NCBI RefSeq assembly: GCF_000147715.2
Contig: NC_017934.1
Location: 310,001-374,000, forward strand
Reading direction: 5' to 3'
Source: Mesotoga prima MesG1.Ag.4.2
GTDB lineage: Bacteria > Thermotogota > Thermotogae > Petrotogales > Kosmotogaceae
DNA length: 64,000 nt
Positions 1-64,000 of the stretch are shown here, piece by piece (within the stretch, counting starts at the first letter, position 1; the number at the start of each line of letters is the position of its first letter). The notes under the pieces were generated by a model. The model saw only the letters and a list, made by a program, of their open reading frames with translations. It ran no database searches and was not told the DNA's origin. Made by a program: the position numbers and the translations under genes.

Positions 1-150
1 GAAGGTCTTTCTCTCTTTCTTCCCTTTGAATTTCCCGATCACATTTCCAATTAGAATGACTATACCGCCATAAACACAGATGTAGAGAACTCCGAGCACG
101 GCAATCCAGACAGTTACGAGTAAGCTAAGAAGCTTCTTCAGGAATCTCAA
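1..150 (-). CDS. Partial N-terminus of a small membrane protein
   Basis: This gene runs off the left edge; only its first 50 codons are present. It would start at a TTG (148-150) with a GGAGGT ribosome site at 159-164, eight bases away, and it overlaps the end of thiI by 26 bases. The peptide begins MRFLKKLLSLL, continues as one long hydrophobic stretch to about residue 38 and ends in a Lys/Arg-rich segment (KFKGKKERK), so it is probably a membrane segment with a cytoplasmic basic tail. I do not recognise the family. The start is supported by the ribosome site alone; CTG or ATG alternatives are absent nearby. Confidence 0.55.
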   Translation of the reverse strand, partial: MRFLKKLLSLLVTVWIAVLGVLYICVYGGIVILIGNVIGKFKGKKERKTF

Positions 151-1339
151 TGCTCTTTACCTCCAGTATATCGCCATTCTTTATCCGGTACATCTTGGAC
201 TTTTCAATTATATCTTTTGCGAGACATTCCAGGTCTAGTCCCGCTTCGACCCGATTTATGTCGAAAAGCCTCGCCTTTGTTACTGGATTCGACGGAACAA
301 AAACAGTACAACAATCTTCGTATGGCAAAATCGACGTTTCAAACGTGCCTATTTGTTTCGCGAGCTCTATTGTCTCGATTTTATCGTAAGATAGTAGCGG
401 CCTGAGCACTATTAGCTCAGTCTGTTCTTCGATAACTCTCAAGTTTTCAAGGGTCTGACTTGCAACCTGGCCCAGGTTCTCTCCCGTAACGATTGCGATT
501 ATTCTTTGAGCTTCTGCTATCTTACTTGCGATTTTCATCATCAGTCTTCTCTGGCAGACCAGGCTATATCTTTCTTCAACGTGTTTATGGACTGCAATCT
601 GAGCGTCGGTAAAATGCATGGAATATAGCCTGAACTCTCTTCCACCGTTATAGATTGAGAGAGTTTTCGCTAGTGACAGAACTTTGTCAAATGATCTTTC
701 TCCGGTGTAAGGAGGACTGGAGAAGTGTATTGCATCGAGATCCAACCCCCTCTTTTGAGCCAGCCACCCTGCTACAGGGCTATCTATTCCGCCCGAAAGC
801 AGCAACAAAGCCCTACCGCTAACTCCAACGGGAAGACCTCCGCTTGCTGTTGTCTTCCCACTCGAGATCAGCACTCCTTCATCCCTTATCTCAATCTCTA
901 TCTTGAATTCAGGATTGTGAATATCTACACTCGTTTCAGGGAGTTCTTCGAGAATTCTCTCCCCAACGAGGGGATTCAGCTCAACGCTTTTTAGAGGAAA
1001 TCTCTTGTCCAGTCTCCGGGTTTCAACCTTGAAAGTCTTTCTTCCTCTCTTCATTTCATCCTTTGCAAGATCGACCGAGGTCAGGTAAATATCTTCCAGA
1101 TCATAGGAAGTCCATGTTCCGACACTGAAGTTCTGTATGCCAAACGTTCTGGACATTATTTCTATCGACGATCTTAGTCTCTCTGAGGGAACAGAGACGA
1201 TTATCCGTCCTCTGATTCTTTCGACTGTCGATCTTCCCAGTTGCCTCTTTATGTTGTTTACGAGGACTTTCTCGAAAAGCTTTCTGTTCCCTTTCTTCAG
1301 AGCGATTTCTCCATACCTGACCACAACAAATCTATTCAT
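125..1339 (-). CDS. thiI: tRNA 4-thiouridine synthase ThiI
   Basis: ThiI adenylates U8 of tRNA and accepts sulfur from a cysteine desulfurase to make 4-thiouridine; in many bacteria it also delivers sulfur for the thiamine thiazole. The 404-residue protein has the N-terminal ferredoxin-like and THUMP regions (about 1-165), the PP-loop SGGIDSP at 182-188, and the conserved cysteine in the YEDCCTVF segment near residue 343. The C-terminal rhodanese domain of the E. coli enzyme is missing, as in many thermophile and Gram-positive ThiI proteins, so persulfide transfer must use another route. The ATG at 1337-1339 has a GGAGGT six bases upstream. The cysteine desulfurase SufS encoded at 35988 is a possible sulfur donor. 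Confidence 0.95.
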   Translation of the reverse strand: MNRFVVVRYGEIALKKGNRKLFEKVLVNNIKRQLGRSTVERIRGRIIVSVPSERLRSSIEIMSRTFGIQNFSVGTWTSYDLEDIYLTSVDLAKDEMKRGRKTFKVETRRLDKRFPLKSVELNPLVGERILEELPETSVDIHNPEFKIEIEIRDEGVLISSGKTTASGGLPVGVSGRALLLLSGGIDSPVAGWLAQKRGLDLDAIHFSSPPYTGERSFDKVLSLAKTLSIYNGGREFRLYSMHFTDAQIAVHKHVEERYSLVCQRRLMMKIASKIAEAQRIIAIVTGENLGQVASQTLENLRVIEEQTELIVLRPLLSYDKIETIELAKQIGTFETSILPYEDCCTVFVPSNPVTKARLFDINRVEAGLDLECLAKDIIEKSKMYRIKNGDILEVKSIEIPEEAS

Positions 1340-1421
1340 TAACCTACCTCCGTCAATCTTTCCCTCATGTAGTTATATAATATTCCTATCATACAATCTT
1401 CGTTTGGAGGTGTGCTGTTTT

Positions 1422-2138
1422 ATGAAGAAAATGCTTGTGATCATTTTTTTGATTGTCTTTTCATCGGTTTTCTTTGCTTCTGAATACGAAGCGTTGCTTT
1501 CCGAGTTTGTTCAAATAAGGGCCATGGAAGACACCGAAATGATGGCCGAGTTCATTGAAAAACTTGAGTCTGAGGACCTGGAAGATATAGAAATCCTCAC
1601 TCTTCTCGCGGATTGTCACCGGGAATACGCGAACTGGATAGAGGATAAGAAGACAAGAGAGACTCATTATAACAAGGCAAGAGAGCTTGCAGAACAGGCA
1701 ATAAAAATGGATGACTCATATGGAATGGCCTACTATGTTAAGGGAGCGGCAATAGGACAACTCGCTCAGATGGCAGGAATAATTCAGTCCATGTTTCTCA
1801 TATCGGATTTCGACAAGAGTATTGACAAAGCAATGGAACTGATGCCTGATAGCCCATTCCCATTCATTGCTAAGGGCATGAGGGATCGTGATACACCCTG
1901 GCCGTACAGAAATTACGGGAAGTCGGAAGAGCGGTTCATGAAGGCTATCGAAAACGATCCGGGATATCTCAACAGCTATTATGAGTTGGCGGTGCTTTAT
2001 CAGGTTTGGAAGAAGAAGGATCTGGCGGCCCAGTATTACAGAAAGGTACTTGAACTCGAACTCCAGCCCGATTTTATCGTTCAAGGTCAGGAAGCAAAAG
2101 AAAACGCTCAGAAGTGGCTGGAAGATAACGGTTACTGA
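1422..2138 (+). CDS. Secreted TPR-repeat protein
   Basis: The protein (238 residues) opens with a clear signal peptide (two lysines, then a hydrophobic run ending in FFAS near residue 19) and so is probably periplasmic. The rest is alpha-helical with tetratricopeptide-like units, seen around residues 75-105 (ARELAEQAIKMDDSYGMAYY) and 165-205 (ENDPGYLNSYYELAVLY). A longer reading frame begins at 1137 but overlaps thiI; the ATG at 1422 has a GGAGGTG eight to nine bases upstream. A TATAAT at 1376-1381 could be its -10, without a good -35. The stop and the start of the next gene share one base. The function is unknown. Confidence 0.8.
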   Translation: MKKMLVIIFLIVFSSVFFASEYEALLSEFVQIRAMEDTEMMAEFIEKLESEDLEDIEILTLLADCHREYANWIEDKKTRETHYNKARELAEQAIKMDDSYGMAYYVKGAAIGQLAQMAGIIQSMFLISDFDKSIDKAMELMPDSPFPFIAKGMRDRDTPWPYRNYGKSEERFMKAIENDPGYLNSYYELAVLYQVWKKKDLAAQYYRKVLELELQPDFIVQGQEAKENAQKWLEDNGY

Positions 2139-2623
2139 TGATATACAGGATAATTTTTTCTCTGTTTCTACTCTTTATCATGCCATTCCTGAACTATTCT
2201 ATTATGCTCTCGGCGATTGTGGTTTCCCTGGTCCTGATCGGAGTGATCCTCGGTAGCAAAACTGAGCGGGTTGCCAGGATTCAGAATTTGACGCTTACTT
2301 TGTTCTATGTTGTAATTCTATTTGGCTATTTTCAAGACACGGCAGGCATGGTTTACAGAAGCGAAGTTGTAATCCTTGCAGTAGCACAGGGAGTCTCGGG
2401 GTTCTATGGGCTTTTTCACCACAGAAGATCTCTATCGGTCGTCCTTTCCCTGGGATACTGGATTCTGGTTGGGACTGCCTTAAGCAGAATTGCATGGATG
2501 CGACTTGGAAGCGGCGGTTTGATCCTTGGTATTGCATTGATCGCTCTTGTTGCGTTTCAAGACATCAGGAGAATCTACAAGCCATTAGTTAGAAGTCCCT
2601 TTGAACAGGATGGTGAAAGCTGA
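2138..2623 (+). CDS. Integral membrane protein, unknown family
   Basis: This 161-residue protein consists almost entirely of hydrophobic segments, about five membrane helices, with short basic loops and a hydrophilic C-terminus (RRIYKPLVRSPFEQDGES). It starts at ATG 2138, overlapping the stop of the TPR gene by one base (TGATG), which implies translational coupling. It is followed after one base by the nitrilase-family gene, so the three probably form one transcript. No catalytic motif can be seen and I do not recognise the family. Confidence 0.75.
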   Translation: MIYRIIFSLFLLFIMPFLNYSIMLSAIVVSLVLIGVILGSKTERVARIQNLTLTLFYVVILFGYFQDTAGMVYRSEVVILAVAQGVSGFYGLFHHRRSLSVVLSLGYWILVGTALSRIAWMRLGSGGLILGIALIALVAFQDIRRIYKPLVRSPFEQDGES

Positions 2624-2624
2624 A

Positions 2625-3428
2625 ATGGGTAACACGGGAAAGATCAAAATTGGGATTGTTCAATTCAGAGCCGATAATGATGCCCCTGGGGAGAATCTGG
2701 AGAAGATTACCAGTTACATAGAGAGTCTCGTTGAAGAAAATGTAGATCTTGTTCTTCTCCCCGAGATGTTCAACAGCGGGTACGGCACAGATGAGGCGAC
2801 TATAAGCAATGCCTCTGAAATGCAAGAAGAGACCGTGGAGGTTCTCTCTGCTCTTGCAGACTACAATGATATTGCAGTTGTAGGTGGAATCGTAAACAAA
2901 ACGAACGGAGGTTTTTTCAACTCTACTGTCATAATGTTGCCTTATCTAGAACCGATTTACTACAACAAAACCCACCTTTTCCGCGATGAAAAGAAAGTCT
3001 TCACTCCCGGTAGTGAATTCAAGACTTTCGAGTTCTCTGGAATCCAGTTCGGAGTGCTTATGTGTTACGAAATAGGGTTTCCAGAGATCTCAAGAAAGCT
3101 ATGTAAACAGGGGGCAGAGGTTCTCCTGGTTCCATTTGCCTTTGGAAGGGAAAGGAAATTGATCTTTGAGACAGCAACCAGAGCCCGCTCAATAGAGAAT
3201 GGATGCTTCCTGGTCGCCTCTAGCCAGTGCGGTACAAATAAGACAATGAACTTTGTTGGAGGAAGCAGAATAATCTCACCTTCAGGCGAGATTATTGTAG
3301 ATTGCGGAGGAGCCGAAGGTTTTGCTTCTGCCGAGATCGACATTAGGCTGGTCAAGAAGTATCGATTCGGAGAGAGCCGTGATTCACACGGTTATTTCTC
3401 CAACTTTAGAGACGATCTTTACCGTTGA
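2625..3428 (+). CDS. Nitrilase-superfamily carbon-nitrogen hydrolase
   Basis: The protein (267 residues from ATG 2625) belongs to the carbon-nitrogen hydrolase superfamily, which cleaves amides, nitriles or carbamoyl compounds through a Glu-Lys-Cys triad. All three residues are visible: E47 in LLPEMFNSGY, K115 in YYNKTHLF and C147 in GVLMCYEIGFPE. The YYNKTHLF and MCYEIGFPE contexts resemble omega-amidase and N-carbamoyl or deaminated-glutathione amidase groups, but substrate cannot be fixed. In-frame TTG 2601 and ATG 2610 lie upstream inside the preceding gene; ATG 2625 begins two bases after that gene's stop and leaves the superfamily start (KIKIGIVQF) near the N-terminus. Confidence 0.9.
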   Translation: MGNTGKIKIGIVQFRADNDAPGENLEKITSYIESLVEENVDLVLLPEMFNSGYGTDEATISNASEMQEETVEVLSALADYNDIAVVGGIVNKTNGGFFNSTVIMLPYLEPIYYNKTHLFRDEKKVFTPGSEFKTFEFSGIQFGVLMCYEIGFPEISRKLCKQGAEVLLVPFAFGRERKLIFETATRARSIENGCFLVASSQCGTNKTMNFVGGSRIISPSGEIIVDCGGAEGFASAEIDIRLVKKYRFGESRDSHGYFSNFRDDLYR

Positions 3429-3435
3429 AACCCGG

Positions 3436-3464
3436 TTGACAGGTTCATTCGCATGAGATAGAAT
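3436..3464 (+). promoter_or_regulatory. Sigma-A-type promoter for tRNA-Lys
   Basis: TTGACA (3436-3441) and TAGAAT (3459-3464) are separated by exactly 17 bases and lie 13 bases before the tRNA. This is the best consensus promoter in the window. It probably also feeds infC-rpmI-rplT through the leader terminator described below, since no other good promoter is visible before infC. Confidence 0.8.
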
Positions 3465-3477
3465 AAATACCGTTAGT

Positions 3478-3553
3478 GGGCCGTTAGCTCAGCAGGCAGA
3501 GCGATTGATTCTTAATCAATAGGTTGCAGGTTCGATCCCTGCACGGCTCACCA
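3478..3553 (+). tRNA. tRNA-Lys (anticodon CTT)
   Basis: The 76-base sequence folds as a complete tRNA. The acceptor arms gggccgt and acggctc pair with one G-U, followed by discriminator A and an encoded CCA. The anticodon stem attga/tcaat closes the loop ttCTTaa, reading lysine AAG codons. The T loop ggTTCGATCc is canonical. Confidence 0.97.
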
Positions 3554-3606
3554 GAGTGAGAAGATTAAGTGGAGAAGTTCTCCCACCCCCGCCCTAAGGT
3601 TGAGGG

Positions 3607-3634
3607 GTCAATACCTGAAAGAAGGGTTATTGAC
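3607..3634 (+). promoter_or_regulatory. Leader hairpin before infC
   Basis: GTCAATA (3607-3613) pairs perfectly with TATTGAC (3628-3634), and the stem abuts the terminator hairpin that follows, so the two could stack. The position, in the leader of infC-rpmI-rplT, is where L20-responsive attenuators occur in Firmicutes. L20 binding here is only an inference from position. Confidence 0.5.
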
Positions 3635-3661
3635 ATGGCGGGATTTTCCGCCATTTTTTTT
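3635..3661 (+). terminator. Intrinsic terminator or attenuator between tRNA-Lys and infC
   Basis: ATGGCGG (3635-3641) and CCGCCAT (3648-3654) form a seven-pair stem around a six-base loop, followed by eight T residues. It ends the tRNA-Lys transcript and lies directly before the infC ribosome site, so readthrough would control infC, rpmI and rplT. Confidence 0.85.
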
Positions 3662-3676
3662 GAGAGGTGATGTAGT

Positions 3677-4243
3677 ATCGCAAGAGGTGACTCAACTCCG
3701 AAGAACAACGAAATAATGACGAAGACGGTTAGACTTGTTGACATGAACGGCGAACAGCTTGGGGTAGTCCAGACGTCAGAAGCTTTGAGAATTGCCAGAG
3801 AAAAGGGACTGGATCTTGTTCTTGTAGCACCTGCGGCGAATCCGCCAGTTGCAAGGATCATGGATTACGGGAAGTACAAGTACGAAAAAGACAAGCGCAA
3901 GAAGGAAGCGAAGAAGAAAACTAAGCAGTCCCAGCTTAAAGAGATGAAGTTCAGGATTAGAATCGATGAACACGATTTCCAGACCAAGACGAACAGGATC
4001 AAAGAGTTTCTTGAAAAGGGAAGCAAAGTAAGAGTAGTAATCATGTTCAGAGGAAGGGAAATTGTCTTTTCAGATAAAGGGAGAGAGATTCTCGAACGAG
4101 TTGCAGATCAGCTTCAGCAGATTTCCGATATCGATCGGCCTCCAAAGCTGGAGGGGAGAGATATGTGGATGATCCTTAAGCCAAAAACAACTCCTCAAGG
4201 AGGTAAAGATAATGGGCAACAAAGTAAAAATGAAGACTCATAA
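3677..4243 (+). CDS. infC: Translation initiation factor IF-3
   Basis: IF-3 binds the 30S subunit, blocks premature 50S joining and rejects non-canonical start codons. The protein shows the IF3-N domain (VRLVDMNGEQLG, then PPVARIMDYGKYKYE) and the IF3-C domain (KEMKFRIRIDEHDFQTK). An ATG occurs at 3716, but it would cut off the conserved NNEI-x-TKTVRL start of the N domain. Upstream in the same frame, before a TGA at 3668-3670, the only likely initiator is ATC at 3677-3679, placed six bases after GAGAGGTGA. An AUU/AUC-type start is the known basis of IF-3 autoregulation in other bacteria. From ATC the protein has 188 residues. Its end overlaps rpmI by 32 bases. Confidence 0.93.
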   Translation: MARGDSTPKNNEIMTKTVRLVDMNGEQLGVVQTSEALRIAREKGLDLVLVAPAANPPVARIMDYGKYKYEKDKRKKEAKKKTKQSQLKEMKFRIRIDEHDFQTKTNRIKEFLEKGSKVRVVIMFRGREIVFSDKGREILERVADQLQQISDIDRPPKLEGRDMWMILKPKTTPQGGKDNGQQSKNEDS

Positions 4244-4415
4244 GGCAAGTGCCAAAAGGTATAAGGTGACCGGTAGTGGAAAGATCATGAGAAATCAGTC
4301 TGGAACTGGCCATAATACCGGTAAGAAGAGCGAAAGCAGCCGTCGTGAGGCCAGAAAGTGGAAACTGGTCGAGGGCGGATATGAGAAGAAAGTTAAGAAA
4401 AGCCTGGGCATTTGA
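4212..4415 (+). CDS. rpmI: 50S ribosomal protein L35
   Basis: L35 is a small basic protein of the large subunit. The 67 residues contain the family signature KMKTHKASAKRYKVTGSGK and the basic middle NQSGTGHNTGKKS. It starts at ATG 4212, eight bases after AGGAGGT and inside the last 32 bases of infC in another frame, which suggests coupled translation. The next gene, rplT, follows after 23 bases, giving the classical infC-rpmI-rplT order. Confidence 0.96.
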   Translation: MGNKVKMKTHKASAKRYKVTGSGKIMRNQSGTGHNTGKKSESSRREARKWKLVEGGYEKKVKKSLGI

Positions 4416-4438
4416 CCCTGTTGTGAGGTGAGATTTAG

Positions 4439-4798
4439 ATGCGTGTAAAAGGTGGAGTAAACACTAAGAAGAAAAAGCTGAGATATTTGAAGGCCGCTAA
4501 AGGATACAGAGGTGCTCTCAGTAGAAGGTACAGACTTGCAAAGCAGTACTACATAAGATCCGGAGTGTACGCGTACGCAGGAAGGAAAGTAAGAAAGAGA
4601 GATTTCAGGAAGCTCTGGATTACTAGAATAAATGCTGGCGCAAGAATCGCAGGAACTAAGTACAACGATCTGATTCATGGTTTGAAGATTGCAGGAGTAA
4701 ACATAAACAGAAAAATGCTTGCCGATCTTGCAGTCAACGATTTTGGAACGTTCAAGGAGTATTGTGAAATCGCCAAATCGGCGTTGAATGGAAATTAA
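4439..4798 (+). CDS. rplT: 50S ribosomal protein L20
   Basis: L20 binds 23S rRNA early in large-subunit assembly and in several bacteria represses its own operon by binding the leader. The 119-residue protein has the family hallmarks: a long basic N-terminal extension (KKKKLRYLKAAKGYRG, then RRYRLAKQYYIRSG) and the LWITRINAGAR segment. The start ATG at 4439 follows GTGAGGTGAG. The gene is the last of the infC operon and is followed at once by a strong terminator. Confidence 0.97.
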   Translation: MRVKGGVNTKKKKLRYLKAAKGYRGALSRRYRLAKQYYIRSGVYAYAGRKVRKRDFRKLWITRINAGARIAGTKYNDLIHGLKIAGVNINRKMLADLAVNDFGTFKEYCEIAKSALNGN

Positions 4799-4822
4799 AA
4801 GGGGCTCAGGCCCTTTTTTTTT
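4796..4822 (+). terminator. Terminator after rplT
   Basis: GGGC (4802-4805) pairs with GCCC (4810-4813) and is extended by A-T pairs of the flanking aaaa and tttt, with nine T residues after the stem. The rplT stop codon lies in its 5' side. Confidence 0.85.
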
Positions 4823-4840
4823 GAAGGGAGATGAAGGACG

Positions 4841-5263
4841 ATGGAATACTCTGCAAGGAGAATAGGAAAGATGGCCTTCTATGCAAAGACTCCTTCTGGC
4901 CATGATATACATATGGATGCAAATGAAAGTTCTGGAGGCGATGGATCGGCGCCAGCTCCAATGGAGATGGTAATGGCCGCGCTGATGGGTTGCACTTCAA
5001 TGGATGTAGTTTCGATTCTCTCCAAGATGAAGGTTACGGACTACGAGTACTGGATTTCTGCAAATTATGAGCATGCAAAGGAACATCCGAAAGTATTCAC
5101 GAGCATCGAACTCGTATATCACTTCTCGGGTAAGAATCTACCGAAGGATAAGATAGAAAAGGCGGTTACCCTCTCTCAGGAAAGATACTGTTCTGTCTCG
5201 GCTATGCTTGGCAAAACGGCTGATATGTCAATGAGAATTGAATATGAAGGTGAAGAAAAGTGA
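4841..5263 (+). CDS. OsmC/Ohr-family protein
   Basis: OsmC and Ohr proteins are thiol peroxidases that reduce organic hydroperoxides with two redox cysteines. The 140-residue protein has both in the expected places: C51 in MAALMGCTSMDVVSIL and C117 in SQERYCSVSAML. It resembles the YhfA-like branch more than Ohr itself, where peroxide activity is not well shown. ATG 4841 follows AGGACG within a GAGATGAAGGACG context. Its stop overlaps the GTG start of the Mrp gene (GTGA), so the two are cotranslated. Confidence 0.88.
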   Translation: MEYSARRIGKMAFYAKTPSGHDIHMDANESSGGDGSAPAPMEMVMAALMGCTSMDVVSILSKMKVTDYEYWISANYEHAKEHPKVFTSIELVYHFSGKNLPKDKIEKAVTLSQERYCSVSAMLGKTADMSMRIEYEGEEK

Positions 5264-6069
5264 ATCCAAAAGAAATGGCAGAGAGAATGGAAACCATAAG
5301 AGACAACGTTAAGTCAATAAAGAATAAGATACTCGTTATGTCTGGAAAGGGGGGAGTTGGCAAGACGACGGTCGCGGTCAATCTAGCGCTAGCTTTGGCA
5401 GATGAAGGCTTCAAGACCGGTCTGATGGATATAGATCTCCATGGACCCAACGTAGCGAGGATGGTCGGTCTGAAAAAGCAGCCCGAAGTTGTAGAAGGAC
5501 AGATTTTCCCTCCCGAGGCTCTGCCTAACTTGAAGGTTATTAGCATCTCAAGTTTCGTTGAAGAGGATGCTCCGGTGATTTGGCGTGGGCCGATGAAGAC
5601 GACAGCGATCTACCAGTTTCTCGGGGATGTTATGTGGGGTGAACTAGACTTTCTCGTAATCGATTCTCCTCCAGGGACGGGAGACGAGCCGCTCACCGTT
5701 CTGCAGACTCTAACCGATCTTGTGGCCGTTGTAGTCACTACTCCCCAGGCAGTTGCCGTTCAGGACGTGAAGAGGGCGATTAATCTTGTCAAGACCATGC
5801 ACAGAGATATTCTTGGAATTGTCGAGAATATGTCTTATTTGAGGTGCCCACACTGCGGAGAAGTGATAAGACTCTTTGGCGAGGGCGGAGGAAAGGAACT
5901 TGAAAATCTCTTCAACATTCCGCTAATCGGTTCTCTTCCATTTGATCCCGCACTCGTAGGTTTTTCAGACACCGGGAAAAGCATTGTGACTAACATGAGA
6001 GGATCTGAGCTGGAAACCGCTTACCGCGAAACAGTGAGGGAGATAGTGAAAAGGGTGAAAGTTCAGTGA
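5260..6069 (+). CDS. Mrp/NBP35-family P-loop ATPase (iron-sulfur carrier)
   Basis: Mrp/ApbC/NBP35 proteins dimerise around a bridging [4Fe-4S] cluster and pass it to target enzymes in an ATP-dependent way. The 269-residue sequence has the deviant Walker A GKGGVGKTT (29-37), the LMDIDLHGPN and VIDSPPGTGDE motifs, and the cluster-binding CPHC pair (C196 and C199). It lacks the N-terminal MIP18/FeoA-type domain of E. coli Mrp. The GTG start overlaps the previous stop, and mtnA begins in its last four bases. It may work with the SUF systems at 32654-37651 and 58915-60601. Confidence 0.93.
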   Translation: MNPKEMAERMETIRDNVKSIKNKILVMSGKGGVGKTTVAVNLALALADEGFKTGLMDIDLHGPNVARMVGLKKQPEVVEGQIFPPEALPNLKVISISSFVEEDAPVIWRGPMKTTAIYQFLGDVMWGELDFLVIDSPPGTGDEPLTVLQTLTDLVAVVVTTPQAVAVQDVKRAINLVKTMHRDILGIVENMSYLRCPHCGEVIRLFGEGGGKELENLFNIPLIGSLPFDPALVGFSDTGKSIVTNMRGSELETAYRETVREIVKRVKVQ

Positions 6070-7112
6070 GTCATTTCAAAAGTTTGACACTTGAGTGGAG
6101 CGAAGACCGCCTGAAAATGATTGATCAGAGGAAGCTTCCTACGGCAGAAGAGTATGTAGAATGCAGGAACCATGAAGAAGTATATGTTGCGATAAGAGAA
6201 ATGATAGTCAGAGGTGCTCCAGCAATAGGCGCCACTGCAGCCTTCGGTTATCTGCTAGGTGCAAAGGAAGTACTGGATGCTTCCGATGAAGTCTTGTTGG
6301 ATCACATGACAACTGTTAAGAAAAGGCTTTCCGAGAGTAGGCCCACTGCCGTGAACCTCTTTTGGGCCCTGGACAGAATGGAAAACGCTCTTAATTCTAA
6401 CTGGGGTTTGGAAAGGAAGAAACTCATCGAGTCGCTCGAGCGAGCGGCCCTGAGTATTGCAAAAGAGGATATAGAAATCAATAAATCGTTAGGAAGAAAT
6501 GGAGCAACGGTTGTGAGAGATGGAGATGGAATTCTAACTCACTGTAATGCCGGAGCTCTTGCAACAGTCGATTACGGCACGGCTCTCGGAGTAATGCGAG
6601 CTGCTGTGGAACAGGGTAAGAGAATCAAAATCTTCGCCGATGAAACTCGCCCTTATCTTCAGGGAGCGCGGTTGACGGCCTGGGAACTCATTAAATCAGG
6701 GATCGACGTGACACTAATATGTGACAACATGGCAGGATGGGTAATGAAGAAGGGATTCATTGACCTGGTTCTAGTCGGAGCAGATAGAATTGCAGCTAAT
6801 GGCGATGCCGCGAATAAAATTGGGACGTATTCCGTTGCAATACTTGCCCAGAGGCATGGGATTCCTTTCTACATAGCTGCCCCACTGAGCACTGTGGATC
6901 TCACAACCGCTTCTGGAGAAGAAATACCGATAGAAGAGAGGAGCCATAGAGAGATAACTCACATAGGCAATCAACAAATTGCGCCGGAAGGCGTGAGGTG
7001 TTTGAATCCAGCATTTGATGTAACCCCATCGAGTTTGATAACAGGAATAATCACGGAAAAGGGAATTGCGAGGCCGCCATATGACGTATCGCTGAGAGGA
7101 ATGTTTGAATAG
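6066..7112 (+). CDS. mtnA: S-methyl-5-thioribose-1-phosphate isomerase
   Basis: MtnA converts methylthioribose-1-phosphate to methylthioribulose-1-phosphate in the methionine salvage pathway. The 348-residue protein matches the family, with catalytic C160 (LTHCNAGALATVDYGTALGV), D240 (LVGADRIAANGDAANKIGTY) and the RGAPAIGATAAFG phosphate-binding segment near residue 49. The start is a GTG that overlaps the mrp stop. Other methionine-salvage genes are not in the window, so a role in clearing methylthioadenosine products through a shunt is also possible. Confidence 0.95.
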   Translation: MSHFKSLTLEWSEDRLKMIDQRKLPTAEEYVECRNHEEVYVAIREMIVRGAPAIGATAAFGYLLGAKEVLDASDEVLLDHMTTVKKRLSESRPTAVNLFWALDRMENALNSNWGLERKKLIESLERAALSIAKEDIEINKSLGRNGATVVRDGDGILTHCNAGALATVDYGTALGVMRAAVEQGKRIKIFADETRPYLQGARLTAWELIKSGIDVTLICDNMAGWVMKKGFIDLVLVGADRIAANGDAANKIGTYSVAILAQRHGIPFYIAAPLSTVDLTTASGEEIPIEERSHREITHIGNQQIAPEGVRCLNPAFDVTPSSLITGIITEKGIARPPYDVSLRGMFE

Positions 7113-7133
7113 AATCTGGAGGAGGTTATTTGG

Positions 7134-9811
<2,678 letters not shown>

Positions 9812-9815
9812 GGAT

Positions 9816-10388
9816 ATGTCCGGTAAGCTCACGGTCGTAGTGGGACCAATGTATTCGGGAAAGACCTCGACGCTTCTTTCCATGATTGAAATTTACACAC
9901 TTGGAAAGAAGCGAATAAAGGTTTTTAAACCAGTAATAGACGACAGATACTCTTCTGATCATGTTGTAAGTCACTCCGGTCAGATGGCGGAAGCGATAAA
10001 TGTTTACGATTCCTCCGAAATCAAGGAAATCGTGTCCAAGGAAAAGGGGAAACTCGACGCGATTTTTATTGATGAAATCAACTTTTTTGACGAAAACCTC
10101 CTTCGCATTGTAGAAGAGATAATCTTCAGTGGTGTAGATGTATTCTGTGTTGGTCTCGATTTAAGTTACAAGCACAGGCCTTTTGCCGTAACCGCGAATC
10201 TGATGGCTGCGGCAGACGAGGTGATAAAGAAGAAGGCTGTCTGTCACATATGCGGTGAGTACAATGCCACCGTTACTCACAGAATTTCAGGTCCAACTGA
10301 CAGTGAAATAGATATAGGTGGTATGGAAAAATACATCGCGGTTTGTAGAGATTGTTACAAAAAACTGAATGCGAAAGACTGGGGCTAA
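9816..10388 (+). CDS. tdk: Thymidine kinase (type II)
   Basis: Tdk phosphorylates thymidine to dTMP. The 190-residue protein has the P-loop VVGPMYSGKTS (8-18), the Walker B region AIFIDEINFF, the lasso-loop and a structural zinc site formed by CHIC near residue 143 and CRDC near residue 180. The ATG at 9816 follows TTGAGGAT and lies four bases after the kinase gene's stop, so glyA, upp, the kinase and tdk are likely one transcript. A possible weak terminator (AAAGAC paired with GTCTTTTTT at 10375-10418) follows. Confidence 0.95.
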   Translation: MSGKLTVVVGPMYSGKTSTLLSMIEIYTLGKKRIKVFKPVIDDRYSSDHVVSHSGQMAEAINVYDSSEIKEIVSKEKGKLDAIFIDEINFFDENLLRIVEEIIFSGVDVFCVGLDLSYKHRPFAVTANLMAAADEVIKKKAVCHICGEYNATVTHRISGPTDSEIDIGGMEKYIAVCRDCYKKLNAKDWG

Positions 10389-10495
10389 GAAGCTATTTTC
10401 CTCTTTTGGTCTTTTTTATAGAATTCTCCGATGCCAGGATGGATGACTGACATTAATCCTTAGAAACACTTTCTTCGAAGATTCATAGATTAATT

Positions 10496-10538
10496 AAGTA
10501 TATTGATACCTTCACGGTAACTAAAAATTAATATACTT
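10496..10538. repeat. Inverted repeat in the tdk-ffh gap
   Basis: AAGTATATT (10496-10504) is repeated as its exact complement AATATACTT (10530-10538) with 25 bases between. The 236-base gap between tdk and ffh holds nothing else that I can name apart from a TATACT (10596-10601) that could be the ffh -10. The repeat could be an operator or a transcript hairpin. Confidence 0.4.
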
Positions 10539-10624
10539 GCTTGATAATCGCTGTTGTTGTTCAGATAAGTTCAACATACAAACGCTGGCCCGTTGTATAC
10601 TTTTCAAGCTGCGGAGGTGTTCAG

Positions 10625-11941
10625 ATGTTTGAGAATCTCCAGGAAAAGCTGGGCAGAGCTTTCAAGCTGCTAAGTGGAAAGGGAAGAATCTCTGAGAAGA
10701 ATATAGAAGATGCTGTAAAGCAGGTCAAGTTGTCGCTTCTGGAGGCGGACGTCAACTATAAGGTTGTCAAGGAGTTTATAGGCGGCATCACTGAGAAGGC
10801 GCTTGGAGAAGAGGTACTGAAATCGTTCACGCCTGATCAGCAGTTTATAAAGATTGTCAGAGACGAACTGATCAAGATGCTTGGCGAGAAGTCGGTTCCG
10901 TTGAAGCTTTCTAGCCAGCCTTCGAAGATAATGATGGTGGGTCTTCAGGGAAGTGGGAAAACGACTACTACGGCCAAGCTGGGTACATTGTTGAGAAAGG
11001 AAGGCCGAAAACCTCTTCTCGTAGCTGCGGACGTGTACAGACCAGCGGCAATTGATCAGCTGATGCAACTTGGAAAACAGATTGATATGCCTGTTTTCAC
11101 GGGCGACAGAAAGAATCCCGTAAAGATAGTTCAGGAAGCAATGCAGCAGGCGGTTAGGAACATAAATGATGTGGTGATTCTAGACACCGCGGGTAGACTT
11201 CACATAGACGATGCGATGATGAGAGAGTTGAAGGAAATCGTTTCCGCTGTTAAGCCCGATGAGATACTAATGGTTGTTGATGCCATGACTGGACAGGACG
11301 CCGTGAACTCAGCGAAGGCATTTAACGAAGCGCTCGAGCTTTCCGGGTTTGTTGTCACAAAACTCGATGGCGACGCGAGAGGCGGAGTAATTCTTTCAAT
11401 AAGGCATGTAACGGGAAAACCCGTCAAGTTCATTGGAATCTCGGAAAAGCCCGACGGTATTGAGGCCTTTCATCCAGACAGAGTTGCAGGAAGAATACTG
11501 GGAATGGGCGATGTTTTGTCGCTCATCGATAAGCTACAGTATAACATTGACGAAGAAAAGGCCAAAGAAATGGAAGAGAAATTTCTCAAGAACAAATTTG
11601 ATCTTGAGGACTTCCTTGATCAACTGAAAGAAGTAAAAAAGCTGGGGTCGATTGCAGACATCATGGAGATGATACCTGGCGCCCCTAAAGACGTTGATCT
11701 TGCAGGAAGCGAAAAGAGCATGAAGAGAACAGAGGCGATCATCCACTCCATGACATCTAAAGAGAGAAGGAATCCAAAGCTTCTGAACTATTCTAGAAAG
11801 CAAAGAGTAGCGAGAGGTAGCGGAACAACTATTCAGGATGTCAACAAACTCCTTAAGTCGTACGATCAGATGAGGAGTATGATGAAGCAGTTCGGAAGAA
11901 AAGGGAAACTACTTAAAGGTATGAAAGGATTTTCATTTTAG
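10625..11941 (+). CDS. ffh: Signal recognition particle protein Ffh
   Basis: Ffh is the SRP GTPase that targets nascent membrane proteins to the translocon with 4.5S RNA and FtsY. The 438-residue protein has the N domain, the G domain (G1 LQGSGKTTTTAKLG, then DTAGR and TKLDGDARGG) and a methionine-rich M domain from about residue 300, ending KLLKGMKGF. A longer frame extends to 10541, but ATG 10625 has GGAGGTG five bases upstream and starts the conserved MFENLQEKLG. It heads the run ffh-rpsP-khpA-rimM-trmD. Confidence 0.97.
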   Translation: MFENLQEKLGRAFKLLSGKGRISEKNIEDAVKQVKLSLLEADVNYKVVKEFIGGITEKALGEEVLKSFTPDQQFIKIVRDELIKMLGEKSVPLKLSSQPSKIMMVGLQGSGKTTTTAKLGTLLRKEGRKPLLVAADVYRPAAIDQLMQLGKQIDMPVFTGDRKNPVKIVQEAMQQAVRNINDVVILDTAGRLHIDDAMMRELKEIVSAVKPDEILMVVDAMTGQDAVNSAKAFNEALELSGFVVTKLDGDARGGVILSIRHVTGKPVKFIGISEKPDGIEAFHPDRVAGRILGMGDVLSLIDKLQYNIDEEKAKEMEEKFLKNKFDLEDFLDQLKEVKKLGSIADIMEMIPGAPKDVDLAGSEKSMKRTEAIIHSMTSKERRNPKLLNYSRKQRVARGSGTTIQDVNKLLKSYDQMRSMMKQFGRKGKLLKGMKGFSF

Positions 11942-11972
11942 ATAGTAGAGAATCAGGAGGTGCACGAAAAGA

Positions 11973-12263
11973 ATGGTAAAGATTAGGCTTACAAGGATGG
12001 GTAGGAGGAACAGGCCGTTTTTCAGGCTTGTCGTAGTGGATTCACAAAAGCGTAGAGACGGGGCCTATATTGACTCTCTGGGATTCTATGATCCGATAAG
12101 AGATCCCGGCATTATGAGTGTCGATGTAGACAAGGCAGTAAGCTGGATAATGAAAGGTGCTCAGCCGACTGAGACCGCAAGATCGATTCTTGCAAGGTTC
12201 GGAGTTATGAAGAAGGTCCACGAGCTGAAGTATGTCAAGGAATCGGGAGAGAAAGCAGAGTAA
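11973..12263 (+). CDS. rpsP: 30S ribosomal protein S16
   Basis: S16 is needed for 30S assembly. The 96-residue protein begins with the signature [24 protein letters not shown] (shown in part: [17 protein letters not shown]) and contains the [13 protein letters not shown] segment. AGGAGGTG precedes ATG 11973. Its TAA shares a base with the ATG of the KH-domain gene. Confidence 0.97.
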
Positions 12264-12496
12264 TGAAGGAAGTGCTAGAACATATTCTGAAGGGAATAGT
12301 GAGGGAGCCCGATCGGATAACTGTTACTGAAGCAGTAGACGAAAACGGAAACATGGTCTTTGAAATCAGCGCTGCAGAGGAAGATGTCGGCCAAATAATT
12401 GGAAAAGACGGTAGAACTATCAAGTCAATCAATGTTCTCCTCAACGCACTCGCCGGATCATCAAAGGAGAGTTTTATCCTAAAGGTGGTAAGATGA
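12263..12496 (+). CDS. khpA: KH-domain RNA-binding protein KhpA
   Basis: KhpA is a small KH-domain protein that in Gram-positive bacteria pairs with KhpB/Jag to bind RNAs linked to cell elongation. The 77-residue sequence has the KH GxxG loop in GQIIGKDGRTIKSI (about 48-61). It lies in its conserved place between rpsP and rimM, with one-base and four-base overlaps on either side. KhpB is not in the window. Confidence 0.92.
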   Translation: MKEVLEHILKGIVREPDRITVTEAVDENGNMVFEISAAEEDVGQIIGKDGRTIKSINVLLNALAGSSKESFILKVVR

Positions 12497-13046
12497 GCGA
12501 ACTGAAAGACAAGTCTTTGGAGGAAATGGTTCCAATCGGGAGAATAGTGAAGCCTCACGGACTTCGTGGCGAGATGAAGGTAAAAGTCGCTCTTGAAGAT
12601 GAAACAGCTTTCAAAGAGATCCAGGAGGTTCTGCTTTATGATGAAAAGACCCGTTCGCGGTTTGTAACTTCAATCGATGGAGCCAGGAGAGCCACCAAAG
12701 GTTGGATCTTGCATTTCGAGGGAATAGACTCTATGGGTCAAGCAGAAAGGCTTGTAGGCTTCCATATATACGTTGAAGAACGTGTCTTGCCTGAGTTGAA
12801 ACAGGGAGAGTATTATTACTTTCAGATTCTTGGGAGTAGTGTATTCGATGAGAACCGGCGTTTCATAGGAACTGTAAATGACATCATCGAAACTGGAGCA
12901 AATGATGTTATGGTGGTCGTTCGTGAAGAGGACTTGACTGTTCGTGAAGAGCTTATTCCAATAATTAGAGACTACATTCTCGAGCTCAATTTTGAAGATA
13001 AGACGATTGTTGCCAGATCTATGGAATTCGAAGAGGTCAAGCCCGA

Positions 13047-13050
<4 letters not shown>
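12493..13050 (+). CDS. rimM: Ribosome maturation factor RimM
   Basis: RimM binds S19 and helps mature the 30S head. The 185 residues show the family start PIGRIVKPHGLRGEMKVK and the C-terminal PRC-barrel region with YYYFQILGSSVF, GTVNDIIETGANDVMVV and LIPIIRDYI. The ATG overlaps the khpA stop by four bases and its own stop overlaps trmD, so the genes are translationally coupled. Confidence 0.95.
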
Positions 13051-14713
<1,663 letters not shown>

Positions 14714-14719
14714 GGCTAA

Positions 14720-15562
14720 GTGTCTGCCAAAAAGTCGAAAAAGGGTTCTGACAAGAAGGAATCGCGCTTTCTCCACGAAGTTAAGGAGTGGGGAAAGGCG
14801 ATTCTTTATGCTGTCGTATTTGGTACGATTATTCGTTTGTTTGTTTTTGAGACAATGCTGGTTCCGACAGGTTCAATGATACCAACCATAAATCCTCCCG
14901 CCAGATTGTTTGTGGAGAAGATCACTTACGAATACAGAGAGCCTGATTACGGGGACATAGTGGTGTTCTGGACGCCTTATGTGGATATTGAGTCTCAGAA
15001 GTATCTCAGAGGGTTTGATAAATTCATGGATCTTTTTTCTCCAGCCAAGTACAGGGGTCATGTCAAATATGTAAAGCGATTGGTGGGAAAGGCTGGAGAC
15101 GTTCTTGAACTCAGAAGAGCGCCTGATTATACTGCGGCGAATCCCGTATACCAGCTCTACGTAAATGGAGAGATTCCACCTGCACTTGAAGAAAGGCGTT
15201 ATGTTAGAGAGGGAGTGTTTTACGATCCCAGCTTCTATTTAGGCTTGGCTCACCCCGACGATCCTTCGGTGAGATTCTCCCCTTATTACAGGCTTTATCA
15301 GGCCTATAAGGGGCTGATCGAATATACTGAGTTCTTCGAAACAGAGTTGGAGCCCCTCGGTCTGGAGAAGTACATCACTCAGGATCCGTCAACGGGAGTG
15401 GTAAGAGTTACCGTGCCGGAAGGGTTCCAGTTTATGATGGGCGATAACTCAGCAAATAGCTTCGATAGCAGGTATTTTGGATTCGTTCCAGAGGAGGCAA
15501 TAATCGGTAGTCCGATGTTGACTATATGGCCTTTTTCCGATTTCGGCCCGCTAAAGAAATAA
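14720..15562 (+). CDS. lepB: Signal peptidase I
   Basis: LepB cleaves signal peptides on the outer face of the inner membrane with a Ser-Lys dyad. The 280-residue protein has one N-terminal membrane helix (about 25-45), the catalytic S52 in VPTGSMIPTI, K119 in YVKRLVGKAGD and the GDNS...DSR box near residue 240. Between the Lys and the GDNS box there is a long insert of about 90 residues (138-225) absent from minimal enzymes. The GTG start at 14720 is six bases after rplS. A perfect terminator follows. Confidence 0.95.
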   Translation: MSAKKSKKGSDKKESRFLHEVKEWGKAILYAVVFGTIIRLFVFETMLVPTGSMIPTINPPARLFVEKITYEYREPDYGDIVVFWTPYVDIESQKYLRGFDKFMDLFSPAKYRGHVKYVKRLVGKAGDVLELRRAPDYTAANPVYQLYVNGEIPPALEERRYVREGVFYDPSFYLGLAHPDDPSVRFSPYYRLYQAYKGLIEYTEFFETELEPLGLEKYITQDPSTGVVRVTVPEGFQFMMGDNSANSFDSRYFGFVPEEAIIGSPMLTIWPFSDFGPLKK

Positions 15563-15583
15563 CCGGGGAAACCCCCGGTTTTG
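15561..15583 (+). terminator. Terminator after lepB
   Basis: AACCGGGG (15561-15568) pairs with CCCCGGTT (15573-15580) around a four-base loop, followed by a short T run. The lepB stop lies in its 5' edge, and the minus-strand tRNA-Ser 3' end begins at once on the other side. Confidence 0.75.
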
Positions 15584-15670
15584 GCGGAGGCGGTGGGACT
15601 CGAACCCACAAGGGGCGTCAACCCCACCGATTTTCAAGACCGGCTCCTTAGCCAGTTAGGATACGCCTCC
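15582..15670 (-). tRNA. tRNA-Ser (anticodon TGA)
   Basis: Read on the minus strand, the 89 bases form a type II tRNA with a long variable arm (ggtggggttgacgcccc). The acceptor ggaggcg pairs with cgcctcc, then discriminator G and encoded CCA. The anticodon loop cTTGAaa reads serine UCA. The T loop ggTTCGAGTcc is canonical. Confidence 0.95.
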
Positions 15671-15721
15671 ACTTAGCTGATTATACCTCTTTGAGACCAC
15701 AGATTCAAGGGGTGTTTGATC

Positions 15722-16486
15722 TTGAGAGACGTTCAGAATGAGAAGGACAAGAGAAACATCAAAATCAACATGGTCGGGATAAAGTCAATTGAGTATCCCA
15801 TAGTAGTACTAGACAGAAAATTCGGAACACAGAATACTGTGGGGAAATTCGATCTGTTTGTGGATCTTCCTAAGGATTTTCGTGGTACTCACATGTCAAG
15901 ATTCGTAGAGGTCCTTGAGAGACACCACAAGAAAATCACTCCCAGAAGCATGGAGTCAATCTTGAATGACATGAGAGACTCTTTAAAAGCCGATGTGGCT
16001 CATATCAAGGTTGAGTTTCCTTACTTTATAAGAAAGAAAGCTCCAATAAGCGGGAGTGAGAGTTTCAGCTCATTCAAGTGTTCCTTCATTGCAATGAAGG
16101 ATGGGACGTTTGATTTTGTTCTTGGAGTCAAGGTTCCGGTCATGACCGTCTGTCCTTGCTCAAAAGAGATTAGTGACAGAGGTGCTCACAATCAAAGGGC
16201 AGAGGTTTTTGTTTCCGTAAGAATGAATTCGCTTGTTTGGATTGAAGAGATCATCGAGTATGTCGAGAAATCCGCAAGTGCTCCAATCTTTTCTTTGCTC
16301 AAAAGAGAAGACGAGAAGTTCATCACCGAGCACTCTTTCGACAACCCCAGATTTGTGGAAGATCTTTCGCGAGAAGTCGTCTTACTTCTTCAAGATGATA
16401 GTCGGATCAACTGGTACAGAGTCGAAGCGATCAGTCAGGAGTCAATTCACAATCACGAAGCATACGCATGTATAGAAAAGGAATGA
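15722..16486 (+). CDS. folE2: GTP cyclohydrolase FolE2 (type IB)
   Basis: FolE2 converts GTP to dihydroneopterin triphosphate, the first step of folate synthesis, and replaces zinc-dependent FolE in many bacteria. The 254-residue protein has the family start LRDVQNEKDKRNIKINMVGI, the metal/catalytic cysteine segment TVCPCSKEISDRGAHNQRAEV (part: TVCPCSKEISDRGAHNQR) and the terminal HNHEAYACI. I place the start at TTG 15722, seven bases after AAGGGGTG; another in-frame TTG at 15716 lies too close. It fits the one-carbon genes at 7134 but is in another transcript. Confidence 0.93.
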   Translation: MRDVQNEKDKRNIKINMVGIKSIEYPIVVLDRKFGTQNTVGKFDLFVDLPKDFRGTHMSRFVEVLERHHKKITPRSMESILNDMRDSLKADVAHIKVEFPYFIRKKAPISGSESFSSFKCSFIAMKDGTFDFVLGVKVPVMTVCPCSKEISDRGAHNQRAEVFVSVRMNSLVWIEEIIEYVEKSASAPIFSLLKREDEKFITEHSFDNPRFVEDLSREVVLLLQDDSRINWYRVEAISQESIHNHEAYACIEKE

Positions 16487-16489
16487 AAA

Positions 16490-17167
16490 ATGGTTTTCTC
16501 GAGTGAATTTCTTGAGCCGTCGTTTTTCGCGAAATATGAAAAACTTATAGAGCTCATGCTCTCTTCTCCCCACAATCTAAGCTCAATTAAGGAATTTGAA
16601 AGAGCAATGACAGTTCACATCGAAGACACCATTATTCCGTTTGAAGGTTCTTCTCTATCGGGCCGCTGCATAGACATTGGAAGTGGAGGCGGGATCCCAG
16701 GTCTTGTTTTGGCGATTTCTTTTCCTAAGTCAAACTGGACACTTCTTGAATCAATCGCAAAGAAAACCAGGGAGATCGAAAGATTTGCCCGGGATTTAGA
16801 CCTGACAAATGTTGCCGTAAAGACAGCAAGAGCAGAAGAATTCGCAAAAGAAGCAGGAGAGACTTTCGACTCAGCCTTCTTGAGGGCAGTTGGCAGATGC
16901 GATATTTCGCTGGAACTCGCGGCTCCTCTTGTTAAGGTTGGGGGATACATCTACCTTTACAAGGGTCCCGGGTGGCTTGATGAGAAGGTGTTTTCTGATG
17001 CAGCAGAAAGAGTTCTTGGATTACGGCTCTCGTGTGAAAAAGAGTACAGACTTTCTGACGGTTCGAAGAGGTTTATGGTAGTTTACGAGAAGGAAAGAGC
17101 TACTCCGAGTGAGTTTCCAAGAAGATCAGGAGTTGCGTCGAAGCTTCCTCTTGGAGGTCGAAAGTGA
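16490..17167 (+). CDS. rsmG: 16S rRNA (guanine-527-N7)-methyltransferase RsmG
   Basis: RsmG (GidB) methylates G527 of 16S rRNA using SAM. The 225-residue protein has the typical helical N-terminus, the SAM motif CIDIGSGGGIPGLVLAI (about 61-77), LLESIAKKTREIERFA and the segment DSAFLRAVG. The ATG lies three bases after folE2 with only a weak ribosome site, so translation is probably coupled. rsmI overlaps its end by four bases. Confidence 0.95.
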   Translation: MVFSSEFLEPSFFAKYEKLIELMLSSPHNLSSIKEFERAMTVHIEDTIIPFEGSSLSGRCIDIGSGGGIPGLVLAISFPKSNWTLLESIAKKTREIERFARDLDLTNVAVKTARAEEFAKEAGETFDSAFLRAVGRCDISLELAAPLVKVGGYIYLYKGPGWLDEKVFSDAAERVLGLRLSCEKEYRLSDGSKRFMVVYEKERATPSEFPRRSGVASKLPLGGRK

Positions 17168-17868
17168 CTGAGAAAAAGGGGAAACTCTGGATCGTAGGCA
17201 CTCCCATTGGAAATCTCGATGACATGACGATTAGAGGGAAGAGAGTGTTTGAGGAAGCCGATTTGATCCTTGCAGAAGATACGAGGAGAATGAGGTCACT
17301 TCTCTCCTCTCTAGGGATAGAAAACAAAGATGTGGTATCCCTCAATATGCATAACCAGGAAGAAAGACTGTCTTTCATAATTCGAAAGCTTGACGAAGGA
17401 GCAGAGATCGCACTTTCCAGTGACGCAGGAATGCCCGTCATCTCTGATCCAGGGGCCAAAATCATCAGGGTTTGCCGCGATAGAGGTTTTGAAGTTGACG
17501 TTTCGCCAGGTCCAAGTGCCGTTACATCGGCAATTGCTATCAGCGGTTTTCCAGGAAGTCATTTCACATTTCTCGGCTTTCTGCCTAGAGGCAAGAATCG
17601 GAGAAGACTGTTGAGAAAGATTTCTCGGGGTAGTTACGGCGAAAGCCTCATTGTATTCTTCGAGTCACCATTCAGACTAATGGAGACATTGCGCGAAATC
17701 CTTGAAATTATTGGCGACAGAGAGATATTCATCGGAAGAGAGCTGACCAAGCTCTTCCAGGAGTCTTTTTTCGGATGCGTTTCTGACGCTATCCAGAAGT
17801 TCGCGTTTTCCGAAGTGAAGGGAGAGATAACGGTCGTTCTATCAGGAAGGGATGAGGAAGATGTTTGA
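17164..17868 (+). CDS. rsmI: 16S rRNA 2'-O-methyltransferase RsmI
   Basis: RsmI makes the 2'-O-methyl of C1402 in 16S rRNA. The 234 residues contain the tetrapyrrole-methylase fold motifs WIVGTPIGNLDDMTIR, LAEDTRRMRSLL, ALSSDAGMPVISDPGAKI and VSPGPSAVTSAIAISGFP, then FFESPFRL. It ends after the core domain, without the small C-terminal HTH domain of the E. coli protein. The GTG start overlaps the rsmG stop. Confidence 0.95.
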   Translation: MTEKKGKLWIVGTPIGNLDDMTIRGKRVFEEADLILAEDTRRMRSLLSSLGIENKDVVSLNMHNQEERLSFIIRKLDEGAEIALSSDAGMPVISDPGAKIIRVCRDRGFEVDVSPGPSAVTSAIAISGFPGSHFTFLGFLPRGKNRRRLLRKISRGSYGESLIVFFESPFRLMETLREILEIIGDREIFIGRELTKLFQESFFGCVSDAIQKFAFSEVKGEITVVLSGRDEEDV

Positions 17869-18496
17869 GATGATGAGGAATTTCTTTTGTCTAACTCCCG
17901 CCATTGCTGCGGCAATACTCTCCCATGAGTATGCTCGCTTTATAACCGCGAGACGTTTCGAAGCCACCAAGCCGGAATGGGGAGGACCCGGCTTCATCAG
18001 AAGAATTGACCCTGTCGGTTTATTAATGTTCTATTTCTTCAAGTTCGGCTGGTCGAGACCGTTTCCCGTCAACTACTGGAAGCTCAGAAAAGCCAAGTAT
18101 TTCAAGGCAATACTGACGGCACTTTCCGGATCTATTGCGAACTTCTCGCTTGGAGTTATCACAGGTCTGATCTTCTATCTCTCCGGTCTTCACAGGTTCT
18201 CCACCTTCATGCCAGAAACGGTCAGCTCTTTTCCCGCAAGTTATTTAGCAGACGTTGTTTACTGGACAATGGTGATAAATCTTAACACTGCGCTTTTCAA
18301 CTTGATCCCTATACCCCCTCTTGACGGGGCAAACATTGTTACAATGCTTGTTCCGGAGAGCCAAGTGAACTGGCTTGTCAAATATGAACTATATGGAATA
18401 CTGACACTTCTCGTGCTGTCACTCATGGGGATAATCCAGCTTATTATGTGGCCTATAACCCAGTTCATACAGCTTCTGGCTAGATTAATAGCCTAA
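17861..18496 (+). CDS. M50 (site-2 protease)-like membrane protein with altered zinc motif
   Basis: The protein (about 211 residues, four to five membrane helices) resembles the short YwhC-type site-2 protease family: HE at the end of the first helix, then GPGFIRRIDPVGLLMFY, WSRPFPVNYWKLRKAKY, NLNTALFNLIPIPPLDG. In the family the first motif is HExxH; here it reads H22-E-Y-A-R26, so the second zinc-binding histidine is arginine (CGC instead of CAC). The third ligand, Asp in PPLDG, is present. It may be a non-catalytic relative or have altered metal binding. ATG 17852 is in frame, but ATG 17861 is better spaced from AGGAAGGG. Confidence 0.8.
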   Translation: MFEMMRNFFCLTPAIAAAILSHEYARFITARRFEATKPEWGGPGFIRRIDPVGLLMFYFFKFGWSRPFPVNYWKLRKAKYFKAILTALSGSIANFSLGVITGLIFYLSGLHRFSTFMPETVSSFPASYLADVVYWTMVINLNTALFNLIPIPPLDGANIVTMLVPESQVNWLVKYELYGILTLLVLSLMGIIQLIMWPITQFIQLLARLIA

Positions 18497-19479
18497 TGTT
18501 TTTCTTTTTGTTGAAGTTGAGAATCTATCATTTCAATCGTTTCGGCAAGAGCATCCTCTAGATTGCCGTCGTATCTCAGAGTGAAACCGGAAGCCTTTTG
18601 ATGTCCTCCCCCTCCAAACGCAACGGCGATTTTGCTAACGTCGAAGTAGCTCTTCGATCTCAGCGAGACATGAGCTTCTCCTTTACTCGCTTCTGAGGCA
18701 AACAGAGCAACTTCAACGCTCTTTATCGATCTCAGATCGCCGACGAAACCCACAAAATCATCTTCTGTGAGTGAGTACTTTTCAAAATCCTCCAACTCAA
18801 GGTAGGAATATGCAAACCTGCCGTTTGATAGCATCTTTATATTGTCGATCGCATCCCTCTCAAGGAAAAGTTCTTCGATCTTTCTTGTTTCAAGGATTGA
18901 CGTTGCCACGAAGGTGGGATCTGCTCCTAATCTCACAAGCTCCGCAGCGGCCTCGAAAACCGAGCTATCTACATTCGAATATCTGAAGAAACCAGTATCT
19001 GTTGCAATGCCTATGTAGTTCATCAGTGCGAGATCGGCGTCATATTCAACATCCATGAGTTTTAGAAGGTCAAGAACCATTTGAGCAGCCGAAGAATATG
19101 ATGGATCTACCCAACAGTCGTCTGCAAAATAGGTGTTGGTTGCGTGGTGATCAATAACCACTGAAGGGATTCCTTTTCGCAAAAGCTGTTCAAATCTACC
19201 GATTCTATCTGGAGATGAAGCGTCTACAATGATTATTAGATTGGGCTCCACAACATCATTACTGAAATCCTTAATTCTATCTATCCAGGGAAAGACTGTA
19301 AAATTCGCCGGAATCTTCCAGTCAATTGCCGGTGTAACCTTCTTGCCAAACTTCTCGAGTCCCATCGAAAGTGACACCACTGACGAGATACAATCACCAT
19401 CTGGCATTATATGACCCACAACGAGAATGTCGTTGGCCTTCTGTATGCATGATACAATGCTGGTGATCTTCCTTATCAT
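18493..19479 (-). CDS. DHH/DHHA1 phosphoesterase, NrnA-like
   Basis: Members of this family degrade short oligoribonucleotides (nanoRNase), pAp or cyclic dinucleotides. The 328-residue protein has the DHH motifs GHIMPDGDCISSV (22-34), IIIVDASSPDRIGR, VIDHHATN and NYIGIATDTGFFRYSN, and the C-terminal DHHA1 motif FGGGGHQKASGF. There is no PAS or GGDEF part, so it is a stand-alone NrnA type rather than GdpP. Its start overlaps the phosphorylase stop by four bases. Its final base region overlaps the M50-like gene's end, as the two converge. Confidence 0.9.
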   Translation of the reverse strand: MIRKITSIVSCIQKANDILVVGHIMPDGDCISSVVSLSMGLEKFGKKVTPAIDWKIPANFTVFPWIDRIKDFSNDVVEPNLIIIVDASSPDRIGRFEQLLRKGIPSVVIDHHATNTYFADDCWVDPSYSSAAQMVLDLLKLMDVEYDADLALMNYIGIATDTGFFRYSNVDSSVFEAAAELVRLGADPTFVATSILETRKIEELFLERDAIDNIKMLSNGRFAYSYLELEDFEKYSLTEDDFVGFVGDLRSIKSVEVALFASEASKGEAHVSLRSKSYFDVSKIAVAFGGGGHQKASGFTLRYDGNLEDALAETIEMIDSQLQQKEKH

Positions 19480-20300
19480 TGTTCAGTCTCCTTAATCGAC
19501 TCAACCGCGTGCTGGACAACTGCAGTGAATTTGGGTCTTATTCTGTTTGCCGTTTTCACCACATCGGCATGAGTGAGCTTCTCCTTGAGGATCCCAGATG
19601 CCATATTTGTCACGCACGATAAAACCAGAAGCTTTATGCCACAATGTCTTGCGGCGATTACTTCGGGGACCGTCGACATCCCCACGAGATCTGCCCCGAA
19701 GAATTCAAAAGCCCTTATCTCTGCAGGCGTTTCATAACTCGGTCCCAGAGTCCAGCAGTAGGTTCCTTCCTTCAAATCTATCTTTGCTTTCTCGAGCCTT
19801 GATTTCAAAACTTTTAGCCAGGCAAAATCAATTATCTCCGACATGTCGGGAAATCTCGGGCCGTAACGGCGGTCATTTTCTCCCCTCAGAGGGTTGCGAA
19901 ATCCAAAGTTTATGATATCTGTCACTGCAACTATATCTCCGGGAGAGAAGCTTCTGTTTATTCCGCCAGAAGCATTTGTAATGAGCAAGTTGCTTACGCC
20001 AAGTTCTTTAAAGAGATATATTGGTGAGGAAACGTCTTCAATTCTATGACCTTCGTAGAAGTGAAAACGTCCTTCCATTGCCACCACCGGGAGTCCTTGG
20101 AATGTCCCGAAGACTAGCCTGCCCGAATGACCTTCAACGGTAGCTGTGGGAAATCCCGGAATTTCTCTGTAATCTATTGCCAAGGGTTCTTCAAATTGCT
20201 CAGTAAGGTAACCCAGTCCCGACCCAAGTATCATCGCAACTTTCGGAAAAGTCGTTAGGCGCCTGACAACTGTTTCTTTCATCTCTGTATAGAGTCTCAT
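19476..20300 (-). CDS. punA: Purine nucleoside phosphorylase
   Basis: This trimeric-type enzyme splits inosine, guanosine and their deoxy forms with phosphate. The 274 residues include MILGSGLGYL (23-32), the phosphate loop EGHSGRLVFG, MEGRFHFYEGH, NASGGINRSF and LVGMSTVPEVIAARHCG with the base-binding segment. ATG 20300 has GGAGG six bases upstream. A TATAAT-like stretch at 20334-20343 lies at the right place for a -10. With the NrnA-like gene it forms a two-gene nucleotide-recycling operon. Confidence 0.93.
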   Translation of the reverse strand: MRLYTEMKETVVRRLTTFPKVAMILGSGLGYLTEQFEEPLAIDYREIPGFPTATVEGHSGRLVFGTFQGLPVVAMEGRFHFYEGHRIEDVSSPIYLFKELGVSNLLITNASGGINRSFSPGDIVAVTDIINFGFRNPLRGENDRRYGPRFPDMSEIIDFAWLKVLKSRLEKAKIDLKEGTYCWTLGPSYETPAEIRAFEFFGADLVGMSTVPEVIAARHCGIKLLVLSCVTNMASGILKEKLTHADVVKTANRIRPKFTAVVQHAVESIKETEQ

Positions 20301-20368
20301 AGCAAACCTCCAGAAGTAAAGACCTTCAAATTATTATATAATAATGAAAGCTTCTAGGAATCCAGAAT

Positions 20369-20397
20369 TTGACTTTGGAGCCTGGTATCACTATAAT
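20369..20397 (+). promoter_or_regulatory. Promoter of acpP
   Basis: TTGACT (20369-20374) and TATAAT (20392-20397) are 17 bases apart, predicting transcription from about 20404. The promoter lies inside the upstream in-frame extension of acpP, so that extension cannot be translated from this transcript; this supports TTG 20437 as the real start. Confidence 0.8.
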
Positions 20398-20436
20398 TAT
20401 TGCAATTTGAGAAAGATCTCGAAGGGAGGATGTCCT

Positions 20437-20688
20437 TTGACAGTTGATGAAGTATTCGACAGAGTAAAAACAATAATTTCTGAGAAGCTTGGAGTCGAGG
20501 AAGATGAAATCGCCATGGATTCAGATTTGACCGAGGATCTCGGAGCAGATTCACTCGATTTGGTCGACCTGGTAATGGCACTTGAGGACGAATTTGATTT
20601 CAAGGTTGAAGACGAGCAGATCGAGAACATCTCCACAGTTGGGGATATTGTGGAGAGTATCGGCAAAGGTCTAGGCGTTGAGGATTGA
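20437..20688 (+). CDS. acpP: Acyl carrier protein
   Basis: ACP carries growing acyl chains on 4'-phosphopantetheine during fatty-acid synthesis. The 83-residue acidic protein has the attachment serine S39 in LGADSLDLVDLVMALE and the usual four-helix pattern. The start is TTG at 20437, seven bases after GGGAGG; the reading frame is open back to 20344, but that part is not ACP-like and contains the promoter. It is transcribed alone and ends in a strong terminator. Confidence 0.96.
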   Translation: MTVDEVFDRVKTIISEKLGVEEDEIAMDSDLTEDLGADSLDLVDLVMALEDEFDFKVEDEQIENISTVGDIVESIGKGLGVED

Positions 20689-20695
20689 ATTTTCT

Positions 20696-20717
20696 AAGGG
20701 GGCTTAATGCCCCCTTT
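20696..20717 (+). terminator. Terminator after acpP
   Basis: GGGGGC (20698-20703) pairs with GCCCCC (20709-20714) around TTAAT, with A-T pairs and a TTTAATTT tail. It lies eight bases after the acpP stop. Confidence 0.85.
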
Positions 20718-20729
20718 AATTTGAGTGGA

Positions 20730-21623
20730 GTGATTTCGATCGAAAAGGAGTTCAAAGTAACAAAAGAAAATTTTTACGAGAGATTGGACCGGGTTTTGAG
20801 GAAAGAGCTTTCCGATTTGAAGCTCTCCTCAATATACAAATTGCTGAGAAGGGGCAATGTTAGGGTCAATGGGAATAAAATCAGAGACGGCTCATGGAAA
20901 ATGGAAATAGGCGATAAGGTTCAGGTAGTCTTCTCGGGAGATCCTTCGAAACTGAAGCGTCTTGAAGAATCGCGCGAACTGACGCCTAAGCACATTCCAC
21001 TCGACATTTTGTTCGAAGATGATCTTATTGTTGCAGTTGACAAACCTTCAGGAATCTCCGTTCATCCTGGTAAGGGAATCCAGATAATCACCCTGGTTGA
21101 AGGATTGATGGCGTACGGGAATTCGAAAGGTTTTGTTCCTCGCCCCGTTCACAGGCTTGATAAACACACTTCTGGCGTAATCCTCTTCGCGAAATCCCCG
21201 GAGGCTGCTAGAGAGCTTTCAAAGCTATTCAGAGAACGGGGAGTCGAAAAAGGTTACTTCACTCTTGTGAAGGGATTTCCTGAAAAGAGAGGAAAACTTG
21301 TTTCGCAGAGAGAGAAATTCGTCGAATCCCTGGCTTTCACAGTTGAGAAGAGCTATGCTACGACGTCTTTGTTGTGGATCGATCTATTTACTGGAAAGAA
21401 GCACCAGATCCGTCGACAGTTAAGTGAAGCGGGTTATCCAGTTGTCGGAGACGATGTGTATGGAGACAGACTGTTCAATAGAGACTTCAAGAAAGAAACG
21501 GGGCTCAGGCGATATTTTCTTCACTGTTCAAGGCTTTCCTTCGCTAGAAATGACGGAAAAGAAATAGAGATCATCTCTGAACTCCCCGGCGACCTTAAGA
21601 GGGTGCTGGGTTGCCTCGAATAA
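20730..21623 (+). CDS. RluA-family rRNA/tRNA pseudouridine synthase
   Basis: The protein has an N-terminal S4 RNA-binding domain (FYERLDRVLRKEL...LLRRGNVRVNG, about 14-60) and the RluA catalytic domain with the catalytic aspartate in PVHRLDKHTSGVILFAKS, then GKKHQIRRQL. It is closest to RluC/RluD-type enzymes, which modify 23S rRNA; the target cannot be chosen from sequence. The frame is open back to 20685 across the acpP terminator, so I use GTG 20730; TTG 20721 is an alternative, and neither has an ideal ribosome site. Confidence 0.88.
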   Translation: MISIEKEFKVTKENFYERLDRVLRKELSDLKLSSIYKLLRRGNVRVNGNKIRDGSWKMEIGDKVQVVFSGDPSKLKRLEESRELTPKHIPLDILFEDDLIVAVDKPSGISVHPGKGIQIITLVEGLMAYGNSKGFVPRPVHRLDKHTSGVILFAKSPEAARELSKLFRERGVEKGYFTLVKGFPEKRGKLVSQREKFVESLAFTVEKSYATTSLLWIDLFTGKKHQIRRQLSEAGYPVVGDDVYGDRLFNRDFKKETGLRRYFLHCSRLSFARNDGKEIEIISELPGDLKRVLGCLE

Positions 21624-22381
21624 GATTTGTATTTCTCATTATTGTGGTTGTTTTCTCTTCACTCGCGGTGGCAGGTCAGGCGGAGATCAGAAGTGAGATT
21701 GAGGAAGCGAATGCAGAGCTTTCAGAAATCTATGGTTTCTCGGTAAAATACAGTCTTACGATTTTAAAGGGTGAAGGTCACGAGCAGCCTGCGGCAATAG
21801 ACAATAATGGAATATATCAAATCTTTCTTTACACCTCTTCATATAAACCGGGAGTTGCGAGGCATGAACTCGCCCATGTTTATTTCTTTGAGTACCTGAG
21901 AATCAGGGATATTAATCCTGACGAAATTCCGCTGTGGTATCATGAGGTGATTGCCGAGGGATTTCAGAACCTTCACACTGGGACTAGGAGGTCGGCTTTA
22001 AGAGTAGCGTTTTTTGACTTCACAGAATACGAGGAGAAATACCCGGTTAAGGATGATCAAAGTGTCTTCTACGGGGCAGTGGCAAGCTTTGCCGATTACA
22101 TTCTCAAGAGGAATTCGTACAACAAACTACTAGAAGTTGTCAATGAGTTCTCTACTGAAAGAGAAATAGACACCGCTTTTTTGAATGTGTTTGGATCCAC
22201 TGTTCGTTCAATGCTTTTAAAATGGAGGATTGTTTTTTTGCTTCCATATTCCCCGTTTGTTGTCGGTGTAGTATTATTTCTTTATCTTCTGATCGGGAGG
22301 AGAGATAAGTATTGGCGGAAGTTCCCGTTAGACCTAAGAAGCCTCGAAGAAGACGAAGAAACGAAAAACAGAAGAATGTAA
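21611..22381 (+). CDS. Membrane-anchored HELAH zinc peptidase-like protein
   Basis: The 256-residue protein starts with a signal sequence or membrane helix (5-22), carries the gluzincin zinc motif HELAH (85-89) and a downstream third-ligand candidate E116 in PLWYHEVIAEGFQN, and ends with a membrane helix (about 212-230) and an acidic/basic tail. This layout matches the peptidase MA-like group. The catalytic part should lie outside the inner membrane. TTG 21611 lies seven bases after GAGGG and overlaps the pseudouridine synthase by 13 bases; the next gene overlaps its end by 70 bases. The substrate is unknown. Confidence 0.75.
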   Translation: MPRIRFVFLIIVVVFSSLAVAGQAEIRSEIEEANAELSEIYGFSVKYSLTILKGEGHEQPAAIDNNGIYQIFLYTSSYKPGVARHELAHVYFFEYLRIRDINPDEIPLWYHEVIAEGFQNLHTGTRRSALRVAFFDFTEYEEKYPVKDDQSVFYGAVASFADYILKRNSYNKLLEVVNEFSTEREIDTAFLNVFGSTVRSMLLKWRIVFLLPYSPFVVGVVLFLYLLIGRRDKYWRKFPLDLRSLEEDEETKNRRM

Positions 22382-23823
22382 TCAGTCTTGGGAACGGCAT
22401 AGTTATCGTTGTTTTTGTTGTGGGTCTGCTTATGTCTCTTCTATATATTCCTTGGAGAGTCTCCCTGGATTCTAATTACAACCGTGCAGCTCTTGTTACC
22501 GAGAAGAAGGTTGACGGCGTTCCATCAAAGCAGCTGATTTACGTAGATAATCTGACGGAAATTTCAGAACTCGGCTCTGCGGTTGTCTTTATGGATCTCA
22601 GAGATGACTGGAATAGACTGGAGGAAATTCTAGATTTGCAGGTTCCTGTGATACTTACGGGGGTTTCTCCGTACCCTGTTTCGGAACTAGCTTCTATTCT
22701 GGATAGTCATTGCGCTTATACTGGCTACATGGAGTTTGACGAAAGAGGGCAGTACGTTCTTGACGTCTTAAAGGCCCGAGATAACAAGTCTCTGGTTTTC
22801 CGCGTCCACAATCTGAAGAAGAAAGAGTACCCAAATTACGATATCGATAGAGCTGTAACGAGGTACATTAGATCAGTTAGGGAGCGAAGTGTCGACGCAT
22901 TGCTTTTCTTAACTCCTCCGGTTGATTTCGACTATGATGAGCTAGTTCACAAATCCTACGAGGAACTAAACGAACAGGACTTAATCTCTGACGAAATAAC
23001 ATCTCCGAGGACTGGCTCATCAAGATTCAAATTGCTTTCAGCGTTGTTCATATTTGTGTTGATCCTATCAGTTAGTCCGCTTGGCGCCGTTGGAATCACA
23101 GTTGTGTTTCTACTTTTCCCGACTATCGGTCTGCCTCTGGCAGCAATTGCAGGGGAGTTTGCGATTTACAGAAGGTTGTCTTCTCTAGATACCGGGGTTT
23201 TCAGAGGGTTACTACTATTCTTTTCGCTTTCTGTTTTTCTGGGAATCTCTATCAATGCATCCATGGTCGGAGTCGAATTCCAGAATGGTCTAGAGCTCTT
23301 CAGGGGTGTGAAAGTATCTCTTGTTGCCCTCCCCGGTTGGTTATTCGTAACCGGTTTTATGAAGAGTGTCTCCAGAAAAATATCTAAGGGCGACCTGTTG
23401 GTATTTGTGTTTGCCGGAATAGCGGCCGGTTACTACATTCTTAGAAGTGGAAACTTTTCCTTTGTTCTTGACTCCGAAAGAATGGTAAGGGACTATCTAG
23501 ACAATCTCCTGCTGGTTCGTCCACGTTTCAAAGAGCTACTTGCATATCCTTTGCTAGCCATCCTGATTCACTTCTCTTTCAACATCAAGGGAAAACTCGC
23601 TCCAGTCATTGCATCGGGAGGATCTCTTGTGATAGTGTCGATCGTCAATACCTTCTGTCATGCCACCGTCCCACTTTGGACGGGACTGCTGAGAAGCTTG
23701 TACGGTCTATTATTCGGGACAGTTGTTTCAATGATATTGATTACATTTGTCAAGAAGTATAGTAGAAGCTGTAAGGATGTTGAAGTACTGTTGAACGAGA
23801 GTGACGAAGACGAGTCTAATTAA
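22312..23823 (+). CDS. DUF5693-type multi-pass membrane protein
   Basis: The 503-residue protein has a very basic N-terminus (RPKKPRRRRRNEKQK), one membrane helix (about 30-47), a soluble extracytoplasmic region to about residue 240 with a TIM-barrel-like look (SVDALLFLTPPVDFDYDELV), and about eight membrane helices in the second half. It resembles the DUF5693 family of Firmicutes and Thermotogota, whose function is unknown. TTG 22312 follows GGGAGGAG and overlaps the peptidase gene by 70 bases in another frame, an unusually long but plausible coupling. Confidence 0.8.
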   Translation: MAEVPVRPKKPRRRRRNEKQKNVISLGNGIVIVVFVVGLLMSLLYIPWRVSLDSNYNRAALVTEKKVDGVPSKQLIYVDNLTEISELGSAVVFMDLRDDWNRLEEILDLQVPVILTGVSPYPVSELASILDSHCAYTGYMEFDERGQYVLDVLKARDNKSLVFRVHNLKKKEYPNYDIDRAVTRYIRSVRERSVDALLFLTPPVDFDYDELVHKSYEELNEQDLISDEITSPRTGSSRFKLLSALFIFVLILSVSPLGAVGITVVFLLFPTIGLPLAAIAGEFAIYRRLSSLDTGVFRGLLLFFSLSVFLGISINASMVGVEFQNGLELFRGVKVSLVALPGWLFVTGFMKSVSRKISKGDLLVFVFAGIAAGYYILRSGNFSFVLDSERMVRDYLDNLLLVRPRFKELLAYPLLAILIHFSFNIKGKLAPVIASGGSLVIVSIVNTFCHATVPLWTGLLRSLYGLLFGTVVSMILITFVKKYSRSCKDVEVLLNESDEDESN

Positions 23824-23848
23824 TATCTGATGATAGGAGGGATGGATT

Positions 23849-25672
23849 GTGAAGAAGATAATTCTTGTTTTTCTCAGTTTGTTTCTGGCGATATCTTTGT
23901 TTGGTATAGTTTCTTACGATCTTCAGAAGGTCATTATCGTGCCTGAAGAACCACAAGGAGGTCTTGAAGTTTCAATTTGGCTGGACAGAGACATAGGCTC
24001 TCTATATTACTCCGGCGAGGAGGTAAAGACTTATTTCAAAGTCAATAAGGATGCCTATGTGGCAATTTACGATATCACTCCCAACGGCGAGATTCAGCTG
24101 ATATTTCCAAATGGTTTTGACCGCAACAATTTCCTGAAAGCTGGAGTAACGTACACGCTTCCAACGGAAAACGCCAATACGAGATACAGGCTTCAGTTGA
24201 CAAGCGAAACCGGTGGCGGTAAGGAGATATTCCAAATAGTGGCATCTACGATGCCTCTTGGATTTCTGGATGCCCTGATGGCCAAGGCCGAAGCGGGAGA
24301 CATTTTTCCAAAAGCAAGTTCTAAGGCCGAGGACTTTGTCGTGTCAAAAGTAATACCCGTAATCGACAAACAGGAGTATGCAGTCTCCACAACCTGGTTC
24401 TACCTGGACATAATGCCGAGCACGGGACGCGCAAGAATAACTACGACCCCGTCAGGCGCAACGATATATATTGACGGCAAGATGGTTGGCACAAGCCCGC
24501 TCAGCATGGATCTAGATGATGGAAACCACATTGTTACGGCTTATAAGAGTGGTTTCAGGAGCGAAACCAGACAGTTCTCAGTGATAAGCGGGAGAACCGT
24601 TGATGTTCAGCTAGACCTTAAGAAGTTCGTCAGCGAATATCAGCTCTCGATCGTCACGAACCCGAGTGATGCTGTTGTCTATATCGATGGAAGTCTGATA
24701 GGTCGGACACCTTTGAATGTAACTCTGGAAGAAGGGACCAAGAATCTCAGTGTTTCGAAGTCCGGTTATGTGACTTACACGGAAACACTGGTTCTAAACC
24801 GGAACATATCCAAATCAATTACATTGACCCCGATCGTCCAGAACTATCAGCTCTCAGTAATTACTAGTCCCTCCGGGGCAGATGTCTATGTAAACAATGC
24901 CTATATTGGTCGCACTCCTTTGAACGTAACTCTCGAAGCTGGAACGAAGAACCTCAGAATAGAGAGGTCTGGTTATGAGACTTATTCCGAAAGCTTTATG
25001 CTCGACCGTTCGATATCCAAGTCGATTACTCTGTCGCCTCTAGTGAGAGAGTACAGATTGAGCGTTACAAGTTCGCCTTCGAACGCTCTGGTGTACATCA
25101 ATGGTAGCTATCAGGGGAGAACACCGCTGAACCTTAACTTGAGAGAAGGAACCTACACGGTTAGAGTTACTGCGAATGGATATGATGACTTCTCCACAAG
25201 CGTTTCGCTTGATAGAGATAGGCAGGTCAGCGCTACCCTGTACGCAAAGAAGGCAAGGTTAACCGTTGAGACAGAGCCAACCAATGCGTCCGTCTTTGTT
25301 GACAACGTTTATGTCGGCAGATCACCGCTCTCAATCGATGTGGATGCCGGAAGACATACTATAAGAGTAGAGAAATCAGGTTATATCACCGATAGTAAGG
25401 AAGTAAATCTTGCCGCTGGAACGAGTTCTTCAACGAAGATAATACTTGTTGAGGAAAGGCCAGTCGCAAGAATCACCATTTCTTCAGATCCTTCTAACGC
25501 AAGAATATTCATAAACGGGAGAGACTATGGCAGAACCAACAGAGTTGTAGAACTAGATCCCGGATACTACGAGGTAGTCCTGGTGCTAGACGGGTATCGC
25601 GTGTCGGTGACATACCGTTACTTTGGAAAGGGAGATCACAATCTCTCGTTCAATCTTTCAAGGATAGACTGA
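23849..25672 (+). CDS. Secreted PEGA-repeat protein with DUF4384-like domain
   Basis: The 607-residue protein has a signal peptide (cut near residue 19), an N-terminal DUF4384-like domain (about 40-180; NKDAYVAIYDITPNGEIQLIFPN) and six PEGA repeats. The repeats recur about every 70 residues with the core PSxAxVYIxGxxxGRTPLN, for example at about 200, 275, 345, 410, 480 and 550. PEGA domains are small beta modules thought to bind surface or wall components. GTG 23849 follows GGAGGGATG. It is the last of the peptidase-DUF5693-PEGA run and ends in a terminator. Confidence 0.87.
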   Translation: MKKIILVFLSLFLAISLFGIVSYDLQKVIIVPEEPQGGLEVSIWLDRDIGSLYYSGEEVKTYFKVNKDAYVAIYDITPNGEIQLIFPNGFDRNNFLKAGVTYTLPTENANTRYRLQLTSETGGGKEIFQIVASTMPLGFLDALMAKAEAGDIFPKASSKAEDFVVSKVIPVIDKQEYAVSTTWFYLDIMPSTGRARITTTPSGATIYIDGKMVGTSPLSMDLDDGNHIVTAYKSGFRSETRQFSVISGRTVDVQLDLKKFVSEYQLSIVTNPSDAVVYIDGSLIGRTPLNVTLEEGTKNLSVSKSGYVTYTETLVLNRNISKSITLTPIVQNYQLSVITSPSGADVYVNNAYIGRTPLNVTLEAGTKNLRIERSGYETYSESFMLDRSISKSITLSPLVREYRLSVTSSPSNALVYINGSYQGRTPLNLNLREGTYTVRVTANGYDDFSTSVSLDRDRQVSATLYAKKARLTVETEPTNASVFVDNVYVGRSPLSIDVDAGRHTIRVEKSGYITDSKEVNLAAGTSSSTKIILVEERPVARITISSDPSNARIFINGRDYGRTNRVVELDPGYYEVVLVLDGYRVSVTYRYFGKGDHNLSFNLSRID

Positions 25673-25692
25673 CATTCGTTCGTTGCTTCGAA

Positions 25693-25725
25693 GATAACCG
25701 GGACTCAAGTCCCGGTTATCTTTTT
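25693..25725. terminator. Shared terminator of convergent genes
   Basis: GATAACCGGGA (25693-25703) pairs perfectly with TCCCGGTTATC (25710-25720) around a six-base loop, followed by TTTTT on the plus strand. It ends the PEGA gene; the stop codon of the opposing pseudouridine synthase lies in the loop, and that side has almost no T run. Confidence 0.88.
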
Positions 25726-26400
25726 CCTGTCGTTCTCTGAGAGAAGCTGCCAGTCTCCTGGTCGTAGCTCCTCAGATAGACAGTAAGATCCAATCCGCCT
25801 TCTATGCAGCTGGATTACTTTGTTTCCTGATGCAGAAACAAGTCGCTTTACCTCATGGTATCGGCCTTCCGTTAGAACGATCCTCATATGAAAGTGATCG
25901 ATTTGCTCGACATGAGTCGGCTTCGAAAACTCATTGTTTCCAATGAAGAGCCCTTGTGAAATCATGGAAATCTCTTTCTTGGTTATCTCTTTGGCTGTTT
26001 CCACAAGGTATTCCTTTTCAACAAGCTTTCTGGGCGAAATCACTTCGTGAATGAACTTGCCGTCGTTAGAGAGTATCAAAAGTCCCGTTGCGTCCTTGTC
26101 CAACCTTCCTCCAGTTGACAGATCTGCCGAGAAGTTCGCGTCGATGAGTTCGAATACGCTTCTGCCTTCGCTTCTTTCTCTTGAGCAAACGTAACCTTCA
26201 GGCTTGTTAAGGGCAATATAAACATTCCAAAAAGCCTCTAGAGGTCTTCCGTCAACAATGACAGTGTCTGTTTCATCAACTACTTCAGAAGGATTGTTCG
26301 TGAGGACTCCGTTTAGACTCACTCCATTGCTTCTAATTATTCTCCTGCTTTCACTTCGGCTGAAGCGCCCAAATCTCGACACAAAGGCGTCTAGTCTCAT
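25705..26400 (-). CDS. RsuA/RluB-family pseudouridine synthase
   Basis: The enzyme (231 residues from ATG 26400) has an S4 domain at the start (MRLDAFVSRFGRFSRSESR) and the RsuA-type catalytic aspartate in GGRLDKDATGLLILSNDG (about 98-115), with KEYLV and GRYHEVKRLV further on. It modifies a uridine in 16S or 23S rRNA; which one is uncertain. An earlier in-frame ATG exists at 26421, but the promoter elements at 26407-26435 place transcription at or next to ATG 26400, and no ribosome site is present, so the mRNA is probably leaderless. Confidence 0.9.
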   Translation of the reverse strand: MRLDAFVSRFGRFSRSESRRIIRSNGVSLNGVLTNNPSEVVDETDTVIVDGRPLEAFWNVYIALNKPEGYVCSRERSEGRSVFELIDANFSADLSTGGRLDKDATGLLILSNDGKFIHEVISPRKLVEKEYLVETAKEITKKEISMISQGLFIGNNEFSKPTHVEQIDHFHMRIVLTEGRYHEVKRLVSASGNKVIQLHRRRIGSYCLSEELRPGDWQLLSENDRKKITGT

Positions 26401-26406
26401 ACATAG

Positions 26407-26435
26407 ATTGTACAACACCATTTCTTGGGATACAA
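26407..26435 (-). promoter_or_regulatory. Promoter predicted to give a leaderless mRNA
   Basis: On the minus strand TTGTAT (26430-26435) and TACAAT (26407-26412) are 17 bases apart. The usual seven-base step from the end of the -10 lands exactly on the A of ATG 26400. No purine-rich ribosome site lies in between. Confidence 0.65.
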
Positions 26436-26466
26436 GTCGTCAACTTCTCCGGGCTATTGGTCAGAA

Positions 26467-26475
26467 TGGTATAAT
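26467..26475 (+). promoter_or_regulatory. Extended -10 promoter of recJ
   Basis: TGGTATAAT is a perfect extended -10 element (TGnTATAAT) 35 bases before the recJ ATG. No convincing -35 lies upstream, as expected for this promoter class. It is divergent from the RsuA-type promoter, 54 bases away. Confidence 0.7.
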
Positions 26476-26509
26476 CTTCTCAAAAGAAAAAAAGAGAGGG
26501 TGGATCTTT

Positions 26510-29500
26510 ATGAGAAAGGAGTGGCTTCTCCTAAAGCCCGATGATGAGGCCGTAAACAGATTGGTCGAATTCATGGGCATTGACGCTTTTTTGGCGAGAT
26601 TACTGGTAACGCGTGGAATAGATAACGAAGTTGAAGCGATGAAGTTCCTGAATCCCGACAAGACGATTCTCCACGATCCTTTCCTTCTTGAAGACATGCC
26701 TTTGGCGGTTCGTACGATCATCGAGACCCGCGATAGAAACGAAAGCATAGTCGTCTTTGGCGATTACGATGTCGACGGTGTGACGAGCACCGCACTCCTA
26801 TACCTCGCAATGAAGAGGATGGGATTCAATGTTAGCTATTACATTCCTCTGAGACTCGAAGAAGGTTACGGATTGAGCAAGGACGCAATCAAAGATTTGA
26901 GGGATCAGGGGCACAGCCTCCTCATAACCGTAGATTGCGGAGTCACTTCCTTTGACGAAATCAAGTTCGCAAAGGAGATCGGATTCAACGTTGTTGTTAC
27001 GGACCATCACGAAGTGAAAGATCTCCTCCCGCCTGCCGACGCAGTTGTCAACCCAAAGAGGCCCGACGACGATTATCCTTTCAAAGGATTGGCCGGGGTT
27101 GGTGTGGCCTTCAAGTTGCTTGTCGCTTTGAACGAAACCCTTCACTGTCCTATAGATCCCGAGGAGTACCTGGATATTGTGGCGCTCGGTACGATTGCGG
27201 ATATAGTACCTCTAAGAGATGAGAATCGCTACATTGTTAAAGAAGGAACGGCAAAGATTCAGAGCAGTCCGCTACTCGGATTAAAAGCGCTTCTTTCTTA
27301 CCTGAGAATTCCTTCGGAAAACCTTACTGCACAGGACATTGCATTCAAGATTGCCCCAAAACTCAACGCTGCGGGAAGAATGGATTCAGCAATTGTGGCA
27401 CTTGAACTATTGATTAGCGAAGATATGGATTCGGCAATGAACACTGCTAGCCGTCTATTGAAGCACAATCAGAACAGACAGACTATCGAGGCGAAAATCT
27501 TTGAACAAACGGAAAGGGATCTTGAGAATACTGCGAGTTTCAAAGACGATTTCGCGCTGGTTATAGATGGCGACAACTGGCATCTGGGAGTGCTTGGGAT
27601 TGTCGCGTCAAGACTCGTGTCGATTCACAACAAGCCGGTGTTCTTGATAGCTACAAACGGCTCCGATGGAAAGGGTTCCGCAAGAAGCCCTGCCGGTGTA
27701 AGCATAATAAGCCTGCTTAACGAGGTCTCGGGTCTGTTGAGGGAGTTCGGCGGGCATGAGATGGCGGCCGGTTTCAGTATTGACAAAGAAAAAATATCGG
27801 AATTCAGGTCTGCAATTAACGATGCTTACATAAAGCTATACGGTTTGAAGCAGCCGGTTTTCAAGATTGACGTTGACGATGTTCTTACTCTTGATTCTAT
27901 TACCCCCTCGATACTCGATAAGCTTGAATTGTTGAGACCTTTTGGGCATTCCAATCCCGAGCCGAAATTCTTGATCAAAGGCTTGAACATTGAAAAGGCA
28001 AAGATGTTTGGTAGCGGAAGCGACCATGTGAAACTCATACTGCGCTCTGGAGACCGAAAGACTCTTGCAATAGGTTACAACATGGGCACCATGTTCGATG
28101 ATTTCAAGTATGTCAAGCCAAACCTTCTCAAGGTAGACGCCATTGCCTCTATAAAGAATGATAATCTTTATGGACTGCAGAGTGTAAAACTTTCCTTGTC
28201 TGACGCGAGGTTGTACATTGATCCCGTATTCGAAGAGGAAGTTAGAGACAAGAACTTTGTCTTTGAGTTCATAAGAGACTGGAAGAACCAACAACCGGGC
28301 TTGCAGATTAAGTCGGACGTCTCGGCGCTAATAGCTGAACTGGAGAAGAAGGTGTCACATAAGTGTCCGGAATTCATGGACGTAAGTGCGAAGAATCCCT
28401 GGGGAATCTTCGGTAACATAAGGCTGAAGAATCCGTTCCTTGCGCTCAAGATTCTGAAGAATTATCAGAAGGGCAAGAGAACTTTCATTGTTTCTGCCAT
28501 CAATGGCACACTTGCCCACACATATTATTCTTTGCAGCATTATCTGGATTCGATAAAGCCAATCTTTGCCAATTCACTTTACAGAGGCAAACTGGACGAG
28601 CCAGTTGTCTTCGTTACATTACCCTTCTTCGTTGAAAGATTCAACGAAATTTCGGATTCAGCCGGCGAGATAATCTTTGACGAACCGTCTTATATTCTTT
28701 CCGGCATATTTAAGGATCATCCAGACCTTGAAGGTTTCTTCAATAACATCGATAAAGTTCTCGGCATTTCCGGTTTTTCTGGAAGCATTTTCTGTGATGA
28801 CCTCAAAGAGTTCTTCCTGGACAAGAGAATCTCGCACGTGTATAAACCAAGTCCAATAAAGAGAGTTGGCATTATAGACAACCGCGGCTCGAGAAAGAAA
28901 GTGGAGCAGGTGATGTCAATAGTAGGCCACGGGGAAAATGTGGCAGTAATTGTTGACTCTCCTCACAAGACGGTTTCTCTTGCAAAATCTATGGGTTCAA
29001 GGTTGTCTCACGCTCTGCAAAACGGTGAACTGATTTTCTACAACTATCTTCTCAAGGATTTCCAGAGATCGGTTATCTACTCTCTTGTCGAAAGACAGAA
29101 GATTCGGGTCCTTATAACGACTCCTTCAAGTGATGGTCTCGGGGTTACACTGGGCAATTCAAATATTGTCTTTTACAGTGCTCCGAGAAACTTCCTGGAA
29201 GTAATCGATGCCGTTGCTACAAGGCCCGGTGAAGATTCCGAACTTTTCTTGAATCTCTCCTTCAACAAGGCGGACCTCGTTTCAAACACAAGCGAAATGG
29301 ACCGTTTGTTTCCCACTGTTGAGGAGTTGGAAGCCGTTTATCAGGACTTGAAAGAGGTACTCCCTGCGTCGGAGAGAGACATAAAGAAGGCTCTGAGCTT
29401 TGAAGACGGTATCTCTAAGGTCTTCCTCTCAATGCTTGAGGAAATGGAGTTGTTGAGTGCGGACAACGGTGTCTGGTACAGTAACTCGGAAGCAGCCCTC

Positions 29501-29653
29501 GACACGACACAGGTGAAGAAGACCCTGAGATACAGAGAAGGTGTGGCAGAGAAGAGAATGACGAGATGGTTCGCTACAAAGTTATCTACTATGACTACAA
29601 GGGGGCTATTAAGGAGTCTAACCAATGCCGAAGAGGTGCTGAAGGTTGGTTGA
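26510..29653 (+). CDS. recJ: Single-stranded-DNA exonuclease RecJ with long helicase-like tail
   Basis: RecJ digests single-stranded DNA 5' to 3' in recombination and repair. From ATG 26510 (seven bases after AGAGGGTGG) the protein has 1047 residues. The nuclease core is complete: GDYDVDG (84-90), LITVDCG, DHH (165-167), and the DHHA1 motif GGHEMAAG near 415, then the OB region to about 600. The remaining 450 residues are extra. They look like a decayed superfamily-2 helicase: EIIFDEPSYI near 720 recalls motif II, and VLITTPSSDGLG near 866 recalls motif V, but no intact Walker A is seen. Typical RecJ has 560-800 residues. Confidence 0.93.
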   Translation: MRKEWLLLKPDDEAVNRLVEFMGIDAFLARLLVTRGIDNEVEAMKFLNPDKTILHDPFLLEDMPLAVRTIIETRDRNESIVVFGDYDVDGVTSTALLYLAMKRMGFNVSYYIPLRLEEGYGLSKDAIKDLRDQGHSLLITVDCGVTSFDEIKFAKEIGFNVVVTDHHEVKDLLPPADAVVNPKRPDDDYPFKGLAGVGVAFKLLVALNETLHCPIDPEEYLDIVALGTIADIVPLRDENRYIVKEGTAKIQSSPLLGLKALLSYLRIPSENLTAQDIAFKIAPKLNAAGRMDSAIVALELLISEDMDSAMNTASRLLKHNQNRQTIEAKIFEQTERDLENTASFKDDFALVIDGDNWHLGVLGIVASRLVSIHNKPVFLIATNGSDGKGSARSPAGVSIISLLNEVSGLLREFGGHEMAAGFSIDKEKISEFRSAINDAYIKLYGLKQPVFKIDVDDVLTLDSITPSILDKLELLRPFGHSNPEPKFLIKGLNIEKAKMFGSGSDHVKLILRSGDRKTLAIGYNMGTMFDDFKYVKPNLLKVDAIASIKNDNLYGLQSVKLSLSDARLYIDPVFEEEVRDKNFVFEFIRDWKNQQPGLQIKSDVSALIAELEKKVSHKCPEFMDVSAKNPWGIFGNIRLKNPFLALKILKNYQKGKRTFIVSAINGTLAHTYYSLQHYLDSIKPIFANSLYRGKLDEPVVFVTLPFFVERFNEISDSAGEIIFDEPSYILSGIFKDHPDLEGFFNNIDKVLGISGFSGSIFCDDLKEFFLDKRISHVYKPSPIKRVGIIDNRGSRKKVEQVMSIVGHGENVAVIVDSPHKTVSLAKSMGSRLSHALQNGELIFYNYLLKDFQRSVIYSLVERQKIRVLITTPSSDGLGVTLGNSNIVFYSAPRNFLEVIDAVATRPGEDSELFLNLSFNKADLVSNTSEMDRLFPTVEELEAVYQDLKEVLPASERDIKKALSFEDGISKVFLSMLEEMELLSADNGVWYSNSEAALDTTQVKKTLRYREGVAEKRMTRWFATKLSTMTTRGLLRSLTNAEEVLKVG

Positions 29654-29906
29654 TACCCGTAAGCTGGATGCTCTGATAGTAGTCTCCCAAGGAGATATAA
29701 TCAAAGTTCTATCATTACTGAGGAATCATGGTTTCCAGACAAAGGTTTTCCCCACACCACCCGGTCTATTCCCCGGATGTTCGCTTTCCATCGCAGTTTC
29801 TTCAAATGTTGTCGATTCAGTTCTGGTGCTTCTCAAGCAACATAACGTAGAAGTTATGTATTCCGCTTTGTGCGATGAGAATCCCGTGAAGTCATTCTAT
29901 GATTAG
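29646..29906 (+). CDS. DUF3343 putative sulfur/selenium carrier-like protein
   Basis: The 86-residue protein matches the DUF3343 family, in which a single cysteine after a proline-rich segment is conserved: here TKVFPTPPGLFPGCSLSIAV (C near 45). The family is described as possible sulfur or selenium carriers on the basis of gene neighbourhoods only. The TTG start overlaps the recJ stop by eight bases, and ruvX overlaps its end by eight bases, so the three form an operon. Confidence 0.75.
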   Translation: MVDTRKLDALIVVSQGDIIKVLSLLRNHGFQTKVFPTPPGLFPGCSLSIAVSSNVVDSVLVLLKQHNVEVMYSALCDENPVKSFYD

Positions 29907-30609
29907 ACTGGGGATTGATTTCGGAACATCCAGAATAGGACTGGCATTACAGGTTGAGAACATCGAAATTCCTCTATTCGCAATAGATCACACCGGCTAC
30001 AAAAAAAATCTTCTGAGGATTATTGAGGAGAAGGGAATTGAGGAGATTGTAATCGGCCTCCCCATATCAATGTCCGGTAGATTCAGTGAGTCCACTCTGA
30101 AGGCCGTTTCATTTGCAGAGAAAGTCAAGAGTATCTTCCCTGGACGAGTATTCCTGGTCGATGAGACCCTTACAACCGAAACTGCCAGGCGTCTTTCGAG
30201 TGAGGCCGGACAAGACTTCTCTAAAGCGAGGGATGTTTTCAGTGCTATCCAGATCCTGCGGAACTATTCGTCCGGAATGTCGAAAAAATGGGAGGTAAAA
30301 GAAGAAAGAGGCGTTTGCAGAGACCTACCCAGGCTGGCTTCAGAAAGTAGAGTGTTGTTTTATAGGCCGCGATCTGCAATGATTGAAGGTCTTGATTGTC
30401 TTGAAACTGAGCCGGGTGTCCTTGTCGAGGATCCTCAAGTCTTCCTTTCTTTCGTAAGAAGAGGGATGAAACCCGTCAATATTGTTGACGATATTGACTT
30501 TTCATCTTACGATATAATAGTAATCGCTTGTGGAGAAGAGCTCGATGGGATGGTCGATCTGAACTCGGAAGGTCCGCAGGTTATTGAGTGCTCGTGGCTC
30601 AACGGATAG
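29899..30609 (+). CDS. ruvX: RuvX/YqgF-type RNase H-fold protein with extra C-terminal domain
   Basis: RuvX (YqgF) is an RNase H-fold nuclease linked to pre-16S rRNA 5' processing and, by fold, to Holliday junctions. The first 135 residues are typical: GIDFGTSRIGLAL with catalytic D7, IVIGLPISMSGR, LVDETLTTETA and ARDVFSAIQIL. About 100 further residues follow, with no resemblance I can name, although the codon pattern looks like coding sequence (FYRPRSAMIEGLD; YDIIVIACGEELDG). The TAG stop at 30607-30609 lies inside tRNA-Arg, so the last seven codons are also the acceptor stem and D arm of that tRNA. Confidence 0.88.
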   Translation: MIRLGIDFGTSRIGLALQVENIEIPLFAIDHTGYKKNLLRIIEEKGIEEIVIGLPISMSGRFSESTLKAVSFAEKVKSIFPGRVFLVDETLTTETARRLSSEAGQDFSKARDVFSAIQILRNYSSGMSKKWEVKEERGVCRDLPRLASESRVLFYRPRSAMIEGLDCLETEPGVLVEDPQVFLSFVRRGMKPVNIVDDIDFSSYDIIVIACGEELDGMVDLNSEGPQVIECSWLNG

Positions 30610-30663
30610 AGCGCTGGACTCCGGATCCAGAGATTGTGGGTTCAAATCCCACCGAGCACGCCA
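30588..30663 (+). tRNA. tRNA-Arg (anticodon CCG)
   Basis: The 76 bases fold fully: acceptor gtgctcg/cgagcac, discriminator G, encoded CCA, D arm ggctcaacggatagagc, anticodon stem ctgga/tccag with loop ctCCGga reading arginine CGG, and T loop ggTTCAAATcc. Its first 22 bases are also coding sequence of ruvX. No promoter of its own is visible, so it is probably cut out of the recJ-ruvX-mreB transcript. Confidence 0.96.
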
Positions 30664-30687
30664 TATAGGCAACGCGGGAGGTCTTGT

Positions 30688-31698
30688 ATGAAAAAAGGCG
30701 ATTTAGGAATCGATTTGGGTACCGCTTCTCTCTTGGTCTTCCAGAAGGGCAAGGGCATCGTCATAGACGAACCGTCTGTTATAGCTGTTGAAGCCAAGAC
30801 CGGAAAAATTATAGCGATAGGATCCGATGCTAAGGAAATGATCGGGAAGACGCCAAAGGATATCAAGGCGGTAAGGCCAATTCGAGACGGAGTGATCGCC
30901 GATTATCAGATAATAGAACAGGCCCTGAAAGATCTTGTTAAGAGGACCCGTACGAAGTTCTCTTTCTCGAGGCCGGCCGTTGTTGTCGGGGTTCCGGCGA
31001 AGGTAACTAGTGTTGAGAGAAGAGCCGTTATTGAAGCCACCACCGCCGCAGGTGCAAGTAAGGTTTACCTCGTTCTTGAACCCATCGCTGCTGCCATCGG
31101 AGCCGGTCTTCACATTTTTGATTCGGTAGGAAACATGGTTGTCGATATTGGAGGGGGGACCTCCGATATCGCGGTGATCAGCCTTGGCGGGATAGTTGTT
31201 TCGCGCTCCCTAAGAACTGCTGGAGATGCTATGGACGATGCAATAATCAAATTCGTAAAACGCAAGTACAAGTTTCTCATAGGCAGCTCAACCGCAGAGG
31301 ACGTAAAAACCAAAATAGGAAAGGCCTTTCCAACGCTGGAGAGTTTTGAACTAGAAGTACGTGGAAGAGACGCACTGAATGGCCTTCCCGGGAACATAAG
31401 AATCACTTCCGATGATGTTCACGAAGCCATTTCTCAGATTCTTCAGGAGATCGTATTGAATCTGCGCCAGATTTTGGAAGATACGCCTCCTGAGATCGCT
31501 GCGGACATAATGGATACCGGTGTGGTTCTTACAGGTGGTGGTTCCCTAATTAGGGGACTTCCAGACTTGATTATTCAAGAGACTGGAATAAAGACAGTTG
31601 TTGCAGAGGATCCGAGAACCTGTGTCGTAAAAGGTATAGGTGAGTTGCTCGATTGTGACAAGCGCCTTCATAGAGTCGCGATCAATCACAGTAAGTAG
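30688..31698 (+). CDS. mreB: Rod-shape determining protein MreB
   Basis: MreB is the bacterial actin that organises the elongation machinery under the inner membrane. The 336-residue protein has the phosphate-1 motif GIDLGTASLLVF, VVGVPAKVTSVERRAVIEA, the LEPIAAAIGAGL connector, the phosphate-2 motif VDIGGGTSDIAV and the adenosine motif TGGGSLIRGLP. ATG 30688 follows GGGAGGT by five bases; the open frame runs back into tRNA-Arg but is not translated. mreC and mreD do not follow, which is unusual; the opposing gene is a lipid transporter. Confidence 0.96.
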   Translation: MKKGDLGIDLGTASLLVFQKGKGIVIDEPSVIAVEAKTGKIIAIGSDAKEMIGKTPKDIKAVRPIRDGVIADYQIIEQALKDLVKRTRTKFSFSRPAVVVGVPAKVTSVERRAVIEATTAAGASKVYLVLEPIAAAIGAGLHIFDSVGNMVVDIGGGTSDIAVISLGGIVVSRSLRTAGDAMDDAIIKFVKRKYKFLIGSSTAEDVKTKIGKAFPTLESFELEVRGRDALNGLPGNIRITSDDVHEAISQILQEIVLNLRQILEDTPPEIAADIMDTGVVLTGGGSLIRGLPDLIIQETGIKTVVAEDPRTCVVKGIGELLDCDKRLHRVAINHSK

Positions 31699-31706
31699 TC
31701 AGGGTT

Positions 31707-32519
31707 CTATTCTGTCTTTTTTTCGAACATGCTTAAAAGATACGAAATCGCCAGTCCAGAAACCAATCCGATAATAATCTGAAGAACATTTGAATTGCTT
31801 CCGGGTCTCGTAAATAAATCAGGAAGTGAACCTATCATTAGACCTAGGAGAAAAGCGAATGTCTGACTCCGGAATCTCTTCATCAGAAATTTCATTAATC
31901 TGCTCACGAATACAATTCCAAGGATAACTCCAACTCCTATGAACACTATGATTATGAAATCGAAGTGTCTTAATGCAGCTATAGCCCTAGTGTATTCACC
32001 CATAATCAACAAAATGAAGGCACCGCTGAGACCTGGCAGAACCATCGCAGCTGCACCGAAGAATCCAGCAAAAACATCATACAAAAGGCTCGCTGTATTG
32101 TGATTTAGAACAGCTTCTTTTCCCGGCCCTGAAGCAAGAATGGAAACAAGATAGACGAGCAAACCCCCTATTACAAGGAAAGAAAATGAGCTGGAATCGA
32201 ATTTCTCGATTCTCTTGAATACAACGGGAGTTCCTCCTATGACAAGTCCCGAAAAGATGCCGTACATCAAAGAAGGAACTCTCGAAAGAGAAACATCTAT
32301 TAGGGTTGAAAAGCCGAGGATTCCTATAACAATCCCCGCAACAATTTCGATGAGGAAAACGACATCTTCTTTGCGAATCTTAAAAGCGGACACTGAGGAA
32401 ATCGAGCCCACGAAACGTTCATATAAGCCTCCAAGGAGTGCAATAGTGCCTCCGCTCACTCCTGGAATAAGATTGGCAAGACCCATGAGGACACCTATAA
32501 AGACTACATAGAGCATCAA
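31707..32519 (-). CDS. DUF368 membrane protein, PopT-like undecaprenyl-phosphate transporter
   Basis: DUF368 proteins have been identified as polyprenyl-phosphate transporters (PopT) that return the undecaprenyl carrier to the inner leaflet. The 270-residue, roughly eight-helix protein has the family duplicates GLANLIPGVSGGTIALLGG (near 14) and GAAAMVLPGLSGAFILLIMG (near 160). GGAGGTG lies five bases before ATG 32519. It converges with mreB, eight bases apart, and is divergent from the suf operon. A role in recycling the wall-lipid carrier fits its position beside mreB but is inferred from the family. Confidence 0.85.
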   Translation of the reverse strand: MMLYVVFIGVLMGLANLIPGVSGGTIALLGGLYERFVGSISSVSAFKIRKEDVVFLIEIVAGIVIGILGFSTLIDVSLSRVPSLMYGIFSGLVIGGTPVVFKRIEKFDSSSFSFLVIGGLLVYLVSILASGPGKEAVLNHNTASLLYDVFAGFFGAAAMVLPGLSGAFILLIMGEYTRAIAALRHFDFIIIVFIGVGVILGIVFVSRLMKFLMKRFRSQTFAFLLGLMIGSLPDLFTRPGSNSNVLQIIIGLVSGLAISYLLSMFEKKTE

Positions 32520-32586
32520 GCACCTCCATACCTTAATTTCTCCAATTATATATCCTTGAAACGGTATCGTACTTATTGGTGTTGAT

Positions 32587-32619
32587 TATCGGCAATAATT
32601 GTCGGCATTATGTTATAAT
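32587..32619 (+). promoter_or_regulatory. Promoter and tandem repeat before the suf operon
   Basis: TGTTATAAT (32611-32619) is an extended -10 element; no good -35 is present. Just upstream, TATCGGCAATAAT (32587-32599) and TGTCGGCATTATG (32600-32612) are two adjoining 13-base direct repeats matching at nine positions, with the core TCGGCA in both. Their overlap with the promoter suggests an operator, perhaps for an iron or Fe-S sensing repressor. Confidence 0.55.
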
Positions 32620-32653
32620 CCAGATAATAATTACCGGGTTTGGAGGGAATGGA

Positions 32654-33406
32654 ATGACTCTTTTAGAAGCTAAGAACTTGCACGTAGTATTGGCGGAAGA
32701 TGACGTAAAGATATTGAAAGGGTTGAGTCTCACAATAGGAAACGGGGAGCTACACGTTATTATGGGACCCAATGGTAGCGGTAAATCAACGCTTGCGAAT
32801 GTGCTGATGGGGAACCCCAAATACAGAGTTACTGGTGGTACTGTGAAATTCATGAATAAGAATATATCTAGATTAACCGTAGATGAAAGAGCTCGAATGG
32901 GAATGTTCATGACCTTTCAGCATCCTCAGGAAATTCCAGGGATCAGACTCAGGAGCTTTCTTATGTCAGTCTCTCAAAGTACGGGCAGCAGGGTGCCATT
33001 GCTGAAAATGAGCAAGGAAATCGACGAACTATCTCTTGAACTTGGTCTAGAAAGTGAATTAATAGACAGATATTTGAACGTAGGTTTTTCCGGAGGAGAA
33101 AAGAAAAAAGCCGAGATAGTTCAGATGAACTTCATGAAGCCAAGGTTTTCGATTCTTGACGAAATAGATTCCGGGTTGGATGTTGACGCTATGAAAAGCA
33201 TAGCGTTGTCAATAAACAGGTTCAGAAATCCAGAAAACTCAGTTTTACTAATCACACACTATCAGAGACTTCTTGAGTATGTTGAACCCGACCGTGTCCA
33301 CATCTTGATCGATGGATTGATAGCAATGAGTGGAGGAAAAGAACTTGTCAGAGAAGTCGAAGAGAATGGATATGAAGCGATCTTTGACTCACTCAAGGGG
33401 GTCTGA
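32654..33406 (+). CDS. sufC: Fe-S assembly ATPase SufC
   Basis: SufC is the ABC-type ATPase that drives the SufBD scaffold. The 250 residues have Walker A GPNGSGKSTLAN, the Q-loop MTFQHPQEIPGI, the signature FSGGEKKKAEI and Walker B FSILDEIDSGLDVDAM. The frame is open to 32576, but ATG 32654 follows GGAGGGAA and starts the conserved MTLLEAKNL. It heads sufCBDSU, the usual order in Thermotogota and Firmicutes apart from gene-order shuffles. Confidence 0.97.
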   Translation: MTLLEAKNLHVVLAEDDVKILKGLSLTIGNGELHVIMGPNGSGKSTLANVLMGNPKYRVTGGTVKFMNKNISRLTVDERARMGMFMTFQHPQEIPGIRLRSFLMSVSQSTGSRVPLLKMSKEIDELSLELGLESELIDRYLNVGFSGGEKKKAEIVQMNFMKPRFSILDEIDSGLDVDAMKSIALSINRFRNPENSVLLITHYQRLLEYVEPDRVHILIDGLIAMSGGKELVREVEENGYEAIFDSLKGV

Positions 33407-33408
33407 TC

Positions 33409-34803
33409 ATGCGAGAAAAGGTCTTCCTAGACAGTTCAAGGTTTGATTTTCTTTCAAATACAAAGTACCGTTTTATGAGCGAAAGGGGATTCGGAGAGAG
33501 CCAAGTAATCGATATATCGAAAAGGAAGAATGAGCCCGAATGGATGCTTAAGAAGCGGCTTCAGTCTTTCAAGGCTTTCAGTCTCTCGAGCAAACCAGGA
33601 TTCGGAGTAAGCACTGAGAGTCTTGATCTGAGCAGAATAATCTCCTATCTCGGTCCGGATTCCGACAAGCATAGATCCTGGGACGATGTTCCACAAGAAA
33701 TTAGGGAGACCTTTGAGAAGCTTGGCATTCCCGAGGCGGAGAGAGAATCTCTTGCTGGAGTCGGTGCTCAGTTTGACTCGGAAATTGTGTATCAGAACAT
33801 AAGGAAGGAGCTCGAAGAGCTTGGTATTGTCTTCCTCGACATGGAGACGGCTGTCAAAAAGTATCCTGAACTGGTAAGGAGATTTTTCATGAAGGCTGTT
33901 CCTCCGACAGATCACAGATTTGCGGCACTGCATGGAGCTGTCTGGAGTGGCGGTTCATTCGTTTATGTACCCAAAGGAGTCAAAGTCCCACTTCCTCTTC
34001 AGGCATATTTTAGAATGAACGTGGAAAGCAGTGGCCAGTTTGAGCACACGTTGATCATTGCAGATGAAGGTTCCGATCTCCAGTTCATAGAAGGCTGTTC
34101 AGCTCCGAGATTCAACGATCTCAATCTTCATGTTGGCATGGTAGAAATCTTTGTTCTAAAGGATGCTAAGGTCAGGTACTCTACGATTCAGAACTGGTCC
34201 AAGAACACGTACAACTTGAATACCAAGAGGGCAATTGTCGAAGAAGGCGGAACGATGGAATGGATATCTGGTTCACTGGGAAGCATGAAGACCATGCTCT
34301 ATCCATCATCTGTTCTAAGAGGCAGGGGTGCCAGAGCTGAGCATCTTGGAATTACCTATGCCGGTCCCGGTCAGCATATGGATACAGGATCGAAGGTGAT
34401 TCACCTGGCTCCAGACACAAGTTCACTGGTTGATGCCAGAAGCATCAGCGTGGGTGGAGGCTGGGCCTTTTATCGAGGTTTTTTGGACATTTCTCGAAGT
34501 GCAATGAACTCAAGGTCGTCGGTTAAGTGTACTGCTCTAATGATCGATAATGAATCAAGGGCCGATACTGTTCCAATAATCCAAGTGATGAATAATGCTG
34601 CAGAAGTCGGTCATGAGGCCAGAATTGGAAGATTAGGAGAAGAAGAGATTTTCTACCTTATGAGTCGTGGCTTAAGTGAATCGGAAGCCAAAGCGATCAT
34701 AGTAAGAGGTTTCATGGAACCTGTTTCACATCAGCTACCTGTTGAATATGCAGTTGAGCTGAACAGACTGATAGACACGGAAATGGAAAGCAGCATAGGA
34801 TGA
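33409..34803 (+). CDS. sufB: Fe-S scaffold protein SufB
   Basis: SufB is the scaffold on which the nascent cluster is built, in a SufBC2D complex. The 464-residue protein has the helical N-terminal part (PEWMLKKRLQSFKAF), the beta-helix core with GCSAPRFN, the heart of the scaffold region (HLGITYAGPGQHMDTGSKVIHL, part: GPGQHMDTGSK) and the family C-terminus GFMEPVSHQLPVEYAVELNRL. It begins two bases after sufC with AAGGGGGT as ribosome site. Confidence 0.97.
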   Translation: MREKVFLDSSRFDFLSNTKYRFMSERGFGESQVIDISKRKNEPEWMLKKRLQSFKAFSLSSKPGFGVSTESLDLSRIISYLGPDSDKHRSWDDVPQEIRETFEKLGIPEAERESLAGVGAQFDSEIVYQNIRKELEELGIVFLDMETAVKKYPELVRRFFMKAVPPTDHRFAALHGAVWSGGSFVYVPKGVKVPLPLQAYFRMNVESSGQFEHTLIIADEGSDLQFIEGCSAPRFNDLNLHVGMVEIFVLKDAKVRYSTIQNWSKNTYNLNTKRAIVEEGGTMEWISGSLGSMKTMLYPSSVLRGRGARAEHLGITYAGPGQHMDTGSKVIHLAPDTSSLVDARSISVGGGWAFYRGFLDISRSAMNSRSSVKCTALMIDNESRADTVPIIQVMNNAAEVGHEARIGRLGEEEIFYLMSRGLSESEAKAIIVRGFMEPVSHQLPVEYAVELNRLIDTEMESSIG

Positions 34804-34813
34804 GGTGGAAACA

Positions 34814-36016
34814 ATGGAAATGACTACGGAATTGGTTCACAAAAACTTCGAAATGGTTAAACCAACAAGAAGAGAGGAACTGTCAATTAAGGACTACGAC
34901 AACCGAGATTTTCTGATTTCGGCTGAGGCATCTTCGCCTGCGATGTTGGCTTTCATGAGTAACAGGTATTCAGAGTATAGAACGCTGGCCTTCCCCTCAT
35001 GGAAAAGATTGAAGCTTACCGGGATGAAATTGCCGGAAATCTCTCCAAGGCGTAGTTTGTCTTACTCAGATCCTTTTGTCAGACCGCTTATTTCGATGAA
35101 GAGCGACGAGGTAGAGCTTCTCGATAAACTGGATTTTGAAGGTCTTGACAGAAAGATCCTTCTGCTAGGAGATATCTTCTTCAGCGAAGGATCAATGATT
35201 TCTATACCTCCGAACAAATCAGCGGAAAAGTCTTACTCAGTTGCATTTAACCGTGATTCAAGGATTTCGAGCAATATGTTTGTCTTAGGAGAAAATTCGA
35301 GTCTTAAAGTAGTAATCGATAGCGGACGTTTTGGAAACTGGCTGCTTCAGAACAACAGGTTCTTGATAAAGGAAGGCTCATCTTTAGAGCTTTTAGTCCT
35401 AAATAGAGTGACTGAAAGGGGACATGTTTTCATCAATAACCTGTATCTTCTTGAGAAAAACGCTAAGCTTAGGGTATTTGAGGTGAATTGTGGCAACGCG
35501 TCAACTGCGGCTTTTCACTTGGCTCTTTTAGAAGGAGAGAGGGCTCTTGCATCTTTTATGCCTCTTTTTGTGGCGAGAGGTGATACTGTTCTTGATATGC
35601 AATATGTTGTTAGACACAGAGCAAATTGGTCAGAGGGAAGAATTTCAGGGTCGGGTGTACTACTTGACAACAGCAGGAGTGTTTTCAGAGGGACAATAGA
35701 CATTAAGAGAGGAGCAAAAGGAGTTAAGGGAAGCGAATACAGCAACATCTTAATGCTATCCGAGTCTGCAAGGGCTGATACAATACCTTCACTTCTTGTG
35801 GGAGAGAATCAAGTCGACGCTTTTCATGCAGCAACTGTGGGATCCATTGACGCGCAGAAGCTCTTCTATCTTATGTCGAGAGGACTTACAAGGGACCAGT
35901 CTATGAGCATCATCGTTCAAGGTAAGTTTGAGCCGACTTTAAGAGAAATCGATGAGATCTTCCCAGACCACTCGGGGGTGGTAAGAGATGAGTTTGAAAG
36001 AGACATCCGATATTAG
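34814..36016 (+). CDS. sufD: Fe-S scaffold partner SufD
   Basis: SufD is the SufB paralogue that completes the scaffold and helps iron entry. The roughly 400-residue protein has the SufBD C-terminal core (SEYSNILMLSESARADTIPSLLV, part: SESARADTIPSLLV; AATVGSIDAQKLFYLMSRGL). The starts GTG 34805, ATG 34814 and ATG 34820 are all in frame behind GAGGTGG; I use the middle one. Its last 29 bases overlap sufS, so the two are probably translated together. Confidence 0.93.
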   Translation: MEMTTELVHKNFEMVKPTRREELSIKDYDNRDFLISAEASSPAMLAFMSNRYSEYRTLAFPSWKRLKLTGMKLPEISPRRSLSYSDPFVRPLISMKSDEVELLDKLDFEGLDRKILLLGDIFFSEGSMISIPPNKSAEKSYSVAFNRDSRISSNMFVLGENSSLKVVIDSGRFGNWLLQNNRFLIKEGSSLELLVLNRVTERGHVFINNLYLLEKNAKLRVFEVNCGNASTAAFHLALLEGERALASFMPLFVARGDTVLDMQYVVRHRANWSEGRISGSGVLLDNSRSVFRGTIDIKRGAKGVKGSEYSNILMLSESARADTIPSLLVGENQVDAFHAATVGSIDAQKLFYLMSRGLTRDQSMSIIVQGKFEPTLREIDEIFPDHSGVVRDEFERDIRY

Positions 36017-37214
36017 CATCAAGGAAGTCAGAAGGGATTTCCCTGTCTTTCGACACTATCCGTCACTAGCCTATTTGGATAGCGCGGCGACCGCTCAAAA
36101 GCCGCAAAGTGTAATTGATGCGGTCAAGGGGTTTTACGAGCGTGAAAATGCAAATGTGCACAGAGCTGTCTACCCACTTGCGGAGAAATCGACAGCTCTT
36201 TATGAATCAAGTCGAAGCGAAGTTGCCAGGTTCATCGGAGCAGAAAGAGACGAATTAATATTCACAAAGGGCTCCACAGAGAGTCTGAACATCATTGCAA
36301 ATGCACTGGCTACTTCCGGTCGGTACAAAACTTTTGTAGTCCCAACGTTCGAGCATCACAGTAACTTCCTTCCGTGGCAGTATCACAGCCTGAAGAATGA
36401 AATTAAGTTCGTGGCTTTGCCCATCATGGGGGCGGAGTTGACTATGACAGAGGTTGAAGAGAACCTAACTGGGGTAGAGGCGCCGTTTGTCTTTTCTATT
36501 GGGGGACTGATTAATGCCACAGGCTACAGAACTCCTTTTGAAGATTTGACTGAGCTTGTCCACTCTTTTGGCGGTTTGATAGTAATCGACGGAGCTCAAC
36601 TGGTTCCGCATGAGATCTTTGATTTCAAGAAGGTCAACTCGGACTTTCTGGTCTTCTCCGGTCACAAAATGCTTGCAGAAACTGGAATTGGCTGTCTTGT
36701 TGGTAGGGCAGAACTCCTGGATGATCTCACACCATTTGTATTCGGAGGCGGTATGGTAGATCGGGTAAGTATTGAGACTTCGAGCTACGCAAAGGAGAGA
36801 ACTTCCAGACTGGAAGGCGGAACACAGAACATTTCCGGTGCCGTTTCACTTGCATCGGCCTGCAGATACCTGAACAAGATCGGTATGTCCGCGATACATA
36901 AGCACGTTTCATATCTTACAGAAACCGCTAGAGAGATGCTAAAACAGATCTCTAATGTTACTGTTTACAGTCCGCCAGATAGTCATGCGATCTTGCTCTT
37001 TTCTCACAAGAATATACACTCTCACGATCTGGCCGAATTCCTTGGAAGAACTCAGGAAGTTGCGATCAGGAGCGGTCATCACTGTGCCCAACTTCAGATG
37101 GAGGCTCTTGGCATTACTTCTGCTTGTCGAGCATCATTCTACTTTTACAATACGGTTGAAGATGTGGAAAGACTTATCGAAGGGATTAGTAAGGCAGAGA
37201 GGTGGTTCTTATGA
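35988..37214 (+). CDS. sufS: Cysteine desulfurase SufS
   Basis: SufS takes sulfur from cysteine as a persulfide for cluster assembly. The 408-residue class II enzyme has AYLDSAATAQKPQ near the start, the PLP lysine in VFSGHKMLAETGIG, the RLEGGTQNISGAVSL segment and the active cysteine in RSGHHCAQLQME near residue 366. It starts inside sufD and overlaps sufU by four bases. It may also feed ThiI (125-1339). Confidence 0.97.
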   Translation: MSLKETSDISIKEVRRDFPVFRHYPSLAYLDSAATAQKPQSVIDAVKGFYERENANVHRAVYPLAEKSTALYESSRSEVARFIGAERDELIFTKGSTESLNIIANALATSGRYKTFVVPTFEHHSNFLPWQYHSLKNEIKFVALPIMGAELTMTEVEENLTGVEAPFVFSIGGLINATGYRTPFEDLTELVHSFGGLIVIDGAQLVPHEIFDFKKVNSDFLVFSGHKMLAETGIGCLVGRAELLDDLTPFVFGGGMVDRVSIETSSYAKERTSRLEGGTQNISGAVSLASACRYLNKIGMSAIHKHVSYLTETAREMLKQISNVTVYSPPDSHAILLFSHKNIHSHDLAEFLGRTQEVAIRSGHHCAQLQMEALGITSACRASFYFYNTVEDVERLIEGISKAERWFL

Positions 37215-37651
37215 ACTTCGAGCAATTATATTCCGACTTCATAATGTATCACTTCAAGAACAATAGCCACCGAGGACGGATAGAGGATTGCACTTACACA
37301 GTCGAAGGTTCGAACACTTCTTGTGGAGATTCGATCACTCTTTATCTGATTATTGGAAGAGGAGTTGTAGATACTATTGGATTTGAGGGTGAAGGCTGTG
37401 CGATAAGTCAGGCGTCAGCTGCAGTCATGACAGAGATTCTTGAAGGTAAGTCACTTGATGAAGCAGCTGCGACAATTGTGAATTTTGAGAAAATGATACG
37501 TGGTGAGGATTATGATGGGTCAAAAATAGGTGATGCCGCTTTTTTTGAGGGGTTGAAGGAACATCCTATGAGAGCGAAGTGCGTAATCCTTCCCTGGAAA
37601 ACAGCTGCAAAGGTTTTGGTTTCCAAACAACAAAAAAAGACCGGTGCATAA
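37211..37651 (+). CDS. sufU: Zinc-dependent sulfur acceptor SufU
   Basis: SufU accepts the persulfide from SufS by ligand exchange at its zinc. All four zinc-site residues of the family are present: C38 and D40 in TSCGDS, C63 in GEGCAISQ and C124 in RAKCVILPW. ATG 37211 has AGAGGTGG upstream and overlaps sufS; the frame is open from 37202. The stop lies inside a hairpin that terminates the opposing genes. Confidence 0.95.
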   Translation: MNFEQLYSDFIMYHFKNNSHRGRIEDCTYTVEGSNTSCGDSITLYLIIGRGVVDTIGFEGEGCAISQASAAVMTEILEGKSLDEAAATIVNFEKMIRGEDYDGSKIGDAAFFEGLKEHPMRAKCVILPWKTAAKVLVSKQQKKTGA

Positions 37652-37658
37652 CACCGGT
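37632..37658 (-). terminator. Terminator of the 39722-37704 operon
   Basis: ACCGGTG (37640-37646) and CACCGGT (37652-37658) pair around a five-base loop. On the minus strand the stem is followed by seven T residues (37632-37638). The plus side has no T run, but the hairpin overlaps the sufU stop and may also stabilise that mRNA. Confidence 0.75.
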
Positions 37659-37703
37659 AATACTTTGCGCTGAAGTAACCCTACGAAATGATTATACACC
37701 TTT

Positions 37704-37973
37704 TCAGTCAGGATTATCAACTTTTTTGTTCTTTTCTTTCAAATATTCGTCCAGCTTCTCCTGCTCGTTGCTAAAAAAGTATTCTTTTGGGTTTTCAACC
37801 ATTTTTGTGACTTCGCCGAAGAGAGAATCAAGGACACCTGTAAGCGTTTCTCTCTCCTTCTGATTAAACTCCGAACTCAGAATACTGGAGATTTTGTCTT
37901 CATCGGTTAGGTCGCTCGTATCATTCTCAAGTGCGTTGAAGAATCTTTCGAGTAACTCGTCAACGTTATTCAT
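37704..37973 (-). CDS. Small acidic hypothetical protein
   Basis: This 89-residue protein is highly charged and helical (NNVDELLERFFNALEND; NEQEKLDEYLKEKNKK), without a signal peptide or membrane helix. It starts at ATG 37973, three bases after the stop of the TPR gene, and is the last gene before a terminator. I do not recognise the family. It could be a soluble partner of the TPR protein. Confidence 0.65.
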   Translation of the reverse strand: MNNVDELLERFFNALENDTSDLTDEDKISSILSSEFNQKERETLTGVLDSLFGEVTKMVENPKEYFFSNEQEKLDEYLKEKNKKVDNPD

Positions 37974-37976
37974 AAT

Positions 37977-39722
37977 TTATCCTCCTGCCCCAGAAAGCCT
38001 GGAAATATAGTTGTTTAGCGAGTAATCGGGAGTCCTCAACTCGCTTATTGTTCCCTTTTCAAGTGAATATATGATAGTAAGCACCGCCTCTTCAGGATCT
38101 ACATCCTGTTCCTCTTCAAAAGTGTCGATATCCGATCCTCCGTATTCAATTATCCTGGCAATGTTCAGCCCAAAGTCAAAGCTGAGATCCTTGATTTCTT
38201 CTATATACTCGTCCACGAACGCTTCGATTGTGAAAGGCAGACCGGAGAGAGACCATCTTTCAAGATACAACAGAGTCTTGAAAATCGCAGTCGTCTTACC
38301 CTTGCCGGAAACGAGGAAAGACATCAGATACGAAAGATACTCCTGCTGTGAAGGGAAAAACTGCATCTCAAAAATAAGTGTGGTGAACAGTCCAACTTCG
38401 GGTAAAGTGACCTCTCTCGTTTTGCCTGGAAGAAGCCCTTCAGATAGCAGAGAGATTCTCTCAGTCAAATCATCGATCCCCAGTTCAGTAAGAAGCTCTG
38501 TAAGCCTCTCGATATTTATCCTTCCGGATTCGATCAATCTGCAATCAGAGAATCCATCTCTAGCAATTTTGTTCTGCAATGATCTATAGTAAAACTCGTT
38601 CAGTGGTTCTTCAAAGGGAAGATCTCTCTTTATCTTACCTTCGGCAAGATATTTGTGAATCAGAAGCACATTCTTGAGCTCCACATATCTTTCCTCTGTT
38701 GCCTCGATCGCGCTATCATAATCACCCATCATATCAAGTATTCGTGCTTTCAGGACCAGAGCCTTTTCGTCTAGGGTCTCATTATAGTATCTCTCACAGT
38801 GAGAAAGAGAGTCCTCAAGCATTCCCATATTCTTCTCTGAGATGGCTAGTTCGTAAAGCACTTCGGAATTTCCACTGATCTTGAATGCAGTCTTCAAATC
38901 ATCATAAGCCTCAAACAACTTCCCCTGTCTAGCCCTTGAAAAGGAGCGGTTGTAGAAACTCTTCCAGTCTTCCCCGAGTCCAATATTTTCGGAAAAAGTC
39001 GCCTCGGCTAAGGAATACTTTTGGGTTTCGTTCAAGATAACCCCCTTCCTGAGAAGGATTTCCGAATAAAGAGGAAACTGTTCATTCACGTTGTCAATAA
39101 CTTCCATTGCGGCACTGTAATCTCCCTTTGAAATGAAACAGTCAATCGTGGCGACAAAAGGTAGAGGAAACTGTCCTCCAGACTTCTCAACGGACTTCAC
39201 ATATGAAGAGACCGCTTCGTCGTATTCCTCTTGAAGCTGAAACAATCTGCCAAGCTCATAATAACCAATGTAAAATTCCCGATTCATTTCTATCGCTTGT
39301 CTCAGCTCAATTTCCGACAACTCAATCTTTCCTTCCTCCCTAAGCAACAATCCAAGATAGAAATGATACCTATAGTCCTTTTTGATTTTTCCTGCCCTTT
39401 CCAGGAACTTCTTCGATTCATCGAAATTGCCGGAATTCAACGATCTTTTGAAGGCTTCATAGTAGTAATAAATTAGGTATGACTCATAATAATCGTCGCT
39501 CTCCAAAAGGCATTGAGCCTCAAGACCCCTTATGATTATGTCAAGGTCTATTCTGTCCAGGTCAAGAACATTCCCCATGTCCTGGACGAGGATCGGGAGC
39601 TTTATCGGGAGATTATTGGCCTTAGCCATTTCTGGCTTCAAAGGAAGGTAAACAATTACCGTTTTGTCATTCAAAATACCACCCGCCAACTCAGGCTTCT
39701 CGTTTGCTACAAATCCGCACAT
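37977..39722 (-). CDS. Large TPR-repeat protein, possibly leaderless
   Basis: The protein (581 residues from ATG 39722) is cytoplasmic by appearance. Its N-terminus (about 1-85) is not repeat-like, followed by many tetratricopeptide units between about 90 and 390 (for example KIKKDYRYHFYLGLLLREEG, ELGRLFQLQEEYDEAVSSYV) and a helical C-terminal domain. A longer frame begins at 39806 but runs over the secG ribosome site. The ATG at 39722 has no ribosome site and lies five bases after an extended -10 (TGGTATTAT on the minus strand), so the transcript may begin at the start codon. Function unknown. Confidence 0.75.
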   Translation of the reverse strand: MCGFVANEKPELAGGILNDKTVIVYLPLKPEMAKANNLPIKLPILVQDMGNVLDLDRIDLDIIIRGLEAQCLLESDDYYESYLIYYYYEAFKRSLNSGNFDESKKFLERAGKIKKDYRYHFYLGLLLREEGKIELSEIELRQAIEMNREFYIGYYELGRLFQLQEEYDEAVSSYVKSVEKSGGQFPLPFVATIDCFISKGDYSAAMEVIDNVNEQFPLYSEILLRKGVILNETQKYSLAEATFSENIGLGEDWKSFYNRSFSRARQGKLFEAYDDLKTAFKISGNSEVLYELAISEKNMGMLEDSLSHCERYYNETLDEKALVLKARILDMMGDYDSAIEATEERYVELKNVLLIHKYLAEGKIKRDLPFEEPLNEFYYRSLQNKIARDGFSDCRLIESGRINIERLTELLTELGIDDLTERISLLSEGLLPGKTREVTLPEVGLFTTLIFEMQFFPSQQEYLSYLMSFLVSGKGKTTAIFKTLLYLERWSLSGLPFTIEAFVDEYIEEIKDLSFDFGLNIARIIEYGGSDIDTFEEEQDVDPEEAVLTIIYSLEKGTISELRTPDYSLNNYISRLSGAGG

Positions 39723-39736
39723 ATTGTATAATACCA
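39704..39736. promoter_or_regulatory. Overlapping divergent promoters of secG and the TPR gene
   Basis: Plus strand: TTGCTA (39704-39709), 17 bases, TATAAT (39727-39732), start near 39739 for secG. Minus strand: extended -10 TGGTATTAT (39728-39736), start near 39721-39722 for the TPR gene. The two -10 elements share five bases, so polymerase can serve only one direction at a time. Confidence 0.6.
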
Positions 39737-39770
39737 GAAGAGCGTTAGAAGATACAGGAGGTATTCTTTG

Positions 39771-40022
39771 ATGGTTGTTCTTGCATATGTACTGATTTCC
39801 CTGCACATTGCGATAAGTGTGGGATTAGGAATTGCCGTAATGATGCAAATGTCCAAGTCCGCGGAGCTGGGCGGGGCTTTTGGAGGCGGTGCGTCTCATA
39901 CCATGTTTGGCAGAAAGAAGGGGCTGGACACTATGGGTAAAATCACGCTTGGCCTTGCTATCGGATTCATGGTGAACAGTATTTTGATTGCATTTGTAAT
40001 TTCGAGAGCATTTGGCGCATAA
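39771..40022 (+). CDS. secG: Protein translocase subunit SecG
   Basis: SecG is the small third subunit of the SecYEG channel. The 83-residue protein has two membrane helices (about 4-26 and 57-78) with the family segment GLGIAVMMQMSKSAELGGAFGG between them and the GRKKGLDTMGKIT loop. The ATG at 39771 follows AGGAGGT by seven bases. tyrS starts 13 bases after its stop. Confidence 0.93.
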   Translation: MVVLAYVLISLHIAISVGLGIAVMMQMSKSAELGGAFGGGASHTMFGRKKGLDTMGKITLGLAIGFMVNSILIAFVISRAFGA

Positions 40023-40035
40023 GGTGGTAGAGTTG

Positions 40036-41229
40036 TTGACCCCTGAGGAACAACTTAAGGAGCTATCCAGGAATCACGTATCGTTGATCTCAGAGGAGGA
40101 GCTTCTTAGAAAGCTTAAAAGTAAACGGTCGTTGAGGGTTAAGCTTGGTGTAGATCCGTCCAGACCGGATCTTCACCTGGGTCATGCTGTGGTCTTGAGA
40201 AAGCTGCGTCACTTTCAGAAGTTCGGTCATCAAGTTGTATTGATCATTGGAGATTTTACGGCTAGGATCGGTGACCCTTCCGGAAGGTCAAAGACGAGAC
40301 CAATGCTTTCCAGAGAGGAAGCGAAGATCAATGCTGAATCTTACAGCACTCAGGCCTTCAAGATACTCGACAGAGAGCTTACAGAAATCAGATTCAATTC
40401 CGAATGGCTGGATGCGATGAGTTTCGAAGATGTTATTCGGCTTTCCTCAAAATACACGGTTGCCAGAATGATGGAAAGACATGACTTCGCCAGGAGATAC
40501 GAGGAGAACGAACCAATTGGAATTTCCGAGTTTCTTTATCCTCTCGCTCAGGCCTACGATTCTGTTGTTGTGAAAGCCGATGTCGAGATTGGCGGAGATG
40601 ATCAGTTCTTCAACCTCGTCGTCGGAAGAAAGATTCAGGAGGAGCATGGCCTTGAGGCCCAGGCGATTCTCACTGTTCCTCTTATTGAAGGGACGGACGG
40701 AAAGCTCAAGATGTCAAAGAGCTACGATAATTACATAGCTTTTGACGATACCCCAAGGGACATGTTCGGAAAGCTCATGTCAATTCCCGACACCCTCACA
40801 CTGAAATATTTCAGATTGCTGACCGACAAGAGCGAAGTAGAACTTTCCGAAATCGAGACAAAGATCAAGAGCAAGTCGGTAAACCCACGGGATTTAAAGC
40901 TCGAGCTTGGGGTGGAGATAACATCTCAGTTCTATGGGGAAGAGACGGCGCTCAATGCAAGAGACGAGTTCATAAAAATCTTCAGAAACAAAGAGCTGCC
41001 CGGAGAGATACCGGAAATAAAAATCTCGACAGAGAGTGTTTCAGTTGTTGATCTTCTGGTTTCTCATGCTAATATTTCATCAAGAAGCGAAGCGAGAAGA
41101 CTTATAGACCAGGGCGGAGTGAAAGTCAACGATGAAGTCTTGAATGATATTCATTCCGTTATCGAAATTTCCGATGGAGATGTTCTGAGAATCGGAAAAA
41201 AGCGTTTCTATCGCCTTGTCAAGTGCTAA
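40036..41229 (+). CDS. tyrS: Tyrosyl-tRNA synthetase
   Basis: TyrS charges tRNA-Tyr. The roughly 397-residue protein is a class I synthetase of the TyrZ-like type with the HIGH variant HLGH in RPDLHLGHAVVLRKL, the KMSKS motif (LKMSKSYDNYIAF) and a C-terminal S4 domain (SSRSEARRLIDQGGVKVN). TTG 40036 and TTG 40033 are both in frame behind AAGGTGG (40021-40027); the first is eight bases away and preferred. The open frame reaches back to 40012 inside secG. Confidence 0.96.
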   Translation: MTPEEQLKELSRNHVSLISEEELLRKLKSKRSLRVKLGVDPSRPDLHLGHAVVLRKLRHFQKFGHQVVLIIGDFTARIGDPSGRSKTRPMLSREEAKINAESYSTQAFKILDRELTEIRFNSEWLDAMSFEDVIRLSSKYTVARMMERHDFARRYEENEPIGISEFLYPLAQAYDSVVVKADVEIGGDDQFFNLVVGRKIQEEHGLEAQAILTVPLIEGTDGKLKMSKSYDNYIAFDDTPRDMFGKLMSIPDTLTLKYFRLLTDKSEVELSEIETKIKSKSVNPRDLKLELGVEITSQFYGEETALNARDEFIKIFRNKELPGEIPEIKISTESVSVVDLLVSHANISSRSEARRLIDQGGVKVNDEVLNDIHSVIEISDGDVLRIGKKRFYRLVKC

Positions 41230-41235
41230 TTACTC

Positions 41236-41265
41236 TTGAATATGGACGTATCTTTACTGTATAAT
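41236..41265 (+). promoter_or_regulatory. Promoter of the Omp-alpha-like gene
   Basis: TTGAAT (41236-41241) and TATAAT (41260-41265) are separated by 18 bases, about 53 bases before the start codon. The GGGGGTAGG ribosome site lies at 41306-41314. Confidence 0.7.
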
Positions 41266-41318
41266 TAGTTCGTAGTTTGCTGTAGAAAATGACAACATTT
41301 TGAAAGGGGGTAGGATCC

Positions 41319-43007
41319 ATGAAGAAGCTTTCTATACTGACACTGATCGTTGTTGCTTTTGCATCCTTATCTTTGGGTGTCGAGTACAGCGATTTGTCAG
41401 AAAATCACTGGGCCTACGACAGCGTTATTAAGACGACAGCCGGTGGATTGTTCATTGGTTTCCCTGATGGCACATTCAGAGGTAGTGAGTTTGCTACGCG
41501 TTACCAGCTGGCAATGACTCTTGCCAGGTTTATGGACTATTCTGATGCCGGGGATGCTAAACTCCAGGAAGTGGTTTTCTCTCTTACGAAGAAAGTCGCG
41601 GGGCTTTCCCTGGAGATCTCTGACAACAAGAAGAATTTGGTCGATTTAACAGCGGAACTGAGGGCACTTGAGGCAACGGTCGCATCGTTGAAACAAAGTG
41701 GAATGACTGGAGACTTTGTGTCGTTGAAAACCTTTGACGATACGGTCGCTTTCCTTTACGATGAGATCGACAGACTCTCCATGGAAGCAGTCACTGCAAA
41801 TGAAGGAATCGTGCTAATCAGCGAAAGACTTGATTCGATGAGTAGCGTTCCTTCGGATGTTGAGGCTCTTAAGAACAGAGCAACTGATCTCGAAGTTACA
41901 GTTAAGCTTCTCGGTCAAGCTATTGCCAATTTGAAGAACGACAATAGCGAGCAGGCAGAGGCGGTTGCTGATTTAACTTCCAGATTTGAGGCTACTGAAA
42001 ACGTTCTTAACAGTGTGACGTCAGATCTTTTTGCCATGAGGAGAAGTATGGCTACGAAGGACGATCTTTCGACTCTCGAGTCGAAACTAGCAGGCGAAAT
42101 GCCAGATCTCGAGCCTTATGTAACCAATGAGGACTTAAATGACAAGCTTTCGCTCATGTACACGAGGATCCTCAAGATTCAGGACAGCATTGCCAAGATG
42201 CCCGAAGTTAAGTACTACGATGCCGAAATCGAAGAGATTCATGCAGCAATGGAGAATGCTGATGAAACCCTTGAAGTCCTTTTTGATCAGGTCGACCTAA
42301 ACATTTCCAGACTTGACGATCTGGACGGAAAACTGGCGGAACTCAAATCCGAGCTTTCCACAAAGGCTTCAGCCAGCGATGTGGAAGCAGTAGAGGGAAG
42401 GGTCACGGATCTCGAAGTCACAACGAAGATGCTTAGTAATGCGGTTATTGCTGCTAACAAGAGGATTTCGGAGCTCGACTACGTGACGCCCGAGCAGCTA
42501 ACGGCAAAGATGAATTTCCTCTACAGGAAGCTAGGCCTCGCAGAAGAGAATCTGAAAGCAGAGCTTGGCAATCTCAACGGGGAGCTCGATCTCCTGAGAG
42601 ATGAAGTGACAGATAACTACGAAATGCTTGAAGTTGCTTTTGACCAAATCGATGCTAACATCGCAGTTCTTGATGATCATGCCGATTCGATTGCTTCCCT
42701 CGAAGATAGAACAGGCACTCTTGAGGGTAAGGTTGGAGTTTTGGAAGGAGCAGTAGACAGCCTGGAGAGCATCACTAACACAATGGCAATTCAGATGTTC
42801 AAGCTCGACAGGAACAAGGCAGACAAGTCTGCGCTTGAGGCAGCCGAAACTAGAATAGCCGCCCTCGAAGAAAACGATGTGGTTATCGAAGGTAAGATTT
42901 CTGCTCTCGAAGAGACTCAGAAGCAGAATGTAATCAATACAAATGCAGCGATTATCCTTTCTTTTGTAGCACTTGCTTTTGGAGCGGTAGGGTTAATCCT
43001 GAAATGA
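41319..43007 (+). CDS. SLH-domain coiled-coil envelope protein, Omp-alpha-like
   Basis: The 562-residue protein has a signal peptide (cut near 20), one S-layer homology domain (about 22-75; YSDLSENHWAYDSVIKTTAGG), a very long coiled-coil rod (about 90-530, with repeated LEGKVGVLEGAVDSLES-type heptads) and a C-terminal membrane helix (AAIILSFVALAFGAVGLIL). This is the plan of Thermotoga Omp-alpha, in which the rod spans the periplasm, the SLH end binds the wall polymer and the C-terminal helix sits in the outer membrane. It has its own promoter and precedes the porin-like gene. Confidence 0.88.
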   Translation: MKKLSILTLIVVAFASLSLGVEYSDLSENHWAYDSVIKTTAGGLFIGFPDGTFRGSEFATRYQLAMTLARFMDYSDAGDAKLQEVVFSLTKKVAGLSLEISDNKKNLVDLTAELRALEATVASLKQSGMTGDFVSLKTFDDTVAFLYDEIDRLSMEAVTANEGIVLISERLDSMSSVPSDVEALKNRATDLEVTVKLLGQAIANLKNDNSEQAEAVADLTSRFEATENVLNSVTSDLFAMRRSMATKDDLSTLESKLAGEMPDLEPYVTNEDLNDKLSLMYTRILKIQDSIAKMPEVKYYDAEIEEIHAAMENADETLEVLFDQVDLNISRLDDLDGKLAELKSELSTKASASDVEAVEGRVTDLEVTTKMLSNAVIAANKRISELDYVTPEQLTAKMNFLYRKLGLAEENLKAELGNLNGELDLLRDEVTDNYEMLEVAFDQIDANIAVLDDHADSIASLEDRTGTLEGKVGVLEGAVDSLESITNTMAIQMFKLDRNKADKSALEAAETRIAALEENDVVIEGKISALEETQKQNVINTNAAIILSFVALAFGAVGLILK

Positions 43008-43037
43008 TCTTTCTGTGCAAGTTAGCAACAAGTGGGT

Positions 43038-43067
43038 TTGCTTTTGTTACATGAAATGTGGTATATT
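43038..43067 (+). promoter_or_regulatory. Promoter of the Omp-beta-like gene
   Basis: TTGCTT (43038-43043) and TATATT (43062-43067) with an 18-base spacer; the -10 is extended (TGGTATATT). It allows the barrel protein to be made separately from, and probably in excess of, the rod protein. Confidence 0.6.
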
Positions 43068-43123
43068 TGCGTTATGCGCATCACCAAAAACCAAAAACAC
43101 TCTTATAAAGGGGGTAAGTGTGC

Positions 43124-44374
43124 ATGAAGAAGCTTGTTGGAATCTTAGTGGTACTTCTGGCCATCTCGGTTGCTTTCTCGGTTACAGCAGTGACTCTGAA
43201 TCCCTACTTGGAAGGTAATCTTTGGGGTAAAGTTGAGTTAGACAAGACAGGATTGACTACAGACCTAGGTTTCGATGTTTATTCAATCGGTTTTGGAGCC
43301 GCGGCCGATGTTGACGGGCTCACGTTCAGCCTTGCTATTGATCTCGTTGCGCCTAGTGTAACGCTCGACTCTTTCACAGTGGAAAACGAGAAGGCATCTG
43401 CCAGCTGGTACGCTGCAAAGTCATTTGGTTATGACGACGGATACGGTCTCAGCTGGTTCTCGTATTACGGCACCACAAAGGGAACCACGTTCGTTTTAAA
43501 TCTTAAGGAACTTGGCCTTCAGGCCGCTACTCAGGAACCTGATCTGCTTGGAGCAAGCGACAGGATAGCTCTGAGAGGAGCATGGGACATCTTTTCGTTC
43601 TCTGCCCAGACAGGCCTAAAGGATCTCAAGTGGAGCGGCGATGTTATTCTTGAAGCAAGCTTGACTCCTTTCAAGGGTCTTACCGTTACGGGTGGCGTGG
43701 ATGCAAGTGACCTTACTGGAACACCTGTGTTCAATTATGTTGTAGATGTTGGCTATGTTCTTGAAGTAGGTCTACTGACCCTCAATCCTTATGCAAGGTA
43801 TTCTGATGCACTTGGCCAGTGGGTAGGACTGAATGTTGGATACGGTATTGGTGTTCTAACAATCGATGCAAACGTGCAGTATGACATTGCAGCCAATGCC
43901 CTCGGTGCATGGATACAGCCGGTTATTTCCAAGGATGGAATCGGCTATGCGGGAGTCAAGTTTGTGTATAATTACGACTTCGTAACTCCGGCACAGACCA
44001 TGGAGCTTGGCTTCCTGGTTAAGTCTCTCGGATGGACAGCGGGTCCTGTTAGTCTCGACGTTTTCGTAGGTTCCGGCGATTTCAGAACCAGGGATGATGT
44101 TGACTTAGTGGGTTTTGGTTATGAAATTCTTACAGACGTCCTTGCCGACTGGACAAATATTTCCGCTTATGTAAAGAGTGCTCTTTCGCTTGAAATGGGG
44201 AGTTTCAAGCCGACAATCGGTGCAAGTGGCGGATACTACATCAAGGACTCTGCATCTGCTCTTAATGTAAACGTTAGCTTCCCTGTTCTTGATCTAGTTA
44301 CTTTCAGTGCCAGTGTTGACATTCTTCCAGCAGTTGACTGGTCACTCGGACTGTATTTCGATAAGTACTTCTGA
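43124..44374 (+). CDS. Outer-membrane beta-barrel protein, Omp-beta-like
   Basis: The 416-residue protein has a signal peptide (cut near 24) and then alternating hydrophobic and polar residues typical of porin strands. It ends with the outer-membrane signature WSLGLYFDKYF, aromatic at the last position. Position and build match Thermotoga Omp-beta, the toga porin. ATG 43124 lies eight bases after AAAGGGGGT; GTG 43118 is also in frame. A strong terminator follows. Confidence 0.87.
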   Translation: MKKLVGILVVLLAISVAFSVTAVTLNPYLEGNLWGKVELDKTGLTTDLGFDVYSIGFGAAADVDGLTFSLAIDLVAPSVTLDSFTVENEKASASWYAAKSFGYDDGYGLSWFSYYGTTKGTTFVLNLKELGLQAATQEPDLLGASDRIALRGAWDIFSFSAQTGLKDLKWSGDVILEASLTPFKGLTVTGGVDASDLTGTPVFNYVVDVGYVLEVGLLTLNPYARYSDALGQWVGLNVGYGIGVLTIDANVQYDIAANALGAWIQPVISKDGIGYAGVKFVYNYDFVTPAQTMELGFLVKSLGWTAGPVSLDVFVGSGDFRTRDDVDLVGFGYEILTDVLADWTNISAYVKSALSLEMGSFKPTIGASGGYYIKDSASALNVNVSFPVLDLVTFSASVDILPAVDWSLGLYFDKYF

Positions 44375-44391
44375 TTTAATTAGAGTAAATG

Positions 44392-44418
44392 CCGGCCCAA
44401 CACGGGCCGGTTTTTTTT
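44392..44418 (+). terminator. Terminator after the Omp-beta-like gene
   Basis: CCGGCCC (44392-44398) pairs with GGGCCGG (44404-44410) around AACAC, followed by eight T residues. It fits a strongly expressed transcript. Confidence 0.92.
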
Positions 44419-44429
44419 GAGGTGATCAT

Positions 44430-44858
44430 ATGAGGGGCATTTACATATTTCTCGGTAATCTTCTTATGTTTGTTGCAGTTGTTATTGCTCTTCTCTTTGG
44501 TGGTGGTCAGATCGTAAACTCTGTGCTCGAAGGGAAGAGCATTGATATTGGCATCATGGACTTTTTGTTTCCGATTACACTTTTCGTGACGGGTTTTTTC
44601 CTTCAGTATTGCTCTCTAGCCAAGAGAATAGCACTGCCGGTTTTAGAAGAGCTTCTTCTTGCCGCTACTCTAGTACTCTATATAAGGGAGAGCCTTGCGG
44701 GAGGGTTTACCTGGTGGCTTCTTCCGTTGAGAGACTACATACCTTCTTCTTTGTTGTTTACCATCATAGGTTATTTGTTGCCGGGAATAGTCGTGTTCAC
44801 TATGGCTGCACTGATAGTATTAATGATAATGATCTCCGGTGAAAAGGAAGAGAAATAG
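44430..44858 (+). CDS. Small four-helix membrane protein
   Basis: The 142-residue protein has about four membrane helices (about 4-28, 45-62, 68-88, 108-135) and a charged C-terminus SGEKEEK. It starts at ATG 44430 behind TGAGGTGA, directly after the porin terminator, so some readthrough or an unseen promoter is needed. I do not recognise the family. Confidence 0.65.
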   Translation: MRGIYIFLGNLLMFVAVVIALLFGGGQIVNSVLEGKSIDIGIMDFLFPITLFVTGFFLQYCSLAKRIALPVLEELLLAATLVLYIRESLAGGFTWWLLPLRDYIPSSLLFTIIGYLLPGIVVFTMAALIVLMIMISGEKEEK

Positions 44859-46069
44859 ACTGCTTTCACGAGATCAGCTGTTCGCTGTAGTTAGTTAGGA
44901 GAAACAAGTAAGAAGGTTTAGCGCATCATGGACCTTGTCAGACCTTTCGTGGTCCCAATCTTTGGTTGCTAGGAGCTATCCCAGCAAATATATATAGTAC
45001 GATCGAAACTACTTCACTGCTCAGAGATACAAAAGTTTTGGCCAGCTTGCTTCCCTCTGCATAGGAATCCCCGAAAAGTTCGGTTTTGGGAAAGACTAGT
45101 CAACTTAACCGAAAGTTTTCCCCTGAGGGTACGTTACGCTGGATTTTAGAGTCTTGAAGCAAAGAGTTTTAGAGATACTGCATAAGGGGGAAGGAAGCGT
45201 CAGTCGGTCTTATGATAGCTCTTTTTTAGGTATGTAGGCGGCCTCATTTCGAAGTTCAAATCTTCAGCAAAAAACAGAAAACCGCTTGAATTCCTTTTCT
45301 ACAGCGCTAAGTGTGAAATGATCAGTCAACAGACGGAGAAGAATAGTTAAAGAGCGTTTGAAGTACAAGAAGCTCCGCAAAATAGATTTGCTGAAAGACA
45401 TTCGAAAAGTGGCGTACAAAGGGGATTATGGAAGAAAGGACAGAGGAATCTATACTAAAGAACGTCTTTAGCAAGACATCTCAAGAGTGTTAGACTAGGG
45501 GAGGAAAAAGAGATTACACAGGAAGTCTTCATTATAGTCAATCTGAAAATATCTTCTGTATCTTCAGGAACTTTACCACAGGTCATCCAGCCTTAGTTGT
45601 TTCTGGTTGAGATACTCTCTTCAGCCCTTCCATTAGTGATTATTTATTCCCAATCTGCTAGACGGAACCTCACTGAAGGGTCGAACTGAACAAACCAGTA
45701 TATACAGTTTTTCGGGAAGAGTCTAACACAGATCAGTTCTGATTGAACTTTGCCAAAAGATCAGTTTACAATTTTCACTTCAAACTGATCATTCAAATTG
45801 CGTGTCGTCTACTCTTTGTAAGAGATTAACGGTAAGAGAGAGCAAGCAATCTGCTAGACGTTGGTGCGCTTTCCGGATTAAGATAACCTGTCCGATTGTG
45901 CGAGATTTCTCCGAAAGAGTCGCGAATGTTCCCTGAAGAAATTTTCATTATGTTGATGTTGAACGCACCTCCTTTCATTCAGAATCTAGACGAGATTGTG
46001 TGTTTCAGGCAAATGTTTCCTAGTTGAAAAACAGTTGTTCTGCTCCATAGGTTCAGGTCTACTCTCAAA
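44859..46069. other. Decayed region without an intact gene
   Basis: About 1.2 kb in which all frames are broken. A 49-codon fragment at 45322-45471 (basic; contains LLKDIRKVAYKGDYGRKDRG) and a stretch near 45148-45230 (LEILHKGEGSVSRSYDSSFL) look like former coding sequence, perhaps of transposases, but I cannot assign them. A 14-base sequence, CAATCTGCTAGACG, occurs at 45651-45664 and again at 45847-45860. No RNA gene or promoter is recognisable. Confidence 0.5.
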
Positions 46070-46601
46070 ATGCTGACTCTTCTGGTGTTTTTCGGAAGAA
46101 AAAGAAAGCGATATGTTAATATCCAGAAAACAGATGTAAAGATAGACCAGGAAAAGATGGCCTCGGAAATCAAATACGATGGCAAATACGTTTTAAGAAC
46201 GAACACAAAACTGACCAATAGAGAGGTTGCTCAATCACACAAGCTACTGTGGAAAGTAGAGAGGGCCTTCAGGGAACTGAAGAGCGGACTCGATCTTCGC
46301 CCCATATACCATTACACAGACACGAGGGTACTTATATTCTGCAGCAAACAAGGGTGAATGGACACATAATGATCTGTTTCCTTGCACTAGTAATGGAGAC
46401 TGCCTTATGCAGAAAGCTGAAAGAGATTGGAAGTACTTTCTCTTACGCAGAAATACTCGAAGACTTGACAGAGATAAGGGCAGTTGAGCTAACGGTAGAA
46501 AGAAACGCTTTCTTGCAAGGACTGAAACGATGGGCAATGCTTACGACGCTTTCAAAGCTCTCAAAATAAGACCGCCGGATCTACTCAAAGAGATTGCATA
46601 A
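46070..46601 (+). pseudogene. C-terminal relic of an IS1634/IS4-type transposase
   Basis: Three pieces in three frames read as one transposase end: KYDGKYVLRTNTKLTNREV...WKVERAFRELKSGLDLRPIYHYTDTRV, then NGHIMICFLALVMETALCRKL with EILEDLTEIRAVEL, then AYDAFKALKIRPPDLLKEIA and stop at 46599-46601. The second piece keeps the ERAFRELKSGL-type DDE glutamate region of the first. At least two frameshifts (near 46340 and 46525) and the loss of the N-terminal half make it non-functional. No terminal inverted repeats are evident. Confidence 0.85.
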
Positions 46602-46687
46602 TAGACCACTGTGGTGGTACGTCTGTTTTTCTTTTCATTTTTCCCCATGTTTAGCTGTTTTCAGATTTCTTGCTGTCAAAGTTGAGC

Positions 46688-46718
46688 CAAACAAAGAAAG
46701 CGGGTCATCCGACCCGCT
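46688..46718 (-). terminator. Terminator of the oligopeptide transporter operon
   Basis: On the minus strand AGCGGGTC and GACCCGCT pair around GGAT, followed by TTCTTTGTTT. It lies 31 bases beyond the last permease gene. Confidence 0.85.
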
Positions 46719-46748
46719 CTATACAATCAATCTATTAGGTTCTTAGGT

Positions 46749-48410
46749 TTAGTACCCTAGGGATCTTGGGTCAAGAGCATCTCTCAAGGCGTCGCCTAGA
46801 AGGTTGAATCCCATGACCACAATGAATATGAAGATACCCGGTATAAGAAGCCATGGAGCTTCAGTCATTGCTTTAATGCTTTGCGCCTGTGAAAGCATCA
46901 ACCCCCAGCTTGCAGAAGGTTCTGTGATTCCGAGGCCCAGGAAGCTTAACCCGGCCTCGCCCAGTATATAGCCTGGTATAGACAGAGTAGCGGCTACAAT
47001 AATGTAGGTTGCCGTGTTTGGAATAATATGCCTTAGTATCACTCGAGAAGAAGGATAGCCCATAGCAACAGCAGCCTGGACGAATTCCGTCTCCTTTAGA
47101 CCGAGAACCATACCACGAATGACCCTTGCCATTCCAGGCCAGCCGATGAAGCTAAGTATTACCACTATTAGCAGATAGGTCAAATGTGATGGAATGCTGG
47201 TGGGCAGTATTGCCCGCAATGAGATTAGCAAGTAGAAACTCGGGATAGACATCAAAACTTCTGTTACTCTCATTAGTATCTCGTCAGTAATTCCACCAAA
47301 GTAACCAGCAGCACCTCCAATTGATAGGCCAAGAGAAAAAGTTATCATTATAGCAAGTAAACCAATACTCATGGAGATTCTTGACCCTGCCAGAATTCTT
47401 GAATAGACATCTCTTCCGTATCTGTCTGCTCCGAATAAAAGCAGCTTCGAAGGCTGGTCGGTACCGAAAAGATGAATGTTTGTTGGGATCAACCAGAAGA
47501 GCTTGTATTCCCAAGACTTCACGAAGAATTTAACAGGGTACTTCACGGTTTCGTAAGTCTTGACTTCAGGTTCAACGATTACCCCAAGAAGAGTTGGAGA
47601 GATTTCAAGCTCGGCAAGAAACTCTTGAGCAAGCTCCACATCTCCTCCGTCAAGATCGATTATTTCGTTGTAAAGACTTATGGCTTCAAGAACAACATCG
47701 TCAATTTCATCCTCTTTCTGAGCGAAGACTCTGTGAAGTGTCCTTTCAGTCACCACCTTCACAGGCGGTCCAATTTTTTGAAGCTCTCTAAACCTGCTAG
47801 GGCTCAAAGAGTCTATTGTGGTTTTGTTCGTGGTTTCGCTAACCTGTGTCCTCTCGAAAAGCTCCAGTTCATTCAGTTTGATGTTCTGGATAATGGAATA
47901 ATCTGGTTGCCCAATGTTAGCTCGATTTCCATCTGCGTCTAAAGCGTATCTTTCGGTCTTTATTGTGAGAAAGATATCTTTTACTCCGTTCTCACCCTTC
48001 CTAAATGTGATTTCCTCGCCTGTGGACTTGTCGATTGCTGTCAGCGCTCCTACGGAAACACCTTCAGCAAAAGTCGTCCTGTATGTTTCTGGATCCCGTT
48101 CCATGACCCAGGCATAAATGTAAGGAGCGGTGAGCTTCCCTTCTTCATCTGTCCAGTGAACTTTAGATGGCGGGGCAAACGATAGACCCTGAGTCTGCTC
48201 GTAAGGGCTGTTTGGCGCAAGGAACTCTGCGAATAACGCAATTAGGTACATTATAATCAGTATCCAGAGGGAAAGCAAACCCAACTTGTGCTTTCTCAAG
48301 GCTCTCCAAACGAGCTGCCAGCGGCTCATGTATTTTACTTCAAAGAGATCCTCTTTGCTGATCTCCGTGCTCTGCAATGTATTATTATCGACAATATCTT
48401 TCTTCTTCAT
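46749..48410 (-). CDS. Peptide ABC transporter permease, OppC-type with large insert
   Basis: This permease forms the channel with the OppB-type partner. The 553-residue protein has an N-terminal helix (about 40-68) and the permease core from about 330, with FGADRYGRDVYSRIL, the coupling EAA region (VQAAVAMGYPSSRVILRHIIPN) and LGEAGLSFLGLG. About 240 residues (roughly 80-320) are inserted in the first extracytoplasmic loop, charged and soluble-looking, against about 300 residues for a normal OppC. Such inserts occur in some Thermotogota transporters. GGGGTGTGAA precedes ATG 48410. Confidence 0.92.
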   Translation of the reverse strand: MKKKDIVDNNTLQSTEISKEDLFEVKYMSRWQLVWRALRKHKLGLLSLWILIIMYLIALFAEFLAPNSPYEQTQGLSFAPPSKVHWTDEEGKLTAPYIYAWVMERDPETYRTTFAEGVSVGALTAIDKSTGEEITFRKGENGVKDIFLTIKTERYALDADGNRANIGQPDYSIIQNIKLNELELFERTQVSETTNKTTIDSLSPSRFRELQKIGPPVKVVTERTLHRVFAQKEDEIDDVVLEAISLYNEIIDLDGGDVELAQEFLAELEISPTLLGVIVEPEVKTYETVKYPVKFFVKSWEYKLFWLIPTNIHLFGTDQPSKLLLFGADRYGRDVYSRILAGSRISMSIGLLAIMITFSLGLSIGGAAGYFGGITDEILMRVTEVLMSIPSFYLLISLRAILPTSIPSHLTYLLIVVILSFIGWPGMARVIRGMVLGLKETEFVQAAVAMGYPSSRVILRHIIPNTATYIIVAATLSIPGYILGEAGLSFLGLGITEPSASWGLMLSQAQSIKAMTEAPWLLIPGIFIFIVVMGFNLLGDALRDALDPRSLGY

Positions 48411-48420
48411 TTCACACCCC

Positions 48421-49392
48421 TCAGCTCAGCCTATAACGTATTCTGGGATCGACCCAGGCGAGCAAAAGATCAGCAAGCAAATTGCCGATTACCAGAAGTA
48501 CAGCAGAAAGGAGTAATGTTGCCATAACAAGAAACAAATCCTGAGCGTTTAAGGCCTCTATAACAAGTCTTCCCATTCCAGGCCAACCAAAAACCGTCTC
48601 CGTCAGGACAGCCCCCCCAAGCAAGCCGGAAAGTGCATATCCAAACATAGTAACGATAGGATTTATTGCATTTCTCAATGCGTGTTTATATATGACATTC
48701 TTCTCGGGCATTCCCTTTGCTCTTGCGAAGAGAACATAATCCTGCCTGAGTTGATCTAGAAGCTGACCTCTCATCTGTCTCATCAGACCGGCCAACCCGG
48801 ATGTGCCAAGAGTGACCATCGGACCGGCAACATGCCAAAGGTAGTCTCCAATCTTTCCAAAGAAACTCAGGTCGCCGAAGTTCTGAGATATTATCCCACC
48901 TATTGGGAACCAACCGGTTTTGGCCGCCATAAAAAGCCACAGCAGTGCAAAGAAGAAGTTTGGAATTGAGATGCCAATAAACGCAAGAAAAGAAAAGGCC
49001 TGATCGCTGGGAGAATACTGATGAAGCGCAGAATAGATACCCAGAGGAATACCGATTCCCCACGTGAAAATCAAAGTGCTGATGCTCAACAAAAGAGTTG
49101 CCCCTAGTCTTCTCCATACCAGTTCGAAAACTGGAATTCTATAGCTGAAAGAGTACCCGAAATTACCTGTAAGAACATTACCCAACCATTTGAAATATTG
49201 TACAAATACATTCTGATCAAGCCCAAACTGACTTTCGAGAACGGCGATTTGCTCCCTCGAAATTGAAGGGTTCAATCTGTATGCATCCAAAAAATCTCCA
49301 GGGGCAGCGGATATAATCATGAAGGCCAGTATCGAGACCCCAAGCAAGACGGGAATTGCAAGAATCAGCCTTCTAACTATATATTTCAGCAC
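48421..49392 (-). CDS. Peptide ABC transporter permease, OppB-type
   Basis: The 323-residue protein is a standard OppB/DppB permease: LKYIVRRLILAIPVLLGVSI at the start, the APGD motif, five further helices and the coupling segment DYVLFARAKGMPEKNVIYKHALRNAINP, ending LLLAWVDPRIRYRLS. The gene lies ten bases before the OppC-type gene and 100 bases after the binding protein, from which it is separated by a hairpin terminator. Confidence 0.95.
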   Translation of the reverse strand: MLKYIVRRLILAIPVLLGVSILAFMIISAAPGDFLDAYRLNPSISREQIAVLESQFGLDQNVFVQYFKWLGNVLTGNFGYSFSYRIPVFELVWRRLGATLLLSISTLIFTWGIGIPLGIYSALHQYSPSDQAFSFLAFIGISIPNFFFALLWLFMAAKTGWFPIGGIISQNFGDLSFFGKIGDYLWHVAGPMVTLGTSGLAGLMRQMRGQLLDQLRQDYVLFARAKGMPEKNVIYKHALRNAINPIVTMFGYALSGLLGGAVLTETVFGWPGMGRLVIEALNAQDLFLVMATLLLSAVLLVIGNLLADLLLAWVDPRIRYRLS

Positions 49393-49451
49393 CTCATTCC
49401 CTCCTCAACACTTTAGCTGTTTTGCGAATGATTTCGACCAATATTAGTAAA

Positions 49452-49474
49452 AGCGGGAGGAAAGCCCTCCCGCT
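49452..49474 (-). terminator. Hairpin between binding protein and permease genes
   Basis: On the minus strand AGCGGGAGG and CCTCCCGCT pair around GCTTT and are followed by TTTACTAATATT. It would end most transcripts after the binding protein, giving more binding protein than permeases; it may also protect the mRNA 3' end. Confidence 0.75.
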
Positions 49475-49491
49475 TAAGGAAACGCGCTAAA

Positions 49492-51216
49492 TTACTCTTT
49501 CCACCAACCTTCAAGCTGGTAAAGAAGACCAGTGGCAGGTGTAAGCTTTTCCACCGGCATCTTTATGTTGTTCTTGTAAACATAAAGGAAATTCTGAGCC
49601 ATTGTAAAGACCACTGGCTGATACTCTGCAAAAATCATCTGGAACTCCGCAAACAAATCATATCTGTCCTGATCGTCAACTGCGGACGTCTGGAGTCTGT
49701 AGATTTCGTCTACTCTCTTCTCCCAGTCGGGAAGAATGTACATGTCTTCCGTTATGTGGTCATCAGGATTGTAGTCTGGAGGGTAGTTCCAGAAGTGCAA
49801 ACCGCCATCGAGCCTGTAAACGTTCCAACCTGTTCCGGGGTCTACACTGCCGGTTAAACCAATTACTACAGCTTCATAGGTTGCATCAGTCAGTCTTGAA
49901 ACAACGGTATTGAAGTCAATGGGTCTAAAATTGACCTTGATTCCGAGCTTCGCAGCACCATCTACTATGATGTTGCTAATCGCTTCTCTAACAACGTTTC
50001 CAGCGTTCGTAAGAAGTTCAAATTCAACTGGGTTTCCATTTGCGTCGACACAGGTTCCGTCTGCGAGCCAGTCGAAGCCGCCTCTCTTTAATTCAAGTCT
50101 AGCCCTTGTGATTGAATACTTGTAAGCGAACTTCTCGATTTCGGGATTGTAGAAGCCGCTGGACGGTGATACGGGTCCGTACAGTGGAGAACCGAGTCCG
50201 TTGTATAGGGATTCAATGATGGCATCTCTATCCATTGCATATACAAAGGCCCTTCTGAATCCGTCGTTTCTGAACCATTCTCTCTTGACCGGATCTGTGG
50301 CGTTGAAATTAAAAGTCACGAATTGGGATCCAAGTGCAGGGCCACCAACACCCGTTATCCAACCCTTTTCTGCGGCCATTTCTGCTAGCCTTGGGAACTG
50401 CTCAGCAGTTGGTCCGTAAAGGTCAAGTTCGCCTGCTTCGAATCTAAGAAGAGAAGTATTCTGGTCTGCAAGGAGCTCATAATTTAGCTTGTCGAAGTAG
50501 GGCAGCTTAACTCCGTTGCCATCGACTTTCCAGTAATATGGGTTTCTTTCGAAGACTATTCTTACACCTTCGATATAGTCTGTTATTACGAATGGTCCCA
50601 TTCCAACAAGTTTGTCAAAGTCTGCAATTGTCCAGAATTCTGGGTAAGTCCCGTTGGCAACGACTTCCTCGAGAACGTGCTTTGGCATTATCGGGCGGAA
50701 GCCGATCTGCCTCAATGCGGTAACCATAGGGACAGTCCATGTGAAAGAAATCGTTGTGTCATCGACGATCTCGACCACTGGCAGCTGATCGTTCGAGTCC
50801 AGATAAGAGCCGTTCCCATTTGCCGTGTTCTCGGGAATGAAAGACACATCGACAAATGTCCAGTAGACGTCATCGATAGTAAAAGGCTCACCGTCAGACC
50901 ACTGGAGACCTTCTCTGATCTGAACGAAGAATGTCAGTCCGTCTTCAGAGAACCACCATTTTTTGGCCAAGCCAGGAAGTGTAGGCATGCCGCCCTCATC
51001 GGATTCGATTAGAGTTGCCAGTATGAATCCAAGAGGATCGGTTGAACTGGTTTCCTGTGCCCAGTCATAGTTAAATGTCTTTGGATCTCCCAAGCCCCAA
51101 TAATAGAAAGTGCCTCCGGGCTTGCCGTTCCATGTCTCTTCTACGTGGTACTCAGTAGCGGCAAAAAGAAATCCTGCTGCAATGAGAACCACTAGAAGCA
51201 CTGAAAGTTTCTTCAT
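49492..51216 (-). CDS. Peptide ABC transporter substrate-binding protein (family 5)
   Basis: The 574-residue protein has a signal peptide (MKKLSVLLVVLIAAGFLFAA) without a lipobox cysteine, then the family 5 (OppA/DppA-like) fold: FFVQIREGLQWSDGEPFTIDDVYWTF, NPYYW, RRAFVYAMDRDAII. It captures oligopeptides or, in Thermotogota, often oligosaccharides, so the ligand is uncertain. It starts four bases before the end of the ATPase gene and is followed by a hairpin. Confidence 0.93.
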   Translation of the reverse strand: MKKLSVLLVVLIAAGFLFAATEYHVEETWNGKPGGTFYYWGLGDPKTFNYDWAQETSSTDPLGFILATLIESDEGGMPTLPGLAKKWWFSEDGLTFFVQIREGLQWSDGEPFTIDDVYWTFVDVSFIPENTANGNGSYLDSNDQLPVVEIVDDTTISFTWTVPMVTALRQIGFRPIMPKHVLEEVVANGTYPEFWTIADFDKLVGMGPFVITDYIEGVRIVFERNPYYWKVDGNGVKLPYFDKLNYELLADQNTSLLRFEAGELDLYGPTAEQFPRLAEMAAEKGWITGVGGPALGSQFVTFNFNATDPVKREWFRNDGFRRAFVYAMDRDAIIESLYNGLGSPLYGPVSPSSGFYNPEIEKFAYKYSITRARLELKRGGFDWLADGTCVDANGNPVEFELLTNAGNVVREAISNIIVDGAAKLGIKVNFRPIDFNTVVSRLTDATYEAVVIGLTGSVDPGTGWNVYRLDGGLHFWNYPPDYNPDDHITEDMYILPDWEKRVDEIYRLQTSAVDDQDRYDLFAEFQMIFAEYQPVVFTMAQNFLYVYKNNIKMPVEKLTPATGLLYQLEGWWKE

Positions 51217-52385
51217 TTACTTTCCCCTCCTTGTTCTTGAGATGTGGAATAAAGATGGCACGCAACAAAATGATTCTCATCCACCCTGACCATGGGTGGA
51301 TACTCCTTAGTACAAATATCCATCCTGTATTTGCATCTTGGATTGAAGAAACAACCCGTAGGTCTGTTTATCGGACTCGGTACCTGTCCGCCGACAAGGT
51401 CTTTACGATTTCGTTTCTTCTTCGGATCTGGTATAGGAGCGGCGGCAAGAAGAGCCTTGGTATAGGGATGCAACGGATTCTTAAAGATCGACTCACTATT
51501 ACCCTGCTCTACGATCCTTCCTAGATACATGACAGATACTTCTTGAGATATGAACCTCACTAAAGAAAGGTTGTGAGAAATGAAAACATAACCTGCGTTA
51601 AGCTGTTCCTGAAGTTTCTGGAACAGATTTACAATCTGTGCCTGAACGGATACGTCTAATGCGGAAGTCGGCTCATCGAGGACAATTAGATCGGGGTTGA
51701 CGCTTATCGCCCTTGCTACGGCAATTCTTTGGCGTTGGCCACCACTGAACTGATGAGGATATCTATCAACGTGATATGGTTTCAGGCCCACCTGAACGAG
51801 CAATTCCTTTACCTTTTCGATGGCTTCATCGAGATTCTTTACAAGTTCGTGAAAGAGAAGCGGTTCGGTGAGCATCTGTCCTACCGTCATTCTTGGATTC
51901 AAAGAGGACATTGGATCCTGAAAGACTATCTGCGCCTTTCTTCTAAGAAGTCTCTTCTTTTGATCCGCCTTTTCAAAGAGATAATCAATGGCCTTCGATG
52001 CATCTCTGTTCGCTCTATTGTAAACGTCGTACATCTTCTTCTCGTATGGTTCAAATTCTGAATTATCACCATTGTTGAATCTCGAAGTATCAAAGTATTT
52101 CGCCTTAAGGTATTGCTTTGCACGACGCTTCTTCATGAAATAAAAAGTTGTGTCTTCTTCGTCAATGAGCATTTCTCCGTCGGTTACTTCAAGCAGGCGG
52201 ACTATCGATTTCCCTATTGTCGTCTTGCCACAGCCGGATTCTCCAACGATACCAATGGTCTTGCCACGATCGACGGAAAACGATACGTCATCAACTGCCT
52301 TTACGAAACCAACCACTCTTTCAACCAGGAAACCTTGTTTTATTGGAAAGTACTTCTTCAGATTTCTAACTTCAAGAAGCTTCAT
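51213..52385 (-). CDS. Peptide ABC transporter ATPase, OppF-type with insert
   Basis: The 390-residue ATPase has Walker A GESGCGKTTIGK, the Q-loop IVFQDPMSSLNPRMTVGQML, the signature FSGGQRQRIAVARAI, Walker B LIVLDEPTSALDVSVQAQIV and the oligopeptide C-terminal box with cysteines C-X5-C-X6-C in CFFNPRCKYRMDIC. Between Walker A and the Q-loop lies an extra, charged segment of about 80 residues (75-150) rich in Lys, Asp and Tyr that normal OppF proteins lack. It overlaps the OppD-type gene by four bases. Confidence 0.93.
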   Translation of the reverse strand: MKLLEVRNLKKYFPIKQGFLVERVVGFVKAVDDVSFSVDRGKTIGIVGESGCGKTTIGKSIVRLLEVTDGEMLIDEEDTTFYFMKKRRAKQYLKAKYFDTSRFNNGDNSEFEPYEKKMYDVYNRANRDASKAIDYLFEKADQKKRLLRRKAQIVFQDPMSSLNPRMTVGQMLTEPLLFHELVKNLDEAIEKVKELLVQVGLKPYHVDRYPHQFSGGQRQRIAVARAISVNPDLIVLDEPTSALDVSVQAQIVNLFQKLQEQLNAGYVFISHNLSLVRFISQEVSVMYLGRIVEQGNSESIFKNPLHPYTKALLAAAPIPDPKKKRNRKDLVGGQVPSPINRPTGCFFNPRCKYRMDICTKEYPPMVRVDENHFVACHLYSTSQEQGGESK

Positions 52386-53419
52386 TCTTGAGCCTCCTTG
52401 ACCAGCAACACTCTATTGGTGATTGGGTTCCAGCACCTGACAAAATGATTATCCTTAAGTTGTTCAAGCCTTGGTAATTCCTTATAACACCGATCAGTTG
52501 CCCTTGAACACCTTGGAAGGAAGGGACAAAGGTTTGGAGGATTAAGCATTATTGGCGGCTGGCCAGGAATCGGAAGAAGCTGATCTTGCTTTATATCAAG
52601 TCTAGGAATGCATTCAAGAAGAGCAAAGGTGTAGGGGTTCATTGGATTTTCGAAAATCTCCATTGAATCTGCCATTTCCATTTGATAGCTTCCATACATG
52701 ACACTGATCTTAGTAGCTATTTCGGCGATCACAGCCAAATCGTGCGTGATAAAAATCATGCTACTATTGAACTGCTCTTGAAGGTCCTTCATCAGTTCAA
52801 GAATCTGAGCCTGAACCGTAACATCCAGAGCAGTAGAGGGTTCGTCCGCTACCAGAATCTCTGGATCGCACGAAAGCGCTATTGCTATCACTACTCTTTG
52901 ACGCTGGCCTCCGGACAACTGAAAGGGGTAGTCATTAATCCTCTCCGAAGGTTTGGGAATTCCTACTTGCTCAAGCAATCTTATTGAGCGTTCCCTAGCT
53001 TCTTCTTCGGTAACCTTTTTGTGATGGACAATCGTTTCTATCATCTGGTTCCCAATTGTGTACATCGGGTCAAGAGAAGTCATGGGATCTTGAAAAATCA
53101 TTCCGATGTGTTTTCCCCTTACCTTGGAAAAGCTTTCTTTAGGGAGCTTGACCAGATCAATATACTCCTTTTCTCCAGTCTTACTGAACTCATCCGTGAA
53201 AAATAGAATTTCACCCCCGGCTATAAAACCGGGACTGTCAGTCATTCCAGCTACGGACTTGACTGTAACACTTTTCCCCGAGCCAGTCTCCCCAACTATT
53301 CCCAAGACATCGTCCCTATGAAGATCGAAAGACACATCTTGAACGGCCTTAACAACTCCCTCGGCCATATTGAAGTGTGTAGAGAGATTCTTCACCGAAA
53401 GGATTGGCCTTTCCTGCAA
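52382..53419 (-). CDS. Peptide ABC transporter ATPase, OppD-type
   Basis: The 345-residue ATPase has Walker A GETGSGKSVTVKSV, the Q-loop MIFQDPMTSLDPMYTIGNQM, the signature LSGGQRQRVVIAIAL, Walker B ILVADEPSTALDVTV and the C-X5-C-X6-C box in CPFLPRCSRATDRC. The frame is open to 53512, but the best start is TTG 53419, six bases after GAGGTG, which begins QERPILSVKNLST. It is the first gene of the operon D-F-A-B-C. Confidence 0.93.
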   Translation of the reverse strand: MQERPILSVKNLSTHFNMAEGVVKAVQDVSFDLHRDDVLGIVGETGSGKSVTVKSVAGMTDSPGFIAGGEILFFTDEFSKTGEKEYIDLVKLPKESFSKVRGKHIGMIFQDPMTSLDPMYTIGNQMIETIVHHKKVTEEEARERSIRLLEQVGIPKPSERINDYPFQLSGGQRQRVVIAIALSCDPEILVADEPSTALDVTVQAQILELMKDLQEQFNSSMIFITHDLAVIAEIATKISVMYGSYQMEMADSMEIFENPMNPYTFALLECIPRLDIKQDQLLPIPGQPPIMLNPPNLCPFLPRCSRATDRCYKELPRLEQLKDNHFVRCWNPITNRVLLVKEAQE

Positions 53420-53482
53420 CCAAATCACCTCATATTCATTTTTCGCGTTATCACCCACGGAGTTAATGAATGCTACTGTATA

Positions 53483-53512
53483 ATTATTACATATATTTGC
53501 ACATAATATCAA
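53483..53512 (-). promoter_or_regulatory. Possible promoter of the oligopeptide operon
   Basis: On the minus strand TTGATA (53507-53512) and AATAAT (53483-53488) have an 18-base spacer, giving a leader of about 60 bases before TTG 53419. The alaX start at 53530 is divergent, and a TATAAT at 53479-53484 on the plus strand overlaps this -10. Confidence 0.4.
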
Positions 53513-53529
53513 GTGGCCGGGGGCGGTGT

Positions 53530-54648
53530 ATGTTAGAAGCAGTAAGGGAAATATGGTTTGTAGAAGGTACTACCTACATCAAAATATGTTACGGAAATGT
53601 TTTTGTTGATGGTGAAGCGGGACAACTTGGAGACCGTGGAGAGGTAGATTCTTTCAAAATAAAATCTGTGAAGAAAATTGGAGACGAGGTTGTCTTAGAA
53701 ATCGATGGAAAGATTGAAAAGAATAAGGGCGAAATGGTAGATATTAGGATCGATGAGGAAAGAAGAATAGATATCTCACAGCAACACACAGCTCAACACC
53801 TTCTTTCTGCTGTCTTTCTAAGCGAAATGGATGCCGAAACCGTAGGATTTCAGATGGGCGAGGAGTACACAACTATTGATCTCTCACTTGGAATTCTTAA
53901 GGATGATATGATCGATTATGTAGAGAGGCTTTGCAACAATTTTATCGGTGAGGATCGTGCGGTAAGGAAATTTGTTGTCGATAGGTCTGAAATCCAAAAA
54001 TACCATCTTAGAAAAGAGATCAAGAGAGAGATCACTGAAAGCGAAAGAGAGATAAGACTTGTCGAAATAGACGGGATAGACCTAAGTGCCTGCTCGGGTC
54101 TTCATGTGGAACGTACTGGCCAGATTGGTTTATTGAAGATTTTGAAACACGAGAAAGTGAAAGGGTCGCTCACCAGAGTCTATTTTGTTGCAGGGAAAAG
54201 GGCTTTGAATGATTATTTCACTAAACATAAATTGATCACAAATTCCTCCCTCTTACTAACGTGCAGTTATTTGGATCTGACGGATAGAATTGCGTCTCTA
54301 ATTGATGAAATCAGACAAGACAATTCGAAAATCAGGAGCTTTTCTGAAAGACTGGCGGGTTATGTTGCAAGAGAGATAAACGGATCAAAGTCACGAGTTA
54401 TCTTTCTTGAGGATGAAGAGAGTATACTCGCTTCGATTCCAAGATTTGTCACACTTGAGGAGTATCTTATCATTGGAAAGTCTGATGATAGAATCCTTCT
54501 TTTCTGTAAAGGATACGATTGCCGAGAGGTTCTCACCAGGATAAAAAAGGAGTTCGACGTCAAGGGGGGATCCGGCAAAGAGAGAGGCCAATTTGTTTTC
54601 GACGGTGAGTTTGCCTCAATAAAGGAGCTGATTGAGAATAGCTATTGA
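53530..54648 (+). CDS. AlaX-type alanyl-tRNA editing protein, long form
   Basis: AlaX proteins hydrolyse mischarged seryl- or glycyl-tRNA-Ala. The 372-residue protein matches the editing and DHHA1-like parts of alanyl-tRNA synthetase: QQHTAQHLLSAVF (two zinc histidines, about 86-90), then CSGLHVERTGQIG with the cysteine and third histidine near 195-199. The last 150 residues (helix IDEIRQDNSKIRSFSERL and a domain ending GSGKERGQFVFDG) resemble the DHHA1 domain. The ATG follows GGGGGCGGTG; the frame is open to 53470. dnaB starts 17 bases after it. Confidence 0.88.
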   Translation: MLEAVREIWFVEGTTYIKICYGNVFVDGEAGQLGDRGEVDSFKIKSVKKIGDEVVLEIDGKIEKNKGEMVDIRIDEERRIDISQQHTAQHLLSAVFLSEMDAETVGFQMGEEYTTIDLSLGILKDDMIDYVERLCNNFIGEDRAVRKFVVDRSEIQKYHLRKEIKREITESEREIRLVEIDGIDLSACSGLHVERTGQIGLLKILKHEKVKGSLTRVYFVAGKRALNDYFTKHKLITNSSLLLTCSYLDLTDRIASLIDEIRQDNSKIRSFSERLAGYVAREINGSKSRVIFLEDEESILASIPRFVTLEEYLIIGKSDDRILLFCKGYDCREVLTRIKKEFDVKGGSGKERGQFVFDGEFASIKELIENSY

Positions 54649-54665
54649 TTATCTAGAAGAAGTTG

Positions 54666-56015
54666 GTGAGCGATTTGAAGACAAGAGTACCCCCAAACAG
54701 CATTGAATCGGAAGAGGCGGTAATTGGAAGTATCTTGATAGATCCAGATGTTGTTCCGGATGTCATGGAACTCCTCACAGGCAGGGATTTTTACTCACGA
54801 AAGAATCAGCTGATTTTTTCCACGATGGAGAAGCTTTTCGATGAAGGAAGCCCTGTAGACATAGTTTCGGTGACGGAAAGACTGAGGACCGGCGGAGTCC
54901 TTGAGGAAGTTGGGGGTGAAGTCGAGCTGGCAAAGCTAGCCGATGTCGTTCCAACCTCTGCGAATTTCTTTTATTATGGTAAGACAGTAAAGGAGAAGTC
55001 ATTACTTCGATCGCTCATAGCGGCGGCAAGTTCGATTGTCGAAAACGCATACGAAGGAGAAGACACGGACGAGATCCTGGACAACGCTGAGAAAGCTATT
55101 TTTCAAATCACCGAAGCCCAGATATCCAAAACCTATCAGCACATTGGAAAGATAATGCATGAACTGTTTCACAATCTGGAAAGGTTGAAAGAAAACGCCC
55201 TTACAGGAAGAATTACCGGAATAGCATCTGGGTACAGAAGACTCGACCAAGTCACTACAGGATTTCGACCATCCGATCTCGTCATTGTTGCATCTCGACC
55301 TTCTATGGGTAAAACTGCCTTTGCTTTGAGCCTGGCAAGCAACATGGCGCTGAAGTTTCAGCTACCGGTAGCTGTTTTTTGCCTAGAAATGTCCAAAGAA
55401 CAGCTTGCACAGCGGTTGTTGTGTAATGTGACGAATTTTGAGCTGTCTCGGCTTCGCGCCGGAGATATCGGAAGCGAGGAGTGGAAAAGGCTAACAAATG
55501 GAGCCAGTACTCTCCAGACCGCGCCAATAATCATTGACGATGAGCCATCACTTGATCCTAGAACCTTGAGAGCCAAGGCAAGACGGATAAAGATGGAACA
55601 CAACATTCAGGTTCTATTTGTCGATTACCTTCAACTAATGCATACTAAAAGCAGATCGGACAACAGGCAGCAGGAAATCTCGGAGATTTCGAGATCTATG
55701 AAGCTCCTCGCAAGGGAATTGAACATCACTGTTGTTGCTCTTTCGCAGCTTTCAAGGGCAGTGGAGCAAAGAGAAGATAAAATGCCGCGTCTAAGTGATC
55801 TTCGTGAATCGGGAGCCATAGAACAGGATGCCGATACCGTTATGTTTCTTTACAGAGAGGACTACTACAAAGACAAGAGTGAGGTCAGTGATTCACCACA
55901 AGTAACAAAAGTCATCATCGGGAAACAGAGAAATGGTCCAGTCGGTACTGTAGAACTAGTGTTCCATCCAAAGACCGCAACTTTCTATGATAAAGCCTTT
56001 GAGGCTGAAAAATGA
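54666..56015 (+). CDS. dnaB: Replicative DNA helicase DnaB
   Basis: DnaB is the hexameric fork helicase. The roughly 449-residue protein has the N-terminal primase-interacting domain (RVPPNSIESEEAVIGSIL), a linker, and the RecA-like domain with Walker A ASRPSMGKTAFAL, VFCLEMSKEQL, Walker B VLFVDYLQLM and the arginine finger region SDLRESGAIEQDADTVMFL. GTG 54666 and TTG 54663 are both possible starts, neither with a clear ribosome site. The ABC ATPase gene overlaps its end by four bases. No intein is present. Confidence 0.96.
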   Translation: MSDLKTRVPPNSIESEEAVIGSILIDPDVVPDVMELLTGRDFYSRKNQLIFSTMEKLFDEGSPVDIVSVTERLRTGGVLEEVGGEVELAKLADVVPTSANFFYYGKTVKEKSLLRSLIAAASSIVENAYEGEDTDEILDNAEKAIFQITEAQISKTYQHIGKIMHELFHNLERLKENALTGRITGIASGYRRLDQVTTGFRPSDLVIVASRPSMGKTAFALSLASNMALKFQLPVAVFCLEMSKEQLAQRLLCNVTNFELSRLRAGDIGSEEWKRLTNGASTLQTAPIIIDDEPSLDPRTLRAKARRIKMEHNIQVLFVDYLQLMHTKSRSDNRQQEISEISRSMKLLARELNITVVALSQLSRAVEQREDKMPRLSDLRESGAIEQDADTVMFLYREDYYKDKSEVSDSPQVTKVIIGKQRNGPVGTVELVFHPKTATFYDKAFEAEK

Positions 56016-56773
56016 TTGAAGCCCGAAACCTTACGAGAAAGTTTGGGACTCTCGTAGCTGTAGATAGATTGAATCTTAACATTGCTTCCGGTGAAATATA
56101 TGGCTTTCTTGGACCAAACGGAGCGGGAAAGACAACTACCATAAAGATGCTCACAGGAATTATCTCTCCTAGTCTGGGAGAGATATTTATCGACGGTCTT
56201 GACATGCAAAAGGACCTAATGGAGATCAAGAGGTTGATTTCAGTTGTCCCTGATGAACCAAAGATGTACGAGAATCTAAAGGGGCTGGAATTCGTCAAAT
56301 TCATTATTGACGTCTATCGTCTCCCAGTGAAGGAAACTCTTAAAAAGCTCAATAATCTGGCTGAAGCCTTCAAGATCGATTATCTTGGGAAATACATAGG
56401 TGATTATTCGCATGGAATGAAACAGAAGCTGATGGTTGCAATTGCTCTGATGAGAGAACCATCAGTGGTCTTTCTTGACGAACCTACAGTTGGTCTAGAC
56501 GCCTCGAGCGCGGGAAAGCTGAGAATCTTGCTCAGAAATATGGCCGATAATGGAACAACTGTGTTTATGACTACTCACGTTCTTGAAGTGGCCGAAAAGA
56601 TGTGTGATCGAATCGGGATAATCGATAGCGGAAGGCTGATCGCTGAAGGTACTCTTTCAGATTTGAAAGAGAGTTTTGGAAGAGCTGAATCAAGTCTAGA
56701 GGAACTCTTTCTTGATATAACAGGCGACGGAGAAACCAAACTATCTATTGAAGGTTTCGAAGGGGAAGCTTGA
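56012..56773 (+). CDS. ABC transporter ATP-binding protein
   Basis: The 253-residue ATPase is of the single-domain exporter type (CcmA/NatA/YhaQ-like): Walker A GFLGPNGAGKTTTIKML, Q-loop PDEPKMYENL, signature YSHGMKQKLMVAIAL and Walker B VVFLDEPTVGLDASSAGKL. It overlaps dnaB by four bases. The next gene encodes a small membrane protein that may be its membrane partner, but it is too short for a typical permease. Substrate unknown. Confidence 0.9.
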   Translation: MIEARNLTRKFGTLVAVDRLNLNIASGEIYGFLGPNGAGKTTTIKMLTGIISPSLGEIFIDGLDMQKDLMEIKRLISVVPDEPKMYENLKGLEFVKFIIDVYRLPVKETLKKLNNLAEAFKIDYLGKYIGDYSHGMKQKLMVAIALMREPSVVFLDEPTVGLDASSAGKLRILLRNMADNGTTVFMTTHVLEVAEKMCDRIGIIDSGRLIAEGTLSDLKESFGRAESSLEELFLDITGDGETKLSIEGFEGEA

Positions 56774-56775
56774 AG

Positions 56776-57330
56776 ATGCGACTTCTTCTTGTTCAGGAGT
56801 CTCTAATAGGAATGCTGGCTGTGTCGATGTTTTTTTGGAGCGCCTCTCTCTCAAGTGCTGTTTTGCTAATTGCGATTGTACTTGGATTGCTTGTTTACAG
56901 ACCGGAGCTGGAGAATAAAATCGTTTCGAAGGACAGTTTACTGGAAATGGTCAGGGGAGTACTGAAGAGACCATTAACAATGGTTCTAATAGTTGCGATA
57001 ATAGTATTGCGTAATCCAGGTGCTTACTCGATTCTTGCGATCATTTCTTCCATTTGTTTAGTTACTTCTCTTGCATCGGTCTCCTTTCTTATCTTCAAAG
57101 AACTCAGAAGGATAAGAGAGAATGTCCTGGCCATTTTCATTACCGTTGCTTCAATTATCTCGGGATGGCTATTTTCCGATTTTCTCTCCGCTCCATTCTT
57201 CAGCGGTAAGTTCCTTCCATCCTTTTGGATCTTCAAAATATCGGAAGGCGATCTCGTCGGCTTCCTAATGGTATCAGTATTGTCTATATGGCTTTTTAGA
57301 ATGAGGCATAGATTAGACAAGAATACGTAG
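56776..57330 (+). CDS. Membrane protein next to the ABC ATPase
   Basis: The 184-residue protein has about five to six membrane helices and short basic loops, ending RMRHRLDKN. TTG 56770 overlaps the ATPase stop, but ATG 56776 lies ten bases after AGGGG. It probably pairs with the ATPase at 56012 as a small permease or accessory subunit. I do not recognise the family. Confidence 0.7.
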   Translation: MRLLLVQESLIGMLAVSMFFWSASLSSAVLLIAIVLGLLVYRPELENKIVSKDSLLEMVRGVLKRPLTMVLIVAIIVLRNPGAYSILAIISSICLVTSLASVSFLIFKELRRIRENVLAIFITVASIISGWLFSDFLSAPFFSGKFLPSFWIFKISEGDLVGFLMVSVLSIWLFRMRHRLDKNT

Positions 57331-57417
57331 ATTACGATCCCAAACAAAGCCTTAACTATAGAAAACTCAATGCGTAGTACAATCTAAGCGAAATCATTGA
57401 AGGGAGTTGAAAAACAA

Positions 57418-57843
57418 ATGCAAGTATCACTTGATCAGTTTTTGGGAGCAATCATGTCGAGAGTAGATAATCTGGAGGCAACTATAGACGATTTAAGACT
57501 GAGAACAAATATCGCCATGCGTTTGGTTAAGTCGGTCGTTCCGGAACTTACTAGAGACGATGTTGAGAAGGCAGTTAGTGAAGAGCTTGAAATCACAAAG
57601 AACGCCGGTATGATGGAAGAAAGCGATGAGATTGAGGAGATTTCTTCAAGATTGACAGACAGCATCTTTGAATGGCTGCAGGGTGATGTAGCTGAACTGA
57701 GAGAAAAAATGGATGCCTACAGAAAAAAACTACAAGAAGCTATGGAAGCCGAAAAGAACAGAGTAATCGATGTCGCTCCTGCGGGTTTTGTGAATCAGCT
57801 TGGCCAGGAAAAGGGTCAAAAAAAGGGAAAGCTCCTGTTTTAG
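57418..57843 (+). CDS. Coiled-coil hypothetical protein
   Basis: The 141-residue protein is acidic and helical with two coiled-coil-like stretches (SRVDNLEATIDDLRLRTNIA and VAELREKMDAYRKKLQEAME) and a basic end (GQKKGKLLF). The frame is open to a TTG at 57397, but ATG 57418 starts MQVSLDQFLG. It is separated from the upstream gene by about 90 bases. I do not recognise it. The following hairpin ends its transcript. Confidence 0.65.
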   Translation: MQVSLDQFLGAIMSRVDNLEATIDDLRLRTNIAMRLVKSVVPELTRDDVEKAVSEELEITKNAGMMEESDEIEEISSRLTDSIFEWLQGDVAELREKMDAYRKKLQEAMEAEKNRVIDVAPAGFVNQLGQEKGQKKGKLLF

Positions 57844-57850
57844 AAGATGA

Positions 57851-57876
57851 ACTGAGGCGCATAGCGCCTCAGTTTC
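57851..57876. terminator. Hairpin between convergent genes
   Basis: ACTGAGGCGC (57851-57860) pairs with GCGCCTCAGT (57864-57873) around ATA. The plus side ends in TTTCC and the minus side in TTCATC, so the T runs are short. The stop of the minus-strand M42 gene lies in the right arm. Confidence 0.65.
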
Positions 57877-58897
57877 CTACATATCCCTCAATAAGCTTCA
57901 AAGTGTTTTCAAGTGCTTTGTAATGTGTCCTTTCATATCCGTGAGACGCTTCTACTCCTGGTCCAATAAGACCGAACCTAACATCGTATCCCGCTCTCAA
58001 AGAAGCTTCTACGTCTGAACCGTAGAATGGATAAATGTCAACAGAATAGTCGGCGCCAACTCTTTTTGCCGATTCAATAAGGCTTCTGACAACTGTGCTA
58101 TCATAAGGACCTCCCGAATCTTTGGCACATATTGAAACGACATACTCGTCGGTTCTAAGAGTATCGCCAACGGCACCCATATCGACTGAGATGATTTCTT
58201 CGCTGTCATCCGGCATTGCGGCCGATGCGCCGTGACCCACTTCTTCGTAATTTGAGAAGAATAGGTAAGTCTTCCTGGAACAGGTTACCTTGCCTTCCGA
58301 AACTCTTCTTGCAAAATCAAGCAGAACGGCAACACTGGCTTTATCGTCGAGGTGTCTTGACTTCACGAAGCCATTCTTTGTCACAGTTGCTCTAGGATCG
58401 AAAGAGACAAAATCACCTGCCTCGATTCCCAGCTTCTGTAGATCTTCGGCGTTCTTGAGTTCTTCGTCGACACGTATCTCCATGTTTGCGATTTTTCTTT
58501 CAAGAGATCTGGCATTTTCGAAGACATGAACTGAAGGTGAGATCGATTGAATAGTCCCGCTGAAAGTCTTTCCCGTCTTTGAGTGTATGATGCAGTTTTC
58601 ATTTTCTATGCTGTTCATTGTGAAACCACCGACGTTCGTTATTTCCAGGCGTCCGTTAGGCTTCAAAGACTTCACCATCGCTCCAAGCGTATCGACATGA
58701 GCGGCAAGTACTATTGGGTTTCCCCTTCCACCTATTTCAACTACAAGAGCTCCCTTTCTGGTTCTTCGAGGACTGAATCCAAGCCTTTTTAACTCGGAGT
58801 CGAGATAACCGATGATTGAATCTGTAAATCCAGATGGACTGGGAATATTAACAAGATCGACAAGCTCTTTCACTATATACAATTCACTGTAGTTCAC
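57869..58897 (-). CDS. M42-family glutamyl-type aminopeptidase
   Basis: M42 peptidases are large zinc aminopeptidases acting on peptides in the cytoplasm. The 342-residue protein has all expected ligands: VLAAHVDTLG (first His and Asp), SRHLDDKASV (bridging Asp), NYEEVGHGAS (catalytic Glu and Glu ligand), ISVDMGAVGD, and the last His in EASHGYERTH. The start ATG lies 17 bases downstream of the SufB-like stop. Peptides imported by the transporter at 46749-53419 are possible substrates. Confidence 0.94.
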   Translation of the reverse strand: MNYSELYIVKELVDLVNIPSPSGFTDSIIGYLDSELKRLGFSPRRTRKGALVVEIGGRGNPIVLAAHVDTLGAMVKSLKPNGRLEITNVGGFTMNSIENENCIIHSKTGKTFSGTIQSISPSVHVFENARSLERKIANMEIRVDEELKNAEDLQKLGIEAGDFVSFDPRATVTKNGFVKSRHLDDKASVAVLLDFARRVSEGKVTCSRKTYLFFSNYEEVGHGASAAMPDDSEEIISVDMGAVGDTLRTDEYVVSICAKDSGGPYDSTVVRSLIESAKRVGADYSVDIYPFYGSDVEASLRAGYDVRFGLIGPGVEASHGYERTHYKALENTLKLIEGYVGN

Positions 58898-58914
58898 AAA
58901 GACTCCCTCCGATT

Positions 58915-59871
58915 TTATCTGAGCATTCCTCTAACAATCATATCGGTTGCCTCTTCTTCAGTCAGTCCCTTGGACATAAGGGTCTCCATCTGCTTGACAT
59001 TTACTCTCCCTATCGAGGCTTCGTGGGTAAGCTCGGCCTTTTCATTTCTCACGTACAATTCGGGAACTGTTCCAACCTCAACAGAGTCGCCTTTAATTAT
59101 CTCGTTGCATTCTATGTGTCCCTTTGAATAGGCCGCATTTCCATAAGCTTTATTGATGATCTTCGCCCTACTCCTGTCTGTTGCAAAAACCGTGGTCTTT
59201 GCTATTCCCGAAGAGCCTTCACCGTTAAGATACAGCTGCTCGTCTATTTCGAGATAATCGTCATCTCTCTCGTAAACCTTGGATTCTATGTGGGCCGACG
59301 CGTCTTTTTCAAGATCAACATTCATCTTTACGAAGAGCTTGCCTACCCTGGTCTTAGTTAGATAAAAGAGATTCTGGAATCTCCCGCCTTCTCTAACTAC
59401 CGTATTGTAGGTTGCCTTCACGGTTACTCCACCGTCTTTGCTGTGCATGTGAGTGTCTTCGTAAAGCATTTCGGAGTAATTCCCCACATCGGTATCTGCA
59501 ATCATGGAATGAGTAAAATTCACACCGCTGGGGAAAACACAGTGCGATATGAATTTTGCCTTGGTGTGGTCTCCAAGACGGTTATGAATAAGAACCTCTT
59601 GGGTACCTTCTGGTTTGAGATAACCTGTACAGAGATGAATGGGGTTTTCAATAACCGTTCCACCATCAATTTCAAGCCAGATTTCCACTCCGTTGGTTAG
59701 TTCCTTTGCTCTTACGTGGACTCCGTCAACCGTGTTTCTGCCAATAACCTTATTACCGCTTACAATTATAGACACAATGTCCTTTCTCAAGAAATCTGAA
59801 ACATTTCCACCGGCTCTCTCGTACTCTTTGGCAATGGCGGTGAATTCTCTTTCGAAGTTTGAGTTAATCAT
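58915..59871 (-). CDS. Short SufB/SufD-like scaffold protein (SmsB-type)
   Basis: The 318-residue protein keeps only the SufBD beta-helix core, with the tail EASIGRVNVKQMETLMSKGLTEEEATDMIVRGM typical of the family (part: ASIGRVNVKQMETLMSKGL) and HSMIADTDVGNYSEMLYED near 120-140. It lacks the N-terminal helical region of SufB at 33409. Its gene partner is a SufC-like ATPase that overlaps it by eight bases. This arrangement equals the minimal SmsCB system described as the ancestor of SUF and common in archaea and some anaerobes. The full cluster role is inferred. Confidence 0.85.
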   Translation of the reverse strand: MINSNFEREFTAIAKEYERAGGNVSDFLRKDIVSIIVSGNKVIGRNTVDGVHVRAKELTNGVEIWLEIDGGTVIENPIHLCTGYLKPEGTQEVLIHNRLGDHTKAKFISHCVFPSGVNFTHSMIADTDVGNYSEMLYEDTHMHSKDGGVTVKATYNTVVREGGRFQNLFYLTKTRVGKLFVKMNVDLEKDASAHIESKVYERDDDYLEIDEQLYLNGEGSSGIAKTTVFATDRSRAKIINKAYGNAAYSKGHIECNEIIKGDSVEVGTVPELYVRNEKAELTHEASIGRVNVKQMETLMSKGLTEEEATDMIVRGMLR

Positions 59872-60601
59872 CTATCTGTCCGCCTTCTGTTATAGGTTCA
59901 TTTATGTGTTGACAGTTATCACATAGCTTTCTGTAGAAATTCACTATTTCCTCAGGCTCTCCGGAAGCCAGAATTCTTCCTCCACAAAGAAGGAAGGCCT
60001 CATCGGCCATCCTTGCGATTTCTTCTCTGTGAGTAATGATTATCACTATTGAGCCTTTGTCACTGAGTCTTTCCAGCACTCTTTCTATCATTTCCATTGA
60101 CATAATATCTATACCGGAATCCGGTTCGTCAAGAATTGTTACCTTTGGACTAATGAGAATTATCGAGGCTAATTCTACTCTCTTCCTCTCCCCGCCGCTA
60201 AGGGATTCATCGACGAATCTATCCAGATATTCATTATTTAGTCCTACAACTGACAGGGTCTCATTGAGTTCTTCCTTTGAAAGCTTGAGTTTTCCACCCA
60301 AAGTCAGATACTCCTTTACTGTTAATCCTTGAAATCTAACCGGTTCCTGCCAGCCAAGAGTAATACCCTTCCTTGCTCTCTCAGATACAGAAAGAAGATC
60401 TATCTCTTCTCCATCAAAGACAACATTTCCTTCGTAGTCTCTGTGAGATTCAAGACCCATTAGAACATATGATAATGTTGATTTTCCAACACCATTATTG
60501 CCGAGTATCGCGTAGACACGCCCCGATTCAAAGGTGGCCGTAAGGGTGTTTAGAATCTCTCGCTCATCTCGAACCAACTTTATTCCTTTAACTTCTAGCA
60601 T
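59864..60601 (-). CDS. SufC-like ATPase (SmsC-type)
   Basis: The 245-residue ATPase has Walker A GNNGVGKSTLSYV, the Q-loop ITLGWQEPVRFQGL, the signature LSGGERKRVELASI and Walker B TILDEPDSGIDIMSM, closest to SufC. It carries a C-terminal CDNC pair (KLCDNCQHINEP) not present in the SufC at 32654. An open frame extends to 60742 across the neighbouring gene, but ATG 60601 has GGAGGT six bases upstream. The partner SufB-like gene follows. Confidence 0.87.
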   Translation of the reverse strand: MLEVKGIKLVRDEREILNTLTATFESGRVYAILGNNGVGKSTLSYVLMGLESHRDYEGNVVFDGEEIDLLSVSERARKGITLGWQEPVRFQGLTVKEYLTLGGKLKLSKEELNETLSVVGLNNEYLDRFVDESLSGGERKRVELASIILISPKVTILDEPDSGIDIMSMEMIERVLERLSDKGSIVIIITHREEIARMADEAFLLCGGRILASGEPEEIVNFYRKLCDNCQHINEPITEGGQIDD

Positions 60602-60701
60602 CCACATACCTCCATTACGATTACCACTATCATAAGTCCGATTAATAAAGTCCGCAATGCCTTGAATATTACCTGTGTAACACCCATGTGACTTTTGGTC
60701 C

Positions 60702-63452
60702 TTACCAGGTTGAATAGAGTTCTTTGAATCTCTCCATTTCATTCAAAACTGTTTCTGCCTTCTTCAGGTTTTCTCCGGCAAACCTTTCTTCTTCAATATT
60801 CCTTGAAATCTCCGAGGACTTATCCAGACACCATTCATACACCCCATCGTACAGGTTATTGAACCACTCTCTGGGAACGTACTCTTTTAGCGGAGTTAGC
60901 TCACCGATCGCTCCAAGAGGAACAACCTGGTCAGTAGTTCTCATCACGTTCCAGGCGAAAACTTCCTTTTCTGCCAGCTCCAGTATCTTGTCAAGAGCAT
61001 TTAGACCGTAAGCTAGAAGAAGATTTCTTGCGTACTCTCCATATATGCTGTCATTCCCTTTTAACCATCCTCCAGGATTATAGGCTATTGCTACGTCATA
61101 AAGCAGATTCAGATTGTCTTTCTCTGAAACAGGGATCTCTTGTATCTTATGCACAAGATTATTCAAACCAACGGTATCAGTTACGTAAGGTTCGAGCTTC
61201 TCGAGTTCAACGGAAATTCTCTCTGATGAGACAATTACTCGAAAGAGCAGACTTGCTGCATTTCTTACAACCTGCAGATCGGGTGATGTCTTTATAGATC
61301 GCAAAAGCGCATCAATAGCATCAAGAGTTACTTGATAATCGATCAATAGTTCTGTGTTGACTTCTTTCAAAAGGTCGGAAACATCTGTCGCAGCAAGATC
61401 CGGCTTTAGCAGACTTTGCAGTTCTTTGAGATAAGCGTGGTCGATTTCCAGTCCAGGCAGCATTCCGCAAGGTAATACGTCGTTGGTAAGCCAGGAAGAG
61501 AAGATGTCTTTTCTCGAAAATATCTCTCCGAAGGCATTGCCAATATTGTTGCCTGACATGTTGAGCTTAAGTCGAAAGTCTTCCTTTCTCTGAGGTGTCA
61601 AGTACACGTACCCCAGGTATGCTTCTGCAAGATACTGACTACCGGAAATCTCTCTTGCAGTTGATAGATTTCTCAAGGCCGAGTAAAAACTGTCTGTTGA
61701 ATCCCTCCTCGCATTAAGAAGAGCCGAAGAAGCAGATCTCAGTTTAGAATTCAGCCCCGACAGGGTAGATTCATATGCTTCTTCACGGTCCTCGGAAGCT
61801 ATTGATTCGAGCAGTTCGGTCGGTGCGCTTGGATACATCTCCTGAAGAGTTTTTAGCCTTTCAGAGATATACTGTCCTTCTTGAAGATTCGCATACTTAT
61901 CTTCAACGTTCTCCAGAGCCTCGATTTCTTTTTTGATGCTTTCTATGGAGCTTATCAGCTGTGGCACTTGAGGATTTATGGCCTCAATCCTTCTATAATC
62001 TATGTAGCCCTTGGTGAAAAAACCTTCTGAAAAGAAAGTGCGGCTCATCAAGACAGTGGTGGTCAAAGCGAAGATCACCAAAATAAGCGGGACAAGTTTT
62101 CCAACATTGAAAGTAATTCTTTTTTCTTCATTAAAATCGGGGCTCATGAGGAAACCAAAGAGAAAGACTGCAAATAAAGCATTGGGCATCAGATGACCCG
62201 GGAAAGAGAGTATTGAATGCGCGAAAATTACAAGGAGACCGGCCGTGAGAAAAATGTACTGGACAATCTTATCGATTGAGGGGGTTCGCCTTACAACCCT
62301 GATTGTGTACAGAAACATTGAGAGAATAAACCAGGCAACAATAGCCATTCCTACCATTCCCGTTTCACCCAGTTGCTGAAGGTATTCATTATGAGTTCGG
62401 ATACTGTTCAGGCCAGCAACATACATGTAATCAGGTTCTTCCAGAAGAACCCTTCCCATGTTCTCTGTAGAAAGGTACTTGTAAGAACCAAAACCAGTAC
62501 CGAAGATAGTCGAGCCTTTCCACTGTTTAATTGCTGCCTTCCACTGAAGAACTCTTACGTCCACTGAGACGTTGTCTTCAGTTGTATAGGTTAGTCTCTC
62601 AGAGAAACTGAACCGCCCACCCGTCAGAAAATTGTCTCCAGAATATACAATCATTATAATTATGGCCGCGAATATTAGCAAGATTAGGAACAATTTATTG
62701 AAAACTGTGGCAAAGGGCCTCAACCTAAACTTCAGAAGTGAGATTATCAAGAAAACCGCTAGAAAGGTAAATGATCCTATTACCGAGTAATATACGGCTC
62801 TAGTTTGACCTATCAAGATCACTATCAGGAAAATGGAGAAAACACCCAGGTAAAAAATGTGTCTGAGCTTTTCACGCTTCCACAGAACTCTACTTGAGAT
62901 AGTAAGAAAGGCAGTGGGGAATAGCAACATTGCCATGAGGTCCGTTGTGAAATTCACATTGCCGATGACTGAAGATAGGTTTCCTCTTGTAAATGGGTTG
63001 TTCTCCGTTCCCCACAGCAGACCGTGGCCAGTATAAAAGGAGAAAAGTGCATCGACTGCTATGACAAGCCCCGCAAGAACGAAAACTTGAAGGATGAACA
63101 TCAGTCTATCGGGTTTTTCTCCAGATATCAGTAACGAGAAGAGGAGGAACAACAGCAAATTCATCGCAAAACCGAGAGATGTCAGAAAGACATTGGGTAG
63201 AGTATCCAGCAGCTGGAAAGTCGTCAAACATGCGTAAATGCCAAACAACAAAGCAAGAACCTGAGGAAATGAAATACTCAGCTTGTAGGATCCCCTAACC
63301 GCCCTTAGAGAAACAAAGACGATAAAAACAGATATGGCGACCGATGCGAAATAGAACTTTGGTAGGCCCATGTCCCACGTAAAACCTTTAATAGCGAACA
63401 GCGAAGATCCAAGAACAAAGATGGTATAAAAGAAGTATCTTCCCTTACACAT
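60702..63452 (-). CDS. O-antigen ligase-like membrane protein with long soluble tail
   Basis: The roughly 916-residue protein has about 12 membrane helices in its first half and the O-antigen ligase (Wzy_C) segment with GTGFGSYKYLSTEN...RTHNEYLQQLGETGMVG (about 325-375), typical of WaaL/Wzy-type enzymes that join or polymerise surface polysaccharide. The last 440 residues (from about 475) are soluble, helical and lack a motif I can name, perhaps TPR-like. ATG 63452 follows GGGAGG closely. It stands apart from other sugar genes in the window. Ligase or polymerase activity is inferred from the domain. Confidence 0.8.
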   Translation of the reverse strand: MCKGRYFFYTIFVLGSSLFAIKGFTWDMGLPKFYFASVAISVFIVFVSLRAVRGSYKLSISFPQVLALLFGIYACLTTFQLLDTLPNVFLTSLGFAMNLLLFLLFSLLISGEKPDRLMFILQVFVLAGLVIAVDALFSFYTGHGLLWGTENNPFTRGNLSSVIGNVNFTTDLMAMLLFPTAFLTISSRVLWKREKLRHIFYLGVFSIFLIVILIGQTRAVYYSVIGSFTFLAVFLIISLLKFRLRPFATVFNKLFLILLIFAAIIIMIVYSGDNFLTGGRFSFSERLTYTTEDNVSVDVRVLQWKAAIKQWKGSTIFGTGFGSYKYLSTENMGRVLLEEPDYMYVAGLNSIRTHNEYLQQLGETGMVGMAIVAWFILSMFLYTIRVVRRTPSIDKIVQYIFLTAGLLVIFAHSILSFPGHLMPNALFAVFLFGFLMSPDFNEEKRITFNVGKLVPLILVIFALTTTVLMSRTFFSEGFFTKGYIDYRRIEAINPQVPQLISSIESIKKEIEALENVEDKYANLQEGQYISERLKTLQEMYPSAPTELLESIASEDREEAYESTLSGLNSKLRSASSALLNARRDSTDSFYSALRNLSTAREISGSQYLAEAYLGYVYLTPQRKEDFRLKLNMSGNNIGNAFGEIFSRKDIFSSWLTNDVLPCGMLPGLEIDHAYLKELQSLLKPDLAATDVSDLLKEVNTELLIDYQVTLDAIDALLRSIKTSPDLQVVRNAASLLFRVIVSSERISVELEKLEPYVTDTVGLNNLVHKIQEIPVSEKDNLNLLYDVAIAYNPGGWLKGNDSIYGEYARNLLLAYGLNALDKILELAEKEVFAWNVMRTTDQVVPLGAIGELTPLKEYVPREWFNNLYDGVYEWCLDKSSEISRNIEEERFAGENLKKAETVLNEMERFKELYSTW

Positions 63453-63515
63453 AGTGCCTCCCACCGTCCCCCTAATGAATGCCTGGATTTACTATTAACA
63501 ATGGCAAAAGAAGCA

Positions 63516-63905
63516 TCACCCAACCACAGTAACTATTACCTCCCGGTTTCTAGGTCCGTCAAATTCACAGAAATAGACGCACTGCCAGATTCCTAGCATC
63601 AATGAATTGTCTCTGAAGGGAACAGTAACTGAAGAACCCACTAGAGACGCCTTTATATGCGCATCGGAATTCCCTTCCATGTGCTTGAATTCTCTGTTCT
63701 CGGGTATGCTCTCGTCCATCCAAAAGAGAATGTCACGCACGACATCTGGATCGGAGTTTTCATTGATCGTTACTGCAGCAGTCGTATGCGGTACGAATAC
63801 ATTCACAAGCCCGTAAGAAGCCGTGGATTCCTTTACAGACTGGATAACAAGCTTCGTAATGTCTATGAACTGACTTTTGCGTTCCGTTTTTACGCTGTAT
63901 CGCAT
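63516..63905 (-). CDS. YjbQ/UPF0047 family protein
   Basis: YjbQ proteins are small trimeric proteins with weak thiamine-phosphate synthase activity reported; the real role is unclear. The 129 residues contain the family blocks NVFVPHTTAAVTINENSDPDV (part: VFVPHTTAAVTINEN), HMEGNSDAHIKASLVGSSVTVP and LGIWQCVYFCEFDGPRNR. It begins at ATG 63905, six bases after the stop of the partial gene upstream. Confidence 0.92.
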   Translation of the reverse strand: MRYSVKTERKSQFIDITKLVIQSVKESTASYGLVNVFVPHTTAAVTINENSDPDVVRDILFWMDESIPENREFKHMEGNSDAHIKASLVGSSVTVPFRDNSLMLGIWQCVYFCEFDGPRNREVIVTVVG

Positions 63906-63911
63906 GGTGCA

Positions 63912-64000
63912 TCAGTGAAAGACAACGTTTGTGATTATTACCACATATCCGTTGTGTTCCTCAAGCTGAACCTTAACGTTTTCTTCTTTGACTTTGTACT
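63912..64000 (-). CDS. C-terminal end of an unidentified gene, running off the window
   Basis: The last 28 codons and TGA stop of a minus-strand gene are visible (ending EEHNGYVVIITNVVFH). It is six bases upstream of yjbQ, so the two are probably cotranscribed. Too little remains to identify it. Confidence 0.5.
   Translation of the reverse strand, partial: YKVKEENVKVQLEEHNGYVVIITNVVFH

Follow-up and report, generated by a model that had tools for sequence, protein, structure and literature searches.

The ruvX coding sequence ends inside tRNA-Arg(CCG) in Mesotoga prima and in many other Thermotogota: an old overlap of a protein gene with a tRNA gene

In the window, that is, the whole stretch of 64,000 nucleotides of the Mesotoga prima MesG1.Ag.4.2 genome analysed here, the reading frame of ruvX runs into the tRNA gene downstream of it and stops there. 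This raises the questions of whether the protein gene really ends within the tRNA, how the arrangement is kept, and what may become of the RNA that the two genes share. An earlier note, made from the DNA letters, had placed the ruvX stop codon in the D arm of tRNA-Arg, a position borne out by ARAGORN and by the ORF list (Table 1). The pair consists of a genuine CDS whose stop lies inside a same-strand downstream RNA gene, and it belongs to a gap-free string made up of recJ, a small ORF, ruvX, tRNA-Arg(CCG) and mreB. The small ORF overlaps recJ (upstream) and ruvX (downstream) by 8 nt each, and three successive junctions of the string overlap.

The end of RuvX reads ...VIECSWLNG*. Codon 230 (GAG, 30586–30588) contributes its third base as tRNA base 1, and codons 231–236 (C S W L N G; TGC TCG TGG CTC AAC GGA) lie wholly in the tRNA together with the TAG. 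The seven shared codons counted by the earlier note are these six sense codons plus the stop, to which the third base of GAG has to be added as a correction. Among the 46 tRNAs surveyed in the genome, this tRNA is the only tRNA-Arg with a CCG anticodon. Its cloverleaf, CCG anticodon and encoded CCA, which are kept in relatives, are the sequence features of a functional tRNA, and its charging and expression are predicted.

Table 1. Features of the ruvX/tRNA-Arg region (positions in the window)
Feature	Position	Strand	Basis
recJ, given as its longest ORF; real start possibly internal	26258..29653	+	ORF list, profile matches
Small ORF, Pfam Se_S_carrier match, TTG start	29646..29906	+	ORF list, Pfam
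ruvX (yqgF) CDS, 236 codons plus TAG	29899..30609	+	ORF list; Pfam RuvX; TIGR00250
RuvX C-terminal extension, ~113 aa past the core, same continuous conserved frame	30268..30606	+	19-protein alignment; AlphaFold2
Promoter-like matches inside ruvX (two, weak, overlapping)	30485..30521	+	Promoter scan
Predicted RNase P cleavage junction, within ruvX codon 230 (GA/G)	30587..30588	+	From tRNA 5' end
tRNA-Arg(CCG), ends GCCA	30588..30663	+	ARAGORN
22-nt ruvX/tRNA overlap (tRNA bases 1–22)	30588..30609	+	Sequence; 10/10 genus genomes
tRNA bases 8–10: TGG (Trp233) here; TAG, the ruvX stop, in 40 relatives	30595..30597	+	
ruvX stop TAG, tRNA bases 20–22 (D loop/D stem)	30607..30609	+	Sequence
mreB, ATG 24 nt past the tRNA	30688..31698	+	ORF list, profile matches

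The encoded protein is recognised by its core, residues 1–123, which matches PF03652 with 76.7 bits (cut-off 29.2, E = 2.8e-21). It scores 55.5 bits against TIGR00250 (cut-off 43.25), and its structural model matches YqgF/RuvX entries. At 236 aa it is longer than the usual single-domain RuvX of ~138–150 aa (solved chains), a length that is typical and not strictly defining. An alignment of 19 Thermotogota proteins indicates that the extension is common to most RuvX of the phylum, in which an extra C-terminal domain of ~80–110 aa carries motifs such as EDPQ and NLxDDIxFxxYDIIV. The C-terminal domain has no Pfam match and no solved relative covering it, and in Foldseek it drew only weak Rossmann-like matches with E values of at least 0.06. 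The AlphaFold2 model of the protein has a mean pLDDT of 87.7, and its last beta strand, modelled with moderate confidence (pLDDT ~73) at residues 227–231, ends on Cys231, the first codon that lies wholly in the tRNA.

As the extension falls outside the RuvX models, it could be argued that a frameshift or mis-assembly has lengthened the frame, or that the C-terminal part is non-coding. This is very improbable indeed. Ten independent genomes share the frame and its end, which disposes of the frameshift that would place the stop upstream, as contemplated by the earlier note; the fold is confident, and the extension has a coding-type pN/pS of 0.26 in clade A. The 20 codons that directly precede the tRNA give coding-like pN/pS values (0.35–0.56) in seven of the eight overlapping clades and 0.90 in one clade of three genomes, where, judging from these ratios, protein constraint on the RuvX tail is weak.

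How far the arrangement extends was examined by comparing the spacing of the two genes in relatives, as had been proposed. All ten genomes of the genus have a RuvX that is homologous end to end, at identities down to 52%, and the same 22-nt overlap. The class survey covered 99 Thermotogota genomes with a ruvX match, and tRNA-Arg(CCG) lies directly downstream of ruvX in 76 of them. Of these adjacent pairs, 40 overlap by 10 nt, 11 by 22 nt, four by 23 nt and two by 1 nt; a further two pairs abut and 17 are gapped, such that 19 of the 76 share no base. An overlap of at least 10 nt is therefore found in 55 of the 76 pairs, with 10 nt the commonest state, and the 22-nt state also occurs outside the genus, in G013. 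All members overlap in the families f1 (Kosmotogaceae), f3 (which includes Pseudothermotoga) and f11 (Thermotogaceae), as does every member of f2 that has this tRNA at ruvX. Marinitoga (g6 of f2) does not have it there. In two f2 genomes, G028 (L094) and G033 (L026), mreB directly follows ruvX with no tRNA between them, and ruvX has its own stop.

The earlier note had asked whether the frame ends before the tRNA in any relative. None does so within the genus or the family; elsewhere, such frames are found in f10, which is mostly gapped (16/20), and in the single f6 genome (1/1). The f10 relatives keep the same gene order with gaps of 4–51 nt. Because the frame ends before the tRNA in most of f10 and in f6, and the tRNA is absent from this place in other lineages, the overlap is dispensable across the phylum. 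On the RuvX tree, in which many deep branches are weak, a minimum of four switches into or out of the overlap is required. Taken together, the sequence comparisons indicate that the overlap is genuine, old and phylogenetically deep.

The overlap states can be read from the tRNA itself. In the 10-nt state, which uses the same frame as the 22-nt state, tRNA bases 2–4 encode Cys, bases 5–7 encode Leu, Pro or Ser, and bases 8–10 form the TAG stop, the last two RuvX codons being TGC CCG, TGC CTG or TGC TCG. The final two codons of RuvX, which would complete the last beta strand of the protein, thereby come from the start of the acceptor stem, and T8-A9-G10, strongly conserved in the tRNA, serves as the stop codon. 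TAG occupies bases 8–10 in 40 of 40 genomes with the 10-nt overlap, and TGG in 11 of 11 with the 22-nt overlap. The Mesotoga-like stop reads TGG because tRNA base 9 is G, and the tail SWLNG is most simply explained by a change of A9 to G, a direction which we infer from the sequences. In the Mesotoga-like lineage this change would have converted TAG to TGG (Trp233), and the frame goes on for another four codons before it meets an in-frame TAG in the D arm. A different frame is used in the four genomes with the 23-nt overlap, G037 (L027), G089 (L097), G090 (L100) and G045 (L148). It passes tRNA bases 8–10 and stops at bases 21–23, so that frame slips too ended inside the tRNA.

Cys231 is near-invariant in the aligned Thermotogota proteins, and a functional C-terminal cysteine was considered as an explanation. 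This was rejected. The residue is encoded by tRNA bases 2–4 and is lost where the tRNA is absent or separated, and is therefore imposed by the tRNA. In f10 relatives with a gap, RuvX terminates at roughly the same position on codons of its own, without Cys (...GKIILV*, compared with ...GKLVCL* in f11).

To see how common such endings are, same-strand ORFs were surveyed at the tRNAs of three genomes, namely the window's own (46 tRNAs), G094 (32) and G011 (35). In the window's genome, ruvX is the only same-strand ORF above 100 aa that stops inside any of the 46 tRNAs. The remaining upstream ORFs of such length stop at least 14 nt short of the tRNA, and one 76-aa ORF stops 13 nt short of one. In G094 and G011, ruvX is again the only recognisable gene with its stop in a tRNA, and other ORFs above 100 aa end at least 16 nt upstream. 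G094 also has a 92-aa ORF that spans two neighbouring tRNAs and seems spurious. Two endings on the opposite strand were also observed. A 172-aa NTPase_1 (PF03266) protein (L155:539-1057, +; G000 ~1,645,938-1,646,456), convergent with tRNA-Cys, has a CDS that ends 22 nt within the 3' end of the tRNA. Beside tRNA-Thr(CGT), a 170-aa antisense ORF (L077:1555-2067, −), which has no Pfam match and may be spurious, likewise ends 22 nt within the tRNA 3' end.

What may happen to the shared RNA depends on RNase P, which cuts at the 5' end of tRNAs. Co-transcription of ruvX, the tRNA and mreB is plausible, given how the ORFs join and that mreB begins 24 nt past the tRNA. The known cut site and the coordinates uphold the earlier prediction that the ruvX message, once RNase P has cut a shared transcript, would lack a stop; it would break off inside codon 230. 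The cut had been put at 22 bases before the stop, a distance that holds to the last base of the stop codon; to its first base it is 19 nt. On one shared RNA, translation of the end of ruvX would compete with folding of the tRNA and its processing by RNase P. The first ribosomes to arrive would complete RuvX, and the same molecule could still be cut later to give the tRNA, which amounts to a race; ribosomes that follow the cut would run off the non-stop end and be rescued by tmRNA, whose gene is present (G000:C1:1279870-1280220). While a ribosome stands at the stop codon, the 5' half of the tRNA would be hidden beneath it, so that translation and tRNA folding should exclude each other in time and not per molecule. 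The view of the earlier note that protein and tRNA are mutually exclusive products of one transcript is accordingly too strong, in that ribosomes finishing before the cut would still make RuvX.

This competition would rarely arise if the tRNA came mainly from a promoter of its own inside ruvX, with the ruvX mRNA and the tRNA precursor mostly separate molecules, so that RNase P seldom met the former. The promoter-like matches within ruvX speak for such an arrangement, and a promoter scan of the 1.2-kb region gave four matches against 1.2 expected. The matches within ruvX are weak (9/12), though, and lie in sequence conserved for coding (VDDIDF), and a scan cannot show function. We consider it less likely than not that the tRNA is made mainly from such a promoter.

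Another hypothesis is that the overlap is a selected regulatory switch, in which RNase P or tRNA folding sets the output of RuvX, or ribosome traffic on ruvX sets that of tRNA-Arg or mreB, and that it has been kept for this reason. It is consistent with the retention of the overlap in 55 genomes of several families with few changes, with an arrangement that is unique to ruvX among the tRNAs surveyed in three genomes, and with the presence of tmRNA. RuvX homologues have also been reported to act in 16S rRNA processing (PMC9601230), and a link to RNA maturation is imaginable. Nevertheless, f10 keeps the gene order with gaps and other lineages have no tRNA there, the overlap is not found wherever the two genes are adjacent, and there is no dedicated RNA structure, while protein and tRNA constraints are enough. 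A selected anti-tRNA structure was considered on the strength of a 161-nt fold (30540–30700) in which the 3' half of the tRNA pairs with ruvX sequence upstream of it. It was dropped because, in the window's genome, the tRNA folded with 80 nt of upstream sequence still gives the cloverleaf, and because, in nearly all genomes, the upstream sequence and the tRNA are complementary to a degree that shuffled sequences also reach. We thus regard a regulatory switch as unlikely. Quite improbable, too, is a conserved device in which RNase P maturation of the single-copy tRNA makes part of the ruvX mRNA non-stop, tying tRNA supply, ribosome traffic and the level of a nuclease of the rRNA-processing type together through 10–22 shared nt.

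The overlap is most probably an old unidirectional overlap in a compact gene string, kept by the constraints on the protein and on the tRNA. It would persist in that the tRNA cannot lose the shared bases, whereas a stop further upstream would trim the C terminus of RuvX. By computation, a stop would arise from ~5–6% of single-base substitutions in the last codons, and none of the 55 overlapping genomes has a stop upstream of the tRNA. We infer that the need of the protein for its last strand, together with tRNA constraint, would suffice for retention; regulation is possible but not required.

Comparable arrangements exist in other systems. In mitochondria, where tRNAs punctuate the transcript, a CDS may extend at its 3' end into a tRNA, which RNase P then releases from the common transcript, and a truncated stop can be completed by polyadenylation. 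The end of ruvX likewise runs into a tRNA expected to be excised by RNase P, but it would be cut several codons before any stop, yielding a true non-stop message. E. coli secG-leuU is a bacterial mixed mRNA-tRNA transcript that resembles ruvX/tRNA-Arg in having a tRNA directly downstream of a protein gene; its stop, as far as is known, precedes the tRNA, unlike that of ruvX. With unidirectional prokaryotic overlaps formed by stop-codon loss, as in a published model (PMC3887535), ruvX shares the use of the next in-frame stop inside a same-strand neighbour and the short length. It differs from the model in that the neighbour is a tRNA and not a CDS, which leaves no room for translational coupling and means that RNA structure fixes the shared bases; a cut in the shared RNA is also expected where the two genes meet. 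A literature search, itself incomplete, found no report of the ruvX/tRNA-Arg overlap; a paper on T. maritima genome organisation reports expression data for 46 tRNAs (PMC3636130).

The ruvX overlap is a variant of overlapping genes, one whose consequence at the RNA level can be tested, and a regulatory use of it is conjectural. It is a warning for annotation pipelines in which CDSs are cut back at RNA genes. For the Thermotogota, it provides a clear bacterial case in which a single piece of DNA has to close a protein gene and open a tRNA gene, an arrangement that relatives in several families have kept. At this defined site RNase P would be expected to encounter both translation termination and ribosome rescue, and whether tRNA processing competes with translation for the same RNA could be tested directly in cultivable members of the phylum.
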